A DNA stretch of 64,000 nucleotides from Pseudofrankia saprophytica. GTDB lineage: Bacteria > Actinomycetota > Actinomycetes > Frankiales > Frankiaceae. This document shows positions 1 through 64,000 of the stretch, one piece after another. Each line of letters begins with the position of its first letter. Positions within the stretch are counted from its first letter, which is position 1. Where the stretch lies: assembly GCF_000235425.2 (NCBI RefSeq), contig NZ_KI912266.1, positions 1,812,154-1,876,153 on the forward strand, read 5' to 3'. The notes beneath the pieces were generated by a model, which ran no database searches, was not told the DNA's origin, and was given only the letters and a program-made list of their open reading frames with translations. The position numbers and the translations under genes are program-made.

Positions 1-688
1 GGCGCTGGGGACGTCCACCGCCGTCGCTCGGCGCGCCCGCGCCGGAGCCGCCGGCGGTCAGCAGTCGCTCCAGCTCGCCCACGGCCTTGGAGGTCTGGCT
101 CTTCACCGTGCCGACCGAGATGCCCAACCAGTCGGCCGTCTCCGCCTCGGACAGGTCGAGCCCGTAGCGCAGGACCACGCACTGGCGCTTGCGGTGCGGC
201 AGCTGGTCGAGCGCCCACCGCAGGAGCATTGCCTGCGGCACGTCCGGCTCACTGGTCGTCGAGGTCCCCGGCTGCCTGCCCACCCTGGCGAGCAGGTTGC
301 GCTGCCGGACGTGACGGCGGATCTGGCTGGCGGCGAGGTTCGCGACGCTGCGCCGAACGTAGGCCAGCGGGTTCTCCGCCGCCTGGACCCGGTCCCAGTG
401 CATCCAGGCGGAGGTAAGCGCGTCGGCGGTGATGTCCTCCGCGTCCTCCTTGTTGCCGGTGAGCAGGAGCGCGAGCCTGGCGAGGTCCCGGTGGTGATTC
501 TCGAAAAAGGCCTCGAAGGCGGCCCGGGCCGTCCGCTGGCTCTCGGGAGTCCGGAGATGCTCTGGAGTCGGGAGATGCTCAGAAGCCCGGGGGTTTCCCG
601 GGATTCGCGAGTCATCGGCTTCGTGAGGGTCTTCGGTGTCGCTGAGGTCCTCGGTGTCGCGGAGGCTCTCGGTGTCGTCGAGATACAC
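1..688 (-). CDS. SigE-family RNA polymerase sigma factor, 3' end off the window
   Basis: ECF-type sigma-70 factor that would direct core RNA polymerase to a specific promoter set. The visible 229 codons have a sigma region 2 at about residues 58-120 (FEAFFENHHRDLARLALLLT, then an LAYVRRSVAN stretch) and a sigma region 4 helix-turn-helix near the end (LPHRKRQCVVLRYGLDLSEAE, TADWLGISVGTVKSQ). The start is GTG at 688, preceded by GGGGAG six bases upstream. The first ~55 residues are an acidic, repetitive extension (DTE-x-L and TPE-x-L repeats) before the conserved domain. The stop is beyond base 1. It is divergent from the ABC gene at 1027. No anti-sigma gene is visible. The family is sure; its regulon is unknown. 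Confidence 0.9.
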   Translation of the reverse strand, partial: MYLDDTESLRDTEDLSDTEDPHEADDSRIPGNPRASEHLPTPEHLRTPESQRTARAAFEAFFENHHRDLARLALLLTGNKEDAEDITADALTSAWMHWDRVQAAENPLAYVRRSVANLAASQIRRHVRQRNLLARVGRQPGTSTTSEPDVPQAMLLRWALDQLPHRKRQCVVLRYGLDLSEAETADWLGISVGTVKSQTSKAVGELERLLTAGGSGAGAPSDGGGRPQR

Positions 689-1026
689 GGCACGCTCCCC
701 ACGGCTTGTCGGGCTGGCCGCACGGTACCCCGTCTTGGTCATCGCGCAGAAGTCCGGCAGAGCCACCTATCGGTCACCGACCCGGAAATTCATCAGATAT
801 GGGCGAAAATCTGGGCTACTGGAGCTTTACATGGCGGCCACGATCTGCAGGTGCCATGGCGTCGGCGTCGCGCGCCGGGCGAGCCCGGCCATATGATCAT
901 CGTGGTGTCGACGTGGTTCCGTCGTCGCCCGGGGTGGTCCCCTCGTGGCCTGGCCCGGGAACGGAGCCGGGGTCGGCCGGCAATACCCTGAGCCGGGTTG
1001 GCAATCGCCAGTTACGGGAGGGTTGT
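689..1026. promoter_or_regulatory. Divergent intergenic region between sigma factor and ABC exporter
   Basis: No gene seen. This 338 bp separates the divergent sigma factor and ABC exporter and should hold both promoters. It includes a less GC-rich patch around 770-840. The ABC gene has a GGGAGGG ribosome site at 1016-1022. I could not name a promoter class with confidence. Confidence 0.5.
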
Positions 1027-3078
1027 GTGAGCAGGCCGGTGATTTTTGGTCGTCCCGCCTCGGGCCTGGCCGCGCCACCGATCGTCCCGCCGGTCGACAA
1101 TCCCTCGGGTTCAGGGACTTCGAGCCCGTCGGACGGGCGTGGCCAGCGGTTGTCGAGTGCCGTCACCCGGTGGCATGCCCGAGCGGTCGCACGGCTCACC
1201 GGGGCGCCCGCGGCCGTCCGCGCCGAGCAGTTCTTCGCCGACCAGGGCCGGGCGATCGCCGCGCTGCTCCTGCTGTCGGTGACCGGTTCGCTCGCGGTAG
1301 CCGGTGGGCCTTTCATAGTGCGGCGGCTCGTCGACGATGCGCTGCCCACCGGAAAGGTCGGCGACCTTGTGCCGCCGGTATTGATGCTCTGTGGTCTCTT
1401 GGTGTTCGAGTCGGCGGTGCTAGCGGCCCGGATGAAGTTGATCGCGCGGCTCGGCGGCCTGCTGACGGTGCGGATCAGGCAGGCGGTGAACTCCCACCTG
1501 CAGCGACTGCCCTTCTCGTTCTTCCCCCGCGCCCAGCAGGGCGAGGTGATGACCGTGTTGTCCACCGACGTCGTCGACGCGCAGAACGCCGTCTCGGCCA
1601 CCACCCAGGCGGTGGTCTGCCGCGCCGCGGACATCGTCGTCGGCCTGGTCGTCATCTTCACGCTGGACTGGCGGCTGAGCCTCGCGGTGATGGTGTTCGC
1701 CCCGGCCACCCTCACGATCATCAGGGGCGGCCGGCGTCGGCTCGGCGCGCTGTCCAACCGCCGGCGCGAGCTCGACGGCACCCTGATGGCCCGGGTCGCC
1801 GACAGCGCGTCGGTCTCCGGGGCGCTGCACGTGCGCCTCTTCGACCGCGCCGGCTACGAGGAGGAGCGCTTCGACGCGTCGGCGGCCGAGGTGCTCGCGG
1901 CGACCCGGGAGGAGGCCCGGCTGACCTCGCGCGTCCGCTTCCTGGTGAACCTCGGGCTGGTCGCCACGATGATGGTGGTCGTCACGCTCGGAGCGGTGCT
2001 CGTCTCCGGTGGCCAGACGTCCCTGGGCACGGTCGCGGCGCTCGGCGGCGCGCTGCTGGTCTCGTTCGGGCCGCTGTCGACCGCCGTCAGCCTGCGTTCC
2101 GAGCTCGCCGGCGCCGGCGCGTCCTTCACGCGGATCTTCGCCCTGCTGGACACCCCCGCCGAGGTCCCGCCGGCCAGCCCGTACCCGCGGGCCACGGCCC
2201 AGCCTCGCGGGTCGATGACGCCGCCGGCCTCCGTGCCGGGCGCGCGGCCGTCCGCCGGGGTCTCGCTCGCGCTCGGCGGCGGCGTCGAACTCGCGCTGGA
2301 CGACGTCTGGTTCTCCTACGACCTCGCCGACGCCAGTGGCCGCGCCGACTCGCCGCGCGCCGCCGCGGGAGCTGGCCTCGGCGCCGAGGCAGGTGAGCCG
2401 GAATGGAGCCTGCGGGGGGTCAGCCTGCGGGTGGCCCCCGGCACGACGGCGGCCGTGGTCGGCGCGAGCGGGGCCGGCAAGACGACGATCACCTACCTGG
2501 CCGCCGGCCTGTACCGGCCCCAGCGCGGCGCGGTGCGCCTCAGCGGCGTGCCGCTGGCCGAGCTGGCTCCCAGCGAGCTGCACCGCGTCGTCGGCGTCGT
2601 CCCGCAGGATCCACACCTGTTCCACGACACGATCGCGGCGAACCTGCGCTACGGCCGGCTGGACGCGACCGACGGCGAGCTGCGGGCCGCGCTGGAGGCG
2701 GCCTGCCTGGGCGCCCTGCTCGAGCGGCTGCCCGAAGGGCTGGCGACCCGGGTGGGCGCGCGCGGTTACCGGCTTTCCGGCGGGGAGCGCCAGCGGCTGG
2801 CGATCGCCCGGGTACTGCTGCAGTCCCCGGAGGTGCTGGTCCTCGACGAGGCGACGTCCGCGCTCGACAGCGTCTCGGAGCTCGCGGTGCGCGAGGCCCT
2901 CGACGCCCTGTCGGTCGGGCGGACCACGCTCGTCATCGCGCACCGGCTCTCGACCGTGCGCGACGCCGACCGGATCTACGTCCTCGACCACGGCCAGGTC
3001 GTCGAGGACGGCACCCATGACGCCCTGCTAGCCGACGACGGCGCCTACGCGCGCCTCTACCGCCCCGCCTCCGCATAG
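1027..3078 (+). CDS. ABC exporter half-transporter (fused membrane and ATPase domains)
   Basis: Type I ABC exporter subunit of 683 residues that would act in the inner membrane as a homo- or heterodimer; substrate unknown. A ~60-residue Pro/Ser-rich N-terminus precedes six predicted membrane helices. The nucleotide-binding domain has Walker A GASGAGKTT at about residue 478, Q-loop VPQDPHLF, signature LSGGERQRLA at about 583, Walker B VLVLDEATSALD at about 605 and the H-loop IAHRLSTV. An Ala/Gly-rich insert of ~25 residues sits just before Walker A. GTG at 1027 was chosen because GGGAGGG lies just upstream; the frame is open back to 706 but that part does not look like protein. There is no partner ABC gene beside it. 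Confidence 0.9.
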   Translation: MSRPVIFGRPASGLAAPPIVPPVDNPSGSGTSSPSDGRGQRLSSAVTRWHARAVARLTGAPAAVRAEQFFADQGRAIAALLLLSVTGSLAVAGGPFIVRRLVDDALPTGKVGDLVPPVLMLCGLLVFESAVLAARMKLIARLGGLLTVRIRQAVNSHLQRLPFSFFPRAQQGEVMTVLSTDVVDAQNAVSATTQAVVCRAADIVVGLVVIFTLDWRLSLAVMVFAPATLTIIRGGRRRLGALSNRRRELDGTLMARVADSASVSGALHVRLFDRAGYEEERFDASAAEVLAATREEARLTSRVRFLVNLGLVATMMVVVTLGAVLVSGGQTSLGTVAALGGALLVSFGPLSTAVSLRSELAGAGASFTRIFALLDTPAEVPPASPYPRATAQPRGSMTPPASVPGARPSAGVSLALGGGVELALDDVWFSYDLADASGRADSPRAAAGAGLGAEAGEPEWSLRGVSLRVAPGTTAAVVGASGAGKTTITYLAAGLYRPQRGAVRLSGVPLAELAPSELHRVVGVVPQDPHLFHDTIAANLRYGRLDATDGELRAALEAACLGALLERLPEGLATRVGARGYRLSGGERQRLAIARVLLQSPEVLVLDEATSALDSVSELAVREALDALSVGRTTLVIAHRLSTVRDADRIYVLDHGQVVEDGTHDALLADDGAYARLYRPASA

Positions 3079-3169
3079 CCGCCCGCGGCCCGGTCGACCC
3101 TGGCGGTCGGCCGCGTGGCGGGCGCTCGGGTGGCGGGTGGTCGGCGCTCGGTGGTGGGCGGTAGAGCGG

Positions 3170-3418
3170 TTAGACCGGTTCGGGCTCGGGTGTCTCCGGC
3201 GCGGGCTCGGTGTACGGCGACGGCTCGTGCGGGGCGGGCGGCAGGCCATCCGGATCGTCGGGCAGCAGCGGACCGGGATCGTCCGGGATCGGCATGTTGG
3301 GGTCCAAGGGCGGCGGCGGACCGTCCGGCCGGGGCCGGACCGTCCGCGGATGGGAGACCCACGGGGCGTTCGACCGGCCTGGCCAAACGAGAAACCGTGT
3401 CTCCGCCTGCGCGCACAT
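3170..3418 (-). CDS. Possible small Pro/Asp-rich protein, unknown function
   Basis: 82-codon minus-strand frame between the convergent ABC gene and the oxidoreductase. Its C-terminal half is strongly Pro/Asp/Glu-rich (runs such as PDGPPPPLDPN and PDDPGPLLPDDPDG), ending PEPEPV. Start ATG at 3418 with AAGG about 8 bases upstream; an in-frame ATG at 3553 would lengthen it. I recognise no family. The ordered composition argues for a real gene; low-complexity shadow translation is the alternative. Confidence 0.4.
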   Translation of the reverse strand: MCAQAETRFLVWPGRSNAPWVSHPRTVRPRPDGPPPPLDPNMPIPDDPGPLLPDDPDGLPPAPHEPSPYTEPAPETPEPEPV

Positions 3419-3581
3419 GAGATCCGCCTTACCCGTCGCGTCGGTGCTGAAACATCCCGTCTCACCAGGAACGACTGTCCTCCAAGCCCTGTCCCCGTTC
3501 CGCGAGGCGGCGCGTCTGGCCCGGATGACCTCACTGCCGGGGCGCTCGCCCACCCGGCGGCCTTGCCTCTACGGTGGCCAG

Positions 3582-4571
3582 GTGTACGCGGTCACGATGA
3601 CAAGCCCAGGCGGCCCCGAGGTCCTCGAGTGGCGCGAGGTGGACGACCCGGCCGGCCCCGGGCCGGGCGAGGTCGCCATCGACGTGGTCGCCACCGCCGT
3701 CAACCGGGCTGACCTGCTGCAACGCCAGGGCTTCTACGCGCCGCCGCCGGGTGCGTCCGACATCCTGGGCCTCGAGTGCTCCGGCCGGGTCGCGGCCCTC
3801 GGACCCGGCGTCGAGGGCTGGGCGGTGGGCGACGAGGTGTGCGCGCTGCTCTCCGGCGGCGGGTACTCGACTCGGGTCGTCGTGCCCGCGGGCCAGGTGC
3901 TGCCGGTGCCCGCCGGCGTCGACCTGGTCACGGCGGGCGGGCTGCCCGAGGTCACCTCGACCGTCTACTCGACGGTGTTCCAGCGGGCGGCGCTCGCCGA
4001 CGGTGAGACGTTCCTGGTCCACGGCGGCGCCTCCGGGATCGGCACGTTCGCCATCCAGGCGGTGCGGGCGCTGCGTCCGAAGGCGTTCATCGCGACCACC
4101 GCCGGCACGCCGGACAAGCTCGCGCGCTGCCGCGAGCTCGGCGCCGACCTCGCGATCTCCTACCGGGACGACGACTTCGTCGCCCGGGTGAAGGACGCCA
4201 CCGGTGGGCGCGGTGCCGACGTCATCCTCGACAACATGGGCGCGAAGTACCTCGCCCGCAACGTCGACGCGCTCGCGCCCGACGGCCGGCTGGTGGTGAT
4301 CGGCCTGCAGGGCGGTGTCAAGGCCGAGCTGAACCTGTCGGCGCTGCTGGTCAAGCGTGCCTCGGTGCACGCGATGTCGTTGCGGCACCGGCCGGCGGAG
4401 CAGAAGGCGGCGATCGTGGCCGGGGTCCGGGCGGAGGTCTGGCCGGCGTTCACGGCGGGTTCGATCCGCCCGGTCATCGACCGGGTGCTTCCGCTGCCCG
4501 AGGCGGCCGAGGCCCATCGGGTCGTCGACTCCCTCGGCCACGTCGGCAAGGTTCTGCTGCGAGTCCCCTGA
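3582..4571 (+). CDS. NAD(P)H:quinone oxidoreductase, zinc-less MDR family
   Basis: Medium-chain dehydrogenase/reductase of the quinone oxidoreductase type, 329 residues, the usual length. It has the N-terminal GroES-like fold (GPGEVAIDVVATAVNRADLLQRQG; no structural zinc cysteines) and a Rossmann nucleotide site (HGGASGIGTFAIQ at about residues 146-158). The family reduces quinones or related enones with NADPH. The start is GTG at 3582 (VYAVTMTSPGG); an upstream open frame to 3210 is not protein-like. The gene runs in the direction of bpa, 156 bp downstream. No cofactor partner gene is nearby. Confidence 0.88.
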   Translation: MYAVTMTSPGGPEVLEWREVDDPAGPGPGEVAIDVVATAVNRADLLQRQGFYAPPPGASDILGLECSGRVAALGPGVEGWAVGDEVCALLSGGGYSTRVVVPAGQVLPVPAGVDLVTAGGLPEVTSTVYSTVFQRAALADGETFLVHGGASGIGTFAIQAVRALRPKAFIATTAGTPDKLARCRELGADLAISYRDDDFVARVKDATGGRGADVILDNMGAKYLARNVDALAPDGRLVVIGLQGGVKAELNLSALLVKRASVHAMSLRHRPAEQKAAIVAGVRAEVWPAFTAGSIRPVIDRVLPLPEAAEAHRVVDSLGHVGKVLLRVP

Positions 4572-4587
4572 CGACCTCGCGGCGACC

Positions 4588-4734
4588 ACAGCATGCAGGA
4601 TGGTGGACATGACGGCTGCTTCCCCGCCGATTTTTGCTGGGGCAAAACTCGGGGGGGACCCCTCGCCTGACTTGAGGTGGAAGATCCATTTCGTTGTCTT
4701 GCCGCGACAGCATGCAGGATGGTGAACATGACGG
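4588..4734. repeat. 28-bp direct repeat duplicating the bpa start region
   Basis: Bases 4588-4615 and 4707-4734 are the same 28-mer with one mismatch (position 19, G/A): ACAGCATGCAGGATGGT, then GRACATGACGG. The second copy contains the bpa ribosome site and ATG (4728); the first contains an equivalent AGGATGG and ATG (4609). The copies are offset by 119 bp. Between them is a small hairpin TTTTGC-tggg-GCAAAA near 4634-4649. Confidence 0.9.
4609..4725 (+). CDS. Possible 38-codon leader ORF ahead of bpa
   Basis: ATG at 4609 has the same upstream sequence (AGGATGG, 6-base spacing) as the bpa start. The frame runs 38 codons and its TGA (4723-4725) lies two bases before the bpa ATG at 4728, an arrangement that would allow translational coupling. 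The peptide (starting MTAASPPIFAGAKLGG) matches nothing I know. It may be a duplication by-product, a regulatory upstream ORF, or untranslated. Confidence 0.25.
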   Translation: MTAASPPIFAGAKLGGDPSPDLRWKIHFVVLPRQHAGW

Positions 4735-5288
4735 ATCAACCGGAACAGCGGGTGGTGATCGTGGGACCTGACGGGCGGCTGCAGGAGTCGCTGGAGGGTC
4801 TCGGAACCGGGGTCGGCCGCGGGCGCCAGGGGGGTGGCGACGGGGAGAACGTCGACGGCGCGTCCGTCCGCTCCGCGCTGTCCTCGATGGTCTCGCAGCC
4901 GGACAAGGTCATGCGGATCGGCACCATGATCAAGCAGCTGCTGGAGGAGGTGCGGTCCGCGCCGCTGGACGAGGCCAGCCGGTTGCGCCTGCGCGAGATC
5001 CACCGCAGCTCGATCCGCGAGCTCTCCGACGGGCTCGCGCCGGAGCTGAAGGAGGAGCTCGACCGGCTCACGCTGCCGTTCGAGGAGAACCACACGCCGA
5101 GCGACAGCGAACTGCGGATCGCGCAGGCCCAGCTGGTCGGCTGGCTCGAAGGGCTGTTCCACGGCCTGCAGACGGCGCTGTTCGCGCAGCAGATGGCCGC
5201 CCGCGCCCAGTTGGAGGAGATGCGCCGACGCGCCCTCCCCGGCGGCCAGCCCCGAGAGGAAGGCTTCGGCGGCGGCACCTATCTCTAG
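4728..5288 (+). CDS. bpa: Bacterial proteasome activator (Bpa/PafE)
   Basis: ATP-independent ring-shaped activator of the actinobacterial 20S proteasome, 186 residues, close to the mycobacterial length. The conserved core is easily recognised (QPDKVMRIGTMIKQLLEEV, DGLAPELKEELDRLTLPF, LRIAQAQLVGWLEGLFHGLQ, TALFAQQMAARAQLEEMR), and the C-terminus ends GGTYL, the docking tail that in family members (GQYL) inserts into proteasome alpha-ring pockets. The ~45-residue N-terminus is Gly/Asp-rich and poorly conserved, as in relatives. Start ATG at 4728 with AGGATGG upstream. Proteasome subunits are not in this window. The gene is convergent with tldE, 14 bp between stops. Confidence 0.95.
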   Translation: MTDQPEQRVVIVGPDGRLQESLEGLGTGVGRGRQGGGDGENVDGASVRSALSSMVSQPDKVMRIGTMIKQLLEEVRSAPLDEASRLRLREIHRSSIRELSDGLAPELKEELDRLTLPFEENHTPSDSELRIAQAQLVGWLEGLFHGLQTALFAQQMAARAQLEEMRRRALPGGQPREEGFGGGTYL

Positions 5289-5308
5289 TCAGCTATCTCT
5301 AGTCAGCT
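5281..5308. repeat. Perfect 14-bp tandem duplication at the bpa/tldE junction
   Basis: ATCTCTAGTCAGCT occurs twice head to tail (5281-5294, 5295-5308). Copy 1 carries the last bpa codons and its TAG; copy 2 carries the tldE stop (TCA at 5303-5305 on the plus strand). Confidence 0.95.
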
Positions 5309-6733
5309 CGCGGGACTGACCGAGCTCATGTGGAAGTCGGGTACGCGGATGGCCGGCATGCGGCTCAGCTTGAACCAGTCGGCCCATTCGCGGCCCAGAG
5401 TGCGGGTCGTGGCGCCGATCTCGGCGATCCGGCCGAGCAGGCTCACCGGGGACTCGTTGAACCGGAAGTTGTTCACGACCCCGGCGACCTCGCCGTTCTC
5501 GACGAGGTAGACGCCGTCCCTGGTCAGCCCGGTCAGGAGCAGGACCTCCGGATCCACCTCGCGGATGTACCACAGGCAGGTGAGCAGCAGTCCGCGTTTG
5601 GTCGAGGCGACCATCTCGTCCAGCGTGGCCGTGCCGCCGCCGTCCATCGTCAGGTTGTCGATGAACGGCGTGGCGGTGGTGCCGGCGGCGCGGGCGGAGG
5701 CGCGGGTGTGCACCAGCGTGGCGAGCTTGCCGTCCTCGAACCAGTCCGTCCGGCCGAGCGCGAGCCCGTTGTCGAACACGCTCGACGTCGCCGACGAGTG
5801 GCCGGAGGAGACGAACGGCGTGCAGGACAGCTCGGGATCGGCGGGGTCGCTGAACAACCGCAGGCCGGTCGGGCCGAAGGCCTCCCCAAGCCGGGTGCCT
5901 CCGCCAGCGCGGCTGAAGACCGTGCGTCCCTCGGCGGCATCCCGCCCCGCGGCCGACCAGTAGGCGTCGAGGATCAGATCCGAGACCGCCGACGGCGGCA
6001 GCAGCGTCTCGTACCTGCCCGCCGGGAGCTCCATCGAGCGGGCACACCAACCCAGGCGGCGGCGCAGCTCGGCATCCGTCGCGGCGACGTCGACATCGGC
6101 GAAGTCGTGCGTCGACTGGCCGTGCCACACCGAACCGCCGGGCTGCCCGTTCTTGGCGTTCCACTCGACGGAGCCGGTCGGCTGGCTGTGCCGCAGCCGC
6201 ACCCCGGTCGACGTGCCGAGCCAGGTGGTCGTCACGTCGTGCTCGGCGAAGCCGTAAAGCGCTCGGCCCTCCGCCCTGGCCGCGCGCAGCGCCTCGCCGA
6301 GGTCGGCGGCGAACGTCGAGAGCACCGCCGTCGACGTATGGCGGGCGGGCTCGTCGAAGGCGTCGTCGCCCGGCCCGGCCGTCGCGGTTCCCTGCTGGCC
6401 TGGAGCGAGCAGGTCCGCGAAGTCCTCGGCCTCGTCGGAGTCCTTCGCCGCCGTCTCCGACGCCCGGACGAGCTCGGTGAGCTTGTCGACGGCGATGCCC
6501 CCGGCCGTGCCGGAGTCGACCGAACTCACCGAGCTCACCGAGCGCACCCCGAACGAGCGGCCGACGATGCTGATCACGGTGACCGAGCGGTCGCGGGCGG
6601 CCCCGTTCGTCGTCAGGGTGTTGTTCGCCCAGCGCAGGTTCACGGTGCTCGACTCGCTGGCGATGACCACACAGCCATCGGCCCGCGAGGCGGCGAGCGC
6701 CCGCTCCACGATCTCGTGGGACGCCTCGGTCAC
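5303..6733 (-). CDS. tldE: TldE/PmbA-family metalloprotease subunit
   Basis: Partner subunit of the TldD/TldE heterodimeric protease, which in studied bacteria removes leaders from modified peptides and clears unfolded peptide. 476 residues from GTG at 6733, with GGGAGGA just upstream. It has the family N-terminal domain ([20 protein letters not shown]) and C-terminal beta-domain ([45 protein letters not shown]). It lacks an HExxxH motif, as TldE subunits do, so it should be the non-catalytic half. The tldD gene lies upstream on the same strand, 139 bp away, so both are probably co-transcribed. Confidence 0.9.
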
Positions 6734-6872
6734 CAGAGTCCTCCCGTATACGTTCCCAGCGGGCTGCGAGCCCGGGTCAGTCCAGTGCCCGTCAGCGTCA
6801 GTCCAGCACCCGTCGAACCAGCACCCACCGAACGGCTGCCGGGGCGCTGAGGCGGCGGACTGGCGGGGCGGG

Positions 6873-8438
6873 TCACCGGCCCGCTTCGTGGCGGGTGTTG
6901 AGGATGTTGATGCCGCGGAACAGCGTCGACGGGGCGCCGTGGCTGACCGCGGCGACCTGGCCGGGCTGCCCTTTGCCGCAGTTGAACGCCCCGCCGAGCT
7001 GGTAGGTCTGCTCACCGCCAAGACCGTCGAGGGAGCCCCAGAAGTCGGTCGTCGTCGCCTGGTAGGCGACGTCGCGCAGCTGGCCGACGATGCGTCCCTT
7101 GCGGATCTCGTAGAAGCGCTGCCCGGTGAACTGGAAGTTGTAGCGCTGCATGTCGATCGACCAGCTCTTGTCGCCGACGACGTAGATCCCGCGGTTGACC
7201 CCGCTGATCAGCTCGGTGGTCGACGGCCCGCCGGGCGCGGCCGCCAGCGAGACGTTGGCCATCCGCTGGATGGGCACATGCCCCGGCGAGTCGGCGAACG
7301 CGCAGCCGTTGGACCGGGTGACACCGAGCCGGGCGGCGTTCGCCGCCGCCATCCGGCGGTCGAGCTGAAAACCGACGAGCGTGCCGCCGCGGACGATGTC
7401 CCAACGGCTGGTCGCCACGCCCTCGTCGTCGTAGCCGATGGTCGCGAGCGCGTGCGGGGCGGTCCGGTCGCCGGTGACGTTCATCAGCGGCGAGCCGTAA
7501 CGCAGAGTACCCAGCTTGTCCAGGGTGGCGAACGAAGTGCCGGCGTAGGCGGCCTCGTAGCCGAGCGCCCGGTCGAGTTCGGTGGCATGCCCGACGGACT
7601 CGTGGATCGTGAGCCACAGGTTCGACGGGTCGATCACCAGGTCATAGCGCCCAGGCTCGACCGACGACGCCTTCGCCTTCTCCGCCAGCAGACCCGGGAT
7701 CGTCTCGATCTCGGCGTCCCAGTCCCAGCAGCCGGCGGCCGATCCGGAGACCAGCCACTCCCAGCCCCGGCCCACCGGGGGAGCGATGGTGCGCATGGTC
7801 TCGAAGCCGCCGCCAGGGTCGACCCTGGTCGCCTCCAGCTGGCAGAGCACCCGCACCCGCTGCTGCGTCGTCGAGGTGCCGGCCAGGTCGGCGTAGTACT
7901 TGTTCTCCAGGACGGCGTTGAAATGGCCGTCGACGTGGTCGACGTCGGAGGAGCCGAGCAGCGTGCGGCACAGCCCGCCGATCCGGTCGACCTTCGCGCG
8001 CGCGTCGATGGCGAACGGGTTCACCGCGTAGGCGGACACCCAGGTGGCGTCGGCGTGTACCGGCTCGTCGGCGAGCTCGATCGGCTCGGAGTTCAGCGGC
8101 CGGGCGACCTTAGCGATCTCGACGGCCTCGCGGGCGACCCGGACGGCCTCGTCCACGGTCAGGTCGACGCCGGCGGCGAACCCCCAGGTCCCCTCGTGCA
8201 CGACCCGGACGGCGAAGCCGACGGTCGCGCCGTCGTGGCTGCTCTCCAGGTTGCCGTCTCGGAACGACAGCGACCCGTCACGCAGCCGCTCGATGCGGAT
8301 GTCGGCGTGGCTGGCGCCGAGATCACGGGCGGTCTGCAGGGCCGCGTCGGTGAGCGCCGCGCGTGGCAGGGCGAGGAACTCGGGGTCGACGTCGTGTGGC
8401 GGCGTCCCGGGCGCTCCCGGCGGGGCGGCTATCGGCAT
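6873..8438 (-). CDS. tldD: TldD-family zinc metalloprotease
   Basis: Catalytic partner of TldE, 521 residues. The zinc motif HESVGH is at about residue 280 (LTIHESVGHATELDRALG), followed by the conserved TGDRTAPHALATIGYDDEG and a Cys-containing C-terminal segment (GGAFNCGKGQPGQ) that in TldD supplies the third zinc ligand. Start chosen at ATG 8438, with AGGA seven bases upstream; a further in-frame ATG at 8492 would add 18 residues. It is first in a two-gene minus-strand unit with tldE. TldD/E matures several RiPPs elsewhere; whether it acts on the precursors at 28.9-29.5 kb is only a guess. Confidence 0.93.
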   Translation of the reverse strand: MPIAAPPGAPGTPPHDVDPEFLALPRAALTDAALQTARDLGASHADIRIERLRDGSLSFRDGNLESSHDGATVGFAVRVVHEGTWGFAAGVDLTVDEAVRVAREAVEIAKVARPLNSEPIELADEPVHADATWVSAYAVNPFAIDARAKVDRIGGLCRTLLGSSDVDHVDGHFNAVLENKYYADLAGTSTTQQRVRVLCQLEATRVDPGGGFETMRTIAPPVGRGWEWLVSGSAAGCWDWDAEIETIPGLLAEKAKASSVEPGRYDLVIDPSNLWLTIHESVGHATELDRALGYEAAYAGTSFATLDKLGTLRYGSPLMNVTGDRTAPHALATIGYDDEGVATSRWDIVRGGTLVGFQLDRRMAAANAARLGVTRSNGCAFADSPGHVPIQRMANVSLAAAPGGPSTTELISGVNRGIYVVGDKSWSIDMQRYNFQFTGQRFYEIRKGRIVGQLRDVAYQATTTDFWGSLDGLGGEQTYQLGGAFNCGKGQPGQVAAVSHGAPSTLFRGINILNTRHEAGR

Positions 8439-8522
8439 GCTCCCATCCTGGACCGTCCGCGCCGATACCGGTGAGTCGGGGACCTGCGGCACGGCGGCTC
8501 GCCACGCCTACTCGGACCGCTG

Positions 8523-8562
8523 ACCCGCCGACCCGGAGACCCGCCGACCCGCCGACCTCGGC
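8523..8562. repeat. Short degenerate repeats of a CCCGCCGAC unit
   Basis: Just upstream of tldD, the sequence repeats ACCCGCCGACC and a CGGAGACC variant several times. Simple repeat; no function assigned. Confidence 0.6.
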
Positions 8563-8641
8563 GGAGGCGCGGTCGCCCTGGCGCGGCCGCCCTGGACCGG
8601 CTCGTGGCGGTGTGGTCGACGGGAGGGGCCGGCCCGCGGCG

Positions 8642-8683
8642 GGCCCGCGGTGGTGCTGGGCGGCGCCAGCACCACCGCGGGCC
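8642..8683. terminator. 18-bp perfect hairpin, terminator-like
   Basis: GGCCCGCGGTGGTGCTGG pairs perfectly with 8666-8683 across a 6-base loop (GCGGCG). No T-tract follows, as is usual for high-GC actinobacteria. It sits between tldD and the minus-strand gene ending at 8831. Confidence 0.65.
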
Positions 8684-8725
8684 ACTCGGGCGTCGTTGCC
8701 CGGCACTCAACGCGGTCGGTGTCTT

Positions 8726-8756
8726 CCCTCGGCGCGTGCGGCACCCGCGCCGAGGG
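8726..8756. terminator. 11-bp hairpin, terminator-like
   Basis: CCCTCGGCGCG (8726-8736) pairs with CGCGCCGAGGG (8746-8756), with a 9-base loop. Second of three stacked hairpins after the gene ending at 8831. Confidence 0.5.
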
Positions 8757-8790
8757 CGGCTCAGGACGTGATCAGGGGAAGTACCTTGGC

Positions 8791-8814
8791 CCGGCCATCC
8801 CCCCGGATGGCCGG
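8791..8814 (-). terminator. Terminator of the unknown gene ending at 8831
   Basis: CCGGCCATCC pairs perfectly with GGATGGCCGG around a CCCC loop, starting 17 bases past the minus-strand stop codon. Confidence 0.65.
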
Positions 8815-8830
8815 ACCAAAGCGGCCCTGT

Positions 8831-9610
8831 TCACGCCCGGTGGCTGGGCTGCCGGCACGACATCTCCTCGCCGCGCTGTTCCTTGCCGCGCTGCGGCGCG
8901 ATGCCGCCCTGCCGTGCCGTCGCGTCGCGCGCAGGCGGCACGTCGCGCCGTGTCGCGAGGCTTGCGGATGCCGCGACGACGGAGCTGGGTCCGGGGTGGC
9001 GCTCGTGGTAAAGCCGCGCCTGCCGGTGAGCGGCGCGCCTGGACAGACGGCTCTCGACCAGCGGTGAGGGCCGTAGGTCTACCCGTACGGTGGCGCCTCG
9101 GCGCAGCTCATCGCGAACCGTCAGCCACCGGTCCTCGGCCAGTCGGACCGCGTCCGTGAGCTCCGCCAGGCGACCTTTCCCCTCCTCGTCCTCGACGCGC
9201 GCGCGACTCGCCGCGATCAGGGCCTCCATGACCCAGTCCGCCCGCGGGCCGAACGGGTCCAACCGCGCTGGCTGGCCCGGCCTGGCGACCGTGTGGGCGA
9301 GGAAGGCCCGGGCGACACAGGACAACCGGAAGTCGAGCTGCTCGCGGTTGCGTCCGGCGAGCGTCAGGAACATCGGCCCGAGTCGGCCAGAGGCGGGCTG
9401 GGGGGCGCTATAAGAGGCGCGATGGGGTTCGCCGGCGTCGGGATCGATGCGCTCGACCCGAGCGCGGGATCCGTCTCCGGCGCGGTCGGCATCGTCGGCC
9501 CGGTCCGATCGGTCCGGCCCGAGGAGCAGGTCGGGATACGGGGGCACCAGCCCCGGCATGGTGTTGGCCTGCGATTCCTGTCTGGACCACGTCCTTGGCA
9601 TATTCGGCAT
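8831..9610 (-). CDS. Unknown protein, first copy of the module's AVRxAEDRW family
   Basis: 259 residues from ATG 9610, with AAGGAGG close upstream (a second in-frame ATG at 9601 has better spacing). The family is unknown to me. Residues from about 80 to 210 align with the gene at 12745-13209. Shared points include LT-x2-G-x-N-x2-QL-x2-RLS, an RxDW/RACW tryptophan, AV-R-x-AEDRW-x2-V-x2-EL-x-R, and an RP-x5-L-x-RR segment. The first ~78 residues are Asp/Arg-rich and have no counterpart in the paralogue; translation could instead begin at ATG 9373, but no ribosome site is there. No signal peptide or membrane helix is evident. Largely helical and charged. It is divergent from the small gene at 10212. 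Confidence 0.7.
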   Translation of the reverse strand: MPNMPRTWSRQESQANTMPGLVPPYPDLLLGPDRSDRADDADRAGDGSRARVERIDPDAGEPHRASYSAPQPASGRLGPMFLTLAGRNREQLDFRLSCVARAFLAHTVARPGQPARLDPFGPRADWVMEALIAASRARVEDEEGKGRLAELTDAVRLAEDRWLTVRDELRRGATVRVDLRPSPLVESRLSRRAAHRQARLYHERHPGPSSVVAASASLATRRDVPPARDATARQGGIAPQRGKEQRGEEMSCRQPSHRA

Positions 9611-10211
9611 CGCCTCCTTGAAGACGCCCCGCCGGTCAGGACAGGGTGGTCGATGACCGGCGGTGCCGCGGACTCAGAGTTCCACGGCGGTGGGGTGGAC
9701 CGTCGTGGCGCCTGTTCCGCCGGGGTGCTTGCGGGACCTGCGGGGTCAGGGAGCGGACTGGCGCCGCGTCTGTCTCGGCTGTACCAGAATCGTGCGGCCT
9801 CGAGCGGTCCCCAAGCAAGACTTGTTGAGGAATATTTTAGGTGAACGGAAGAATTGTGCGTCACAGTCGAGAAGTAGGGGAATAGTCACCCAAAGTTACC
9901 AACCGGGTCACGCGGGCATCAGTGCCGGTACCTCGGTGGCCGCGACGAGCGCGGGGACCTCGACCGCCGCGCGCGCCGGAGGCCGGCGGGCTAAAAGCGG
10001 CGCCTCGACCTCTCGGCGCGCGGCCTGAGATCCGCCGATCACGCCTGATGGCACCTTGTTCCAGCAAAGTTACGGCGGTTTCGATACGCCCATGCTCCAA
10101 TAGATTCACAATCACCGCGCCGACCCGGGTGGTAGGGGACCATCCGAGCCACGCGAGGCCGCAGTACGTCCAGCGGTGGCGCCGGGTCGTGCCCAGGAAA
10201 GGACGCGCGAC
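9611..10211. promoter_or_regulatory. 600-bp divergent spacer with AT-rich segments
   Basis: No convincing gene. It contains distinctly AT-richer patches (about 9805-9900 and 10075-10115) unlike the surrounding coding DNA, consistent with promoters for the minus gene at 9610 and the plus gene at 10212, and with acquired DNA. Confidence 0.5.
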
Positions 10212-10574
10212 ATGCCCACCATCACGCTGGCGAGGAGTCACTGCGCCGCCGCGAACTGCCCCGGCGTCCACGTGCACGAGGACTCGGGCACCGGATACGT
10301 GGTGGGCGTCGTGGCCGATGTTCCCCCGCGAGGGGTCCAGGTCGGGCCGGGCGAGGCCGTCGTCGTGCTGCCCGCGGACGTGACCGCGACGGCCGCCGCC
10401 GCCCGCCTGCTTCCGGGCCTCTCCCCGTTCGTGTCCTGGCCCGGCGTACTGGTCGACCGGGAGTCTGGCATCGGGTACGTGGTGGGCCGGCGGGCGCCGA
10501 CGCCGCCGGCGGGCGTGGCGGCGGGTCCGGGCGAGGCCGTCGTTGCCGTCTCCGACGTGCTCGCAAGGGTGTAG
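10212..10574 (+). CDS. Small Cys-Pro module protein with internal duplication
   Basis: 120 residues. ATG 10212 has AAAGGA eight bases upstream. The N-terminal half carries the pattern shared by the small genes at 11117, 13642 and 14302: C-x4-CP-x-V, then a Gly followed by VV-x-G, a variable stretch, GEA-x-V-x-(I/L)P-x-(D/E) and an Ala-rich helix (here HCAAANCPGV, GYVVGVV, PGEAVVVLPADV). The C-terminal half repeats the pattern without the cysteines (WPGVLVDRESGIGYVVG, then PGEAVVAVSDVL). This suggests a duplicated beta-rich unit. The layout resembles DUF397 proteins, which accompany XRE-DUF5753 regulators, but the DUF397 sequence motif itself is absent. Function unknown. Confidence 0.75.
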   Translation: MPTITLARSHCAAANCPGVHVHEDSGTGYVVGVVADVPPRGVQVGPGEAVVVLPADVTATAAAARLLPGLSPFVSWPGVLVDRESGIGYVVGRRAPTPPAGVAAGPGEAVVAVSDVLARV

Positions 10575-10584
10575 GCGGGTAGGT

Positions 10585-10610
10585 GCGGGTCGGCGCCGGC
10601 GCCGACCCGC
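10585..10610 (+). terminator. 26-bp perfect palindrome after the small gene
   Basis: GCGGGTCGGCGCC is followed directly by its reverse complement, starting 10 bases past the stop codon at 10574. Terminator-like. Confidence 0.65.
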
Positions 10611-11116
10611 GGAACGCCGCGTGCTCGGCGGTAGCTCGGTCGTGACCGGCCGGCTCGCGGAGAATTCCGGCCTGGGCCCGCATCGTCGACGAAGATCGAC
10701 CGAATTCCCGGCCGCATGACAAGCTGACATGACCCGTTCGGATTACGCGGGAGCCGTGACGGGCCTGGTCGCCCACGTCACCAGTAGTCTCTTCACGCTA
10801 AGTTGTTGCTACGGAAAGTAGCGATATTCTTACCTTATGCGTTGAGTTCCTCTGCCGTATCGGGGCGAATCGGTCAATTCGCGAAGCCGGCTGAGTGTGG
10901 ACTGGGGTGGCGGACGTGGCACCATCAGGGAATCGCGATGACGCCGGCTGCCAGCGAGACCCCGCAGGGTAGCCGGGCGTCGCGGCCGAAGCCTGTGACC
11001 CGGGCAACTATTCTTGGCTGCTTCCCAACCCCGTGGCATAAGTCAAGATCTGACAGAGATATTCTGGACTTGCGGCCCGGGCCTGAGTAGGGTCATGGGC
11101 TGCGGAGGAGTTGACG
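10611..11116. promoter_or_regulatory. Spacer upstream of the second small gene and XRE regulator
   Basis: About 500 bp with no convincing gene. It is AT-richer around 10780-10870 and has a small hairpin GCTAC-ggaaa-GTAGC at 10807-10821. It probably holds the promoter for 11117-12368. Confidence 0.4.
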
Positions 11117-11326
11117 ATGCAGCTCGTTCCCTTGGCGATCACCTGTAACGCGGGCGCCTGCCCGACGGTGTACGCCGACGCCGATGACGCCTCGGTGCTG
11201 TGGGTACAGGGATGGACGCCAGACCCCGCGTACGTGCGCGACCTGCCGACGGGAGAGGCGATGGTCAGGATTCCGCGGGACCTGCTCGTCGATGCCGCGA
11301 GCAGTTTGCCCCAGTCGCCGAAGTAG
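11117..11326 (+). CDS. 69-residue Cys-Pro module protein, partner of the downstream XRE regulator
   Basis: ATG 11117 has GGAGGAG six bases upstream. The protein begins MQLVPLAITC and shows the module pattern: C-x4-CP-TVYA, VLWVQGW, PTGEAMVRIPRDLLVDAASSL. It is close to the protein at 14302 (MELVPLAQTSC, then GEARVQIPRDLLIRAARSL). The XRE-DUF5753 gene follows 70 bp later on the same strand, so the two are probably one transcript. No family name known to me; the role is inferred only from this pairing, which parallels DUF397/XRE pairs in Streptomyces. Confidence 0.8.
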   Translation: MQLVPLAITCNAGACPTVYADADDASVLWVQGWTPDPAYVRDLPTGEAMVRIPRDLLVDAASSLPQSPK

Positions 11327-11396
11327 CGTCCAGCGGCCGTCGGAGGATCACGGGGGAGCAGCGTAGGCGACCTCGGCACCACCGGTAGGGGAGACG

Positions 11397-12368
11397 ATGA
11401 GCGGCGAAAGAATCGACGCGGACGCCTTCGCGCCGGTTCCAGAAAACTTCCTCGATCTCTCGTCATCCTCTTCCGAATCCTCCGACGAGTCCCTGGGCGG
11501 CATCCTGGCCCGCCTACGCCACGACCAGGGCCTGACCGGCCACCAGCTCGCCGAGAAGGCCGGGATCAGCCAGGGACAGATCTCCAAGATTGAGAACTCC
11601 AAGACGCTGCCGTCGCCGGAGGACGTCCGACGTATCAGTACGGCGCTGCATGCGTCGCCCAAGGTGGTCGAGACCTTGGTAGACGAGGCAAAACAGCAGC
11701 AGCAGCTGGCCAGGACAAAGGGAACGCGCCGGCCGGCTCTTGGCCGAACTGGCACCATCAACCAGCAGGAAGTGCTCGACGAAGAGGGCAAGGCCCAGCA
11801 CGTGCGCGACTTCCAGCCGGTCCTGCTGCCAGGCCTGCTCCAGACAAGCGAGTACACCCGCCGGGTTCTGAACGGGTACAACGAGCTGACCTACGGCGAG
11901 GACAGCAAGGGCTGGCCGGATACCGCGGCCGCCGTGACGCTACGAGCGCAGCGCCAGCAGCGCCTCTACGACACCACCAGGCATTTCGAGTTCGTCATCA
12001 TGGAAGCGGTGTTCCACAACCGGTTCGCGGCCGTGGAATGGCCGGGGTTCATGGTCGGTCAGCTTCAGCGGATCAAAGCGGCCGCGGGGCTCCAGAACGT
12101 CTCGATCCGGATCCTGCCGCTCGACACCGTGCTCCGATACCCGCCGATCTCGGGCTTCACCATCATGGACGAATCCACGGTGGTCAACGAGACGACGGCC
12201 GGCACCGTCGATCGGGATCGCGGTCGCGTCAGCCTGTACATCCGGGTGTTCGAGCAGCTCATGGAGCTGGGCACCGACGATCTGGACCCCATCTTGAATC
12301 GCCATCTGAGCCGCTTCGCCACCGAGCTCGCCGAGCAGGCCGCCGAAGCAGTCCGAACCGGACCCTAG
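11397..12368 (+). CDS. XRE-family regulator with DUF5753 domain, first copy
   Basis: 323 residues. After a ~30-residue Ser-rich start, an XRE helix-turn-helix lies at about residues 36-95 (LRHDQGLTGHQLAEKAGISQ, GQISKIENSKTLPSPEDV). The DUF5753 ligand-sensing-type domain follows (QHVRDFQPVLLPGLLQTSEY, DTAAAVTLRAQRQQRLYD, FEFVIMEAVFHNRF). The family includes WhiJ-like developmental regulators in Streptomyces, which repress until relieved by small partners. The start is ATG 11397 behind GGGGAGAC. It is paralogous over its whole length to the regulator at 14577. Confidence 0.92.
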   Translation: MSGERIDADAFAPVPENFLDLSSSSSESSDESLGGILARLRHDQGLTGHQLAEKAGISQGQISKIENSKTLPSPEDVRRISTALHASPKVVETLVDEAKQQQQLARTKGTRRPALGRTGTINQQEVLDEEGKAQHVRDFQPVLLPGLLQTSEYTRRVLNGYNELTYGEDSKGWPDTAAAVTLRAQRQQRLYDTTRHFEFVIMEAVFHNRFAAVEWPGFMVGQLQRIKAAAGLQNVSIRILPLDTVLRYPPISGFTIMDESTVVNETTAGTVDRDRGRVSLYIRVFEQLMELGTDDLDPILNRHLSRFATELAEQAAEAVRTGP

Positions 12369-12694
12369 CGCCTGGCGCCGCCTCGGGCATGATCGCGATT
12401 TCGGCCCTCGGGTGGTCGTGGCTGCTGGTCGTTCCACGTTCACCAGAGGTCGCAACCGGCGATCGCGTCAATGGGCTTCCTCGGCAGTTACGGCACTGGC
12501 CCATTTCGGTCTCGCGGGTGGTTGCTGATCGGCGCGGAGGTGCCCCCGCCTGTGGCGGCCCCCGGTAACAGGACCGCCACAGGCCCGCTGGCACCGTTGC
12601 CGCGGCTGGCATGGTCGCCATGACCCGCTGGTCGGCTCCCACTGGCGTGGGTAATCAGGGGCGGACCTAACCCGGTCGATGCGCCCAACGAGGC
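12369..12694. other. Intergenic, no gene seen
   Basis: About 325 bp between the XRE gene and the hairpin at 12695. No frame here has protein-like composition. Confidence 0.5.
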
Positions 12695-12736
12695 GCCTCG
12701 GCCGGGCCACCCCCCGAGGGTGGCCCGGGCCGAGGC
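12695..12736. terminator. Strong hairpin shared by convergent genes
   Basis: GCCTCGGCCGGGCCACCC pairs with 12718-12736 with one bulged base and a CCCGA loop. It lies nine bases past the stop of the minus gene at 12745 and downstream of the plus-strand regulator. Confidence 0.75.
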
Positions 12737-12744
12737 TGTCTGGG

Positions 12745-13209
12745 TCACCCGTGGCGGGTGAGCTGTCGATCGTCAGTTCGTGGCCGCGCGGCGCGGTAGA
12801 GGAATGCCCCCGAGTGACGACCCGCGCTGGTGCGCTGCGCCGGCAAGATGCGCCGGCGGGCGAGTTCAGGGACGAATACGGGTCCGTCGGGCCGCATGTC
12901 GGCCCGGGCGGTCTCCTCGCGGCTCAGCTCGACGCAAACTGCCTCCCAGCGGTCTTCCGCTTGGCGAACCGCGGTGACGAGCGCGCGCTTCGAGCCGATC
13001 TCGTCCTGGTCGAGGAAAAGACGGATTGCGTCAAAGAGTGCGTCGGCCATCCAGCAGGCGCGTTCCGATCGGATGTCCAGTCGGGCCGCTCGATGCGATC
13101 GAGTATCCGTGTACCGAGTGAACTCGCGAACTAGCCAGGACAACCGGACCTGGAGTTGCTGACAGTTGGTGCCAGTGGCGGTCAGATAGCAGCTTGTCAA
13201 CATGGACAC
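12745..13209 (-). CDS. Unknown protein, second copy of the AVRxAEDRW family
   Basis: 154 residues from GTG 13209 (ATG 13203 is equally possible; neither has a clear ribosome site). It aligns end to end with residues 80-210 of the protein at 8831-9610: LTATGTNCQQLQVRLSW, RAARLDIRSERACW, AVRQAEDRWEAVCVELSR, RADMRPDGPVFVPELARRR. Conserved Trp, Arg and AEDRW positions suggest a folded helical domain. No known family recognised. It sits in the same place relative to the small genes and XRE gene as its paralogue, transcribed away from them. Confidence 0.75.
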   Translation of the reverse strand: MSMLTSCYLTATGTNCQQLQVRLSWLVREFTRYTDTRSHRAARLDIRSERACWMADALFDAIRLFLDQDEIGSKRALVTAVRQAEDRWEAVCVELSREETARADMRPDGPVFVPELARRRILPAQRTSAGRHSGAFLYRAARPRTDDRQLTRHG

Positions 13210-13641
13210 GCGATCACGTCCAGTCGGGCGCCTTTGCCCGCAAACCCAGACCTGGTATGGCGAGCGTCGAACGACCCCCGATACCCTGGCCAGGTACTAC
13301 TAAGGAATCCGTGGTAAGAGCCCCCTGCGCGCGACATATTCCGACGCACCTCCTGCCTGACGGGCTGTCGACCGGTAGGTCGAACAGGTCCTGATCAGAA
13401 GGTAGACGACTGCCGGCGTCACCACAAGGCCTATGGATGAATATAGTCCATGATCTTAATGTGTATCGGGCCGGTGTGAATACTTGTGTCTTCCCAGAGG
13501 TCATCACCGGTTCGCCGGCCGCCCGGTCCCCGGACGTCTTGGCTGGTCGTCGGCGGCTGGGCCGCGCCCACGACACACCTGACGGTGATCGCGGCCCGGA
13601 CGTCGGCCCCGGCCTCAGGACCTGGCTGCGTGGCGCTCGCC
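13210..13641. promoter_or_regulatory. Spacer with an AT-rich patch
   Basis: About 430 bp without a gene. An AT-richer patch at about 13435-13495 stands out. It lies upstream of the minus gene at 13209 and downstream of the minus gene ending at 13642. Confidence 0.4.
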
Positions 13642-13848
13642 CTAGTCGACCCCGTCGAGGGCCGCGTCGGCCGCCGCCCGGAACAACTCGCTGGGAATCT
13701 CGACCAGCACCTCACCAGTCGAGGTGCGGACGTCGAGCGCGCTGGCGTCCAACAGAACACCCTGGACCACGATTGTGCCGCTGTCAGTGGCGTAGACCTG
13801 GGGACACGAGCCGCTGGGGCAGCTCGCCGTCAAAGGAGTCAGTCGCAT
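13642..13848 (-). CDS. 68-residue Cys-Pro module protein on the minus strand
   Basis: ATG 13848, with AGAGG about ten bases upstream. It begins MRLTPLTASC and carries the module pattern: C-x4-CPQVYA, SGTIVVQGVLL, TGEVLVEIPSELFRAAADAAL. It is the same family as 10212, 11117 and 14302. It is divergent from 14302, whereas the corresponding small gene of the first module (10212) points the other way. Function unknown. Confidence 0.72.
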   Translation of the reverse strand: MRLTPLTASCPSGSCPQVYATDSGTIVVQGVLLDASALDVRTSTGEVLVEIPSELFRAAADAALDGVD

Positions 13849-14301
13849 CGAGGCTGGCCTCTCTGTGCGGGTCCCGCGCTCTCGCAGATGTCGTCGGCGC
13901 GAGGGCGCGGCCGGTGGAGGATCCTCCTGCCGGCCGACGGAACCTTCTCTCTTGATTGGAACATGTCGACGCCGGCTCCGGCGCAAGTTTGGTGGGCCAA
14001 CGAGCGCCAGTCGGCCAGCGGTGCTGGGCCACCGCCAAGCGGGAGTTGCCATGACATGGGGCGCCGAGCGTGCCTCAGGCTGCCCGAAGGTGATTTCTAG
14101 TGCGCGGCGGGACGTTCCAGCGTTCCGCCGCGCCGATCGGCGGCGTGCCGACGAGGGGCACTGAGTGGCGGATCGCGGCGGCCGGCCTAGTATTCCCCCC
14201 TGGGGGGCGCCCAATCCTGCCCTCGCAAGATTCCTAGTATCGACTCTTTCATAGTCCGTCGGCGGGTATATGATGTTGAAGCCGCGGAGGGAGTAGGGGC
14301 A
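13849..14301. promoter_or_regulatory. Divergent promoter region of the second module
   Basis: Lies between small genes starting at 13848 (minus) and 14302 (plus). For the plus gene, a TATATGAT-type -10 at about 14267-14274 lies ~28 bases before the ATG, followed by GGAGGGAG. No other gene seen. Confidence 0.5.
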
Positions 14302-14514
14302 ATGGAGCTCGTTCCGCTCGCGCAAACCAGTTGTGGGTCGTCCACCTGTCCCGGGGTGTTCGAGGCGCCCGACGGCTCGGTCGTGGTCCAGGGGTACGTC
14401 GTGCCGGCGCCGCGCACTGCCGACGAGGTGCCGGACGGTGAGGCTAGAGTGCAGATTCCACGTGACCTCCTGATCCGGGCGGCGCGCAGCCTGCCAGACT
14501 GGGATGGGCGTTAG
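14302..14514 (+). CDS. 70-residue Cys-Pro module protein, partner of the second XRE regulator
   Basis: ATG 14302 behind GGAGGGAGTAGGGG. It carries the module pattern: MELVPLAQTSC-x3-TCPGVF, GSVVVQGYVV, DGEARVQIPRDLLIRAARSL. It is the closest relative of the gene at 11117, and in the same position: immediately upstream (62 bp) of an XRE-DUF5753 gene on the same strand. Two Cys and one Pro are kept in all four family members, so a metal or disulfide role is possible but unproven. Confidence 0.8.
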   Translation: MELVPLAQTSCGSSTCPGVFEAPDGSVVVQGYVVPAPRTADEVPDGEARVQIPRDLLIRAARSLPDWDGR

Positions 14515-14576
14515 TTGGCCTGACCGAGCGGGTTCCGGCCCGGGGTGATGGTCTCGCGTTCGAGCGGAGGTCAGTC

Positions 14577-15482
14577 GTGACGGACGAGGTGGGGTTCGGT
14601 CCGTCGCTGAGTGCCGAGCCAAGCTCCTCGTCCGCACCGCTGGCCGAGGAGCTTGGCCGTGCGCTCCATGGGCTTCGCCGGCGCAAGGGAATGACCGGCG
14701 AAGCCCTCGGGCAGGCCGTCGGAGTCAGTCAGGCCAAGATCTCCAAGATCGAACGGGGCGTGCTGAAGCCCAGCCTGCTCGATGTCGAGAAGATCGTCCT
14801 GGCTCTTGACGGCTCCAAGGACGAGCTGCATGAGTTCGTCGCGCTGGCGACACAGGTCCAGACCGCCGGTGCCAGGCCGCGAGGACCGCGCCGCGGACCG
14901 GCGAACCAGCACGACTACGCCGAGGCCGAGGGGCGCGCCCAGCTGATCCGGAACTTCGAGCCCATCGCGATTCCCGGGCTGATGCAGATCAGCGAGTACA
15001 CGCGCCGGGTGATCAATGCCTTTCACGCCGTCGACATCGGTGAGGACCAGTCGAAGTGGGCCGACACCGCGGCGATGGTCACCCTGCGCGCGCAGCGCCA
15101 GGAACGTCTCTACGACCGCGCCAAGACGTTCGAGTTCATCATCATGGAGAGCGTGCTCAGTAACCGTTTTGTCACGCCTGGATACATGCTGGCGCAGGTG
15201 GACCGGATCGAGCAGGTGGCCAAACTGCCCAACGTGACCGTGCGGGTGGTACCCGCCACGGCGCAGCTCGGCATCCCCCCGATCCACGGTTTCCATCTGT
15301 TCGACGATGACATGGTGATTACCGAGTCACTCGACGCCACGGTCTCTCAGGACCGCCGCAGCGTCGACTTTTACACCCACTTCTTCGAAAGCTACCGTGA
15401 GATCGCCGATGCCGATCTCACTGACGTGCTGGAGCGGCATAAGCACATGTACGCCGCGCTTGCGCTTCCCAGGCTGGACTGA
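14577..15482 (+). CDS. XRE-family regulator with DUF5753 domain, second copy
   Basis: 301 residues. GTG 14577 is preceded by GGAGG six bases upstream. The XRE helix-turn-helix lies at about residues 27-80 (LHGLRRRKGMTGEALGQAVG, VSQAKISKIERGVLKPSLLD). The DUF5753 domain follows (QLIRNFEPIAIPGLMQISEY, DTAAMVTLRAQRQERLYDRA, FEFIIMESVLSNRF). It aligns throughout with the regulator at 11397, diverging most in the N-terminus and in the ligand-domain loops, which fits duplicated regulators with separate partners. The gene is convergent with the HAD gene ending at 15557. Confidence 0.92.
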   Translation: MTDEVGFGPSLSAEPSSSSAPLAEELGRALHGLRRRKGMTGEALGQAVGVSQAKISKIERGVLKPSLLDVEKIVLALDGSKDELHEFVALATQVQTAGARPRGPRRGPANQHDYAEAEGRAQLIRNFEPIAIPGLMQISEYTRRVINAFHAVDIGEDQSKWADTAAMVTLRAQRQERLYDRAKTFEFIIMESVLSNRFVTPGYMLAQVDRIEQVAKLPNVTVRVVPATAQLGIPPIHGFHLFDDDMVITESLDATVSQDRRSVDFYTHFFESYREIADADLTDVLERHKHMYAALALPRLD

Positions 15483-15556
15483 CCTTCGGCGTGCGCCGGT
15501 CCGGCCTGCGCTGTCGAGCGGCTTCGCCTGCTGTACCCGCGCTCACGTCCTGGCGG

Positions 15557-16345
15557 TCAGGCGAAAAGGCGTTCCAGGACGAGGGCTACGCCGTCGTTGT
15601 CGTTGGAGGCGGTGATTTCGTCGGCGGCGGCCAGGACGTCGGGGTGGGCGTTGGCGACGGCGACGGCGTGGCCAGCCCAGGCGAGCATGGGCAGGTCGTT
15701 GAGCATGTCGCCGAAGGCGACGACGTCGTCGGCGGTCACGCCGCGTTTGGCGGCCACCTGGGCGAGCGCGACGGCCTTGGAGACACCTGCCCCGGCGATC
15801 TCGACCAGCGTCTCGGTCGACCGGGTGACCATGGCCTCCCCGCCGGCCAAGGCCACGATCTTCTCGTAGACATCGGCGAGCGACTCACCGCCGCGCCGCA
15901 CCAGCAGCTTGGCTGGCGGCAGCGTGACCAGCAGGTCGGTCACATCGGCGACGAGCTCGTCCGGATCCGGCCACATCGTCAAGAAGAGTGGCTCGCGGCC
16001 GAACTTGATCCCGCTCTCGACGGCGAATGCAGCCTCCGGCACGATCTCGCGGATCGCCAGCGCCAGTCGGAGGGCGGCGTCCGGATCCAGCCCACTCTGG
16101 TTGATCATGATGTTGGTGTCGAGGTCGTAGACGAGTGCCCCGTTCGCGCAGACGGCGATGCCGGCGACGGAGGTCTTGGCGACGACGTCCGCCATGACCC
16201 GGATTGGCCGTCCGGTGACGAACACGACCGATCCGCCGTGCTCGCGGACCCGGCGCAGCGCACGGCGGGTGCGCTCCGACACCGTGCCGTCCGATCGGAT
16301 CAGTGTTCCATCCAGATCAGTGGCAACTATCGCGGGAGGGGACAC
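15557..16345 (-). CDS. HAD-superfamily hydrolase, Cof type
   Basis: 262-residue phosphatase of the Cof/type IIB HAD group, acting on small phosphorylated metabolites; substrate unknown. Motif I TDLDGTLIRSDG lies at residues 8-19, motif II is VFVTGRP, motif III is the lysine near VSKAVAL and motif IV is AFGDMLNDLPML. The GTG at 16345 places motif I at the usual distance. No neighbouring gene suggests the substrate. Confidence 0.88.
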   Translation of the reverse strand: MSPPAIVATDLDGTLIRSDGTVSERTRRALRRVREHGGSVVFVTGRPIRVMADVVAKTSVAGIAVCANGALVYDLDTNIMINQSGLDPDAALRLALAIREIVPEAAFAVESGIKFGREPLFLTMWPDPDELVADVTDLLVTLPPAKLLVRRGGESLADVYEKIVALAGGEAMVTRSTETLVEIAGAGVSKAVALAQVAAKRGVTADDVVAFGDMLNDLPMLAWAGHAVAVANAHPDVLAAADEITASNDNDGVALVLERLFA

Positions 16346-16750
16346 AGCGACTCAGTCAACCAGCGTGCGGCGGTCCATACCATGGTCACGACGCTCATAC
16401 CGGCGTCAGATCCCTGTCAACCGGGAGGAAGTACCCGTTCCCGCGGGCACCTGTGGTCCAGCCGGGTGAATCGCCGTGCTCTCCGGCCGCTGCCGCCGCC
16501 CCTGCCGCCGCTGCTGGTCGCGGGCGGCCCTCTCGGCGCCGGCGCGCCGTTCCGCGCCGGTCGTCGCACCACGCCGGTCGCCCGGGGTTACCGGTGAAGA
16601 TCGTGCCGCGGCGAGTCGGGAGCGTCAGCCGGGTAACATGCGGTTCATGAGGTCTGTCGGTGCCCGGAGCGCCCAGGGTTCCCGTCGGATCGGCGGGGGT
16701 CTGGCGCGAGGCCGGCGGGTGCGTGCCGTCGCTCTGGAGGACTGCCGGCT
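16346..16750. promoter_or_regulatory. Divergent spacer between HAD gene and hisE
   Basis: About 400 bp with no gene seen. It should contain promoters for the HAD gene and for the his genes. The hisE ribosome site GGAGGA is at 16735-16740. Confidence 0.4.
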
Positions 16751-17014
16751 GTGAAGAGCTTCGACGAGCTGTACGGCGAGCTCTCCGGGAAGTGGGAGCA
16801 GAAGGCGCCGGGGTCCGGGTCCGTGGCCGCCCTCGAGGCGGGTGTGCACCACATCGGCAAGAAACTGGTCGAGGAAGCCGCGGAAAGCTGGATGGCGGCG
16901 GAGCATGAGAGCCGTGAGCGAGCCGCCGAGGAGCTCTCCCAGCTGGTCTACTGGATTCAGCTCATGATGATCTCGCGGGGTCTGACCCCGGCGGACGTCT
17001 ACTCCCATCTGTAG
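16751..17014 (+). CDS. hisE: Phosphoribosyl-ATP pyrophosphatase
   Basis: Second enzyme of histidine synthesis: hydrolyses phosphoribosyl-ATP to phosphoribosyl-AMP. 87 residues, the normal length for a free-standing HisE. The MazG-like all-alpha fold is visible in [19 protein letters not shown] and [18 protein letters not shown], which carry the acidic magnesium ligands. GTG 16751 is about ten bases after GGAGGA. hisG follows on the same strand, an arrangement typical of actinobacteria where hisE-hisG stand apart from the main his operon. Confidence 0.95.
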
Positions 17015-17177
17015 CCCGCGCCTCGGGGCTCGCGTGCCCTTGGAGTGGCGCGGGCGTTGACCGGTGCGCGGGACGATGTCGCGCGCCTCGAAGAGCCCCT
17101 GTGAGCCCCCGACCCGCTGTGAGCCCGATCCGCCGTGAGTTCCGGACCCCGCCACGGCCAGCCTCGATGGAATGATC

Positions 17178-18023
17178 ATGCTGCGTATCGCGGTACCGAA
17201 CAAGGGCGCGCTCTCCGCCGCCTCCAGCCAACTGCTCTGCGACGCCGGCTACCTGGCGAAGCGCGAGGGCGCCGAGCTTGTCGTCGCCGACCTTGAGAAC
17301 GACATCGAGTTCTTCTTCCTGCGGCCGCGCGATATCGCGGTCTACGTCGGCTCCGGGCGGCTAGATGTCGGTATTACCGGCCGTGACCTGCTGCAGGACA
17401 GCGGCGTCGCCGCGCTGGAGCTGGTCGCGCTCGACTTCGGGCACTCGTCGTTCCACTACGCGGCGCCGAAGGGCGCCATCACCGACGTGGCCCAGCTGGA
17501 CGGCGCCAGGATCGCGACCTCGTTCCCTGAGCTCGTCCGCACCGACTTCGCGGCCCGCGGCCTGCGGGCCGAGGTCGTCACCCTCGACGGCGCCGTCGAG
17601 ACGGCCGTGCGGCTGGGTGTCGCCGATGCCATCGCGGACGTCGTCGAGACCGGCCGCACGCTGCGCGCCGCGGGCCTCGAGCTGATCGGTGAGTCGGTGA
17701 TGCAGTCGCAGGCCATCATGATTGCCAAGCAGGGCACGGAACTGTCGCCGTCGCACGAGAAGCTGCTGCGTCGCGTGCAGGGTGTCCTGGTCGCCCGCCA
17801 GTACGTGATGATGGACTACGACGCGCCGGTGGTGGTGCTCGAGAAGGCCTGCGAGATCACGCCGGGCTACGAGTCGCCGACGATCTCGCCGCTGCAGCGC
17901 GAGGGCTGGGTCGCGGTGCGGGCGATGGTGCCGAAGGACGAGGTCAACCGCACGATGGATGACCTTTGGGAGCTGGGTGCCCGCGGCATCCTCGTCTCCG
18001 CCATCCAGGCCTGCCGCCTGTAG
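17178..18023 (+). CDS. hisG: ATP phosphoribosyltransferase, long form
   Basis: First, feedback-controlled enzyme of histidine synthesis. 281 residues from ATG 17178 (an in-frame ATG at 17172 is two codons upstream). It is the long, HisZ-independent form with a C-terminal regulatory ACT-like domain. Landmarks: MLRIAVPNKGALS at the start, DVGITGRDLLQD, the PRPP loop DAIADVVETGRTLRAAGLEL and the C-terminal VPKDEVNRTMDDLWELGARG. It lies 163 bp after hisE and ends before the strong hairpin at 18113. Confidence 0.95.
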   Translation: MLRIAVPNKGALSAASSQLLCDAGYLAKREGAELVVADLENDIEFFFLRPRDIAVYVGSGRLDVGITGRDLLQDSGVAALELVALDFGHSSFHYAAPKGAITDVAQLDGARIATSFPELVRTDFAARGLRAEVVTLDGAVETAVRLGVADAIADVVETGRTLRAAGLELIGESVMQSQAIMIAKQGTELSPSHEKLLRRVQGVLVARQYVMMDYDAPVVVLEKACEITPGYESPTISPLQREGWVAVRAMVPKDEVNRTMDDLWELGARGILVSAIQACRL

Positions 18024-18112
18024 CGACGCTCGGAGCGGCTTGCCCGCTTGCCGGCGACGGCGAGCTGGACCTCGCCGGCGAGCCGGCAGGCCGAGGCGCC
18101 GGACGGCCGAAA

Positions 18113-18156
18113 ACGGCGGCGGGGCCCGGGGCAAGCGCCCCGGGCCCCGCCGCCGT
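18113..18156. terminator. 20-bp perfect hairpin between convergent hisG and folE
   Basis: Bases 18113-18132 pair without mismatch with 18137-18156 around an AAGC loop. It lies 90 bases after hisG and 18 bases after folE (minus), so it can serve both directions. Confidence 0.85.
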
Positions 18157-18173
18157 CGGTCGGGTAGCCGCCG

Positions 18174-18890
18174 CTAGCGGTGGCTGAGGATGAGAGACAT
18201 GCCCTCGCTACGGGTCGCCGGGCTCAGGAACTGGCCCCGGACCGCGGACGTCACCGTGCTGGCGCCCGGCTTGCGCACGCCACGCATCGACATGCACAGG
18301 TGCTCCGCCTCGACGACCACCATCACGCCGCGTGGCTTGAGCACGTCGACCAGAGCGTCGGCGATCTGCGACGTCAGCCGCTCCTGCACCTGCGGCCGGC
18401 GGGCGTACAGATCGACGAGCCGGGCAAGCTTGGACAACCCGGTGATCTGACCGTTCTCGTTGGGAATGTAGGCGACGTGCGCCTTGCCCGAGAAGACGAC
18501 GAGGTGGTGCTCGCACAGCGACGAAAAGTCGATGTCGCGCACCAGCACCATCTCGTCGTGGCCCTCGTCGAAGACCGTGGTCAGGACGTCGACCGGGTCC
18601 CGGCCCAGGCCCTCGACCGCCTCCGCGTAGGCCCGGGCGACCCGGTCCGGCGTCTTGCGCAGCCCTTCACGGTCCGGGTCCTCCCCGATGCCGATCAGCA
18701 GCTCACGCACGGCCGCGGCGACCCTGTCGTGGTCGAACGGGCGTAGCCGACCGTTGCCGGGCCGGAAGGCCGCGACCGCGGCGCCGGAACCTGACCCGGA
18801 TCTAGTCTCTGATCCGCTCACCCCGCCCGCCAGCCCAGCGGGTGCGTCGAGGTGGGTGGGCCGGACTACCTGGTCGGTCTCGGACGTCAA
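18174..18890 (-). CDS. folE: GTP cyclohydrolase I
   Basis: Converts GTP to dihydroneopterin triphosphate, the first step of folate synthesis. The conserved core includes [20 protein letters not shown] (zinc Cys and His), [20 protein letters not shown] and [19 protein letters not shown] (second zinc Cys). The best start is TTG 18890, whose TTGA overlaps the ftsH stop by 4 nt and implies coupling; this gives 238 residues with a ~40-residue variable N-terminus. ATG 18935 inside ftsH, or a later GTG near 18821, are alternatives. Confidence 0.92.
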
Positions 18891-21115
18891 CGGCGTTTCC
18901 CTTCGTCGTCGTTCGGCCACACCGGCGGCGCCCACGGGTTGGAGATCCGCGGAGCATCCGGCGGGGGTGTGCCCGGCGGCCCGGCCGGGCCGGTGGACCC
19001 GCCCATCGGCCCGGTGCCCGGACCGGAGCCAGAGTCGTGGTGACCCTGGCCCGGGTCGGTCACCGAGCCCGCCGGCTTGGTCAGGCCACCAGAGCCGTTC
19101 CCGTTGCCGCCGCCGTTCACATCGTGGCCACCGGCCGTGCGGGCACCGCCGTTGTCGCGTGGCCGGCTGCCGGTGTGGCCGTTGCCCCCGCCATGGACGA
19201 GGTCGGCCACATCCGTGGTGCCGAGGCCCAGCTCAGCGGGGGTCTGCACGGGTGGACGGTCCGACGGTACCCGCCTGCCGACTCCTGTGTAGTAGCCGCG
19301 GGTCGGTCGCTTCTGGACGGTGGCGAACGTCTCCAGGACGTCGTCCTTGCTGAGGGTCTCGGTGTCCATCAGCCGCAGCACGAGCGCGTCCAGCTCGTCG
19401 CGGTAGGTGGTGAGCACCTCCCACGCCTCGTCGTGCGCGGCTTCGATGAGCTTGCGCACCTCGCTGTCGATCTCGCCGGCGACGGCCTCCGAGTAGTCGC
19501 GCTGATGGCCGACCTCGCGGCCGAGGAACACCTCGCCCGAATCGCCACCGAACTTCAGCGCGCCGAGCTTGTCACTCATGCCGTACTGGGTGACCATCGC
19601 GCGGGCGATCTGGGTCGCCTTCTCGATGTCGTCGCTCGCGCCGGTGGTCGGCTCGCGGAAGACGAGCTCCTCCGCCGTCCGGCCGCCGAGCAGCACGGCC
19701 AGCTTGTCCAGCATCTCCGAACGGGTGGACAGGTACTTGTCCTCCAGCGGGAGCTGCATGGTGTAGCCGAGAGCCCGACCGCGCGGCAGAATCGTGATCT
19801 TGTGGACCGGGTCGGAGTTCGGCAGCGCGTGCGCCACCAGCGCATGCCCACCCTCGTGGTAGGCGATGCGCTTCTTCTCCCGGTCGCTCATCGCCCGGGT
19901 CTTGCGCTCCGGGCCGGCGAGCACGCGGTCGATGGACTCCTCGAGCAGCGCCGAGGAGATCACCTTCTGGTCGCCGCGGGCGGCGAGCAGCGCCGCCTCG
20001 TTGAGCACGTTCGCCAGGTCCGCGCCGGTGAAGCCGGGGGTGCGCCGGGCGATGACGAGCAGGTCGACGTCCGCGCCGATCGGCTTGCCCTTGGCGTGCA
20101 CCTTGAGGATCGCCTCGCGGCCCAGCAGGTCCGGCCGGTCGACGACGATCTGGCGGTCGAAGCGGCCCGGACGCAGCAGCGCCGGGTCGAGGATGTCGGG
20201 CCGGTTCGTCGCGGCGATCAGGATGACGCCGCCCTTGACGTCGAAGCCGTCCATCTCGACGAGCAGCTGGTTGAGGGTCTGCTCCCGCTCGTCGTGGCCG
20301 CCGCCGAGGCCGGCGCCACGGTGGCGGCCGACCGCGTCGATCTCGTCGACGAAGATGATCGCGGGCGCGTTGGCCTTGGCCTGCTCGAACAGGTCACGGA
20401 CCCGGCTCGCGCCGACACCGACGAACATCTCGACGAAGTCGGAACCCGAGATCGAGTAGAACGGCACTCCCGCCTCGCCTGCGACGGCGCGGGCCAGCAA
20501 GGTCTTACCGGTACCCGGTGGGCCGTACAGGAGCACGCCCTTGGGGATCTTTGCGCCGATCGCCTGGAACTTCCCGGGGTTCTCCAGGAACTCCTTGATC
20601 TCCTGGAGCTCCTCGAGGGCCTCGTCGGCACCGGCGACGTCGGCGAACGTGGTCTTCGGCGTGTCCTTGCTGACCAGCTTGGCCTTGGACTTGCCGAAGT
20701 TCATGACGCGGTTGCCGCCGCCCTGCATCTGGTTCATCAGGAACAGGAACAGCGCGACCACGAGGACCAGCGGCAACAGGTTGAGTAGCAGTGAGACCAG
20801 GACGTTGCTGCGCTCGACCTTGACCTCGTAGGGGACGTTCTTGCCATTCAGCTGGTTGGCGAGAACGACGGCCTGGTCGGTGACGTAGCTCGACTCGTAC
20901 TTCTTGTTGTCCTTGGTCGTGATCTGGATGATCTGCTTGGAGTCCTGGATCGTGGCCTTCTCGACCTGTCCAGCCGTGATCTTGGTCTGGATGGAGTGCA
21001 GGTCCGCCTTGGAGTACTCCTTGGGACCCGACAGAACGTTCGTCGTCAGGAAGATCACAAGGAGGACCAGGAGAGCCAGGACCACCCAGCCACGGAAGAT
21101 TCTTCTTGGAGTCAT
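18887..21115 (-). CDS. ftsH: ATP-dependent zinc metalloprotease FtsH
   Basis: Membrane-anchored AAA+ protease that degrades short-lived and misassembled membrane proteins. 742 residues. Membrane helices lie at about 11-29 and 113-131, flanking an extracytoplasmic domain. Walker A GPPGTGKT is at 198-205, followed by [15 protein letters not shown] and the zinc site HEGGH in the protease domain. The C-terminal ~110 residues are Gly/Pro/Asn-rich and low complexity, as in other actinobacterial FtsH. The start is ATG 21115; no strong ribosome site. Its stop overlaps the folE start. Confidence 0.95.
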
Positions 21116-21404
21116 CTGCCTGGAGCGCGGGACACGCGCACTCCGCCCTCCTGACGTGTGTTCTGCCCTCGATCGGGATTCCCTTGTGCCGAGGGTACCG
21201 CCGGCACGTGCCTGTCACCCGTGCGTACAAGTGAGCAACGGTCCGCCGCGTCACCGTGTTCCGGTCGCGCGGCGGACGCTCGGTGCCCGAAGCCGCGCGC
21301 CGGTCTCGGACGCCGCGCGCCAGAAGCACTGGTGCCGAGGCTGATACGCACGGTCAAAGGCGGTCGGGTTCACTCCACGGCGCGGAGCGGATCATGGGCC
21401 GTGG
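21116..21404. promoter_or_regulatory. Spacer upstream of ftsH
   Basis: 289 bp between the tilS-hpt stop and the ftsH start, both minus strand. No gene seen; it probably contains the ftsH promoter. Confidence 0.4.
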
Positions 21405-23255
21405 TCAGACGCGCGGACCGCGGGCGATGGCCTCCGGCGTGAGGGTTCCCACGAACGGCAGGGTGCGGTAGTGCTCGCCATAGTCGAGGCCATAACCGAC
21501 CACGAACGCACTCGGGATGTCGAAACCGACATAGCGGACATCGATGTCGACCGTGATGGCTTCCGGCTTGCGAAAGAGCGCGAGCACCTCGAGCGACGCC
21601 GGGTTCCGCGACCGCAGGTTCTTCAGCAGCCAGGACAGCGTCAACCCCGAGTCGATGATGTCCTCGACGACGAGCACATCCCGACCCTCGATCGAACGGT
21701 CGAGGTCCTTGAGGATGCGGACCACGCCGCTTGACGACGTCGCCGAGCCATAGGACGACACGGCCATGAATTCCATGGTCACCGGAGTGCGCAGCGCCCG
21801 CGAAAGGTCGGCCATCACCATCACGGCACCCTTGAGCACCCCGACGAGCAGCAGCTCTCGGCCGGCATAGTCGGCGTCGACCCGGGCAGCGAGCGCGCGA
21901 ATGCGCTGCGCGATCTCGTCGGCGCTGACGAGCACCTCGCCGATGTCGCCGGCGAGCGCGGGCGCGACGCCCGGCATGGTCGTCCACGTCGCCTGGGTCG
22001 GCTGGGCCGGCGCCGTCTCCTCGTCCAGGTGGGCGTTGTCGAAGTCGGGCATACTCACGTCAGCGTGGCTCACCTGCGGGCCCTCCTCGGCGTCTGGCCG
22101 ACCGGCGACGCGCCGGCGCGGCGATGACCGCGGGTCCGCCTCCATGGGGCCGGCGCCTCGCGAGTCCCCATCCGCCGCCCCGCGGCGCCCGGACCCGGTC
22201 TTACCAGGTCCGACCATGGCGATCCTGTCACCTCGGCGGCGGGCGGTGACGCCCGACGGGAGTGGTACGGGCTGCTGACCGCGCCAACGGGTGACCAGCT
22301 CCTCCATCGCCCAGACGTGCTCGGCGCGCAACGCCGACGCGGACGCCCCGAGCGTCAGCGCCGCCCGGCGCAGCACCCGGGTACGCAGCGCGCTCGGCAG
22401 GGCGCCGAGCGTGCCGACGTCGAGATCGAGACTGGCCGGGAGAGCGGCGCTCGGGAGCACGTCCGCGGTGCCGGTCGCGGTGTCGGTGACCTGGTCGTAG
22501 GCGTCGTCGGTGAGGGCGTCCAGTGCCTCCGCGTCGGCGCGCAGCAGGTCGGCGCTGCGGGCCAGCGCCTCGGCGATGCCCGGCCCCAGCTGCTCCTCCA
22601 ACGCCGGCAGCAGGCTGTGCCGGACCCGGGCGCGCGCGAACGCCTCGTCGGCGTTCGTCGGGTCGTCCCATGGCTCGAGGCCCTCGCCGCGGCAGGCCGT
22701 GCTGGTCTGCTCCCTGCGCAGGCGCAGCAGCGGTCGCCGCACCAGGCCATCCCGGGGGCTCATCGCCCCGAGCGTCCGGGCGCCCGAGCCGCGGGCGAGC
22801 CGCAGCAGCACGGTCTCCGCCTGGTCGTCGAGGGTGTGGCCCAGCAGCAACGCGGCGGCGCCCAGCCGGTCGGCGGCGGCCAGCAGCGCCGCCCACCGGG
22901 CGTCGCGCGCCGCGCCCTCCGAGCGGGCCGAGGGCGCGACCAGCACCTCCACCGGGTCGAGGCGTAACCCTCTGCCCTGCCCCGCGACCATCTCGGCGCG
23001 GGCGGCCGACGCCGGATCCCAGCCATGGTCGACGGTGAGCAGGCCCGCCCGCAGCGCCCGCCGGGGGGCGACGAACGCCGTCGCGGCCGCGAGCGCCAAC
23101 GAGTCGGGCCCGCCCGAACACGCGACCAGCACGAGCGCGCCCGGCGGCAGGTCCGCGACTCCGTGCCGCACCGCCAGCCGCACCGCCGCCACCGCGGGCG
23201 CGGGTGACCCCGGTGGGTACATCCGCCGTTCCGAGGTGGTTACCACTGCCCCCAT
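21405..23255 (-). CDS. tilS-hpt: Single-frame fusion of tRNA(Ile)-lysidine synthase and hypoxanthine phosphoribosyltransferase
   Basis: 616 residues without a break. The N-terminal half is TilS, which ligates lysine to the CAU anticodon of tRNA-Ile: PP-loop ACSGGPDS at about 45-52, [18 protein letters not shown] and the DDPTNADE segment. A ~100-residue disordered Gly/Arg/Pro linker follows. From about residue 430 the sequence is Hpt, which salvages hypoxanthine/guanine with [16 protein letters not shown] and PRPP loop [14 protein letters not shown]. In most actinobacteria these are two adjacent genes. An internal start (for example the ATG before [14 protein letters not shown]) could also yield free Hpt. 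The start is ATG 23255. Confidence 0.88.
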
Positions 23256-23397
23256 CGCTCACGTCTGGCGTTGACTACTCCGACCCCTCCGAGCCGACCG
23301 CTCCGAGCCAGGTGTCCGACCGCCCCGACCCGCGCGAGACCTGGCCCGCGCGAGACCTGGGCCCAGGGCTTCCTCGACCGAGGCCCGGCTCCAGGGG

Positions 23398-24555
23398 CTA
23401 CGCGGAGATGGACGGCCGGCTGCCGAGCACACGCGCCATCCAGGCACCCGGGTCGGCGATCTCGGCCTGGGTGGGCAGCGTGGCGGGTGACTGCCAGACG
23501 AGGTTGAACCCGTCGACGCCGGCCTCGGCGACCACCGCGCGCACGAAGGCGCCGCCCTGCCGGTACTGGCGCAGCTTCATGTCCAGGCCGAGCAGCCGGC
23601 GGATGAACCGGTCCAGCGGCGACCCGCCGGAGCGGCGGGTGTCGAACTTCGACCGGATGTCGGAAACGGTCGGCACCACCTTGGGCCCGACGGCGTCCAT
23701 CACCTGGTCGGCATGTCCCTCGAGCAGGGTCATCAGCGCCTGCAGCCGGTCGAGCACGGCGCGCTGAGCCGGGGTCTGCAGCGCCTCGACGACGCTCGGG
23801 GCGTCCTGGCCACGGTCGCGCACGGCGCCGCGCAGCGCCGCGACGGCCGAGCGCATCCGGTCGGCGAGCGCGTCCGGATCGAGGTCGGTCGCCTCGATGA
23901 ACGCGCCGATCTCGGACTCGAGGTGGGCCCGCAGCCACGGCACCGCGGTGAACTGGCTGCGGTGCGTCTGCTCGTGCAGACACACCCACAGCCGGAAGTC
24001 GCGGGGGACGACGGAGAGCTGCCGCTCGGCGTGCGCGATGTTCGGCGCGACCAGGCTGAGCCGGCCCACCGGGCCGGTGCCGTCGGTCGCGACGGCGCCG
24101 TCGTGAGCCGCGGCGACGGTGGGCGTCGGCCCGTATTCCTCGGGCGGCAGGAACACCTCGTACTGGCCCAGAACCTTGCCCGCGAGGTAGGCGAGCGCCG
24201 AGCCGAGCTGTACGCCGGTCACCCGGCGGCCGACCGCGGTCGACAGCGACCCGCGGTCGGCGTCGGTGATGCGATCGAGGAGAGGCGTCGTGATCATTCG
24301 TAGGCCGGCGACGTTGGACCGGGCCCACTCGGGCCGGTCGACGACGGCGATGGGCGTGACCGCGGCGGCGGGCGGCCGCAGATGTGTGTAGTCCTCGACG
24401 TACCGCTCAGCCTCGACGGCGAGCCTGCGTAGCTCGGTCACGACCTCGTCGGCTTCCGCCCGCGTCAGCTGTGGGCCCGGGCGGACGAGCTTGCGCGCTG
24501 TCGCCACCGCCAGGTCCCAGTCGACGGGCTGCCTGTCCACCGGCTGCGCATCCAC
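23398..24555 (-). CDS. Zinc-dependent metalloprotease, DUF2342 family
   Basis: 385 residues. It has a zincin-type HEQTH motif (VCLHEQTHRSQFTAVPWL) at about residue 192 and the family's TTPLLDRIT and C-terminal FDTRRSGGSPLDRFIRRLLGL (split here as FDTRRSGGSP, LDRFIRRLLGL). Members are actinobacterial and sometimes labelled coenzyme F420 biosynthesis-associated by context. The proteolytic substrate is unknown. It lies upstream of tilS-hpt on the same strand, as in Streptomyces and mycobacteria, with dacB further upstream. Confidence 0.85.
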   Translation of the reverse strand: MDAQPVDRQPVDWDLAVATARKLVRPGPQLTRAEADEVVTELRRLAVEAERYVEDYTHLRPPAAAVTPIAVVDRPEWARSNVAGLRMITTPLLDRITDADRGSLSTAVGRRVTGVQLGSALAYLAGKVLGQYEVFLPPEEYGPTPTVAAAHDGAVATDGTGPVGRLSLVAPNIAHAERQLSVVPRDFRLWVCLHEQTHRSQFTAVPWLRAHLESEIGAFIEATDLDPDALADRMRSAVAALRGAVRDRGQDAPSVVEALQTPAQRAVLDRLQALMTLLEGHADQVMDAVGPKVVPTVSDIRSKFDTRRSGGSPLDRFIRRLLGLDMKLRQYRQGGAFVRAVVAEAGVDGFNLVWQSPATLPTQAEIADPGAWMARVLGSRPSISA

Positions 24556-24669
24556 CAGGCCAGGGTACCCGGTGAGCGCTATCCGATCATGCCTGCTGAC
24601 CCGTTCTCCACCAACGGGTACCGGCTGGGTGGCTGGGCGATCCGGCCGTCGCCGCTATCCGGCCGACGA

Positions 24670-26181
24670 CTAGCCGGACGGGCCGGACGTTCCCGCGGTC
24701 TGGGCGGCCGGTGGCTGGCCGGCGGCCGCGGCGGGCAATCCGCCGGTGCCGGTCGGCGCGCAGCAGGACGCGAGCGCCGCCGCGGCCCGGTCGAGGGCCG
24801 CCTTGGCCGCGGGGGACTCCTGGACGGGCGCGAAGAAGCCGAAGAGGAGGAGCCGGCCGTCCCGGTCGACGAGCTCCCCGGCCAGGCTGGTGACGATCCG
24901 GAGGCTGCCGGTCTTGGCCCGGACGTCGCCGGCGGCCGCGGCCGTGTCCGCGCCACCGTATCGGTCTCCGAGCGTCCCGGAGAATCCCGCCACCGGCAGG
25001 CCGGTGAGCAGGGTGCGCAGCTCGGGGTGGTTCGGCAGCGTGGCGGTCCGCAGGATCTCGACCACCGTGCGCGGCATGATCAGGTTGTCGACGGACAGCC
25101 CGCTTACGTCGGCCAGCGTCATCCCGGCGGTGTCGACGCCCAGGCTGGTCAGCACCTGCCTGACGGCGGTCGTCGCGCCCGTGAAGGTCGCAGGCTGACC
25201 GTGGGCGTGGGCGACGAGCCGGCCGAGGCATTCGGCCAGGTCGTTGTCCGAGTCGGTCAGCATCCGCTCCACCAGCATCGGTATGGGCGGGCTGTCCGCC
25301 GTGGCGACCGTCCTGGCCGCCGGGTCGGCGGTCCCGGTGCCGGTCGAGCCGACCGCCACGCCGGCGCCTCGCAGCGCGTTGGCGAACGCGGCCGCGGCGG
25401 CCGCGTCCGGGGTCGGGCTGCGGGACCCGGTCGAACCGGGCTGGGAACGGCCCGCGTCGACCTCCAGCGCGGAGACCGGCGTGACGTTGCCTTCGGTGAC
25501 GTATGTGTCGTTCCAGCCGGATGCCGTCCTCGGCCCGGAGAACAGGCTGCCGTCCCCGATCACCCGGTCCACCGACGCGATCCCGGCGGCGTGCACTCGT
25601 GCCGCGAGGTCCGACAGGCGGGCGCTGGCGCTCGCGGGATAGCCGGCGGGGCCGGTCGCGGCGGTCAGCGTCGGGTCGCCGGCGCCGACGAGCCAGAGCG
25701 TCCCGCCGGCCTGGGGCGCGCCGCTCGCCGTCCCGGTGCCCGCCGTCCCGGCGGCGCCCGTGCCGGTGGCCGCGGTGCCGGTGGCCGCGCCGGCGGGCGG
25801 AAGGTAGACGACCCGCGTGGTCAGCCGGGTGTCCGGAGTGAAGGTTCGCAGGGCGGCGGTGGCGACGGCGGTCTTCAACGTCGACGCCGGCGCGGTCGGT
25901 ACGGTGGACCTGACGTCGAACAGCACCTTGCCGGACAGCGCGTCGACGACGATCCCCGCGGGGTTGCCCAGCGCAGGGTCGCCCAGCGGGCCGGCAAGCC
26001 GAGCGGCCAGTGTGGCCTGGTCGGGCAGTGGGCTGTCCGTCCGCGGGCCGGCCAAGGCCGGTGCGGTGACGCGCGGTACCGTCGGTGTCGGTGCCTCGAC
26101 CGGCGCGGGCGAGACGGACAGGGACCCGGCGAGCAACGCGCCGGCCAGCGCCGTCAGGCCGCCGGCCCGAGCACCGTTCAT
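24670..26181 (-). CDS. dacB: D-alanyl-D-alanine carboxypeptidase/endopeptidase, PBP4 type
   Basis: Secreted or membrane-anchored penicillin-binding protein of peptidase family S13, trimming peptidoglycan cross-links. 503 residues with an N-terminal hydrophobic signal segment (residues 8-24). The active-site triad is complete: SxxK at S100-T-L-K103, SxN as SDN in MLTDSDNDLAE, and KTG in RAKTGSLRIV. Low-complexity Ala/Gly/Thr stretches interrupt the middle domain. The C-terminus is a Pro/Ala/Gly tail. The order dacB, zinc protease, tilS, hpt, ftsH, folE is a conserved actinobacterial neighbourhood. Confidence 0.93.
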   Translation of the reverse strand: MNGARAGGLTALAGALLAGSLSVSPAPVEAPTPTVPRVTAPALAGPRTDSPLPDQATLAARLAGPLGDPALGNPAGIVVDALSGKVLFDVRSTVPTAPASTLKTAVATAALRTFTPDTRLTTRVVYLPPAGAATGTAATGTGAAGTAGTGTASGAPQAGGTLWLVGAGDPTLTAATGPAGYPASASARLSDLAARVHAAGIASVDRVIGDGSLFSGPRTASGWNDTYVTEGNVTPVSALEVDAGRSQPGSTGSRSPTPDAAAAAAFANALRGAGVAVGSTGTGTADPAARTVATADSPPIPMLVERMLTDSDNDLAECLGRLVAHAHGQPATFTGATTAVRQVLTSLGVDTAGMTLADVSGLSVDNLIMPRTVVEILRTATLPNHPELRTLLTGLPVAGFSGTLGDRYGGADTAAAAGDVRAKTGSLRIVTSLAGELVDRDGRLLLFGFFAPVQESPAAKAALDRAAAALASCCAPTGTGGLPAAAAGQPPAAQTAGTSGPSG

Positions 26182-26809
26182 GGGGCGAGCTTAAGGCGCT
26201 GGCGGCGAGGCGTGTTCCCTGGACGTGGCCAGTTTCCCGGGGTTCGCGATATTGCTCCGGGGGACTACTCCCAGGCCCCGGATGTCGGGTTTTGCCTGAC
26301 GGGGGCTGATAGCCGGGCAGGACGTCGTGGATCGGTGGAGGGCGCGGTAGACCGCCAGGGCAGGGTGTAGCTGGAGAGAGTTTTCGGTACTCGGCCCACG
26401 TGGGTGACCGCGTTGGTCGATGCGTTCGGGGGAGTGGTCAGGTAGCGGCGTCAGGGCCGGCGTTGACGATCGGGTGTCGGCGGGGTCATCTCGACGACCG
26501 GCGCGAGCTGGCGAGGGCTCGCCGGGTGGGATAGCCCACATTGCCTGAGCTGCGGCCTGTGGGAAGTCCGCCGACACTGGACGAGGACGCGGTTCACGAA
26601 CCCGGAGCGACCGGCGACGCGTCCTGGCGGGCGGATCGCCCTGAACCAGACCGGATCGCCCTGAACCTAGACCGGATCGGATGCCAGGCCGGCGCCGGGA
26701 TCGATCCGGGTGAGATGCCGGTACCGGCCGCGAGGCCTGGACCGGGACGATGGAGACGAGCCGGCCCACCAGGGCCGAGCGACCAAAGCAGAAGGAGACA
26801 GGGAGCGGC
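26182..26809. promoter_or_regulatory. Divergent spacer between dacB and ppa, with a short tandem repeat
   Basis: No convincing gene. A roughly 20-bp unit (GGATCGCCCTGAACC plus AGACC or TAGACC) is repeated at 26633-26652 and 26653-26673. The ppa ribosome site GGGAG is at 26801-26805. Confidence 0.5.
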
Positions 26810-27355
26810 GTGGACCTCGAGTTCGACGTGACCATCGAGATCCCCAAGGGGCAGCGCAACAAGTACGAGATGGATCACCACACGGGGCGGATCCGGCTCG
26901 ACCGGATGCTGTTCACCTCCACCCACTACCCGTCCGACTACGGGTTCATCGAGGGCACGCTTGGCCGCGACGGCGACCCGCTGGACGCGCTGGTGCTGCT
27001 CGAGGAGCCCACCTTCCCGGGCTGCCTGGTGCGCTGCCGGACGATCGGCATGTTCCAGATGACCGACGAGAAGGGCCCGGACGACAAGGTCCTGTGCGTG
27101 CCGGTGGCGGACATCCGCCAGGAGCACCTGCGTGACATCCGTCACCTGCCGGAGTTCGACCGGCTGGAGATCCAGCACTTCTTCGAGGTCTACAAGGACC
27201 TTGAGCCCGGAAAGTCGGTCGAGGGCGCGAGCTGGGTCGGCCGTGCGGACGCCGAGCGCGAGATCCTCGCCTCGATCGAGCGGCTGAAGGACGACGAGGC
27301 CGAGCACGCGGAGCCGGTCGTCAGCGAGGCCAAGGACGAGGCCAAGTCCGCCTGA
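26810..27355 (+). CDS. ppa: Inorganic pyrophosphatase, family I
   Basis: Soluble Mg-dependent pyrophosphatase that removes PPi from biosynthesis. 181 residues from GTG 26810 ([20 protein letters not shown]), the usual length and start for actinobacteria; an ATG at 26750 would add 20 atypical residues. Active-site elements: [22 protein letters not shown] and DDKVLCVPV. The C-terminal 20 residues are Glu/Ala/Lys-rich. A second, membrane pyrophosphatase (hppA) is at 40.4 kb. Followed by a clear terminator. Confidence 0.95.
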
Positions 27356-27378
27356 CTCGGCGCCACCTCGTATCGCGA

Positions 27379-27413
27379 GGCCCCGGCTGGTTCTTCTTCG
27401 AACCACCGGGGCC
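27379..27413 (+). terminator. Terminator of ppa
   Basis: GGCCCCGG plus TGGTTC pairs with GAACCA plus CCGGGGCC, with one bulged C and a TTCTTC loop, followed by TTCACCTTTCC. It lies 24 bases after the stop. Confidence 0.8.
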
Positions 27414-27499
27414 TTCACCTTTCCGCCGCCCTCCTGCCTGCCACCGCCTCTGCGCCGGCCGCGGCTCCGTGAGCGTTACCGGGTGACCGCGTTGCCGCG

Positions 27500-28765
27500 T
27501 TACCGGGTGACCAGTGTGCGGCGCTTGTCGTGCAGCCAGCGCGTGCCGCGGCCGGCGTGCTGGTCGAGCGCTCGCACCGCCGGGAGCTGGGCCGCCCGCA
27601 GTATCTGGTAGCGCAGAGATGTCTCGTCACCCTGGCGGGTGGCCATCTTGAACGCGAACGCCACCGGGTCCGGTGCCTCGCCGGTGGACGGGCGCTCGCC
27701 GTCCATGGGCTGGGTGGCGGTGCTCAGCCGGTCGAGCTGACCGTCCACGCCCTCGAACCACGACATGCTGATGCGAGCCCGCTCCTGCATGGGCCCGAGC
27801 GCCGCGTGGCCGGACTGGTCGAAGTCCCGCAGCGCCGCGGGGACGTCCGCGTGCTTGTGCAGGAAACGGTCGAGCATGATGGCATCCATGATCGCGAGTG
27901 CGGTGCCCGAACCCAGGGTGAAATGGGTGGTGTGGGCGGCGTCGCCCAGCAGCACGATGTTCTCGTGGCACCAGGAGCGATTGGCGACGTGGGTGAACTG
28001 CTGCCAGCGTGCCGGCCGGCCATGGCAGTCGCTGAGCAGCCGGTGACCGCCGAGAGGCCCGTCGAAGATCCTTTCCAGGAGTCGGCAGCCGTCCGCATCG
28101 CTTAGCCGGTCGAGACCCAGGTCGGTCCACGTCTGGGGGGCACACTCGACGATGCAGGTACTGATGTCGGCGGCCGACGGATAGGCGTGGAACCAGACCC
28201 AGCCGGGTTCCGTGCGCTCGAACGCGAACATGAAGTTCTCGAACCGCCGGTCCGTGCCGAGCCAGATGTACTGGTTGGCGCCGACCTCGATCCGAGTGCC
28301 GAACGCGTCCGGGCCGGCGAGCCGCCGTACCTGGCTGTTCGCGCCGTCTGCCGCCACCACCAGGTCGGCTTCCGCCGCAATTGCGTTCAGGTCGTCCTGG
28401 TCGGCCACATACTGGTGGTATCGCACGTCGACGCCCAACTCGGCCGCCCGGCGCGCGAGCAGGTCGAGCAGGGTCGCGCGTTGGATGCTGTAGCCGTAAC
28501 CCGGGAGGTAGGCCGGCTGCGGGCCGCCGACGCTGACGCGCTGGCCTTGCCACATGGTCGACGCCGCCCGCAGCTCGCGCGCGCTGACCGGATCGGACCG
28601 GAACAGGACATCCAGCAGCGGCTCCCAGTAGACGACGCCCCAGCCGTGGGTCGCCCCTGGCCGGTCGCGTTCGAGGACGGTGATGTCGTGGTGGGAATCC
28701 CGCAGCTTTGCGCGGATCGCGAAGTAGAGCCCCGCCGGACCGCCGCCGACGCAGACGATCTTCAT
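27500..28765 (-). CDS. FAD-dependent monooxygenase, VioD/salicylyl-CoA hydroxylase type
   Basis: 421-residue class A flavin hydroxylase. FAD motifs: GGGPAGLYF at residues 7-15, DG motif VVAADGANSQVR, and GD motif LLGDAAHTTHF. Features shared with the tryptophan hydroxylase VioD are HGWGVVYWEPLL, NQYIWLGTDRRFENFMFAF and FHAYPSAADISTCIVECAP. VioD hydroxylates a tryptophan-derived indole in violacein synthesis; relatives hydroxylate aryl-CoA thioesters, so the substrate here is inferred. Start ATG 28765 (MKIVCVGGG). It is the last gene of a minus-strand unit after two Trp-rich precursor genes, which suggests peptidyl-Trp oxidation. No reductase is needed for this class. Confidence 0.88.
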   Translation of the reverse strand: MKIVCVGGGPAGLYFAIRAKLRDSHHDITVLERDRPGATHGWGVVYWEPLLDVLFRSDPVSARELRAASTMWQGQRVSVGGPQPAYLPGYGYSIQRATLLDLLARRAAELGVDVRYHQYVADQDDLNAIAAEADLVVAADGANSQVRRLAGPDAFGTRIEVGANQYIWLGTDRRFENFMFAFERTEPGWVWFHAYPSAADISTCIVECAPQTWTDLGLDRLSDADGCRLLERIFDGPLGGHRLLSDCHGRPARWQQFTHVANRSWCHENIVLLGDAAHTTHFTLGSGTALAIMDAIMLDRFLHKHADVPAALRDFDQSGHAALGPMQERARISMSWFEGVDGQLDRLSTATQPMDGERPSTGEAPDPVAFAFKMATRQGDETSLRYQILRAAQLPAVRALDQHAGRGTRWLHDKRRTLVTR

Positions 28766-28789
28766 AGGAAAGAACCTCGCAGATAGAGG

Positions 28790-28837
28790 TGGCGGTGGCC
28801 GACAGGCCACCGCCAGAGGGATGCGTCAGGGTGACGC
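28790..28837 (-). terminator. Paired hairpins after precursor 1 (attenuator-like)
   Basis: Two hairpins lie in the 92-bp gap between precursor 1 and the monooxygenase. On the plus strand they read TGGCGGTGGCC-gaca-GGCCACCGCCA (28790-28815) and GCGTCA-ggg-TGACGC (28823-28837). The same pair occurs after precursor 2. Placed before the enzyme gene, they could act as a leaky terminator setting peptide-to-enzyme ratio. Confidence 0.75.
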
Positions 28838-28856
28838 GGTGCCAGATGGGTTGGTG

Positions 28857-29030
28857 TCAGCACCAACCGCCCCAGCCGCCGCCGTGGCCCCAGCCGCCGC
28901 CCCAGCCCCAGCCCCAGCCGTGGCCCCAGCCCCAGCCGCCGAAGCCGAAGCCGAAGAGGCCAAAGCCGTGGGTGCGCTCGCGGAAGGACCCCACGTCCTG
29001 AAGGGCTGGCGCCCGATATGTTGCCTTCAT
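28857..29030 (-). CDS. RiPP-like precursor peptide 1 (lasso-type leader, Gly/Trp-rich core)
   Basis: 57 residues. ATG 29030 is six bases after GGAGGA. Residues 1-22 (MKATYRAPALQD, VGSFRERTHG) match the leader pattern of actinobacterial lasso precursors: Y-x2-P-x-L, a G-x-F, and a Thr two residues before a Gly. The remaining ~36 residues are almost only Gly and Trp (8 Trp) with a few Phe, His, one Leu and a final Cys. There is no Asp or Glu in the core, so a classical lasso macrolactam ring is not possible. Co-directional with a duplicate at 29520 and with the flavin hydroxylase at 28765. Confidence 0.85.
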   Translation of the reverse strand: MKATYRAPALQDVGSFRERTHGFGLFGFGFGGWGWGHGWGWGWGGGWGHGGGWGGWC

Positions 29031-29056
29031 GGCGGTTCCTCCGTCTGTGGTGATGT

Positions 29057-29068
29057 CGCCTTTCGGCG
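29057..29068 (-). promoter_or_regulatory. 5'UTR GNRA-loop hairpin of precursor 1
   Basis: As minus-strand RNA: CGCC-GAAA-GGCG, 27 bases before the ATG. The copy before precursor 2 reads CACC-GAAA-GGTG at the same distance, so one base pair has changed on both sides. Confidence 0.6.
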
Positions 29069-29138
29069 GCCGGCCGGGTAGAACCCCGTCGGTGGTGACC
29101 ATCGGTTCCGATCGATCAATCTCGCCACCTGTAACCGA

Positions 29139-29184
29139 CCACTAACAGCCTGCCACTTAGCGGTTCACTCCAGGTTCACTACGC
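29139..29184. promoter_or_regulatory. Conserved upstream block and 11-bp direct repeats, precursor 1
   Basis: Two 11-bp units, GTTCACTCCAG (29163-29173) and GTTCACTACGC (29174-29184), resemble the Streptomyces PHO-box repeat (G-G/T-TCA-YYY-R-G/C-G). Next to them is CCACTAACAGCCTGCCAC (29139-29156), found again with one change before precursor 2. About 110-155 bases upstream of the start. Confidence 0.5.
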
Positions 29185-29286
29185 TGCGTTCAGCTGGGGC
29201 CGGCAGGCCGGGTGAATCTCCTCGGACGGCAATGCCGATGGGGCGCGGCTCTGGGTGAAGACCGCGGAGATACGCGGAGATAGAGG

Positions 29287-29333
29287 TGGCGGTGGCCGAC
29301 AGGCCACCGCCACGGGTTGCGTCGGGACGACGC
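29287..29333 (-). terminator. Paired hairpins after precursor 2
   Basis: Plus-strand reading: TGGCGGTGGCC-gaca-GGCCACCGCCA (29287-29312), identical to the copy after precursor 1, and GCGTCG-gga-CGACGC (29319-29333), which differs from the other copy by a compensated base pair. Starts 20 bases after the stop codon. Confidence 0.75.
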
Positions 29334-29352
29334 GGTCGGCGGGATGGGTGGG

Positions 29353-29520
29353 TTACCAGCCCCAGCCCCAGCCGCCGCCGCCCCAGCCCCAGCCGCCGCC
29401 GCCCCAGCCCCAGCCCCAGCCCCAACCCCAGCCCCAGCCGCCGAAGCTCCACACTCCGTGGGTGCGCTCGCGGAAGGATCCGGCGTCGTGGAGAGCCGGT
29501 GCGCGGTACGTAGTCTTCAT
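29353..29520 (-). CDS. RiPP-like precursor peptide 2 (same leader, Trp/Gly repeat core)
   Basis: 55 residues. ATG 29520 is preceded by GGAGGA at the same spacing as precursor 1. The leader (MKTTYRAPALHD, AGSFRERTHG) is identical to that of precursor 1 at 19 of 22 positions. The core is V-W-S-F followed by an alternating Gly-Trp run broken twice by Gly4, ending in Trp: 12 Trp in 33 residues and no Asp, Glu, Cys or Lys. It is too short for routine gene callers. Most likely a paralogous substrate for the same modifying enzyme(s); a structural Gly-rich peptide is the alternative. Confidence 0.83.
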   Translation of the reverse strand: MKTTYRAPALHDAGSFRERTHGVWSFGGWGWGWGWGWGWGGGGWGWGGGGWGWGW

Positions 29521-29546
29521 GGCCGTTCCTCCGTCTGGTGTGATGG

Positions 29547-29558
29547 CACCTTTCGGTG
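29547..29558 (-). promoter_or_regulatory. 5'UTR GNRA-loop hairpin of precursor 2
   Basis: Minus-strand RNA CACC-GAAA-GGTG, 27 bases before the ATG, matching the hairpin at 29057-29068 with a compensated pair. Confidence 0.6.
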
Positions 29559-29635
29559 TTAGCCAGCCCAGCGGCGAACCAGCCGGCGTTCAAACCACCG
29601 GCTTGATCTTCCTCATATCACTTCCTGTGGCCGGC

Positions 29636-29680
29636 CACTATCAGCCTGCCACCGATCGGTTCATCCTCGGTTCAGCACGC
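29636..29680. promoter_or_regulatory. Conserved upstream block and 11-bp direct repeats, precursor 2
   Basis: CCACTATCAGCCTGCCAC (29636-29653), then GTTCATCCTCG (29659-29669) and GTTCAGCACGC (29670-29680). Same order and nearly the same distance to the ATG as before precursor 1. The first 11-mer matches the PHO-box unit at 10 of 11 positions; the second is weaker. Confidence 0.5.
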
Positions 29681-30113
29681 TGGGCATGGTCCGTCCAGCA
29701 CTCGCTTTCCGGCGGCCGATCCCCCTCGCGACCGTGTCCGGCCGGGAAATGAAATCGCCGGTCCAGATGTCGTCGCGGACCGCGCGGTCACCGAGGAAAT
29801 GGCCGACTGGCCGGTGCCGACGGCGAGGCTGATGACCTCCGGCCCCGCCTCGATGACCCGGGACGTGACGCGCACGGCCGGGACCCGACGTCCTGCCGCG
29901 CAGCCGTATGCGCGCGGCGTACGAGGTACGTATGCGACCTCTCACCCAAGAGCCGGTCCGGATCCTGGCGGCCGAAGCGGCGGCGTGGCGCGGGGGAGCC
30001 GAACCCGGTACGGGTAAGGAGGAAGAGGCAAGAAGGAGGTAAAGGCAAGAAGGTGTGGCGCGATGCCGGTGTCTTGACGCCGAGCCCGGTCCAGCCTGCC
30101 GCGCCCAGGGTTT
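29681..30113. other. Intergenic, no gene supported
   Basis: About 430 bp between the RiPP-like locus and the tRNA region. Minus-strand frames exist but none has a ribosome site or recognisable protein. Confidence 0.4.
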
Positions 30114-30159
30114 CAAGGGGCGGAGCCCCTTGGCGCGGGGTCCGGGGCTCGGCCCCGGA
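30114..30159. repeat. REP-like pair of GC-rich palindromes
   Basis: CAAGGGGC-gga-GCCCCTTG (30114-30132) and TCCGGGGC-tcg-GCCCCGGA (30141-30159). This GGGGCGGAGCCCC type is a common dispersed palindrome in actinobacterial genomes. It lies just downstream of the minus-strand tRNA and may also end its transcript. Confidence 0.55.
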
Positions 30160-30218
30160 GCAACATGACGGCCCAGGGCGAAGCTGCCCAAAGGCAGCGA
30201 GCAGACAACCTCGGCGCG

Positions 30219-30290
30219 AGCCGAAGGCGGGGATTGAACCCGCGACCTATCGCTTACGAGGCGATTGCTCTGCCACTGAGCTACTTCGGC
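30219..30290 (-). tRNA. tRNA-Thr (anticodon CGU)
   Basis: 72 nt, complete cloverleaf on the minus strand. The acceptor GCCGAAG pairs with CTTCGGC. D arm GCTC/GAGC. Anticodon stem ATCGC/GCGAT with loop CTCGTAA, giving anticodon CGU. T arm GCGGG-TTCAATC-CCCGC. CCA is not encoded. It reads ACG threonine codons. Confidence 0.96.
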
Positions 30291-30779
30291 GTGGTCCAGC
30301 GAAGGCTGGCGCGGGTCCGAGTATGCCAGATGGGATGACGTAGCCGACGTGTGCGACCCGGCCGAGTTTCTGTGATCTTGTGGCTGGCGGACGGCGCTGC
30401 TGGTTGGGGTCTCGGGCAGGCCCACCGCTGTCGGTCCGAGGTCGCCCTGAGGCCGTGCGGAGGTCGTACGGAGCTCGTACTGACGTCGCGCCAACGATCC
30501 CAATCTTGATCGGTCGGATCCGGTGCGACGAAGGGAGTGGCGCGTCGTTCGGGTGGCGCTGACACGGTCCGGGTGATCGCGGCGAGTCGTTTGTGATGTT
30601 GGATGTCCGGATCGTGTGGTGACGGGTTGATGTGCGCCTCGGGATGGGGTAGGGACTCCGTTACGGAAAGCTTTGGCTTGGTCACGTGTATGTGTCGGTG
30701 CGGTGTCGCAGGTCGACCGAAATCCGTGAAATGCGACCCCGCTCGCAGTGGCACCGGAGAGGTTGCGTAGGGTTTCGCC
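30291..30779. promoter_or_regulatory. Spacer between tRNA and response regulator
   Basis: About 490 bp, no gene seen. It should hold promoters for the minus-strand tRNA and the plus-strand regulator. Confidence 0.4.
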
Positions 30780-31505
30780 ATGACCGGGGAAGCAGCTGCG
30801 ACCACGACGCGAGGGGCATCGCTGCTCGTCGCGGAGGATGACGAAGCCTCGCGCGTCGCACTCGCGCGCAGTCTTGAGCGATTCGGATACCGCGTGCTGG
30901 AGGCGGCCGATGGCGAGACCGCGCTCCGCTTGTTCCAGACGACGGAGATCGACCTGGTTGTGCTTGACGTGGCAATGCCACGGATGGACGGCTTCGCCGT
31001 ACTGAGCCGCCTGCGGCAGACGAGCGAAGTGCCGGTGATCATGCTCACCGGCAGGGCCGAGGAGGTCGACCGGGTGGTCGGCCTCGAGCTTGGGGCCGAC
31101 GACTACGTCGTCAAGCCCTACTCACTGCGCGAGCTGGTGGCCAGGGTTCGCGCCCGACTACGCCGCCGGCCGGTGGAAGCGCCGCCTCAGCGTACTGGCG
31201 ACGGCAACGAGCCGCTGATCTACGGCGACGTGTCGATCGACCTGCGTGCCCGCGAGGTCGCGGTCGCCGGCGAACGGATCGATCTGACCGCCCGCGAGTA
31301 CGAGCTGCTCGCCTTCCTGGCCCGGCATCCGCGCCGGGTGTTCAGCCGGGAGGAACTGCTCGAACAGGTCTGGGGCACCCGGTTCCAGGACCCCGCGACC
31401 GTGACGGAGCACGTCCGGCGGGTCCGGACCAAGGTCGAGGGCCGGCCGCCGCAGCGCCGGCTCGTCACCACCCTGCGCGGCATGGGCTACCGCTTCGACC
31501 CGTGA
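30780..31505 (+). CDS. OmpR/PhoB-family response regulator, orphan
   Basis: 241 residues. Receiver domain at about 17-130: acidic pocket AEDDEAS, phosphoacceptor Asp in VVLDVAMPRMDGF, conserved Thr in IMLTGRA and Lys in YVVKPYSLREL. Winged-helix DNA-binding domain at about 145-240: LTAREYELLAFLARHPRRVF, VTEHVRRVRTKVE, RGMGYRF. No histidine kinase gene lies on either side, so its partner must be elsewhere. Start ATG 30780. It is followed within 12 bases by a very strong hairpin. Confidence 0.93.
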   Translation: MTGEAAATTTRGASLLVAEDDEASRVALARSLERFGYRVLEAADGETALRLFQTTEIDLVVLDVAMPRMDGFAVLSRLRQTSEVPVIMLTGRAEEVDRVVGLELGADDYVVKPYSLRELVARVRARLRRRPVEAPPQRTGDGNEPLIYGDVSIDLRAREVAVAGERIDLTAREYELLAFLARHPRRVFSREELLEQVWGTRFQDPATVTEHVRRVRTKVEGRPPQRRLVTTLRGMGYRFDP

Positions 31506-31516
31506 TCTGACCTCGT

Positions 31517-31564
31517 GACCAGGTGGAGCCCCCCATGCTTTGGCGTGGGGGGCTCCACCTGGTC
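31517..31564. terminator. 22-bp hairpin with TTTG loop after the response regulator
   Basis: Bases 31517-31538 pair with 31543-31564 with a single G-U pair. The right arm runs into the 19-bp tandem repeats that follow. Confidence 0.9.
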
Positions 31565-31692
31565 AGAGCTGGATCGCCTGGTCAGAGCTGGATCGCCTGG
31601 TCAGAGCTGGATCGCCTGGTCAGAGCTGGATCGCCTGGTCAGAGCTGGATCGCCTGGTCAGAGCTGGATCGCCTGGTCAGAGCCGGATTGCC
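31560..31692. repeat. 19-bp tandem repeat, seven copies
   Basis: Unit TGGTCAGAGCTGGATCGCC: six perfect copies (31560-31673) and a seventh with two changes (31674-31692). There are no spacers, so it is not CRISPR. It lies between the convergent response regulator and PSP1 gene, ending five bases before the PSP1 stop. Confidence 0.97.
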
Positions 31693-31697
31693 CCGCG

Positions 31698-32855
31698 TCA
31701 GTCCGAGTCGGACTGGCGAGAGCGGGCACGTCGGCGGATCCGGCGGTGCCCGCCGTCGTTGGCCGGTGACTCAGGACTCCCCCCGTCCGGCCGCGAACCG
31801 GCAGCGGACCCGGCCGCGTCCCGGGTAACGGCGTCCGGGGCCGCCGCGCTCCGGTACGTTCCGGGGACATCGTCGACGCCAGGAGCACCGGGGATCGACT
31901 CCTCCTGCTGATCCGGGGGGTCACCCTGCGCGCCGCTGCCGCTGCCGCTGCCGTCGGCGCCGGCGCCGACGCTTCCGCTCCCGCCTCCATCTCCATCCGC
32001 GGGTGCACTGCCCGAACCGCATCCGGAGCTCGCGGCGGCCGGATATACGGACTCGTGGGCCTTGCGGGAGGCGCAGACGTCGGCGCGGTCGCAGGCCCGT
32101 CGACCGCCGGCGTCGAGCGCCACCACCACCTGCTGGCGGGGTACGTCGTGGCTGATCACCCTGCCGGGGCCATCGGGCGTGCGCGCCCGGGCGCCCACGG
32201 CGGGGACCGCGGCGGCGAACTCCTCGTACAGCGGATGCTCGTAGCGCAGGCAGCACATCAGCCGGCCACAGGCTCCGCTGATCTTCAACGGGTTGAGCGC
32301 CAGGTTCTGGTCCTTGGCCATCCGGATGCTCACCGGCTCGAAGTCGGTCAGAAAGGTGGAGCAGCACAGCTCCCGGCCACAGGAGCCGATGCCGCCCTGC
32401 AGCTTCGCGCTGTCCCTGGCCGACAGCTGCCGCAGGAGAACCCGAGTGTCCAGCGTCCGGTTCAGCTCGCGGACGAGGGAACGGAAGTCCACCCGTCCGT
32501 CGGCGGTGAAGTAGATCGTGAAGGTGTCGGCCGCGCCGACGTGGTCCACCCCGACGATCTTCATCGGTAGGCCGTGCTCCCGGACCAGCCGCTTGGCCGC
32601 CACCCTTGCCTGGGCACGCCGCCGCCGGGACGCCTGGTCTCGCTCGACGTCGTCGTCGTCCGCGAACCCGACGAGGACCGGCAGGTGGCCGATGTCCTCG
32701 GTCACCCACTGCGGCGCCCACATGCAGGTCGCGACCTCGGGGCCGTCGTCGGTGGGGACGAGCACCCGGTCACCGACGCGCGGTGTCAGCTGTCCCGGGT
32801 CGGCGTAGTAAAGCTTCCCGCGGGGCGAGAAGGCCACCGCGCACATCATCGACAT
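31698..32855 (-). CDS. PSP1-domain protein (RicT/YaaT type)
   Basis: 385 residues. The N-terminal ~270 residues are the PSP1 domain, with the cysteine signature typical of RicT/YaaT: SCGRELCCSTF and SGACGRLMCCLRYEHPLYEE, which in Bacillus RicT takes part in an Fe-S-binding complex controlling RNase Y. Its role in actinobacteria is not settled. The C-terminal ~110 residues are Gly/Ser/Pro/Asp-rich and probably disordered. Start ATG 32855. It lies downstream of holB on the same strand, the usual actinobacterial order. Confidence 0.9.
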   Translation of the reverse strand: MSMMCAVAFSPRGKLYYADPGQLTPRVGDRVLVPTDDGPEVATCMWAPQWVTEDIGHLPVLVGFADDDDVERDQASRRRRAQARVAAKRLVREHGLPMKIVGVDHVGAADTFTIYFTADGRVDFRSLVRELNRTLDTRVLLRQLSARDSAKLQGGIGSCGRELCCSTFLTDFEPVSIRMAKDQNLALNPLKISGACGRLMCCLRYEHPLYEEFAAAVPAVGARARTPDGPGRVISHDVPRQQVVVALDAGGRRACDRADVCASRKAHESVYPAAASSGCGSGSAPADGDGGGSGSVGAGADGSGSGSGAQGDPPDQQEESIPGAPGVDDVPGTYRSAAAPDAVTRDAAGSAAGSRPDGGSPESPANDGGHRRIRRRARSRQSDSD

Positions 32856-33088
32856 GCGTGCCCGCCGTCCTGTCGTCTCCGCCGCGAAGTGTCACGGCGT
32901 GGCCCGAATGTGGCGGAAGTCGCCGTTCGCCCTGAGCGTACGTCCGCGTGCCCGCGGAGGCACCCTGTTCGTCGCGGTACGGAAACCCCCTGTGCGCCAT
33001 TCGGTTCCCCGCCGGTTGCGGCGTTCCCGCCGCCGGGTCGGCCCGGGATCGGCCTCGACCGGCGCGCTCGGGACGCCGCCGCCCGAGG

Positions 33089-34375
33089 CTAGGCGTCGCG
33101 GAGGCCGAGGGCGAGCGACTCGACGGCGAGCTGCGCGACGAGGCCGGGGTTGGCGGCAAGCGCGTCTCTCGTCGCCAGGACCGCCTCCAGCCGGCGCAGG
33201 GTGCGCTCCGGGGTCGCCGCCGCGGCGAGCCGACCGATCTCGGCGGCGGCGTCCGGGTTCACCGGGTCGACGGTCGCGCCGAGCTGGCGGGCGAGCACGT
33301 CACGGTAGAGGCCCGCGAGGTCGAGCAGCGCCCGGTCGAGCGAGTCGAGCACCGTGCGCCGGCCGCGGCTCTTCTGCGACTTCTCCAGGTCCTTGAGCGC
33401 CCCGGCGGCGCCGCGGACCATCATCGTCCTGGCCTTCGGCGCGGCTTTCGGCGCTGACTTCGTCGGTCGTTTCGAGCGCCCGGTGGCGCCGGACGAGGTC
33501 GCCCCGACGCCGAGCGCCGTGCGCAGTGCCTCCGCCTCCACCTCGTCCCGCTCGCTGTTCGCCGCGTCGGCGTCCGCGTTCGCCGCGGCGACGAGGTCGG
33601 CGGCCGCGGCCAGGCACTCGGCCGCGCGGCCGAGCCGGCCGGGCAGTGCCAGCACCTGGGCGCGCCGCGCCCTGGCCTGATCGTCGACGGCGAGCAGCCG
33701 TGCCCGGCCGAGATGGCCCTGCGCGGCCCGGGCGGCTACCTGCGCGGCGCGCTCGTCGACGCCGTCGCGCAGCAGCGCGGTGACGAGGTCGTCCACGGAG
33801 GGCAGCCGCAACGCCACCACCCGGCAGCGAGACCGGATCGTGGGCATCACGTCGTCCACCGACGGCGCGCACAGCAGGAACACCGACCGGTCGGCCGGCT
33901 CCTCCAGCGCCTTGAGCAGGGCGTTCGCGGCGGAGTCCGTGAGCCGGTCGGCCTCCTCGATGAGCAGGATCCGGTAGCGGCCGCTGGTCGGAGCACTCGC
34001 CGCGTCCCGGACCAGCGCCCGCACGTCGTGCACGCCGAGCGAGAGCCCCTCGGCGCGTACCGTGCGCAGGTCGGCGGCGGTGTCGGTGAGGACGGTGTGG
34101 CAGCCGACGCACTCGCCGCAGCCGGGCAGGCCAGGCGGTTCATCGGGCGCTGGCGCCGCCGTGGCGCGCTCGCAGCTCAGCGCGGCGGCGAAGGTTCTGG
34201 CGACGTCGACGCGGCCGGCGCCGGAGGGGCCGGTGAACAGCCAGGAGTGGGTCATCCCCGCCCTGGCGGCGGCGATGGCACCGTCCGGGCCGCCGATGAG
34301 CGCGGCCGCGCTGGCGGCCGTGACGAGGGTGTCAACGACGGCGTCCTGCCCGGTGAGCGTTTCCCAGACGCTCAC
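33089..34375 (-). CDS. holB: DNA polymerase III delta-prime subunit
   Basis: Clamp-loader subunit, 428 residues. AAA+ fold with Walker A-like GPSGAGR (Lys replaced by Arg, as commonly in delta-prime, which does not hydrolyse ATP), a zinc module with cysteines in CERATAA and GCGECVGCHTVL, LIEEADRLTDSAANALLKAL, and the sensor segment TIRSRCRVVALRLP. A Lys/Ala-rich linker (residues ~300-320) precedes the C-terminal helical collar. GTG 34375 overlaps the stop of the upstream fusion gene (GTGA), indicating coupled translation. Confidence 0.92.
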   Translation of the reverse strand: MSVWETLTGQDAVVDTLVTAASAAALIGGPDGAIAAARAGMTHSWLFTGPSGAGRVDVARTFAAALSCERATAAPAPDEPPGLPGCGECVGCHTVLTDTAADLRTVRAEGLSLGVHDVRALVRDAASAPTSGRYRILLIEEADRLTDSAANALLKALEEPADRSVFLLCAPSVDDVMPTIRSRCRVVALRLPSVDDLVTALLRDGVDERAAQVAARAAQGHLGRARLLAVDDQARARRAQVLALPGRLGRAAECLAAAADLVAAANADADAANSERDEVEAEALRTALGVGATSSGATGRSKRPTKSAPKAAPKARTMMVRGAAGALKDLEKSQKSRGRRTVLDSLDRALLDLAGLYRDVLARQLGATVDPVNPDAAAEIGRLAAAATPERTLRRLEAVLATRDALAANPGLVAQLAVESLALGLRDA

Positions 34376-36705
34376 GCCGAGCCCTCCGGGAACCGCGCGG
34401 AGCCCAGGGTCGCGACGTCCATGGCGGGGCCGGCCGGCTCGCCGGCGACGCCCTCGCCGGCGACGCCGTGCGTCGCACCACCGAGGCGGCGGGTGACCGC
34501 CTGGCGGATCCGGGCGCGCAGCTCGTCCGCCGGCGCGGCGCGGTCGAGCACCAGGTAGCGATGCGGCTCCTCGTCCGCGAGCCGCAGGAAGGCCGCGCGG
34601 ACCTCCTCGTCGAACGTCAGGACGGGCGCGCCCGCTCCAGGCAGCTCGGTGTCCGACTCGGTGTCCAGCAGGACCGTGACGTCGGGAAGCAGCGACATGG
34701 TCGCCCACTGGGCCAGCACGGTCAGCTCGTCCAGCCCGGCGCAGCTCGCGGCGCTCTGGTGCGCGACCGTCGAGTCGACGTAGTGGTCGGTGAGCACCAC
34801 GGCGCCGCGCGCGAGCGCCGGCTCGATCACCCTGGCGACGTGCTCGGCCCTGACCGCGGCCGCGAGCAGGGCCTCGGTGCGGGGGTGCAGCGCGGCCGAT
34901 GGGTCCGCCTGCAGCTGGCGCAGCGCGCCCTCCAGCGGAGCGGCGATCACCGCGTCCGAGGCGACCAACACCTCGCGGCCCGCCTCGGTGAGCCAGGAGC
35001 GCAGCGCCTCGAGCTGCTCGGCCCTCGCGGTGGCGTCCGCTCCCTCGATCGCGACCAGCAGACCGGCGTGCCGCGGCCGGCGGCTCTGCCTACGGCCGCG
35101 CAGCGCGTTCCACAGCTCCGGGAGGACGGGCACCCCGGAGTGGTCGTCCATCTGCCGGTAGGCGAACAGGCCGACGACGATGGCGAGGACACCGCCACCG
35201 AGCAGTACGAAGGTCACGCCGTCGGCCCGGACGTTGACGTCGCCCCACAGGTGCACGCTGTGCGAGCCGATCAGGCCGACCAGCGCCGGCGCGACGGCCA
35301 GCACCAGCAGCAGGTCGATCCGGACCAGCGACTGCACGAGCGCGAAGGTGCGTCCGCGCAGCTCGTCGGCCACCTCGGCCTGCAACAGGGTGTTGCCGGT
35401 CACCCACGCCACCCCGGCGAACATGCCCACCAGCACGACGAGAATGCACGCCAGCACCAGGTTCGGGATGATCGCGACGAACACCAGCGTGATGCCAGCG
35501 CCGGTGACGCAGACCCCGAACAGGCGGGTGCGGCTGTAGTCGCCGAGCAGCCTCGGCCCCGCCGCCATCCCGGTGGCGAGGCCGATGAACACCGCCGCGA
35601 ACAGGACGCCGTAGGCCGCGTCCCCGCCGCCGAGGATCTGGACGTAGAGCTTGCCCAGCGCGATGACGCAGCCGGCGCCGGCGAATCCGCCCAGGATGCC
35701 GATGATCAGGCCCCGCACCAGCCGGTCGTTGCCGACGAACTTCCAGCCCTCGGTGATGGAGGCGAAGAAGCCCGGCTCCGGGGCGTGCTGCGGGCGTTCC
35801 GCCTTGCCGATCGACTTCAGCCCCCAGATCACCACCGCCGACAGCAGGAAGGTCACGGCGTTGAAGTAGAGCGCGATGTCGACCGACGAGTCCCGGAAGT
35901 ACGGGTGCCCCGGCGCCAGGCTGCGTGACAGCGTCGCCAGCAGGGCGAAGATCGCCGCCGCCACCGGCGCGCTGCCGTAGGTGGTGAGCAGGCTGAGCGT
36001 GTTCGCCGCGGCCAGTCGCTCCTTCGGCACCAGATGCGGAACGCTCGCCTCCTTGGCCGGCGCCCACAGCAGGGTCACGCACTCGATCAGGAACGACGCG
36101 ATCAGCAGCCAGGTCAGCGTGCCGACGATCGGGATCGACAGGAACAGGACGAAGCGCAGCAGATCGGTGACCACCATGGTCAGCCGGCGGTCGAGCTTGT
36201 CGGCGACCGCCCCGGCCAGCGGGCCGAAGATCAGTGCGGGCGCCAGCCGGATGATCAGTAGGGAGCCGAGCGCGTACGCCTGCCCGGAGAAGCCCTTCTG
36301 CAGCTGCGTGACCATCGCTGTGGTCGCGAGCAGGCCCATCCAGTCGCCGAGGCTGGACAGCCCCAGCTGGATCCACAGCCGGCGGAACTCCGGGAGGCGC
36401 AGGACCGCCCGCACGTCGCCTTCGTCCGAGCTCGCGGGCGCGCGCCGCTCCGGCGGCTCCGGGACGCTCGTGACCGGATGCTGGCCGACCGTCTTGACGG
36501 CCCAGCCGGCACGTAGCGGACGGCGCCCCGCTAACCCGCCGCTCGCGTTGTCGACAGACCCGGCGGGCGCGCCGCCCGCCATGGCCGTGTCGTCCGTGAA
36601 CGGCGCGTCCAGGCCGCCGGTCTCGCCGCCACGGGTGTCGCCTGACTCGGGCGGCTGGCGCGCCGCGGCCTGATTGTCCTTCTCGTCCCCGTGGTCGGGG
36701 ACCAT
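34372..36705 (-). CDS. tmk: MFS transporter fused to a thymidylate-kinase-like domain
   Basis: 777 residues. After an ~85-residue disordered start, residues ~90-490 form an MFS permease of 10-12 helices (FRRLWIQLGLSSLGDWMGLL, AGAVADKLDRRLTMV). From about 530 the sequence is a thymidylate-kinase fold (LLVAIEGADATARAEQLEAL). The fusion is known in actinobacteria, where the kinase P-loop is normally GxxGxGKST. Here the P-loop lysine and the following Ser/Thr are replaced (DATARAEQ), and the usual DR-Y motif reads DHYVDS, so the kinase may be inactive. ATG 36705 overlaps the topA stop by one base (TGATG). Confidence 0.88.
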   Translation of the reverse strand: MVPDHGDEKDNQAAARQPPESGDTRGGETGGLDAPFTDDTAMAGGAPAGSVDNASGGLAGRRPLRAGWAVKTVGQHPVTSVPEPPERRAPASSDEGDVRAVLRLPEFRRLWIQLGLSSLGDWMGLLATTAMVTQLQKGFSGQAYALGSLLIIRLAPALIFGPLAGAVADKLDRRLTMVVTDLLRFVLFLSIPIVGTLTWLLIASFLIECVTLLWAPAKEASVPHLVPKERLAAANTLSLLTTYGSAPVAAAIFALLATLSRSLAPGHPYFRDSSVDIALYFNAVTFLLSAVVIWGLKSIGKAERPQHAPEPGFFASITEGWKFVGNDRLVRGLIIGILGGFAGAGCVIALGKLYVQILGGGDAAYGVLFAAVFIGLATGMAAGPRLLGDYSRTRLFGVCVTGAGITLVFVAIIPNLVLACILVVLVGMFAGVAWVTGNTLLQAEVADELRGRTFALVQSLVRIDLLLVLAVAPALVGLIGSHSVHLWGDVNVRADGVTFVLLGGGVLAIVVGLFAYRQMDDHSGVPVLPELWNALRGRRQSRRPRHAGLLVAIEGADATARAEQLEALRSWLTEAGREVLVASDAVIAAPLEGALRQLQADPSAALHPRTEALLAAAVRAEHVARVIEPALARGAVVLTDHYVDSTVAHQSAASCAGLDELTVLAQWATMSLLPDVTVLLDTESDTELPGAGAPVLTFDEEVRAAFLRLADEEPHRYLVLDRAAPADELRARIRQAVTRRLGGATHGVAGEGVAGEPAGPAMDVATLGSARFPEGSA

Positions 36706-39700
36706 CAGCCAGCCTCGCTCGCGCCCGGGGTTCCTGCCGGATCGATGGAGCTTGCGGAGTCGATCTGGGAGGTCCGGGATTTGGTCGACCGTCTGGTGGT
36801 CGTACGCGTGCCGGTGCCCGCCTTAGTTGTCGACGACGCCTTGGCCTTCGGAGTGGCCTTCGTGCTCGACTTCGCCTTGGCCGTGCCCGCCGCCGGTTTG
36901 GCGGCGGACTTGGCGCCTGTTCCGGTGCCCGATCGGCTGGCCGCGCGGCGGGGGGTGGCCGGGCCGCGGGCGCGCCGGTCCGCGAGCAGCTCGGCGGCAC
37001 GCTCGATCGTCAGGGTCGTGATCTCATCGCCCTTGCGCAGGCTCGCGTTGGTCTCGCCGTCGGTCACGTACGGGCCGAACCGGCCCTCCTTGAGCACCAT
37101 CGGCTTGCCGGTCGCCGGGTCGGCGCCGAGCTCGCGCAGCGGCGGGATCTCGGCCGCGCTGCGCCGTCCGCGCGTCTTCGGCTGCGCCAGCAGCGCGAGC
37201 GCCTGCTCCAGGGTCACCGTGAACAGCTGCTCCTCGGACTCGAGGGAGCGGCTCTGCGTCCCCTTCTTCACGTAGGGGCCGTAGCGGCCGTTCTGGGCGG
37301 TGATCTCCTCGCCGTCCTCGCCCGCGCCGAGCACCCTGGGCAGGGTGAGCAGCCGGCGGGCGTCGTCGATCGTGATCGTCTCCAGCGACATGGTCGACAG
37401 CAGGCTCGCGGTCCGCGGCGGGTCGGTGTCGGTGGTCACGTAGGGGCCGTAGCGGCCCGCCTTCGCGGTGATGGTCGCCCCGGTCTCGGGGTCGGCGCCG
37501 AGGACCCGGTCGCCCGACGGCGCCTCCAGCAGCTCGAGCGCCTTCGGGATCGTCAGCTCGTCGGGCGGCAGGTCCTCCGGCACGCTGGCGCGCCGCTCGC
37601 CGTACTGGACGTACGGCCCATAGCGGCCGACCCGGACCACCATGGCCACGCCGTCCTCGGTCTCGCCGAGCGGGATCGAGTTGACCTCGCGCGCGTCGAT
37701 CTCGCCGAGCCGCTCGCTGACCAGGTGCTTGAGCCCCGCGTCGGCGGCGACCTTGCCGTTGCTCCCGGCGGCGACCTTGCCGTTACTCGCGGCGGCCACC
37801 TTGCCGTTGCTCGCGCCGGCCGCCGTGCCGACGCCTGCGCCGTCGACGACCGGCGTGCCGTTGCCCCCGCCGGTCGCGGTGGGGGTGCCGTCGCCGAAGT
37901 AGAAGCGGGTCAGCCAGTCCGTCGAGGCCGCCGTGCCGGCGGCGATGTCGTCGAGGTCGTCCTCCATCGACGCGGTGAACCGGTAGTCGACCAGCCGGCC
38001 GAAATGGTCCTCCAGCAGTCCCACGACCGCGAACGCGATGAAGCTCGGCACCAGCGCGGTGCCCTTCTTCCACACGTAGCCGCGGTCCTGGATCGTGCCG
38101 ATGATCGACGCGTAGGTGGACGGCCGGCCGATGCCCAGCTCCTCCAGCGTCTTGACCAGGCTCGCCTCGGTGAACCGGGGCGGCGGGCTGGTGGAGTGGC
38201 CGCGGGGGGTCAGCTGCCGGGTCGCCAACTGGTCGCCCTGGCGGACGTCCGGCAGGCGGGTCTCGCGGTCCTCCAGCTCGGCGTCCGGGTCGTCGGCGCC
38301 CTCGACGTAGGCACGCAGGAAGCCGGGGAAGGTGATGACCTTGCCGCTGGCGACGAACTCGGCGTCCTCACCCGCGCTGGACGTGCCGCCGATGCGGATG
38401 GTGGCGCTGGTCCCGCGGGCGTCGGCCATCTGGCTCGCGACGGTGCGCCGCCAGATCAGCTCGTAGAGGCGGAAGCCGTCGGCGTCGAGCTCGGCGCGCA
38501 CCTCGCCGGGGGTGCGGAAGGTGTCGCCGGAGGGGCGGATCGCCTCGTGTGCCTCCTGGGCGTTCTTGACCTTCTTCGTGTAGATCCGGGGCTTGTCCGG
38601 GACGTACTCCGGGCCGTAGAGCTGGCGAGCCTGCTCACGGGCGGCGGTCAGCGCCGTCTCGGACAGGTTCGTCGAGTCGGTTCGCATGTAGGTGATGAAG
38701 CCGTTCTCGTACAGCTTCTGCGCGATCTGCATGGTGCGCTGGCTGGAGAACCGCAGCTTGCGGCCCGCCTCCTGCTGCAGCGTGGAGGTCATGAACGGCG
38801 CGTACGGCGAGCGCCGGTACGGCTTGGTCTCCACCGAGCGGACGGCGAAGACGGTGGCGGCCAGCCGCTCGGCGAGGCCGGTCGCGCCCGCCTCGTCGAG
38901 GCGGACCACGTCGGCCGACGTGAGCGCGCCGGTGGCGGAGAAGTCGCGGCCGGTGGCGAGGCGGCGGCCGTCGAGCGCCACCAGCGTCGCGGGCAGCAGC
39001 GTCGGGTCGGGCGCCTTGCCGTCGTGGCCGACGGTGGCCGCGAACCGGCCCTCGATGTTCCAGTACTCCGCGGATCGGAAGCGCATCCTCGCCCGCTCCC
39101 GCTCGACCAGGATGCGCGTCGCGACGCTCTGCACCCGGCCCGCGGACAGGCGCGGCATGACCTTCTTCCACAGCACGGGGGAGACCTCGTAGCCGTAGAG
39201 CCGGTCGAGGATGCGCCGGGTCTCCTGGGCGTTGACGAGGTTCTCGTCGATCTCGCGCGGGCTGTCGACGGCCCGGCGGATCGCCTGCGGGGTGATCTCG
39301 TGGAAGACCATCCGCTTGACCGGCACGGTCGGCTTGAGCGTCTGCAGCAGGTGCCAGGCGATCGCCTCGCCCTCGCGGTCCTCGTCCGTCGCGAGGTAGA
39401 GCTCGCTCGCGTCCTTGACCAGTTCCTTGAGCTTGCTGACCTGCTGGCGCTTGTCCGGGGTGACGATGTAGAGCGGCTCGAAGCCGTTGTCGACGTCCAC
39501 CCCGAGCCGGGCCCACGGCTTGCCCTTGTGCGCCGCCGGCACGTCCGCGGCGCTGCGCGGCAGGTCGCGGATGTGGCCGATGCTCGACTCGACCTGCCAG
39601 CCGGGCCCGAGGTAGCCGGCGATCGTCTTCGCCTTCGCCGGCGACTCGACGATCACCAGCCGGGTGCCCGCGCCACTGGCGGTGGGCCGCCGTCGCCCGG

Positions 39701-39848
39701 CGCCGCCACGAGCGGTACCGGACGACGTCCCGGCCTCGTCGACCTGCTCGGCCGCGTCCAGGACGTCCTCGTCGACGCCCGGCGGCTCGGCTAGCGGGGT
39801 GGACGACCGGGACGGGGTCCGGGCCGTCGTCTTCGCGCGCGGTGGCAC
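36705..39848 (-). CDS. topA: DNA topoisomerase I
   Basis: Type IA topoisomerase relaxing negative supercoils. 1047 residues from GTG 39848 (GAGGAG just upstream). A ~60-residue disordered N-terminus precedes the TOPRIM domain (LVIVESPAKAKTIAGYLG, ATDEDREGEAIAWHLLQ). The active-site Tyr is in FITYMRTDSTNL at about residue 385. Four C-terminal repeat modules carry GRYGPYV/GRFGPYV motifs, and the end is a Lys/Ala/Ser/Thr tail as in Streptomyces and mycobacteria. An unusual insert with three copies of an AASNGKVA unit lies at about residues 675-705. First gene of a coupled topA-tmk-holB run. Confidence 0.95.
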   Translation of the reverse strand: MPPRAKTTARTPSRSSTPLAEPPGVDEDVLDAAEQVDEAGTSSGTARGGAGRRRPTASGAGTRLVIVESPAKAKTIAGYLGPGWQVESSIGHIRDLPRSAADVPAAHKGKPWARLGVDVDNGFEPLYIVTPDKRQQVSKLKELVKDASELYLATDEDREGEAIAWHLLQTLKPTVPVKRMVFHEITPQAIRRAVDSPREIDENLVNAQETRRILDRLYGYEVSPVLWKKVMPRLSAGRVQSVATRILVERERARMRFRSAEYWNIEGRFAATVGHDGKAPDPTLLPATLVALDGRRLATGRDFSATGALTSADVVRLDEAGATGLAERLAATVFAVRSVETKPYRRSPYAPFMTSTLQQEAGRKLRFSSQRTMQIAQKLYENGFITYMRTDSTNLSETALTAAREQARQLYGPEYVPDKPRIYTKKVKNAQEAHEAIRPSGDTFRTPGEVRAELDADGFRLYELIWRRTVASQMADARGTSATIRIGGTSSAGEDAEFVASGKVITFPGFLRAYVEGADDPDAELEDRETRLPDVRQGDQLATRQLTPRGHSTSPPPRFTEASLVKTLEELGIGRPSTYASIIGTIQDRGYVWKKGTALVPSFIAFAVVGLLEDHFGRLVDYRFTASMEDDLDDIAAGTAASTDWLTRFYFGDGTPTATGGGNGTPVVDGAGVGTAAGASNGKVAAASNGKVAAGSNGKVAADAGLKHLVSERLGEIDAREVNSIPLGETEDGVAMVVRVGRYGPYVQYGERRASVPEDLPPDELTIPKALELLEAPSGDRVLGADPETGATITAKAGRYGPYVTTDTDPPRTASLLSTMSLETITIDDARRLLTLPRVLGAGEDGEEITAQNGRYGPYVKKGTQSRSLESEEQLFTVTLEQALALLAQPKTRGRRSAAEIPPLRELGADPATGKPMVLKEGRFGPYVTDGETNASLRKGDEITTLTIERAAELLADRRARGPATPRRAASRSGTGTGAKSAAKPAAGTAKAKSSTKATPKAKASSTTKAGTGTRTTTRRSTKSRTSQIDSASSIDPAGTPGASEAG
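37741..37812. repeat. 24-bp triplicate within topA
   Basis: Three tandem 24-bp units (GGCGGCGACCTTGCCGTTGC plus four bases, with a few changes) encode three SNGKVAA repeats in the loop between the catalytic domain and the C-terminal modules. In-frame minisatellite. Confidence 0.85.
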
Positions 39849-40335
39849 TGGTCTCCTCGGTACTGCTGTTCTCGTGTCGTTGTCGACGGTCTCATGGCTG
39901 GCGGCGTCGCTGGCTGGCGGCGGCGCCGAGGCTGGCGCGTGCGTGGCCGGCTGGCCCCGGCCACCGCGGCGGCCGGGCCGCCGTCGGGCCGGGCGACCGG
40001 CGGGGCGCTCGTGCGCGCCCACACCGGGCTCCACCCCACCCCAACCGGTGAGCCGTCACCGCAACCGGTGCACGTGTCGTGCTGCACGGTACGCCGCGCC
40101 GCCCCGGCCGGCTTCTCGCCGCCCGTCCAAGGAGGCCGGCTGGAGGCTCGATCGTGGCACGCGGGTGCGCCCGGGACACGCCCCCGGCCTCCCGAGCGGA
40201 CCCCACCTTCCCTATCACCTGAACCGCCGTCACGGTAAGGGCTCACGGTGCCGGTGCGCCATCCCCCGAGCGCGTCACGTGACCGACCTCCCCCCGGCCA
40301 GGGGGTGCCCCCACGGCGGGTCCTCTAACGACAGT
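39849..40335. promoter_or_regulatory. topA upstream region
   Basis: About 490 bp, no gene seen. It lies between the hppA terminator and the topA start, so it holds the topA promoter(s). The topA ribosome site is at 39853-39858. Confidence 0.4.
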
Positions 40336-40372
40336 GACCGCCCACCGCCGGCAACACCGGCGGTGGGCGGTC
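40336..40372 (-). terminator. Terminator of hppA
   Basis: GACCGCCCACCGCCGG pairs perfectly with 40357-40372 around a CAACA loop, 48 bases past the hppA stop. Confidence 0.85.
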
Positions 40373-40419
40373 GGAATCCTGTCTGGATCAGCGCCACCCG
40401 GGGTGGGAGAACGGCTGAC

Positions 40420-42828
40420 TCAGACGTTCACCTGGTCGACGGTGGACTGGTCCGGTGACACGTCCGTGCCCGGGTTCGCGCCCGTGACCGTGACGTTGGA
40501 CGAGCCCCCCACCGCCGGAACGCCGGGGGAGGATGGTGCCGCGTCCAGTGCCGAGCCCCACCGCTTGGAGATCACGATCACCGCGGCGATCACGGCCACC
40601 GCCACGATCGCGATGAGGATCCGCAGCCACGTGTTCTTGTCCTCGCCGACCGAGAACTTCACCACGGTCGGCGCGATCAGCAGGCTGACCAGGTTCATCA
40701 CCTTGATCAGCGGGTTGATCGCCGGGCCGGCGGTGTCCTTGAACGGGTCACCGACGGTGTCGCCGATGACCGTCGCCGCGTGGACCTCGGAGCCCTTCCC
40801 ACCGTGCGCGCCGTCCTCGACCAGCTTCTTCGCGTTGTCCCAGGCACCGCCCGAGTTGGCGAGGAAGACGGCCATCAGCACGCCACCGGCGATCGCACCG
40901 GCCAGGAACGAGCCCAAGGGCGGGTAGCCAAGGCCGAATCCGACCGCGATCGGAGCCATCACGGCGAGGGTTCCCGGCGTGATGAGCTCGCGCAGCGAGT
41001 CGCGGGTGCAGATGTCGACCACCGCGCCGTAGTTCGGCTTCTCCGTGCCGTCCATGATCCCCGGGTGGTCGCGGAACTGGGCGCGCACCTCCCAGACGAC
41101 CCGCCCGGCGGCCCGGCCGACCGCGTTGATCGCGAGCCCGGAGAACAGGAACACGACCGCGGCCCCCAGGATCAGGCCGACCAGGGCGTCCGGATAGGCC
41201 ACGTTGAGCCCACCGACGACGCCGCGGCCTGGATCGGGGCTGACCCCGGCCTTGCCGAGCGCCTCGACGACCGTGTCGGTGAACGACCCGAACAGCGCGG
41301 TCGCGGCGAACACCGCCGTCGCGATCGCGATGCCCTTGGTGATGGCCTTGGTGGTGTTGCCGATCGCGTCGAGCGAGGTCAGGATCGCAGCGCCCTCCTC
41401 GGTCACCTCGCCGGACATCTCCGCGATGCCCTGGGCGTTGTCGCTCACCGGCCCGAAGGTGTCCATCGACACGATCACGCCGACGGTGGTGAGCAGCCCG
41501 GTACCGGCCAGCGCGACGGCGAACAGCGCGACGGTGACACTGCCCGAGCCGAGCAGATAGGCGCCGAACACCGCCGCCCCGATCAGCACCGCCGAGTAGA
41601 CCGCGGACTCGAGGCCCACGCCGATGCCGGCGAGGATGTTGGTCGCCGGGCCGGTGGTGGAGGCTTCGACGACGCTCCGGACCGGCTTGCGGGCCGTCTC
41701 GGTGAAGTAGCCGGTGAGCAGCTGGATCGCCGCGGCGAGCACGATGCCGATCAGCACCGCGCTGATGGCGATCACCCGCGGGTTGCCATCCTGGGTGCTG
41801 CCTTCCATGCCGGGGAAGTCGGCGAAGCTGCTCGGCAGGTAGAGGAGCGCGACGATGACGACGCCGATCGCGGAGATCACCGCCGAGATGAAGAACCCGC
41901 GGTTGATCGCCGCCATCCCGTTGCGGTCCTTGGCGCGGGGCGTGACGGCGAAGATGCCGATGACGGCGGTGATGACGCCGACAGCCGGGATCAACAGTGG
42001 GAACACCAGCCCGTGCGCGCCGAACACCCCGACGCCGAGGATCAGCGCGGCCACCAGGGTGACCGCGTACGACTCGAACAGGTCGGCGGCCATGCCGGCG
42101 CAGTCGCCGACGTTGTCGCCGACGTTGTCGGCGATGGTCGCCGCGTTGCGCGGGTCGTCCTCGGGGATGCCCTTCTCCACCTTGCCGACCAGGTCGGCAC
42201 CGACGTCGGCGGCCTTGGTGAAGATGCCGCCGCCGACCCGCATGAACATCGCGAGCAGCGCGGCGCCGAACCCGAAGCCCTCCAGTACCTGCGGCGCCGT
42301 GTCCTGGAAGGCGAGCACCACGACGGCGGCGCCGAGCAGGCCGAGCCCGACGGTGAACATCCCGACGACGCCGCCGGTGCGGAACGCCAGCCGAAGCGCG
42401 GCCTTCTCGCCACGTTCGTTGGCCGCCGCGGCTGTCCTGGTGTTGGCCCTGGTCGCCAGCGACATGCCGACGAAGCCGACGAGCGCGGAGAAGATCGCGC
42501 CGATGACGAAGAACACCGAGCGGCCGACGCGGGCACCGGTGTCGTCCGCCGGCAGCGCCAGCAGGACGAACGGGATGACGACGACGAACCCGGCCAGAGT
42601 CTTGAACTGGCGGCGCAGATAGGCGGCGGCGCCTTCCTGTACCGCTTTGCCGACCTCGATCATCTTGGGTCCGCCCTGGCTGGCCGCGAGTACCTCGCGG
42701 ACCAGATAAGCGGCCACGAGCAGGGCCAACGCTGCGATGAACGCCACACCGGCGACCAATCCCAGCTGCCCGCCAGTAAGGTCGATCCCAGCGGTCGCGG
42801 GTGAGTCCGCGGTTTGGGTCGGGGACAT
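40420..42828 (-). CDS. hppA: Membrane-bound proton-translocating pyrophosphatase
   Basis: Couples PPi hydrolysis to H+ export. 802 residues with about 16 membrane helices. Catalytic Asp motifs are DVGADLVGKVEKGIPEDDPR, TIADNVGDNVGDCAGMAADL and the C-terminal KKLVEDGAHGGKGSEVH plus TVIGDTVGDPFKDTAGPA. GNTTKA carries the lysine that marks K+-independent enzymes (K+-dependent ones have Ala there). ATG 42828 has GGGAGGA upstream. Its place near bldG matches Streptomyces. Confidence 0.95.
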   Translation of the reverse strand: MSPTQTADSPATAGIDLTGGQLGLVAGVAFIAALALLVAAYLVREVLAASQGGPKMIEVGKAVQEGAAAYLRRQFKTLAGFVVVIPFVLLALPADDTGARVGRSVFFVIGAIFSALVGFVGMSLATRANTRTAAAANERGEKAALRLAFRTGGVVGMFTVGLGLLGAAVVVLAFQDTAPQVLEGFGFGAALLAMFMRVGGGIFTKAADVGADLVGKVEKGIPEDDPRNAATIADNVGDNVGDCAGMAADLFESYAVTLVAALILGVGVFGAHGLVFPLLIPAVGVITAVIGIFAVTPRAKDRNGMAAINRGFFISAVISAIGVVIVALLYLPSSFADFPGMEGSTQDGNPRVIAISAVLIGIVLAAAIQLLTGYFTETARKPVRSVVEASTTGPATNILAGIGVGLESAVYSAVLIGAAVFGAYLLGSGSVTVALFAVALAGTGLLTTVGVIVSMDTFGPVSDNAQGIAEMSGEVTEEGAAILTSLDAIGNTTKAITKGIAIATAVFAATALFGSFTDTVVEALGKAGVSPDPGRGVVGGLNVAYPDALVGLILGAAVVFLFSGLAINAVGRAAGRVVWEVRAQFRDHPGIMDGTEKPNYGAVVDICTRDSLRELITPGTLAVMAPIAVGFGLGYPPLGSFLAGAIAGGVLMAVFLANSGGAWDNAKKLVEDGAHGGKGSEVHAATVIGDTVGDPFKDTAGPAINPLIKVMNLVSLLIAPTVVKFSVGEDKNTWLRILIAIVAVAVIAAVIVISKRWGSALDAAPSSPGVPAVGGSSNVTVTGANPGTDVSPDQSTVDQVNV

Positions 42829-43307
42829 GGCTCCTCCCGGTCTGCACTGTTTGTCCCCTGGACAGCCGGGCATTCGCACGCCGTCGTAGCTAGACGATGC
42901 GCGCAGGCCCGACGGTCACAGCAAGCGTCGCATCGGACGACGCCGCGGGTGGCTGGTCGGGGATGTCGTGGGTTCGCGGGTCAAACCGTGGCTGGCGGCG
43001 CGCAGGTGACGGCGCCCGGTGGCGTGGCGTCCTTTGCTCGGGGAGTACCACGTCTGCCGGCCGACTCGGTGCCTGCGTTGCCGTCTCGCGGAAGGTCCCT
43101 GCCCCACCTCCACCGCACTCCACCGGGAGCAATAACTCCGGTCACGGACGGCCAGCTAGACCGTCTGTGAGATGCGGCGGAGTCTATCCACACGTCTGCG
43201 GCGTGCGCTCGTTTTTGCGGCCGACCGCCCCCTGCGGGTCCGTAGGGCACGTGTCGCGAGCGACGTTCCCTCCGGGGTCCCGCGGGGCCGGCCGGCGAGT
43301 CTCGCCG
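42829..43307. promoter_or_regulatory. hppA upstream region
   Basis: About 480 bp with no supported gene, between the anti-sigma gene stop and hppA start (both minus). Presumed hppA promoter. Confidence 0.4.
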
Positions 43308-43871
43308 TCAGAAGGCGGGGTTGCCCGCCGCCGCCAGGCCGCCCTCCAGGTCGCCCCCGATGAAGGCGGCGGTGTCCCAGGTCATCGTCACCACGGTGCC
43401 GACGCCGTCCGGGCGGCTGCGGATCTCGACGTCGTCGACCAGCCCCTCGATCAGCGCCAGGCCGATGCCCGGAGGCAGAGCCGAACCGGTCGCCCCGGGC
43501 TCCTGGTCGCCGGGAAGGGCCGCCAGCGCGTCGCCGAGGGGCCGGGCGCCCAGGCCCAGGTCGAGCAGTGCCGGCGCGCCGAGCAGACCGCCGTCCGGGC
43601 CGGGCGTCGCGTCGTCGGCGGGCTCCCCCGAATCGACGACCGTGACGGTGAAGGCACCGTCGGCGCTCATCATCCGAACCTCGACCAGGTCCTCGGGCGC
43701 CCGCCGCCGGTTCACGTTCACCGCGCGCAGGCAGGCCTCACCGACCGCGAGCCTGATCTCGTCCAGCGCCCCGGACGGCACCCCGGCCCGCCGCGCGACC
43801 GCCATGGCGATCATGCGGGCGGTGCGGACATGCCCCGGCAGGGCGGCGAAGCGCAACTCGACGGTGGACAT
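43308..43871 (-). CDS. Serine-kinase-type anti-sigma factor (RsbW/SpoIIAB-like)
   Basis: 187 residues. GHKL ATPase fold: N-box EIRLAVGEACLRAVN at about 39-53, then VTVVDSGEP and a G-box region PPGIGLALIEGLVDDVEI. ATG 43871 with GGAGG upstream. This family phosphorylates a STAS-domain antagonist and sequesters a sigma factor. Its position directly downstream of bldG matches the S. coelicolor bldG partner gene (SCO3548), so BldG is the probable substrate. A Gly/Ala/Pro-rich insert (residues ~85-130) lengthens the loop over the ATP site. No sigma factor gene is adjacent. Confidence 0.88.
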   Translation of the reverse strand: MSTVELRFAALPGHVRTARMIAMAVARRAGVPSGALDEIRLAVGEACLRAVNVNRRRAPEDLVEVRMMSADGAFTVTVVDSGEPADDATPGPDGGLLGAPALLDLGLGARPLGDALAALPGDQEPGATGSALPPGIGLALIEGLVDDVEIRSRPDGVGTVVTMTWDTAAFIGGDLEGGLAAAGNPAF

Positions 43872-44182
43872 GCGGCCTCCGGGGTTTCTGTCCTGTTGGT
43901 AAGCATCGTCCCTGGGGAGGTCCCGGCTCCCGACCAGCCTGGCCCGACCATCTCGTCGCCGAGCGGCCGTGCCTGGTCGGCGCCGGTACCGGGCGAGGGT
44001 GGCGCGCGAGCGCCTCGAGCAGCTGCCGGGACCGGGCCGGCCGGTGTGGCCGGTCGGTCCCGCCTCGTCAGGCGATGCTCGGTCCCAGGTCCCAGGGTGG
44101 CCGGGGCGGTGCCCCGGCGCGACGTCCTTCAGGCCACCCGCGACCCCGTCGTGGGGACGGCGAGCCGGGTGGCCAGGGCGCC
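43872..44182. other. Spacer between bldG and its anti-sigma gene
   Basis: 311 bp, both flanking genes on the minus strand. No gene and no clear hairpin seen. The length would allow a second promoter. Confidence 0.4.
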
Positions 44183-44524
44183 TCAGTCGCTGGCGGAGAG
44201 CGCTTCCTCGACGGAGGCATGGATCGGGAAGACCTTGGTCAGGCCCGTGATCCGGAAGATCTTGAGGATGCGCTCCTGCGTGCAGACGAGGCGCAGCGAG
44301 CCGTCGTGCGCCCGAACCCGCTTGAGGCCGCCGACGAGGACACCGAGGCCGGTGGAGTCGAGGAACTCGACGCCCTCCATGTCGACGACCAGGTGGTAAG
44401 AGCCGGCTGAAACGAGGTCGATGAGCTGCTCACGCAGCTTCGGCGCGGTGTAGACGTCGATCTCGCCGCCCACGACGACGACCGTGTGGTCGCCTTCCTG
44501 GCGGGTCGTGAGGGACAGGTCCAC
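44183..44524 (-). CDS. bldG: Anti-anti-sigma factor BldG (STAS domain)
   Basis: 113 residues, nearly the same as S. coelicolor Bld[41 protein letters not shown] (phosphorylatable Ser in LDSTGLG at about residue 57), [20 protein letters not shown] and [13 protein letters not shown]. Unphosphorylated STAS proteins bind the anti-sigma kinase and free the sigma factor; in Streptomyces BldG is needed for differentiation and antibiotic production. GTG 44524 with GGAGGA upstream. The kinase-like partner is the next gene downstream. Confidence 0.96.
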
Positions 44525-45040
44525 GGATCCTCCTGCGTGCTACGTCGACTAGTCGGTCGGGCGCGTGGGTCGTTCAGGTCTGATGGACCCGACTGCAGGC
44601 GCCACTACCCCGCGGCGTGGAGGGTCAATCCGACCGCTGCATCACACAGCCGGACGGATAGCTCCACGGGCTGGCATGACCCCACACCACCACGGCCCGA
44701 CGCGTCGGAATAACCCGGCGCGCCGGACCTGACGCGAACCGACGCCACCGGGAATCTACGCCGGATCTTCTGTTTCCGTCTGCCACTCTCGGTGACCGGC
44801 CGGTGAGGCCCGGCCGGAAGGCACCGATGTGGCCTTCCGCCCTGTTCGGCGCAGGTCCACGCTCCGCTGGTCCGAGAGCCGCGCGTGCCCCCGCTCGCAC
44901 CCGGGCGAACAACCAGGACAGTGCGGCATAGCGCGGCCTGCCTACTCTTGAGAACGCCTGGAGCACCCGAGAACGAGGTGAGCCGGATTGGCCACGTCTT
45001 GACCACGTCCGCTGACAAGCGCGGGAGGCAGGAGTCCGAG
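44525..45040. promoter_or_regulatory. Divergent region between bldG and the helicase
   Basis: About 515 bp. Contains the bldG promoter region and the helicase leader. The frame of the helicase is open upstream to 44885, so part of this could be coding if translation starts earlier (for example GTG near 44978). Confidence 0.4.
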
Positions 45041-47476
45041 GTGGGCAGCGACCGCGGGTCCGAGATCCTGTCCCGGCTGCGGGCCGACCGTCGGCGGGAC
45101 CGATGCGTGACCCATGTCGAGCGAGTTCCCGCGCGGGCGGGGACGGCCGTGGACTGGCCGGAGTGGGCGGACCCGCTGCTGCTGGGGCGGCTGCGCTCCG
45201 CGGGCGTCACGGCGCCGTGGAGCCACCAGGTCGCGGCGGCGGGGGCGGCGTTCGCGGGCCGAAGCGTCGTGCTCGCGACCGGGACGGCATCCGGCAAGTC
45301 GCTCGGCTACCTGCTGCCGGTGCTCACCACGCTGCTCGGCGACCCGTCGGCGCGGGCGCTCTACCTGGCTCCCACCAAGGCGCTGGCCCACGACCAGCTT
45401 CGCGCGGTGCGCTCCCTGGCGCTGACGGCCGTCCGCGCGGCCAGCTATGACGGCGACACGCCGACCGGCGAGCGGGAGTGGGTGCGCGCGCACGCCACCT
45501 TCGTCCTGACCAACCCCGACATGCTGCACCGGGGGATCCTGCCGGGCCACCGCCGGTTCGGACCCTTCCTGCGCGGTCTGCGCTATGTCGTCATCGACGA
45601 GTGCCATGGCTACCGCGGGGTGTTCGGCGCGCACGTCGCGCAGGTGCTGCGCCGGCTGAGGCGGGTCTGCGCCCGGTACGGGTCGAACCCGGTGTTCGTG
45701 CTCGCGTCGGCCACCGTCGCCGACCCGGGCGTCGCCGCGTCCCGGCTGACGGGCCTCGACGTCGACGTCGTCGATGAGGACGGCTCCCCGCGCGGGGCGA
45801 CCGACTTCGTCCTCTACGAGCCGCCGCTGTTCCTCACCGGCGGGCGCCCGCCAGCCGCCGCCGTGGACGGCCGGATGGCCATGGTGGCTGAAGGCGCCGA
45901 AGGTGGCGAGTTCGCCGATGGTGTCGAGGTCGCCGAAGGTGGCGGGGACGCCGAAGGTGGCGGGGACCTGGGTGCCGGTGAGAACGGAGCGCCGGTGCGG
46001 CGCTCGGCCACCGCCGAGTCGGCGGACCTGCTCGCGGACCTGGTGGCTGACGGCGTGCGCACGCTGGTCTTCGTCCGCTCGCGGCGTGCCGCCGAGGTGG
46101 TGGCGAACTCGGCCCGCCGGGCTCTGGGCCTGGTAGCGCCCGAGCTTGGCGAGCGGGTCGCGGCCTACCGGGCCGGCTACCTCGCCGAGGAGCGGCGGGA
46201 GCTGGAGGCCCGGCTGCGTTCCGGCGACCTGCTCGGCGTCGCCGCGACCTCGGCGCTCGAGCTCGGTGTCGACATCAGCGGCCTGGACGCCACCGTGATC
46301 GCGGGCTATCCGGGGACGCTGGCCTCGCTGCGGCAGCAGGCCGGCCGCGCCGGCCGGTCGGGGCAGGGCGCGCTCGCGGTGCTGGTCGCCAGGGACGACC
46401 CGCTGGACACCTACCTGGTGCATCACCCCGAGGCGGTGTTCGGCCGGCCCGTCGAGGCGACGGTGTTCGACCCCGACAACCCATACGTGCTCGGCCCGCA
46501 GCTGGAGTGCGCCGCCGCCGAGCTCCCCGTCACCGACAGCGATCTCGAGCTGTTCGGGCCCGCCGCGCGGCCGGTGCTCGACGACCTGGTCCGGCGCGGC
46601 CGGCTGCGCCGGCGGCCGGCCGGCTGGTACTGGACCCAGCGGGGCCGGCCCGACGTCGACATCCGGGGTGTCGGCGGCCCGCCGGTGCGGATCGTCGAGG
46701 CCGACACGGGGCGGCTGCTCGGCACCGTCGACGCGGCGACCTCGCACTCGACCGTGCATTCCGGCGCCGTCTATCTGCACCAGGGCGTGAGCTTCGTCGT
46801 CGAGGAGCTCGACCTGGAGGAGTCGGTCGCCTTCGCGGCCCAGGCCGCGCCGGACTGGACGACGACGGCCCGCGACCACACCGACATCCGGATCGTCGAG
46901 CAGACCAGGGCACGGGTCGTCGACCGTGACCTGGCCGTGTATTTCGGCACGGTCGAGGTGACCAGCCAGGTGGTCGGCTACCAGCGGCGGCTCATCACCA
47001 CCGGCGAGGTGCTCGGAGACGTCCCGCTCGACCTGCCGCCCCGCCACCTGCGTACCCGGGGGGTCTGGTACGTGGTCTCGGACGGGTTGTTGGCGGATGC
47101 CGGCGTCAAGCGGGCCGACGTGCCGGGCGCGGTGCACGCCGCCGAGCACGCCGCGATCGGGCTGCTGCCGCTGTTCGCCACCTGTGACCGCTGGGACATC
47201 GGCGGTGTGTCGACCGCGCTGCATCCGGACACCGAGCAGACGACGGTGTTCGTCTACGACGGCCACCCTGGCGGCGCCGGCTTCGCGGAGCGCGGCTATG
47301 GGCGTTTCGGCACCTGGCTGACGGCGACCCGTGATGCCGTGTCCGCCTGCGAGTGCCCGGCCGGGTGCCCGTCGTGCGTGCAGTCACCGAAGTGCGGCAA
47401 CGGCAACGAGCCACTCGACAAGGCCGCCGCTGTCCGCCTCCTCACCACGATCCTGGGCAGGCTGGACGGGCCATGA
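45041..47476 (+). CDS. DEAD/DEAH-box helicase with C-terminal DUF1998 cysteine module
   Basis: 811-residue superfamily 2 helicase. Motif I LATGTASGKSLGYLLP at about 86, motif II VIDECHGYRGVFGAH, motif III LASATV, and motifs V-VI ALELGVDISGLDATV and LRQQAGRAGRSGQGA. The C-terminus has four conserved cysteines (SACECPAGCPSCVQSPKCGN), the MrfA/YprA-type signature of the DUF1998 helicases linked to DNA repair. A Gly/Glu-rich repeat insert (residues ~285-315) lies between the two helicase domains. GTG 45041 was picked for its GGAGGCAGGAG site. Counterpart of S. coelicolor SCO3550 beside bldG. Confidence 0.92.
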   Translation: MGSDRGSEILSRLRADRRRDRCVTHVERVPARAGTAVDWPEWADPLLLGRLRSAGVTAPWSHQVAAAGAAFAGRSVVLATGTASGKSLGYLLPVLTTLLGDPSARALYLAPTKALAHDQLRAVRSLALTAVRAASYDGDTPTGEREWVRAHATFVLTNPDMLHRGILPGHRRFGPFLRGLRYVVIDECHGYRGVFGAHVAQVLRRLRRVCARYGSNPVFVLASATVADPGVAASRLTGLDVDVVDEDGSPRGATDFVLYEPPLFLTGGRPPAAAVDGRMAMVAEGAEGGEFADGVEVAEGGGDAEGGGDLGAGENGAPVRRSATAESADLLADLVADGVRTLVFVRSRRAAEVVANSARRALGLVAPELGERVAAYRAGYLAEERRELEARLRSGDLLGVAATSALELGVDISGLDATVIAGYPGTLASLRQQAGRAGRSGQGALAVLVARDDPLDTYLVHHPEAVFGRPVEATVFDPDNPYVLGPQLECAAAELPVTDSDLELFGPAARPVLDDLVRRGRLRRRPAGWYWTQRGRPDVDIRGVGGPPVRIVEADTGRLLGTVDAATSHSTVHSGAVYLHQGVSFVVEELDLEESVAFAAQAAPDWTTTARDHTDIRIVEQTRARVVDRDLAVYFGTVEVTSQVVGYQRRLITTGEVLGDVPLDLPPRHLRTRGVWYVVSDGLLADAGVKRADVPGAVHAAEHAAIGLLPLFATCDRWDIGGVSTALHPDTEQTTVFVYDGHPGGAGFAERGYGRFGTWLTATRDAVSACECPAGCPSCVQSPKCGNGNEPLDKAAAVRLLTTILGRLDGP

Positions 47477-47618
47477 CCCGCCGGGCCGGCGGGCGCTCAC
47501 CGGGCTGGCGGGCGGTGCCCAGGGCCGCCGCCGGCCGGCCTTCCAGGGTGGCGGCGAGGCCGGCCATGATCCCGGTGGGTTCGGCGAGGCCGTCGGTGGA
47601 CGGCCGGCCCGGGTTCGA

Positions 47619-48029
47619 TCATCCGCCGGCTCCCGTCTCTGCCCGGCTGGTCACTCCGATCCAGGGACCGGCACGCGAGGTGGCGGCGAGCGGCCCGAGC
47701 AGCCGCAAGGCCGGCGGCGGGTGTACCCGCGTGACGACCTCGACCGCGTCGCCGGTGGTTCGACAGGCGACGAGCTCGGCGCCGTTGCGCGCGGCGAAGA
47801 CCCGTGCCCGGCCGCAGGCGGTGGCCGGGTCACCGGTGCGGTCCGACGCGGCGGCGAGCGCCGCGAGGTCCGCGCCGGTGGCCGCCTGGCGCCGGGCGAG
47901 CGAAACCGCGCTGATTGCCAGCAGGATCCCGGCCGACATCGCGAGAACCATCAGCCAGCCCAGCAGCAGCACCGTCGCCGACCCGCGATCGTCGCCGTGT
48001 CGTGCCGGCCACCTGGCTGCCGGGCTCAT
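47619..48029 (-). CDS. TadG-like secreted/pseudopilin protein
   Basis: 136 residues. A short charged N-terminus ending DDRGSATV is followed by one hydrophobic helix (LLLGWLMVLAMSAGILLAIS) and an Ala-rich stalk (RRQAATGADLAALAAAS). This is the layout of the TadE/TadG-like protein that ends actinobacterial Tad (Flp pilus) operons. ATG 48029 overlaps the upstream TadE-like stop (ATGA). Last gene of the pilus operon. Confidence 0.82.
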   Translation of the reverse strand: MSPAARWPARHGDDRGSATVLLLGWLMVLAMSAGILLAISAVSLARRQAATGADLAALAAASDRTGDPATACGRARVFAARNGAELVACRTTGDAVEVVTRVHPPPALRLLGPLAATSRAGPWIGVTSRAETGAGG

Positions 48030-48541
48030 CCGGGAGCCGCCTCGCCTGGCCCGCCGGGTTCGACCTGCCCGCCGGCCGTTGCGGGTTCCACGGGGGCCAC
48101 GGCGCTGGCCGTGACGTGGGCCGGTGGCAGCAGGGAACCCGTCGCGGCCAGCCGGGCCTGAACCGTCACCGTGACCTCGTCGGCCTGCCGGGAGATCGTG
48201 ACCGTGGCGCCCGGCGGGGCGGCCAGGCGTGCCCACGCCGCGGCCCGGCCGTCGTCGTCCCCACGCGCGGCGGCCCGTGCCCCGATCCTGGCCGCCTCCT
48301 GGGCCCGGGCCTGCGCCCCGGCGGCCGCGAGCAGCCAGAGCGCGAGGAGGACGACGGCGCTGAGAGTCGGCAGCCCAAGTGCCAGCTCAGCGGTCGCCTG
48401 GCCGCTGTCGGACTGAGGCGCGTGCCCCTTGGCGGGCCGGGTCGCGTGCCCGCTGTCGTGTGGACGGCGCGGCCGTGTGCGCCTGGCGGGTGCCAGCCTC
48501 GGTCCGGCGGCCTTCGGCTGGCGGAGGTGGATCCGCGTCAT
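48026..48541 (-). CDS. TadE-family minor pseudopilin
   Basis: 171 residues. A ~45-residue basic N-terminus ends in the TadE signature DSGQATAELALGLPTLSAVV, followed by the membrane helix and an AQEAARIGARAAARG stalk. TadE-like pseudopilins are processed after the Gly before the conserved Glu and are needed for Tad pilus assembly. Overlaps the next gene by 4 nt. Starts ~18 bp after the DUF4244 gene ends. Confidence 0.85.
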   Translation of the reverse strand: MTRIHLRQPKAAGPRLAPARRTRPRRPHDSGHATRPAKGHAPQSDSGQATAELALGLPTLSAVVLLALWLLAAAGAQARAQEAARIGARAAARGDDDGRAAAWARLAAPPGATVTISRQADEVTVTVQARLAATGSLLPPAHVTASAVAPVEPATAGGQVEPGGPGEAAPG

Positions 48542-48559
48542 CAGTTGCCTCCGAAGCGG

Positions 48560-48844
48560 TCAGAAGGGCAGCGTGAGCGCGCGCCGGACCACCGACATGA
48601 TCATCTCCTGGGTGGCCGAGCTGCTGACGACGGCGTAGAGCACGCCCGCGAACGCGACCGCGGCGACGGTGCCCACGGCGTACTCGGCGGTCGACATGCC
48701 CGCGTCGCGGCCCGCGGCGTTCCGGCGCGCCAGGCCCCCGGACCGGGGGCGTGGGTCGTCCAGGCGGTGGGCGAGCCCGTGGGCCAGCAGCGCGCAGCCA
48801 CAGAGCAACGCGGGCAGTAGGAACAGCGCTGACAGCGGGGGCAT
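48560..48844 (-). CDS. DUF4244 protein, Flp-type pilin candidate
   Basis: 94 residues. A hydrophobic N-terminal segment (LSALFLLPALLCGCALLAHG) is followed by the pilin-like signature GMSTAEYAVGTVAAVAFAGV and LYAVVSSSATQEMIMSVVRR. The AEYA/GTVAAVAFAG segment is how DUF4244 pilins of actinobacterial Tad loci look; prepilin cleavage would fall at the Gly-Met-Ser-Thr-Ala-Glu boundary. ATG 48844 with GGAGGTG eight bases upstream. Because of its dual hydrophobic regions, an internal start at the GMSTAEY methionine would give a classical tiny Flp pilin. Confidence 0.85.
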   Translation of the reverse strand: MPPLSALFLLPALLCGCALLAHGLAHRLDDPRPRSGGLARRNAAGRDAGMSTAEYAVGTVAAVAFAGVLYAVVSSSATQEMIMSVVRRALTLPF

Positions 48845-48921
48845 GGGCTGACACCTCCGTGGGTGGGATGCGGGGGGCTGTGATGCGGGGATATCGCCAA
48901 CGTGTCCATAGGAGCGCCCCA

Positions 48922-50487
48922 TCAGTTCGGGAGCGCGCCGGGCAGCGAGCCGAGGATGGTCGGGACCACGCCCAGGAGCAGGAACGCGGGCAGGAAGCAC
49001 AACCCGAGCGGCGCTGCCGTGAGGACGCCTGCCCGCCGCGCGGCGCCGATCGCCTCGTCGTGGGACTGGGCCCGGGTGCGAGCGGCGATCCTCGTGAGCG
49101 CGTCAGCGAGCCGGGCCCCGCTGCTCTCGACCCGCCCGAACGCCAGGGCCGCCGCCACCAGCGGGCGCGCGGGACTCGCGCGCTGACCCGCGCCGGCACG
49201 CCGCCGCAGCGCGTCGAGCGGGCCGCTCGGCGCCGTGCCAGCCGCCACCAGCCGGGCCGTCGCCCGTGTCGCCGTCGCTCCCAGGCGCAGCCCGCGGGCG
49301 GCTGCCCTGAGCTCTACGCCGAGCGGGCCTGAGACTCCGGCGGCCGTGGCCTCCAGCGCCGCTGGCACGGTCGCGCCCGCGGCGAGGCAGGCGGCGACGA
49401 GGTCGAGCGCGAACGGGAGGTCCGCGAGCAGCCGGGCCCGCCGCGCCCGGTCGGGGTCGACGGGCAGCGCCGCGCCGACCAGCAACGCCGCCGCGCCCAC
49501 CGCGGCCACCATCCCGGGCCCGCGCTGGCCGTGAGCGAGGAGTGCCGCGGCGGCGGCCCCGGCCACGGCCGCCAACCCGGCACCCACCGCCGTCCGCCCG
49601 GGTCGAGACCCGGACTGGCCGGACTGCCCGGCCCGCGCCCGGAGCCCGGGCTCGTCCAGGCGCGCGTCCCAGGATGCCGCCGGCTCGGCGCCGCGGGCCA
49701 CCCGGTCGCCGATCCAGCGAAGCCAGCGCAGGCCAAGCAGATCGAGGGCGACCCCGGCGGTGAGGCAGGCCGAGCCCGCTGACGTGGCGAGCAGCACGTG
49801 GGCCGGCCGGGCGCCGAGCAGGGCGGCGAACAGGATGCCGACGACCGGCAGGCCCGCCACCAACCGCCCGGACGAGCGCGGCCCCGCCAGCGCGGCGGCG
49901 AGCTCGCCGGCCTGCCGGGCATCCGCCCGCGCCGCCGTGGCCAGCGTCATCGCGACCGGCGCCAACCGGGCCCCGCCGGTCCGGCAGACCCACAGGGCCG
50001 CGCCGAGCTGGCGTAGCACGGGTGTCCGGCAGCCGGCGAGCAGTCCGGTCGGATCCTCACCGGCCTCCAGCCCGGCTGAGAGCGACGCCAGCTCGTCAGC
50101 GCCCACGGCGCGGCCGTCCACGAGGGTGGCGGCGTCGCTCGCCCCGGCCAGGGCTTCAGGCAGGTCGCGGCCGAGATCGTCGGGTGCCCGCCGCCCCGCG
50201 GCGGCCATGGCCGCTCTGAGGGCGGTGTCCGGGTCGGCGCCCGCGTCGAGCTCGGCCGCGAACGCGGCCAACAGGTCCTCCGCGACCGCCCTCGCCGCCG
50301 TCAGCCGCCGCTGGGCCGCCGCCCGCCGCCCGGCGCGGATGCCGGTGGCGGCGGCCACCCCGACCAACGCGGCGAGGAGCGCGCCGGCGCGCCCCGCGAC
50401 CGCGCCGGCTCCGATCACCGCCGCGACGACGGCCGCCCCCCTGATCGGTGGGGCGGCCGCCCGCGCCGTCCGCGTCGCGGCGGTCAT
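48922..50487 (-). CDS. Fused TadB-TadC-like pilus assembly membrane protein
   Basis: 521 residues containing two type II secretion F-type segments in one chain. The first ends around residue 250 (LAAFAAELDAGADPDTALRA, RTGGARLAPVAMTLATAARA), the second runs from about 300 (LPFALDLVAACLAAGATVPA, SSGARLADALTRIAARTR, PLGLCFLPAFLLLGVVPTIL). Most actinobacterial loci carry these as two genes. TadB/C form the inner-membrane platform driven by TadA. ATG 50487 overlaps the tadA stop (ATGA). Confidence 0.85.
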   Translation of the reverse strand: MTAATRTARAAAPPIRGAAVVAAVIGAGAVAGRAGALLAALVGVAAATGIRAGRRAAAQRRLTAARAVAEDLLAAFAAELDAGADPDTALRAAMAAAGRRAPDDLGRDLPEALAGASDAATLVDGRAVGADELASLSAGLEAGEDPTGLLAGCRTPVLRQLGAALWVCRTGGARLAPVAMTLATAARADARQAGELAAALAGPRSSGRLVAGLPVVGILFAALLGARPAHVLLATSAGSACLTAGVALDLLGLRWLRWIGDRVARGAEPAASWDARLDEPGLRARAGQSGQSGSRPGRTAVGAGLAAVAGAAAAALLAHGQRGPGMVAAVGAAALLVGAALPVDPDRARRARLLADLPFALDLVAACLAAGATVPAALEATAAGVSGPLGVELRAAARGLRLGATATRATARLVAAGTAPSGPLDALRRRAGAGQRASPARPLVAAALAFGRVESSGARLADALTRIAARTRAQSHDEAIGAARRAGVLTAAPLGLCFLPAFLLLGVVPTILGSLPGALPN

Positions 50488-51740
50488 GGCCTGGACCCGA
50501 ACGGTGGCGGGAGACCGACACCGCGATCACGCAGCAGGTCGCGCAGCCAGGGCATGCCGTCCGCCGGGAGCATGCGGCCGCCCGGCGCCTCGGGCGGCGC
50601 GGGCGGCGTCGCGACCAGCGCCGGACGGACCCGCACCAGCCCGTCGGAGTCCTGGCGCAGTACGCCCACGGCGGCGACGACGCGCCGGCCGGCGTCATCC
50701 CGGCGCAGGTGGACGGTGACCTGCACGGCCGCCGCCAGCAGGCTGTGCAGGGCGGGCCGGGTCAGGCCCGCGAGCGCGCCCAGCGCCTCCATCCTGGCCG
50801 GCAGCGCGCCGGGCGCATTCCCGTGAATGGTCGTCAGGCCGCCTTCGTGCCCGGTGTTGAAGGCCACCAGCAGGTCCAGCACCTCAGGTCCCCTGACCTC
50901 CCCGACGACCAGCCGGTCGGGCCGCATCCGCAGCGCCTGCCGGACGAGGTCGCGCTGGGTGATGGCGCCCGCGCCCTCGATGTTGGGCGGCCGGCCCTGC
51001 AGCCGGACGAGGTTGTCGCGTTCCAGCGTCAGCTCGGCGGTGTCCTCCACGACCACGACGCGTTCGGCCGCGCTCACGCGGCCGAGGAGCGCGGCGAGAA
51101 GGGTCGTCTTGCCGCTGCCCGTTCCACCGGTGACGGCGATCGCCAGCCGGGCGTCGACGAGCGCGCGCAGCACGTCGACGAGCGCGTCGCCGTCGCGGCC
51201 CGCGCCACCGCCACCGCCACCGTCGACGTCACCCGTGACGAACTCGGCGAGGCCGATCGGCACCTGTCGCGGCCGGCGCAGCGACAGGCAGGTGCCACCG
51301 GCCGCCACCGGCGTGAGCACCGCGTGCAGCCGGGTGCCGTCGGGTAGCCGCGCGTCCGCGTAGGGCGCCGCCGCGTCCAGCCGCCGCCCGCCGCTGGCCG
51401 CGAGCCGGGTCGCGAGCCGGCGCACCGTGTCGTCGTCGGCGAACCAGACGGCGGCACGTTCCAGCCCCTCGCCGCGATCGACCCACACCTCAGCAGGCCC
51501 GTTCACCAGTACGTCGGTCACCGCCGGGTCGGCGAGCAGCTCGTCCAGCGGGCCTGCGCCGAACAGCTCGGCGGTGATCACCCGCCGGGTCACCTCCCGG
51601 TGGGTCTCGGGCAGCGGCCCGGCGACCTCGGCGAGCGCCCGGGCCACGTCCGCCTGGGTGGGCGGATGGGCCCCGTCCACCAGCCGGTCGCGCACGCCGG
51701 CGATCGTCGCCGCCGGCACGCCGTGGGCGGGCGCCGTCAT
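50484..51740 (-). CDS. tadA: TadA-type pilus assembly/secretion ATPase
   Basis: 418-residue secretion ATPase (VirB11/GspE superfamily). An N-terminal domain (VTRRVITAELFGAGPLDELL, DVLVNGPAEVWVDRGEGLE) leads to Walker A TGGTGSGKTTL at about residue 203, VVVEDTAELTLERDNLVRLQ, Walker B-like RLVVGEVRGPEVLDLL and the His-box GHEGGLTTIHGNAPGALPAR. It powers Tad pilus assembly. ATG 51740 overlaps the stop of a small upstream ORF. No TadZ/Ssd gene is beside it. Confidence 0.93.
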   Translation of the reverse strand: MTAPAHGVPAATIAGVRDRLVDGAHPPTQADVARALAEVAGPLPETHREVTRRVITAELFGAGPLDELLADPAVTDVLVNGPAEVWVDRGEGLERAAVWFADDDTVRRLATRLAASGGRRLDAAAPYADARLPDGTRLHAVLTPVAAGGTCLSLRRPRQVPIGLAEFVTGDVDGGGGGGAGRDGDALVDVLRALVDARLAIAVTGGTGSGKTTLLAALLGRVSAAERVVVVEDTAELTLERDNLVRLQGRPPNIEGAGAITQRDLVRQALRMRPDRLVVGEVRGPEVLDLLVAFNTGHEGGLTTIHGNAPGALPARMEALGALAGLTRPALHSLLAAAVQVTVHLRRDDAGRRVVAAVGVLRQDSDGLVRVRPALVATPPAPPEAPGGRMLPADGMPWLRDLLRDRGVGLPPPFGSRP

Positions 51741-51913
51741 CGGGCCAGCTCCCCGGCTGCCGGCGCTGGTGACTCGGCCAGGCCTGCCGGCCATGGGCCC
51801 GAGACCGACCGGGAGGCGGCCGTGGGCATGGCCGCGCCGGCTGGCTGGGTGGTGCCACCCGGCTGGGCGGCGACGATGGGTGCGAGGCGGACGATCGGTG
51901 GGCCGGTGGCCAT
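51737..51913 (-). CDS. Possible small Ala/Pro-rich protein heading the tad operon
   Basis: 58 codons from ATG 51913 (MATGPPIVRLAPIVAAQPGG and an Ala/Pro-rich tail). Its TGA overlaps the tadA ATG by 4 nt, which supports translation. A longer version from ATG 51994 would start within the palindrome at 51972. It occupies the place where actinobacterial tad loci often have ssd/tadZ, but is far too short and unrelated. Function unknown. Confidence 0.45.
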   Translation of the reverse strand: MATGPPIVRLAPIVAAQPGGTTQPAGAAMPTAASRSVSGPWPAGLAESPAPAAGELAR

Positions 51914-51971
51914 GGCGCCCTGGTCCCTTCGGAGCGGACGGTTCGGTCGCACCACCGTGCCCCGTCGGACC

Positions 51972-51998
51972 GCCTGTGGATGACCGTCATCCACAGGC
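51972..51998. promoter_or_regulatory. 27-bp palindrome upstream of the tad operon
   Basis: GCCTGTGGATGA-ccg-TCATCCACAGGC, 12-bp perfect arms. Each arm contains TCATCCACA, one base from the DnaA box TTATCCACA. Operator-like; could also be a hairpin between the Fic-like gene and the tad operon. Confidence 0.6.
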
Positions 51999-52042
51999 CA
52001 GCCGGCGCGGTACGAAAGAGGGTTCGGGCGGGGGGCTTGGCC

Positions 52043-52080
52043 CTCCCGCCAGGACGAGGGGCTCCCGCCAGGACGAGGGG
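52043..52080. repeat. 19-bp perfect tandem duplication
   Basis: CTCCCGCCAGGACGAGGGG occurs twice in direct succession, 13 bases downstream of the Fic-like gene's stop. Confidence 0.95.
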
Positions 52081-52092
52081 CGCCAGGGCCGC

Positions 52093-53016
52093 TCAGGACC
52101 TGCTGATGGCCTCACAGACGGCGAGGGAGTCGCGGGCACCGAGCTCGACGGCGCGGGCGCAGTGCAGCAGCCAGGCGCGCACGCCGTCCGCGCCGCCGTG
52201 CGCGTAGCCCGCGGCGGCGGCCCGGTAGGTGACGTCGGGCGAGGCGATGCCGGCGGCTCCTTCGCCGAGCGCGACCTCCAGATGGCCCACGTCGCTCGCG
52301 GTCACCGCCTTGGGGTCCAGGCCCCGCCCGATGAGGACCAGCCGGGCGGCCGCGCGCGCGATCATCCCGTCCAGGCTGCCGAAGGGGCGCAGCGCGAGCA
52401 GCTCGCCGTGGACGATCGCGCTGACCACGATCGCCGGCGCCACCGTTCGCCCGACCAGCAGGCCGACCAGCCCGTCCAGCCGGGCGGACACCTCCGCCGG
52501 GCTCGGAGCCGGACCGAGCCCGAGGGGGTCGGCGGTGGCCGCGGCGGCGCGCGGGCGGCCAAGCTCGCCGTCCGCGACGATGCCCCGGCCGAGCAGGGTG
52601 TGCATCCGGGCGAGCGCCTGGCGCGGGGCCCGCTCCCAGGCCGCGCTGAGGCCGCCGAGCTCGGCGTACAGCCGGACCGCCCCGAGAGTCACCGCGAGGT
52701 CGTCGTCCGCGGGACCTGACGGCTGGCCGGCCGCCGCGGGGGTGCCACCGCCGTGCCCGTCCTCGCCGGCGGTGAGACGGTCCCGCAGGGTCTCCATCGC
52801 GACGTCGCGGCCCTCCAGCGCGGCGCTGGCCCGGGCGGAGCGCAGCGAAGCCTCGGCCGTGACCTCCGCGCTGCGCCGGCGCAGCACCCGGTGGCGCAGC
52901 AGCGCGTCGACGGCCGAGCGGGCGGCCGTCACCGCCTCGTCCACGCCGGGAAGCGCCGCGACCCTGGCGAACGGGTCAGCCTCGATACGGGCCTGCGGGC
53001 TGGGCGCTGTCGACAC
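52093..53016 (-). CDS. Degenerate Fic-family protein
   Basis: 307 residues from GTG 53016. The Fic core aligns at HGELLALRPFGSLDGMIARA and ARLVLIGRGLDPKAV, but the catalytic HPFxxGNGR reads LRPFGSLDGMIAR: the His, the acidic residue context and the GNG loop are lost. The inhibitory-helix motif of class II Fic proteins (S-x-x-x-E-G) seems kept in the N-terminal half as ASAALEGRD. It is probably not an AMP-transferase; perhaps a scaffold or a changed activity. Relatives next to tad loci in actinobacteria are usually annotated only as Fic-like or as oxidoreductase. Confidence 0.7.
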   Translation of the reverse strand: MSTAPSPQARIEADPFARVAALPGVDEAVTAARSAVDALLRHRVLRRRSAEVTAEASLRSARASAALEGRDVAMETLRDRLTAGEDGHGGGTPAAAGQPSGPADDDLAVTLGAVRLYAELGGLSAAWERAPRQALARMHTLLGRGIVADGELGRPRAAAATADPLGLGPAPSPAEVSARLDGLVGLLVGRTVAPAIVVSAIVHGELLALRPFGSLDGMIARAAARLVLIGRGLDPKAVTASDVGHLEVALGEGAAGIASPDVTYRAAAAGYAHGGADGVRAWLLHCARAVELGARDSLAVCEAISRS

Positions 53017-53291
53017 GCAGCCGACGCTACCCGCCCGGATGGGTGGCCGCGTTCTCCACGGCCGCCGGGCCCACGAGTGGCGGTAATCCGGGCCACACGC
53101 CCATCCACTCGTCGCTATGGCCCGCGTGGGCGTGCCGTGGGCGTCAGACTGGAAGCAGGGGACCGGGGAAGCGGAGCCGGGCGAGGGCGCGGGTCGGCTC
53201 GGGTGTGAGCCGGCCCGGCGGGCGTGAGTCGGCCGGCGGTGAATCGGCCGGCCTGTGCCCTCCCGACGGCCGGGGGATGGGAGGGACTGCG

Positions 53292-53771
53292 GTGACGCTC
53301 GGGAACGGGGATCGGCGCGCGGGGAAGGAAGCCTCACTGGGCGAGCTGGTCGCGATCGCGACCAGGGACATGTCACTGCTCGTCCGTCAGGAGATCGACC
53401 TCGCGAAGGCGGAACTGGCCCGGCAGGCGGCGTCGGCCGCCGTCGGCGCCGGGCTGATCGGTGCCGCCGCCGGGCTGGGGCTCGGCGCCCTGATCGCACT
53501 GACGATCTTCCTTGGTGAGCTGTTCACCTGGGCCGGCCTCGAGCGTTTCTGGTCCTTCCTGATCACGGCGGTGCTGCTGTTGGCGCTCGCCGGGATGCTC
53601 GCGCTGGTCGGCGCGATGCGGCTGCGCAAGCTGCGGCCGCCGCAACGGGCGATCTCGTCCGTCCGTGAGGACGTCGCCGTGCTGCGGCACTCGATCGGCT
53701 CCGGCGCGGCGGGTCGCGGGGCTGGCACCGCACCGGCCGGCACCGCGCAGGCTGGCACCGACCGCCGCTGA
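53292..53771 (+). CDS. Phage-holin-superfamily (DUF1469-type) membrane protein
   Basis: 159 residues from GTG 53292 with GGGAGGGA upstream. An amphipathic N-terminus (LGELVAIATRDMSLLVRQEI, DLAKAELARQ) leads to two membrane helices (residues ~55-85 and ~93-120), then a basic/acidic tail (SSVREDVAVLRHSI). This is the layout of the putative actinobacterial holin-like family; it is a housekeeping membrane protein, not a sign of prophage. It is divergent from the Fic-like gene. Confidence 0.85.
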   Translation: MTLGNGDRRAGKEASLGELVAIATRDMSLLVRQEIDLAKAELARQAASAAVGAGLIGAAAGLGLGALIALTIFLGELFTWAGLERFWSFLITAVLLLALAGMLALVGAMRLRKLRPPQRAISSVREDVAVLRHSIGSGAAGRGAGTAPAGTAQAGTDRR

Positions 53772-54015
53772 GGGACGGCCGCCGAGGGCCGCCGCCGAAC
53801 GCCTCGGTCCGGGACCGGGTGGGGAGGGCGTCGGCCCTCGTGGGCGCCGTGGGCCCGGCGTAGGGCATGCTCGGTGTCGTAGCTGTTGGTGGGCGGGCGC
53901 CGTCTTGCTCCCGGCTGGCCCGTGGGCGGCGTCTTGGGGCTGAGCCCGCGAGCGCTGGTGTCGCCGGTGGGCTGCCAGACGTACGGGCGGGTGCCGAACC
54001 TACGGGGGCCGATCG

Positions 54016-54939
54016 GTGGCGAAGGTGGTCGCGTCTGAGCCCGCCAGCGTGCTGATCGAGGGGCCGTGGCGGCATCGAGACGTCTCCGCGAACGGCACCC
54101 GGCTGCACGTCGCCGAGCTGGGCCAAGGCCCGCTGGTGCTGCTGTTGCACGGATTCCCGCAGTTCTGGTGGGCGTGGCGCCACCAGCTCGTGGCGCTGGC
54201 CGCCGCCGGCTACCGGGTGGCGGCGCCCGACCTGCGCGGCTACGGGGCGAGCGACAAGCCACCGCGCGGATATGACGCCTTCACGCTGGCGGACGACGTC
54301 GCCGGGCTGATCCGCGCGCTCGGTGAGCGCGACGCCGTGCTGGTCGGGCAGGACTGGGGCGGGCTCGCGTGCTGGACCGCCGCGACCCTGTGGCCACGCC
54401 AGGTCCGCCGGATCGCGGTTCTCGGAATGCCGCACCCGCTGCGGGTCCGCCACCAGTACGCGGTGAGCCCCCGAGCACAGGGCCTGGCCGGGTCGCATCT
54501 GTTCACCTTCCAGCTGCCGTGGCTGCCCGAGCGCCAGCTGGTCGCCGGTGAGGCGGCCCAGGTCGGCGAGCTGCTGCGCGCCTGGAGCGGTCCGGGGTTC
54601 CCCGGCGACGAGGAGGAAGAGCGCTACCGCGCGGCGATGCGGATTCCCGGCGTGGCGCACAGCTCGCTGGAGTACCACCGCTGGGTGTTCCGTTCGCTGT
54701 TCCGGCCCGATGGCGCGCGGTTCGCGCAGGCGCTGCGGCGCGGGGTCACCTGCCCCGTACTGCAGCTGCACGGCGACGCCGACTCGTTCCTGTTGCCCGA
54801 CACCGCCCAGGGCTCCAGCCGCTACGTCAGCGGGCCCTACACCTGGCAGCTGCTTCCCGGCGCCGGCCACTTCCTGCCCGAGGAGGCCCCCACGCTGGTC
54901 AGCGACCTCCTCCTACGCTGGCTCGCCACCCCGACCTGA
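54016..54939 (+). CDS. Alpha/beta hydrolase, epoxide-hydrolase-like
   Basis: 307 residues from GTG 54016. Oxyanion region LLLHGFPQFWWAWRHQ, then DLRGYGASDKPPRGYD, nucleophile Asp in LVGQDWGG (epoxide hydrolases and dehalogenases use Asp; esterases Ser), acid in LQLHGDADSFL and His in LLPGAGHFLPEEAP. A cap-domain Tyr (EYHRW) fits an epoxide hydrolase. Same position upstream of marP as in Streptomyces and mycobacteria, where it is annotated as epoxide hydrolase. Convergent with marP, 18 bp between stops. Confidence 0.88.
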   Translation: MAKVVASEPASVLIEGPWRHRDVSANGTRLHVAELGQGPLVLLLHGFPQFWWAWRHQLVALAAAGYRVAAPDLRGYGASDKPPRGYDAFTLADDVAGLIRALGERDAVLVGQDWGGLACWTAATLWPRQVRRIAVLGMPHPLRVRHQYAVSPRAQGLAGSHLFTFQLPWLPERQLVAGEAAQVGELLRAWSGPGFPGDEEEERYRAAMRIPGVAHSSLEYHRWVFRSLFRPDGARFAQALRRGVTCPVLQLHGDADSFLLPDTAQGSSRYVSGPYTWQLLPGAGHFLPEEAPTLVSDLLLRWLATPT

Positions 54940-54957
54940 CAGCCCCGCGCCGCGGTC

Positions 54958-56142
54958 TCAGCGGCAGCCCTGGGTGCTGACCGGGGCGGTGGCGACCTCG
55001 CCCGCCTGGGCCGCGCCGCTCACCTCGGCCGCCGTCAGCACGTACCCGGTGTCGTTGTCGTCGGTCGCGGCGGCGAAGACCACGCCGAAGACGGCGCCGT
55101 TCGGCGAGAGCAGCGGGCCGCCCGAGTTGCCGGGCAGCACCGTGCCGCGCACCGCGTAGATGTCGCGTACCACGGTGCCGTGGGAGTAGATGTCGGGCGC
55201 CTTCGCCTTCTGCCGGTTGCGGATCCGGGCGGGCTCCGTCCGGTACGGGCCGTCCTCCGGGAAGCCCGCGATGACGGCGTCGTCGTCGGCGTGGCCCGGG
55301 GGTGAGGTCTGCAGCGGCAGCGGCGGCCGGTTGAGGTCGGGGACGTAGAGCACTGCCACGTCGCGCTCCGGGTCGAAGACCACCACCCGCGCCGACAGCA
55401 GGCGGCCGCCGACCTCCACGCCCGGCTCCCGGACCCCGGCGACCACGTGCGCGTTGGTCATCACGTGCTGCGGCGCGTACACGAACCCGGTGCCCTCGAC
55501 CTGCCGTGAGCAGGACGGCGCGATGCCCCGCACCTTCAGCACGCTGGCGGCGGCCGCCGTGACCCCGGCGGCGTTCACCACCGCGGCGTCGGGCGGGTCG
55601 GCGGCGACGATCGACTCGTTGCCGAGGCCGGAGAACACCGCGGGGAAGCCGTTGCCGTCCGCGAGCTGGCGCAGGCTGGAGAACGTCTCCCGGACACCCG
55701 TGGGCATGCCGTCGTCGACCGTCGTCAGCACGGTGGAACCGCGGACCTCGCGGGCGGCGGTGGTGAACGGGGATCGTTCCAGCGCGGTCGCCATCAGCCA
55801 CGCGACCAGCAGCACGGACAGCCCCGACAGCACGGCGCCGGCCAGCGAGTCGACGGTCTCGCCGGGCCGCCAGGTGAGCCGGCTGCGCAGGGCGACGCCG
55901 GTGGCCGTCCCGACCACCTGGCCGAGGCAGGCGAGAGTCAGGACGGTGACCAGGGCGATGACCGCGCCGTGCTCGCGCTGGCCGATCAGCCTGGCGATGG
56001 GGTAGGCGATCTGGGCGCCGAGGATCCCGCCGCCGATGAAGCCGACGAACGACAGCGCGCCGACCACGAAGCCCTGCCGGTAGCCGGATACGGCGAACGC
56101 CAGCACCAGGAGCAGCAGGACGATGTCCAGGATGTTCAACAC
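54958..56142 (-). CDS. marP: Acid-resistance periplasmic serine protease MarP
   Basis: 394 residues. The N-terminal CvpA-like domain has four membrane helices (residues ~1-125), followed by a linker and a chymotrypsin-like protease domain: His in VMTNAHVVAGV, Asp in DPERDVAVLYV, Ser in VLPGNSGGPLLSP. Two cysteines (SCSRQVEG and C-terminal QGC) match the disulfide of M. tuberculosis MarP. In that species it cleaves the peptidoglycan hydrolase RipA under acid stress. Start GTG 56142, without a good ribosome site. Confidence 0.93.
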   Translation of the reverse strand: MLNILDIVLLLLVLAFAVSGYRQGFVVGALSFVGFIGGGILGAQIAYPIARLIGQREHGAVIALVTVLTLACLGQVVGTATGVALRSRLTWRPGETVDSLAGAVLSGLSVLLVAWLMATALERSPFTTAAREVRGSTVLTTVDDGMPTGVRETFSSLRQLADGNGFPAVFSGLGNESIVAADPPDAAVVNAAGVTAAAASVLKVRGIAPSCSRQVEGTGFVYAPQHVMTNAHVVAGVREPGVEVGGRLLSARVVVFDPERDVAVLYVPDLNRPPLPLQTSPPGHADDDAVIAGFPEDGPYRTEPARIRNRQKAKAPDIYSHGTVVRDIYAVRGTVLPGNSGGPLLSPNGAVFGVVFAAATDDNDTGYVLTAAEVSGAAQAGEVATAPVSTQGCR

Positions 56143-56166
56143 AGGAGGCGGTCTTCTCGGTCGGCG

Positions 56167-56574
56167 TCAGCCGACGTGCAGTGTGGCGGACATGTTCGGG
56201 TGCAGCGTGCAGATCACCGGGTAGTCGCCCGGCGTGGTGACGGAGAAGGTCACCGACCGTGACATTCCGGCGCCGACGATGTCGGTGCGCGCCGCTGGGA
56301 TCTTGGGGATCACGAAGTTGTGGGACGCGGAGCCGTCCGCCACGGAGAAGTCGACGCGGATCTTCCCGGGCCGGGCGTTCAACGTGGCCGCCGAGAACCG
56401 CAGGTCGGCCAGGCCGATGAGATGGAAGACCTGGACCCCGTCCGTGACCGTCGGGGTCAGGACCGCGGTGGGCTTCGGCGCGTCCGGGTGCTCGGCCGTG
56501 CAGCCGGCGCCGGCCGCGGCCAGCGCCAGGGCCCCGATCACCGTCACGGTCAGGCGGCGGCCCGCCGTCGACAT
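56167..56574 (-). CDS. Cupredoxin-domain lipoprotein
   Basis: 135 residues. Lipobox LAAAGAGC places the lipidated Cys at about residue 25. The rest is a plastocyanin-like fold with apparent type 1 copper ligands: His in SASHNFVIP, and Cys, His, Met in VICTLHPNM. Probably an extracytoplasmic copper or electron-transfer protein. ATG 56574 lies two bases after the Nudix gene stops, so both are in one transcript that continues toward marP (24 bp). Confidence 0.88.
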   Translation of the reverse strand: MSTAGRRLTVTVIGALALAAAGAGCTAEHPDAPKPTAVLTPTVTDGVQVFHLIGLADLRFSAATLNARPGKIRVDFSVADGSASHNFVIPKIPAARTDIVGAGMSRSVTFSVTTPGDYPVICTLHPNMSATLHVG

Positions 56575-56576
56575 CC

Positions 56577-57491
56577 TCAAGCCGCCGAGCCCTTCGTCGG
56601 GCCGGCACCGGTTCCGGTGCCAGCGGTGTTGTCGGGGGCGCCCAGGCCGTCGGGCTCGACGCCGTCGACGCCGTCCACGGTGTCCGTGTCGTCCGTCGTG
56701 AGGTCGTGGGGGTCGATCTCGCCGGCAGCCTCGGCGTCGCCGGCCTGGGCCAGCTCGCGCGCGGCGCGGGCGATCGAGGCGTTGACGGCCGGGTCGTCGA
56801 CCGGCGGGCCCTCGCCCCACGGCCGTTCCAGGCCGGCCAGGCGCAGCAGTGCGTCGAGGATGCCGGCGGTGAAGCCCCACACCGTCGTCATGCCGGCGAC
56901 CCGGAACGCCGGGCTCGGCTTCCCGGTGCGCGGGTGGCGCAGCTGGACCCGCTTCGCCGGGTCGACGAGGTCCGCGACCGGTACCCGGGCGACCGTCGAC
57001 GTCTCGCCGGGGTCGACCGGGTAGACCGGGCAGGGCACGCGCCACCAGGCCAGCACCGGGGTCACCAGGTAGTTGCTGTGGGGCAGGTAGAGGCGCGGCG
57101 CGGCACCGAGGATCTCGACGCCCGCCGGGTCCAGCCCGACCTCCTCGCGGGCCTCGCGCAGCGCCGTGTGGACCGCCGAGTCGTCCGTCGGGTCGGCGGC
57201 GCCGCCGGGGAAGGCTGGCTGGCCGGCGTGCTTGCGCAGGTCGGCGGACCGTTCGAGCAGCAGCATGTCCGGGCCGCGCTCGCCCTGGCCGAAAAGGATC
57301 AGCACGGCCGCGGGCCGCGCGTCCGGCGGTGGCGGTGGCCAGCCCTCCTCGCGGACCGGCAGGCCGTCGCGGGTGACCACCGCCGCGAGCGTGCGCAGCC
57401 AGCTGGGCGGGCCGCCGGCGCTCGGCCCGCCGGCGACGGGGAGGCCGGCGCTGGGGGAGCTGGCGCGCGGGAGGCCGTCGGGAGCCGTCAT
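56577..57491 (-). CDS. Nudix hydrolase, CoA pyrophosphatase type
   Basis: 304 residues. The Nudix box [20 protein letters not shown] then EEVGL lies at about residues 99-124, with the upstream [20 protein letters not shown] typical of CoA/acyl-CoA pyrophosphatases (NudL/NUDT7-like). The box has Asp where Glu is usual in the first acidic position. The last ~60 residues are an acidic Gly/Asp/Thr tail. ATG 57491 overlaps the nth stop (ATGA). Same gene order, nth then Nudix then marP, as in other actinobacteria. Confidence 0.9.
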
Positions 57492-58213
57492 CTGGCCGCT
57501 TCGGCGTCGCCGCGGACCAGCCGGGCCGCGTCCGCGGCCGACGTCGGGCCCTCGCCGAACGACGGGCACAGCTTCGCGACGCCGCAGGCGCCGCAGGCCG
57601 GTCGCCTGGCGTGGCAGATCCGCCGGCCGTGAAAGATCATCCGATCGGAGGCGATCGTCCAATTCTTACGCTCGATCAGCGTGGCGAGATCGGACTCGAC
57701 CTTGACCGGGTCGTCGTTGGTGGTCAGGCCAAACCGTCGGGAGAGGCGGCCGACGTGGGTGTCGACGGTGATGCCCGGCGTGTCGAAGGCGTGCCCGAGC
57801 ACGACGTTGGCGGTCTTGCGGCCGACACCGGGCAGCGTGACCAGCTCGTCGAGCTTGTGTGGCACCTCGCCGTCGAACCGGTCCACCAGCGCGGCACCGA
57901 GCCCCATCAGCGAATTCGCCTTCGCACGGAAGAAGCCGGTCGGGCGCAGCTGCTGCTCGAGCTCCTCGCGGTCCGCACCCGCGTAGCTCGCGGCGGTGGG
58001 GTATCTCGCGAAGACGGCGGGGGTGACCTCGTTGACCTTCTTGTCGGTGCACTGCGCCGACAGCACGGTCGCGACCAGCAGTTCGAGCGGGTTGGTGAAG
58101 TCCAACGCGATCCGCGCGTCGGGATGCAGCTCGCCCAGGATCCGCACGATCCGCCGAGCCCGCCTGGTCCGCGCCAGCGCGGTTTCGACGGAGGCGTCGA
58201 CGATGGCCGGCAT
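57488..58213 (-). CDS. nth: Endonuclease III
   Basis: 241-residue base-excision-repair glycosylase/AP lyase for oxidised pyrimidines. Helix-hairpin-helix [20 protein letters not shown] contains the catalytic Lys, with the catalytic Asp in [14 protein letters not shown]. The 4Fe-4S cluster cysteines are in [20 protein letters not shown] (C-x6-C-x2-C-x5-C). ATG 58213 with AGGA upstream. Opens the operon nth, Nudix, cupredoxin, marP. Confidence 0.96.
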
Positions 58214-58338
58214 GTCCTGACCCTATTCCCCCTGCTGGCGCAGCCTCGCGTTACCTGCCTCGATCGGGCGGGCGCCGCGCCGGCGAGGAGTGGTGGCTGC
58301 CTGGTGAACGGCCTGGCCGACTGGTCAGGCCATGGCGG

Positions 58339-58575
58339 CTAGGCCGCCCGGTGCTTGCCGGGCGGCTGGCGGCGTAGGCGCCTGCGGTAACGATCGAGGG
58401 CGGCGGCCATGCCCTGGTTGACGAAGGTGTTGACCTCGTCAGGACGGGCGTTGTCCAGGAAACCCTCGATGCCCTTGCGGGTGTCCGCGGCGTTCAGCGG
58501 GCGCTCGACCCGCTCCATCGCCAGCAGAAGCCCGAGGAGCACCACAGGGAACGCGATGGCGGCGAAGAGAAACAT
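58339..58575 (-). CDS. Small membrane protein, unknown
   Basis: 78 residues. One N-terminal membrane helix (MFLFAAIAFPVVLLGLLLAM) is followed by a charged tail (LNAADTRKGIEGFLDNARPD, EVNTFVNQGM, basic end). No family recognised. A similar small gene often sits between crp and nth in actinobacteria, so it is probably real. It is divergent from crp. Confidence 0.75.
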   Translation of the reverse strand: MFLFAAIAFPVVLLGLLLAMERVERPLNAADTRKGIEGFLDNARPDEVNTFVNQGMAAALDRYRRRLRRQPPGKHRAA

Positions 58576-58826
58576 GACGGGTACATCGTGGACGACGCGC
58601 CCCCGCCCGCGAAACCGGGGTCGGGCGTGTCACACACCGTGGGCCGCGGCAGCGTCTAGTGACGTTGGCCACGGTCCATCCAGGCGTGTCGTCGTCCTCC
58701 TCCTACTCTTCAGCCTGGTTACTTATTGTGTTTCTTCATCGCTGATCTGGTCATTTTAGGCGGGCACGGGCACGCTCGGGGTGCCCTGGCCGTGCTCTAC
58801 GCGCGCTGTCCTGGCATGCTCACCCC
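58576..58826. promoter_or_regulatory. crp upstream region
   Basis: 251 bp with an AT-rich stretch at about 58715-58757. Divergent promoters for the small membrane protein and crp are expected. I saw no good TGTGA-N6-TCACA Crp site. Confidence 0.5.
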
Positions 58827-59516
58827 GTGGACGATCTGCTTGCTCGCGTTCCGCTGTTCGTCGGGTTGTCCGACCTGGACCGCCAGGCGCTCTCCAGCCA
58901 CCTGGAGCGGAGGGACGTCACCCGTGGTGACGTGCTGTTCCGTGAAGGCGAGCCGGGTGACCGCGTCTTTGTGGTGCTGTCCGGCAAGGTGAAGATAGGA
59001 CGCCAGTCTGCCGACGGCCGCGAGAACCTGCTGTATGTCATGGGGCCTGGGGACATCTTCGGGGAATTGTCTCTCTTCGACCCGGGTCCGCGGACCGCTA
59101 CGGCCACCGCCGTGACGGACGCCTCGCTCGTGTCGCTGGAACACTCGGCGCTCCGCCCGTGGCTGCGATCCCGGCCGGATGCCGGCTCGATGCTGCTGCG
59201 GGTGCTGGCCGCCCGATTGCGCCGGACCAACGACGCCATGGCCGACATGGTGTTCACCGACGTGCCCGGCCGGGTCGCCAAGGCGCTGCTGGACCTCGCG
59301 GTGCGGTTCGGTGAGCCGGCGCAGCCCGGCAACGAGGCCGCCGGGATCCGCGTCGAGCACGGCCTGACCCAGGAGGAACTGGCCCAGCTGGTCGGGGCCT
59401 CCCGGGAGACGGTCAACAAGGCGCTCGCCGACTTCGCGACCCGGGGCTGGCTGCGCCTCGACTCCCGCGCCGTGGTCCTGCTCGACCGCGACCGGCTGGC
59501 CCGCCGCGCCCGCTGA
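58827..59516 (+). CDS. crp: Crp/Fnr-family cAMP-type regulator
   Basis: 229 residues. Cyclic-nucleotide domain at about 1-120 (REGEPGDRVFVVLSGKVKIG, phosphate-binding cassette FGELSLFDPGPRTATATAVT) and a winged helix near the C-terminus (LTQEELAQLVGASRETVNKA). Close to Streptomyces Crp and corynebacterial GlxR. In Streptomyces Crp controls germination and antibiotic synthesis. GTG 58827 without a clear ribosome site. Its stop is 13 bases from that of the convergent cyclase-like gene. Confidence 0.94.
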   Translation: MDDLLARVPLFVGLSDLDRQALSSHLERRDVTRGDVLFREGEPGDRVFVVLSGKVKIGRQSADGRENLLYVMGPGDIFGELSLFDPGPRTATATAVTDASLVSLEHSALRPWLRSRPDAGSMLLRVLAARLRRTNDAMADMVFTDVPGRVAKALLDLAVRFGEPAQPGNEAAGIRVEHGLTQEELAQLVGASRETVNKALADFATRGWLRLDSRAVVLLDRDRLARRAR

Positions 59517-59529
59517 CCCCAGGCAGGGG

Positions 59530-62500
59530 TCAGGCGGGCGTGACCGTCGTGGCGGTGTCGGGCAGGTCGGTGTCGATCCTCGCGTGGCCGTTGTCGCCGT
59601 GCGCCGCGCCGTGCGCTTCGCCATTGGCCTCGCCGAGATGCGAGGCCCGGCCGTCGACGGTGGCGTGGTCCGGGTCGGGCAGGGCGGCCAGCAGCCGCCG
59701 GGTCTGCGCCGCCTCGCTGACCGCCTCGGTCGCCGTCGCCGCCCGCAGCGCCCGCAGGTAGGCCTCCCGACCGCCTTCCAGGTCGCCGCTTGCGACCAGC
59801 ACCGTCCCGAGCGCCCGCCAGGCCAGTACCTGCGCGCGCACGTCCTCGGCGTCCACGGCGACGGCCCGGCGGGCGACCGCGAGCGCCTCATCCGGCTGCC
59901 CGGCGTCCAGCAGGGTGCCGGCCAGGTGCGCGTAGGCCTGGCGGCGGGGGAACAGCAGCGTCGCCGGCTCGCTCGCGGCCAGCGCCTCCCGCAGCAGCGC
60001 GATGGCCTCGCCCGGGCGCCCGCGCGCCCTGGCGACCTGCGCCGCCAGTACCTTCGCGCCCAGCTGGGCGTGCGGGCGCAGGTCGAGGCCGACCAGCTCG
60101 CCCATCGCGCTCTGGGCGGCCTGCTCGGCCTCGTCGACCCGCCCGGCGTCCAGCAGGGTCAGCCCGAGCATCAGCGACGCGAGCGCGCCGACCAGCGCCT
60201 GGCCGGCGGCGGCCGCCTCGGCGCACGCGCCGGCGAGGAACTCGGCGCCGGCGTCCGGCTCTCCGGCGCCCCTGGCCGCGAGCCCCTGGGCGACCTTGGT
60301 GAGGATTCGTCCCCAGCTGTCGCCCGCGCCCTCGAACAGCGTCTCCGCCCTGCCCGCGTCGGTGCGTGCCGCGCTGATGTCACCGAGCTCCGCCGCCGCG
60401 ATCGCGCCGATCGTCAGGCAGACGGCCATGCCCCACCGCTCGCCCATCGACTCGGCCGCGTCCACCAGGCCGCGCGCCAGGGCCCGTGCTCGCGCGAGCT
60501 GGCCCGACAGCAACAGGACGAGCGCCTCGGTGCCGCTGCACCAGCCGATGCCGCCGGCGTCCTCGAGGCGCTCGAACACCTCCGTGGCCTGCCGCAGGCT
60601 GCGTTCGGCCTGCGGATAGTCGCCCCGAGTGGTCGCGCTCCAGGCGAGGTGCTGCAGCGCCCAGCCGACGCCGCGAGGGTCGTCGACCCGGCGGGCCAGC
60701 TCCAGTGCCTCGCGGTAGAGCTCCTCGGCCGTGCGGATCCGGGCGGCGCCGTACTCGAGGGTGCCCAGCCGCCGCAGCGCCGCGGCGGCGGCGCGGTCGT
60801 CGCCGCCCGCGCGGGCCGCGTCCAGCGCGGTGCGCAGCGCTCGAGTGGCGAGCTCCGCGCGCCCCTGCTTCTGGCGAAGCTCGCCGAGCACGGCGTAGGC
60901 GGCCGCGCGCCGTGCCGGGGCGGTGACCCGCAGCGCCGGGCGCAGGGTGCGCTCGGCCTCCTCCAGCCGGCGCAGTGAGACGAGCGCCTCGGCGTGCAGC
61001 ACCCTGGCGATGTTCTCGTCGTCGGTGTCGATCACGCCGCGGCCGAGCCGGCGGGCGTCGGCGAGCTGGTCGGCGGCCGTGCGATGGTCGTCACGGGCCA
61101 GCGCCGCCCTGGCCAGGCGCAGCAGCGCCCTGAAGCCTGGCTCACGCGCCGACCAGGCCGGATCGGCCGGCGCCAGCGCCATCGAGGACGCCAGGTCGAA
61201 CGCCCGTAGCGCGTGGGTCGCGACGAAGTTCGACACCTCGCGCGACGAGCCGGTCATCGCCGTGACGCCCCAGCGGGCCGCCGTCGAGTGCCGCCGCGCC
61301 CGCTCGACCTTCGGCAGCCCGGCGTAGGCGACGTCGCGCGCCATCGGGTGGACGAACCGCCACAGTTGCTCGCCCGCCCGGGGCGGCCGGACGAGCTGGC
61401 GCTCGGTGAGCCGCTCCAGCGCCGCCGCGACCTCGTTCGCCGGCCGTTCCTCGACCCACGGCAGCGCCGCGGCCGGGAAGCGGCTCCCGAGTACCGCGGC
61501 GGCCCGCAGCACCGCCTTGTCGGTCGGGTCCAGGTCGTCGATCCGAGCCGCCAGGACCGACTGCACGCCGGCCGGCAGCGCCGTTTCGGACAGCGAGCCC
61601 TCCAGCACCCAGCGGGGCCCCTCGGCCTCGGCCGGGCGAGTGGCGACGGCCGGTCCCGCGGCGGTGGCTGTCGGTCCGGTGGCTGTCGGTCCGGTGGCGG
61701 CGGCGGGCCCACCGCCGACGCCGCCGGGACCGGCCGAGAAGGCGGTTACCAGCGCCGCGACGGGCTGCCGGCGTAGCTGGTCACGGTCGATCAGCAGGTT
61801 CAGTAACTCGGCCAGGAAGAACGGGTTGCCGTGCACCCGGGTGAGCAGCGCCGCCCTGGTCTGCGAGCTGAGCGTCTCACCGCTGAGGAAGTCCGACAGC
61901 AGCGTCATCGCGGCGCCCTCGGGTAGCGGCCCGAGCGTCATCCCGCGAGCGCCCGGCAGATCCGCCAGCCGTGGGATCTCCCGGTCGAGCAACACCAGCA
62001 TGATCGGGCCGATCAGCCGGCCCACCAGGCGGCGCAACGCCCCGATGAGCGGGCTGGTGGCCCACTCCAGGTCGTCGACGACGACGATCAGCGGGTGCTC
62101 GGCGGCGAGCGCGGACAGCAGCAGCCCGACGGTGTCGACGGCCAGGTCGAAGGACCGCTCGCCGGTGCTCGCCTCGCCGTGCTCCCGGCCGGCCGGGTCG
62201 CCAGGGGGCGGCTCGGCGGCGCCGGAGGCCCGCCGGTCGGTCGGGACGCCGAGCATCCCGAGCAGCCGGTCGGCGAGTCCCGCGGGCAGCCGCGCGCCGG
62301 TAAGTGGATGGTTCAGCCGTCCTACGGTGCGTCGAACCCGGTCGGCGACCCGGTCCAGGCTGTCGCCGTCGACGACGCCGCAGGCACCGCGGATCACGTC
62401 CGCCAGCGGAGCCAGGCTGCGGCCGTCGCCGTGGCGCACGGTCCGGCCCCACAGCACCTGCGCGCCGGCCTCGTCGTGGGCCTGCTTGGCCAGCTCGCCG

Positions 62501-63345
62501 GTGATCCGCGTCTTGCCGATGCCGGCCTCGCCAGTGATCACGGCGATGGTCGGCGAGCCGGCCTGAAGCGTCTCGGTGAACCAGGTGCGCAGCGTCGTCA
62601 GCTCCGTGTCACGCCCGACGAAGGCGGCGTCGTCACCGAGGCCGGGCCTCGCCACGTTCGACGGCCGCAGGCTCACCAGCTCATAGGCCGGCACCGGCTC
62701 GCGCTTGCCCTTCAGCGTGAGGTCCGGCAGCTCCCGCCAGGTGGCGACGGAGCGGGTGGCGGTCATGGTGTCCCGGCCGGCGTAGACGGCCCCGACCGCG
62801 GCCGCTCCGGACAGCCGGGCGGCGGTGTTCACCGTGTCGCCGACGACGGTGTACGTCATCGACGCCTGGACACCGGCGAGCACCTCGCCGGTGTTGATGC
62901 CGACCCGCAGGCCCAGCGGCGTGTCGCCGTCCTCGCTGTCCTCGACCAGGCGGCGGACCGTCTCCTGCATCGCCGCGGCGGCGCGCACCGCCCGCTCGGC
63001 GTCGTCCTCGTGCGCGGTCGGCGCGCCGAACACGGCCATGATCCCGTCGCCGGCCAGGTTGTCGACCCGGCCGCCGACGTCGTCGACCTCCTTGGCGAGC
63101 GCGGCGAGCACCAGGTCGGTGACCTCACCGACCCGCTCCGGGTCGCGGTCCTCGGCCCACGAGGTGAAGTCGGACAGGTCGCCGAACAGGACGGTGACCA
63201 CGCGGCGCTCGGCGGACTCCGGCCCCGACCCGGCGAGCGAGGTGAACCGCAGCCCGCAGTGGAAGCAGTAGCGCGCGGCCGGCACCGCCGGTGTTCCGCA
63301 GCGCGGGCACCGCAGCGTCCCCGAGTGAGTCGGGACGATCACCAT
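59530..63345 (-). CDS. Class III nucleotide cyclase-like / AAA ATPase / TPR regulator
   Basis: 1271 residues. A zinc ribbon (CPRCG, then CFHCG) is followed by a cyclase homology domain at about 40-215: metal Asp in LFGDLSDFTSW and in NLAGDGIMAVFGAP, and NTAARL for the transition-state Asn/Arg. The Lys that usually selects adenine is Asn (VDNLAGD). A STAND-type ATPase follows (Walker A GEAGIGKTR at about 272; LIVVVDDLEWA), then ~600 residues of TPR-like helical repeats and a His/Asp/Thr-rich tail. ATG 63345 starts just before the zinc ribbon. Whether it makes cAMP is uncertain. Confidence 0.88.
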   Translation of the reverse strand: MVIVPTHSGTLRCPRCGTPAVPAARYCFHCGLRFTSLAGSGPESAERRVVTVLFGDLSDFTSWAEDRDPERVGEVTDLVLAALAKEVDDVGGRVDNLAGDGIMAVFGAPTAHEDDAERAVRAAAAMQETVRRLVEDSEDGDTPLGLRVGINTGEVLAGVQASMTYTVVGDTVNTAARLSGAAAVGAVYAGRDTMTATRSVATWRELPDLTLKGKREPVPAYELVSLRPSNVARPGLGDDAAFVGRDTELTTLRTWFTETLQAGSPTIAVITGEAGIGKTRITGELAKQAHDEAGAQVLWGRTVRHGDGRSLAPLADVIRGACGVVDGDSLDRVADRVRRTVGRLNHPLTGARLPAGLADRLLGMLGVPTDRRASGAAEPPPGDPAGREHGEASTGERSFDLAVDTVGLLLSALAAEHPLIVVVDDLEWATSPLIGALRRLVGRLIGPIMLVLLDREIPRLADLPGARGMTLGPLPEGAAMTLLSDFLSGETLSSQTRAALLTRVHGNPFFLAELLNLLIDRDQLRRQPVAALVTAFSAGPGGVGGGPAAATGPTATGPTATAAGPAVATRPAEAEGPRWVLEGSLSETALPAGVQSVLAARIDDLDPTDKAVLRAAAVLGSRFPAAALPWVEERPANEVAAALERLTERQLVRPPRAGEQLWRFVHPMARDVAYAGLPKVERARRHSTAARWGVTAMTGSSREVSNFVATHALRAFDLASSMALAPADPAWSAREPGFRALLRLARAALARDDHRTAADQLADARRLGRGVIDTDDENIARVLHAEALVSLRRLEEAERTLRPALRVTAPARRAAAYAVLGELRQKQGRAELATRALRTALDAARAGGDDRAAAAALRRLGTLEYGAARIRTAEELYREALELARRVDDPRGVGWALQHLAWSATTRGDYPQAERSLRQATEVFERLEDAGGIGWCSGTEALVLLLSGQLARARALARGLVDAAESMGERWGMAVCLTIGAIAAAELGDISAARTDAGRAETLFEGAGDSWGRILTKVAQGLAARGAGEPDAGAEFLAGACAEAAAAGQALVGALASLMLGLTLLDAGRVDEAEQAAQSAMGELVGLDLRPHAQLGAKVLAAQVARARGRPGEAIALLREALAASEPATLLFPRRQAYAHLAGTLLDAGQPDEALAVARRAVAVDAEDVRAQVLAWRALGTVLVASGDLEGGREAYLRALRAATATEAVSEAAQTRRLLAALPDPDHATVDGRASHLGEANGEAHGAAHGDNGHARIDTDLPDTATTVTPA

Positions 63346-63740
63346 GGCGTCCGTCTTCCGGCTGTGCGCCGTCCGGCCTGCGACCCGGCAGAAGCCACTG
63401 GGGTCACCCGCGGCGAACGGGCTGACCCGCCTCGATCTTGGACGTCTCGCACTGGCGGTCCCCCTCTGTCCGGAAAGTCTAGTGGGCTGGGACACGGCCA
63501 CCGGCCCGCGCGCCGTCGCGGCGTTGTCGGATGTCTGGCAGCGGGCGTCCCGCCGTCGTCGAACGCCAAGGCCTCGCTGCCCGGGCCTGGCGCCCGCCAC
63601 CCTGCGGGCACAAGGTCCCGGGCGGCCGCGCGACGGGTCTGCCCGCTGTGATGGCGCTCACACTAACAATCTGGCGAGCCGAACTATGCCGCCGAGGCAC
63701 GAAGCGCCCCGACCGCGTGGTTTCGGTGGCGATGCCGACC
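63346..63740. promoter_or_regulatory. Upstream region of the cyclase-like gene
   Basis: About 395 bp between two minus-strand genes; no gene supported. Presumed promoter of the cyclase-like gene. Confidence 0.4.
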
Positions 63741-63763
63741 CGGGTACCCACGCTGGGTACCCG
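63741..63763 (-). terminator. Terminator of the MBL-fold gene
   Basis: CGGGTACCCA-cgc-TGGGTACCCG, 10-bp perfect arms, beginning four bases past the stop codon at 63767. Confidence 0.7.
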
Positions 63764-63766
63764 TGG

Positions 63767-64000
63767 TCAGCCCTCGTCGCGCAGGTAGTCCAGCTGGGCG
63801 CGGACCGAGAGCTCGGCGGCTGGCCAGAGCACGCGGTCGACGTCGGCGTAGACGCGTTCGACGACGTCGCGTGGGGTGGCATCGGCCGGGCCGACCCCGG
63901 CGGCGGCGAGCGCCGCCCTGACCTGCTCCAGCCGCTGCGCCCGGTGCGCCAGGTAGTAGTTCGCCGCCCCGCGGGCGTCGGCCAGCTCGGGGCCGTGCCC
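63767..64000 (-). CDS. MBL-fold metallo-hydrolase, C-terminal part only
   Basis: 78 codons before the window edge; the start is beyond 64000. The visible part (GHGPELADARGAANYYLAHR, VVERVYADVDRVLWPAAELS, VRAQLDYL) matches the C-terminal winged-helix end of LACTB2-like MBL hydrolases that sit near crp in actinobacteria. GHGPEL would hold the last metal-ligand His of the MBL domain. The substrate is unknown. Confidence 0.8.
   Translation of the reverse strand, partial: GHGPELADARGAANYYLAHRAQRLEQVRAALAAAGVGPADATPRDVVERVYADVDRVLWPAAELSVRAQLDYLRDEG

Follow-up and report, generated by a model that had tools for sequence, protein, structure and literature searches.

Two adjoining sets of four genes raise the question of what kind of regulatory unit they form and what that unit controls. 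They lie in a window of 64,000 nucleotides of Pseudofrankia saprophytica (the whole stretch of DNA analysed, from whose first letter positions are counted), and only their XRE-DUF5753 regulators match known families. WhiJ-like XRE regulators are present in ten or more copies in streptomycetes, according to one report (PMC4255298), and another describes effects of XRE/DUF397 pairs on antibiotic production and differentiation (PMC10364602).

Two paralogous gene sets between tldD and hisE-hisG

An ORF check of the window found all eight open reading frames where the initial annotation, which described them as side-by-side copies of one regulator module, had placed them (Table 1). The copies stand in tandem, flanked by tldD and hisE-hisG, and the paralogy claimed for every position is borne out. 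AEDRW_A and AEDRW_B share 41% identity over 133 aa (E 4e-20), XRE_A and XRE_B share 44% over 279 aa (E 3e-78), and the small Cys-Pro proteins align, with 24-54% identity to the first row of the alignment. Invariant in this alignment are P, V, G, GE and V, and a Cys pair is found in four of the five aligned stretches. The A1 gene contains DNA repeats 180 bp apart, and its second half-domain lacks the Cys pair. A2, B1 and B2 each consist of one domain and are 68-70 aa long. As had been noticed, only the first small gene of copy B is flipped, and it has this orientation also in the fetched relatives that carry copy B. Its start is most likely the ATG at 13848, the ORF list having it inside a 331-aa open frame. 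The small and XRE genes are adjacent in both copies, with gaps of 70 and 62 bp and no DUF6879 gene between them.

Table 1. Features of the duplicated locus (positions in the window)
Feature	Position	Strand	Remarks
Second PmbA/TldD-type frame	5303-7021		comes after the TldD frame in the window
TldD-type metallopeptidase gene	6873..8492	-	flanking; same direction as AEDRW_A
AEDRW protein, copy A	8831..9610	-	259 aa, pI 10.5; no predicted membrane helix; profile match E 2.9e-38
Paired TATTC sites upstream of AEDRW_A	9830..9884	-	spacing 50
Small Cys-Pro protein A1	10212..10574	+	120 aa; two tandem half-domains
Paired TATTC sites upstream of small A2 / XRE_A	11009..11064	+	spacing 51
Small Cys-Pro protein A2	11117..11326	+	69 aa, pI 4.1
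XRE-DUF5753 regulator, copy A	11397..12368	+	323 aa
AEDRW protein, copy B	12745..13209	-	154 aa, pI 9.8; four-helix model
Paired TATTC sites upstream of AEDRW_B	13439..13482	-	spacing 39
Small Cys-Pro protein B1	13642..13848	-	68 aa, pI 4.0; flipped
Single full TATTC upstream of small B2 / XRE_B	14191..14195	+	inside CTAGTATTC; no second full TATTC before small B2
Small Cys-Pro protein B2	14302..14514	+	70 aa, pI 4.4; model: four strands, then one helix
XRE-DUF5753 regulator, copy B	14577..15482	+	301 aa

Both XRE proteins score over the cut-offs of HTH_31 (PF13560) and DUF5753 (PF19054); the closest NCBIfam model, the Sco1979 regulator family, is matched below its cut-off. The small proteins have no match in Pfam, NCBIfam, PHROGs or PADLOC (in Pfam and NCBIfam nothing under E 0.05), and AEDRW has none in Pfam or NCBIfam at E <= 1. 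That neither is of the DUF397 or AbaA type, as first proposed, agrees with the lack of any Pfam match to these domains; DUF397 is not matched by any small protein of the window, and the genome's two DUF397 matches at E <= 0.001 lie elsewhere (C1:1125750 and C1:916942). Coding conservation of the small frames, set beforehand as a test, is seen as purifying selection (pN/pS 0.0-0.36 in six pairs), by which measure the small Cys-Pro genes are truly coding. Purifying selection also acts on XRE. The AEDRW genes evolve fast, with pN/pS of 0.40-0.80.

The predicted fold of the small protein, four strands followed by a helix, has the order reported for DUF397 (PMC7159879). In a profile comparison with 30 DUF397 sequences, hhalign gave a probability of 0.6%, and its score was reached by 13 of 200 controls with permuted columns; profile comparison and predicted fold together do not establish the small protein as a DUF397 homologue. 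The structure alignment of the small protein excluded forms with two domains, a single longer readthrough form and a single row containing an unknown residue. Neither the small-protein model nor that of AEDRW, which is nearly all helix, matched the PDB at E <= 0.001. A sequence match of the AEDRW profile to the sulfoquinovose dehydrogenase chain 9gwu_B (E 1.9e-6) was judged to be chance, since it covers part of the dehydrogenase, a Rossmann enzyme, whereas the AEDRW model is nearly all helix.

Inheritance of the locus and linkage of the small family to XRE genes

The order tldD - AEDRW - small - XRE - HAD - hisE - hisG is found in the window and in 15 of the 20 loci fetched from the family, one of which (L033) has its HAD-hisE-hisG part inverted. 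The other five (L039, L040, L045, L046, L052) run into a contig end, and the part present fits the order. The position of the locus is kept across three genera, two of which have a single copy; six of the eight genomes of the window's genus have two, with AEDRW in both. The XRE tree places copies A and B in separate groups (support 87/82 and 94/92); the other two genera, with their single copies, branch with B on weak support (81/71). Joining A and B in a single clade was rejected (p 0.0195) in a test made after the first tree had been seen and with two long outgroup rows omitted. With A and B separate, a recent duplication is not favoured, long branches making this uncertain. The duplication looks old: the second copy may predate the split of the genera, or copy A may have evolved faster. 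The Frankia family gains a conserved candidate regulatory locus, duplicated in one genus.

The initial annotation expected AEDRW and small genes to co-occur with XRE-DUF5753 genes. This was found for the small genes across the class and for AEDRW within the family. An XRE gene lies directly downstream of the small gene, on the same strand, at 35 of the 40 loci opened, with a DUF6879 gene between the two in 23 of these; any XRE gene within the fetched stretch was found at 36 of the 40, whereas of 20 other stretches, drawn from 20 of these genomes, one contained an XRE gene. The 40 loci, one best match per genome, are one of the family (G015) and 39 from outside it, the latter being the better-scoring among 57 genomes with a match; the other 18 genomes and all second matches were left out. 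These 57 are among 272 genomes sampled outside the family and are scattered patchily across the class. Inside and outside it is the same small family, rows from the two sides matching in hhalign at E 9.6e-28. With one query of the small family, two plasmid records were matched, of which one measures 11.9 Mb. AEDRW occurs in 22 of 35 family genomes and in none of the 272 sampled outside. A 22-bit match of the first AEDRW profile in genome G003 was taken as chance, since it is absent with a wider profile, which gained G022.

Since the co-occurrence of AEDRW is confined to this family, the general unit is the small protein with XRE, often together with DUF6879, and the four-gene set, first put forward as the unit, is the family's own version of it. 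These results indicate a second widespread small-protein partner of XRE regulators, one without a family model, and a family-specific fourth gene.

A small gene next to an XRE gene, with sites at their common promoter, is also what a type II toxin-antitoxin system would look like, the small protein being the toxin and XRE the antitoxin, as has been predicted for the DUF397-Xre pair (PMC2701414). The patchiness of the small family (57/272) would suit such a system; yet in three genera the module locus has been passed on at the same place, the small gene stands upstream of XRE here, and the DUF397 protein Scr2 is reported not to be toxic when overexpressed (PMC6262351). We consider this reading very improbable.

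TATTC sites and the part played by AEDRW

The pentanucleotide TATTC was first noticed by inspection and then scored upstream of genes, over 260 bp for the small and flanking genes. It is present upstream of all 28 XRE-linked small genes (47 sites, against a mean of 4.4 and a maximum of 10 in shuffles), of one of 13 other small genes, and of 18 of 22 AEDRW genes (28 sites; shuffles mean 3.0, maximum 12). Before tldD, HAD, hisE and hisG, it was found in one of 68 regions. The AEDRW count covers 22 of 27 genes, the other five having an unclear start or lying near a contig end, and G022 was left out of all TATTC counts. Because the motif was chosen by eye in the window's genus, the fairer tests are the small-gene regions of the other two genera, where it occurs in 13 of 13, and the AEDRW promoters, which carry TATTC in all 13 regions counted in the window's genus and in five of nine in the other two. 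The regions counted are orthologues or paralogues of one another and not independent, and some genomes are near-identical here. Forward TATTC reaches 6.46 per kb in the small-gene upstream regions against 0.42 per kb in surrounding DNA. Elsewhere it precedes the small gene at 11 of 40 loci, so that the motif is not general to the small family.

Two or more sites occur in 16 of 28 small-gene regions and in nine of 22 AEDRW regions, including both copies in the window, and for 19 of the 29 pairs of neighbouring sites the distance is 38-43 bp. Pairing is often seen but is not general. The pair upstream of AEDRW_B encloses a promoter-like TTCACA-16-TAAGAT at 13480-13453. A scan for TATTC-N33-48-TATTC through about 72 Mb, the sequence of eight genomes from the genus, gave 66 matches, 17 of them in the module locus and 49 elsewhere (in the window's own genome, three of eight in the locus), against seven matches in all for the backwards-read pattern. 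As the pairing rule was derived from the same loci, the scan shows specificity and is no independent test. Since the sites are common to both promoters, shared control of AEDRW and the small-XRE operon is likely; repeats so placed suggest that each set regulates its own expression and that of a gene beside it, with TATTC as a concrete candidate DNA site.

The module might be restricted to the small protein and XRE, AEDRW being a neighbour held by gene order like tldD and hisE-hisG. Outside the family, small-XRE pairs do stand without AEDRW; the whole block from tldD to hisG is conserved, and in the other two genera TATTC precedes AEDRW in only five of nine regions. This is nevertheless a rather improbable reading, for AEDRW was duplicated with the rest and is kept in both copies in six of eight genomes of the genus, and 18 of 22 AEDRW promoters carry TATTC against the single one of 68 regions of the flanking genes.

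Another version would make the TldD-TldE peptidase the output, AEDRW heading an operon with tldD and tldE whose level is set by the TATTC promoter. In genera g2 and g6, 10 of the 13 loci have 21-112 bp between the AEDRW stop and the TldD start, both genes running in the same direction, and in the window a second PmbA/TldD-type frame comes next. The gap is, however, 237-495 bp in the seven loci measured in the window's genus and 172-1244 bp in the other three of the 13 (TldD starts being chosen by script), and in genomes with two copies no tldD follows the AEDRW gene of copy B. Peptidase control through AEDRW seems highly unlikely.

The best explanation as a whole, to which we give a probability of roughly 0.6, is a WhiJ/BldB-like module, vertically inherited, old and duplicated. 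The XRE-DUF5753 protein of each copy would bind direct repeats of TATTC, which often come in pairs some four helix turns apart, both at the promoter of its own operon, where the small gene precedes XRE, and at that of the AEDRW gene. The acidic small Cys-Pro protein, made from the same operon, would bind XRE and tune its DNA binding, a role ascribed to BldB-like DUF397 proteins; the controlled output would be the basic AEDRW protein, in the place held by abaA or iosA in Streptomyces. The two binding events, the sign of control, the role of AEDRW and its ancestral form are inferred.

This ancestral form was probably membrane-anchored, with copy B turned soluble. Membrane-helix-like hydropathy stretches occur in all five AEDRW genes of genus g6 (three stretches each), in six of eight of genus g2 and in five of six copy-A genes of the window's genus; none was found in either window copy or in seven of eight copy-B genes. 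These calls apply a hydropathy cut-off to whole stop-to-stop frames, in which a stretch may precede the true start. A tblastn search of the window with the copy-A proteins of two relatives gave nothing better than E 0.2 for the helices, and recovered the AEDRW domain with one of the two queries (E 0.003).

Such stretches would suit an AEDRW that is a membrane-side sensor or partner, holding or releasing the small protein or XRE in a one-step signalling from membrane to DNA, rather than a target; a gene under the control of the same site may still encode a sensor. The soluble copies and the reservation about frames count against it, and we regard it as unlikely. A broader scheme, tentative and only slightly less doubtful, has a membrane-anchored AEDRW sensing the state of the cell surface or envelope and acting, via a small family unrelated to DUF397, on XRE, which would control AEDRW and itself via TATTC; through the duplication, A would have become the membrane branch and B the soluble one, each with sites of its own.

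Relation to known XRE systems

The preferred WhiJ/BldB-like reading can be set against three kinds of known loci. With the WhiJ, BldB (DUF397) and AbaA or IosA loci of Streptomyces, the window has in common an XRE-DUF5753 regulator with an adjoining small acidic partner gene, a further, different neighbour gene, intergenic direct repeats (present at the neighbour-gene promoter as the TATTC sites before AEDRW) and paralogous sets in one genome. It differs in that DUF397, AbaA and HATPase domains are all absent from its set (Pfam), and in that the small gene is upstream of XRE, whereas in the published XRE/DUF397 pairs it is described as downstream (PMC10364602). Its fourth gene has no family model and often encodes a predicted membrane protein in relatives, while the three Streptomyces cluster proteins are all reported as predicted to be cytoplasmic (PMC4255298).

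The predicted type II toxin-antitoxin pairs of XRE and DUF397 share with the window a regulator and a small partner; the window differs by its fixed chromosomal place in three genera, by a small family that is another one in profile searches, and by its extra gene. The third kind are the actinobacterial operons of small protein, DUF6879 (PF21806) and XRE-DUF5753, at 23 of the 40 loci. None of the papers searched contains the word DUF6879, and the window's own genome has such a gene elsewhere (L007). These operons have the same small family in the same order, small gene then XRE, and differ from the window by the DUF6879 gene that stands between the two.

Organization and age of the duplicated set

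The initial annotation read this locus as a tandem duplication of a four-gene regulator module, and paralogy is indeed found at each position. The AEDRW proteins, which have no family match, are 41% identical (133 aa, E 4e-20), the XRE-DUF5753 regulators (XRE) 44% identical over 279 aa, and all small Cys-Pro proteins of the window can be aligned with one another. Among the eight products, only the XRE proteins are matched in Pfam/NCBIfam, with HTH_31 and DUF5753 above cut-off and the NCBIfam Sco1979 regulator model below it. The non-XRE genes of both copies had no Pfam or NCBIfam match under E 0.05, and the small and AEDRW proteins had none in PHROGs and PADLOC; in PADLOC models, HTH parts were matched by the XRE proteins.

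Genes of the duplicated set and its flanks, in window coordinates
Gene	Position	Strand	Remark
tldD-type gene	6873-8492	minus	flank of the duplicated set
AEDRW_A	8831-9610	minus	copy A
small A1	10212-10574		copy A; two half-domains in tandem
small A2	11117-11326		copy A
XRE_A	11397-12368		copy A
AEDRW_B	12745-13209	minus	copy B
small B1	13642-13848	minus	copy B
small B2	14302-14514		copy B
XRE_B	14577-15482		copy B
HAD gene, then hisE and hisG	15557-18023		other flank

The order tldD - AEDRW - small(s) - XRE - HAD - hisE - hisG is present in 15 of the 20 loci fetched from the Frankiaceae, with the HAD-hisE-hisG portion inverted in one of them (L033); the other five reach a contig end and retain part of it. 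Three genera carry the locus: that of the window, g2, which we guess to be Frankia in the strict sense, and g6, which is Parafrankia, as follows from the names of the relatives (Frankia nepalensis CN7, G030; Frankia sp. AgB1.9, G033; a Frankia metagenome bin, G034; Pseudofrankia sp. BMG5.36, G032; P. asymbiotica, G028; Parafrankia sp. EUN1f, G021; P. soli, G020). The set is single in g2 and g6. Both copies occur in six of the eight genomes of the window's genus, including its own (9.98 Mb, two contigs); G030 has copy B only, and G034, where the contig ends, is not judgeable. The G033 locus holds a third small-XRE pair (L034:6085-7289), with its XRE broken over several frames. In the XRE tree, copies A and B form separate groups, the single copies of g2 and g6 joining B weakly, and a topology uniting A and B in a single clade was rejected (p 0.0195, by a test chosen after the tree was known). 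The duplication looks old, and long branches allow no further inference.

The small Cys-Pro and AEDRW families

A profile made from 24 small proteins and searched in 295 genomes of the Actinomycetes found matches in 77 genomes and 25 of 102 genera (20/23 genomes inside the family versus 57/272 outside). Neighbourhoods were examined for one best match per genome in 40 genomes, namely the 39 better-scoring ones outside the family and G015. Of these 40 loci, 36 have an XRE-DUF5753 gene somewhere in the DNA retrieved, versus 1 of 20 control stretches elsewhere in 20 of the same genomes. The proposed co-occurrence in other genomes is borne out for the small genes: at 35 loci the small gene is followed on its own strand by XRE, directly or, in 23 cases, with DUF6879 (PF21806), a name not found in the accessible open-licence literature, between the two. 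The remaining five loci, including one that reaches a contig end, show DUF6879 alone. The window's own genome has further small-family genes (L006, L007 and L008, at C1:2075408, 3441192 and 902993), one beside XRE-DUF5753, one in a small-DUF6879-XRE operon and one, diverged, beside a DUF6082 gene.

Eight of the 40 loci carry DUF397 in the fetched DNA, that in L112 being a weak match only, whereas the 20 controls and the 20 family loci carry none. L141 (G041:C654) has an operon ordered small - DUF6879 - XRE - DUF397, in which one regulator is surrounded by small partners of the two kinds. The small family is thus a partner in its own right, not simply a DUF397 stand-in. For small B2, structure prediction (pLDDT 74.6, 17 sequences) gave four strands followed by a final helix, with Cys-Pro immediately ahead of strand 2 and QG where strand 3 ends; four strands then a helix is also the order reported for DUF397 in the accessible portion of PMC7159879. 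As to a possible distant homology, comparison of the two profiles was not significant (probability 0.6%; 13 of 200 column permutations scored equally high), while small proteins from inside and outside the family match each other at 1e-27. The small frames are under coding conservation, synonymous changes exceeding amino-acid changes in six pairs (pN/pS 0.0-0.36; XRE, 0.11-0.27 in two pairs).

AEDRW, searched with a wide profile, occurs in 22 of 35 family genomes and 3 of 7 genera. All 18 genomes with a match among the 295 of the class belong to the family, and none to the 272 outside it, so that its suggested association with small-XRE genes holds within the family and fails in the genomes sampled outside it. 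The protein changes fast (pN/pS 0.40-0.80, seven pairs), with third codon positions most variable in 8 of 9 pairs, as expected for a coding gene. A hydropathy count over open frames called membrane-like stretches in 5/5 g6, 6/8 g2, 5/6 copy-A (not the window's) and 1/8 copy-B genes; this membrane form leaves room for a possible sensor role. The predicted copy-B model has four helices (pLDDT 77.2) and no PDB match at E <= 0.001.

TATTC repeats and a proposed circuit

The direct repeat TATTC was picked out by inspecting, within the window's genus, the sequences that precede the small gene next to XRE, and was counted over 260 bp, in regions related by descent, so that the counts are not independent events. 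It precedes XRE-linked small genes in 28/28 regions (47 sites; shuffles mean 4.4, maximum 10), other small genes in 1/13, and tldD, HAD, hisE and hisG in 1/68. Forward density is 6.46 per kb before XRE-linked small genes versus 0.42 per kb in surrounding DNA. Two sets had no part in the choice of motif: the small-XRE regions of g2 and g6 (13/13, mostly single sites in g2) and the AEDRW promoters (18/22, 28 sites; shuffles mean 3.0, maximum 12), the latter comprising 13/13 in the window's genus and 5/9 in g2 and g6. At least two sites occur in 16/28 small-gene and 9/22 AEDRW regions, adjacent sites being spaced 38-43 bp in 11/19 and 8/10 cases, respectively. In the window, copy A has spacings of 50 and 51 and small B2 one full site; the pair before AEDRW_B flanks promoter-like sequence, the sole such match in 7.3 kb (0.5 expected).

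Across the eight genomes of the genus, TATTC-N33-48-TATTC has 66 matches, 17 of them within the locus (own genome 3/8, G029 4/8, G033 4/14, G031 3/11, G028 1/5, G032 1/9, G030 1/10, G034 0/1). The reversed pattern has seven in all; pairs outside the locus are thus also commoner than the control. One such pair, kept in three genomes (G000:C1:998183-998238, G028:C125:96468, G032:C274:40228), is possibly a further target or merely conserved DNA. Elsewhere in the class, TATTC occurs in 11/40 small-gene promoters. The small-XRE promoters of one other lineage (L116, L118, L120, L121, L124, L125, L129, L134, L135) have in common, by eye, CGCAATTGC near the start, which may serve as their operator; such a replacement of TATTC is expected if every XRE lineage has its own site.

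Most likely, XRE would bind the TATTC sites of its own operon and of AEDRW, the small acidic protein would tune this binding by attaching to XRE, and AEDRW would be the output of the module. Confidence is slightly lowered since most of the evidence for sites before AEDRW comes from the window's genus. In 10 of 13 g2 and g6 loci (L040-L052), AEDRW precedes tldD at 21-112 bp, and in the window a second PmbA/TldD-type frame follows tldD, AEDRW_A, tldD and this frame together spanning 5303-9610. Given the short distance in g2 and g6, tldD-tldE may be co-read with AEDRW, the three perhaps forming one operon.

Relation to WhiJ-type modules

The published WhiJ9-iosA case would be a close parallel to this mechanism. 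According to the accessible portions of PMC10294661, PMC4255298 and PMC6262351, WhiJ9 binds to direct repeats in the DNA separating whiJ9 from iosA and drives the latter, BldB was not observed to bind DNA, and a small partner is believed to act on WhiJ. PMC10294661, as far as accessible, describes the IosA protein from Streptomyces venezuelae as basic, of 15 kDa and with a predicted structure unlike any solved one; both window AEDRW copies are basic (pI 10.5 for A, 9.8 for B). The accessible open-licence literature on WhiJ/BldB, DUF397, DUF5753 and Frankia XRE regulators yielded no description of the small Cys-Pro or AEDRW families, which have no searchable name; this is weak evidence that the set is a previously undescribed form of the WhiJ-type module. 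The window set has the regulator in common with that module and, judged by sequence, the style of site; it has neither DUF397 nor AbaA features.
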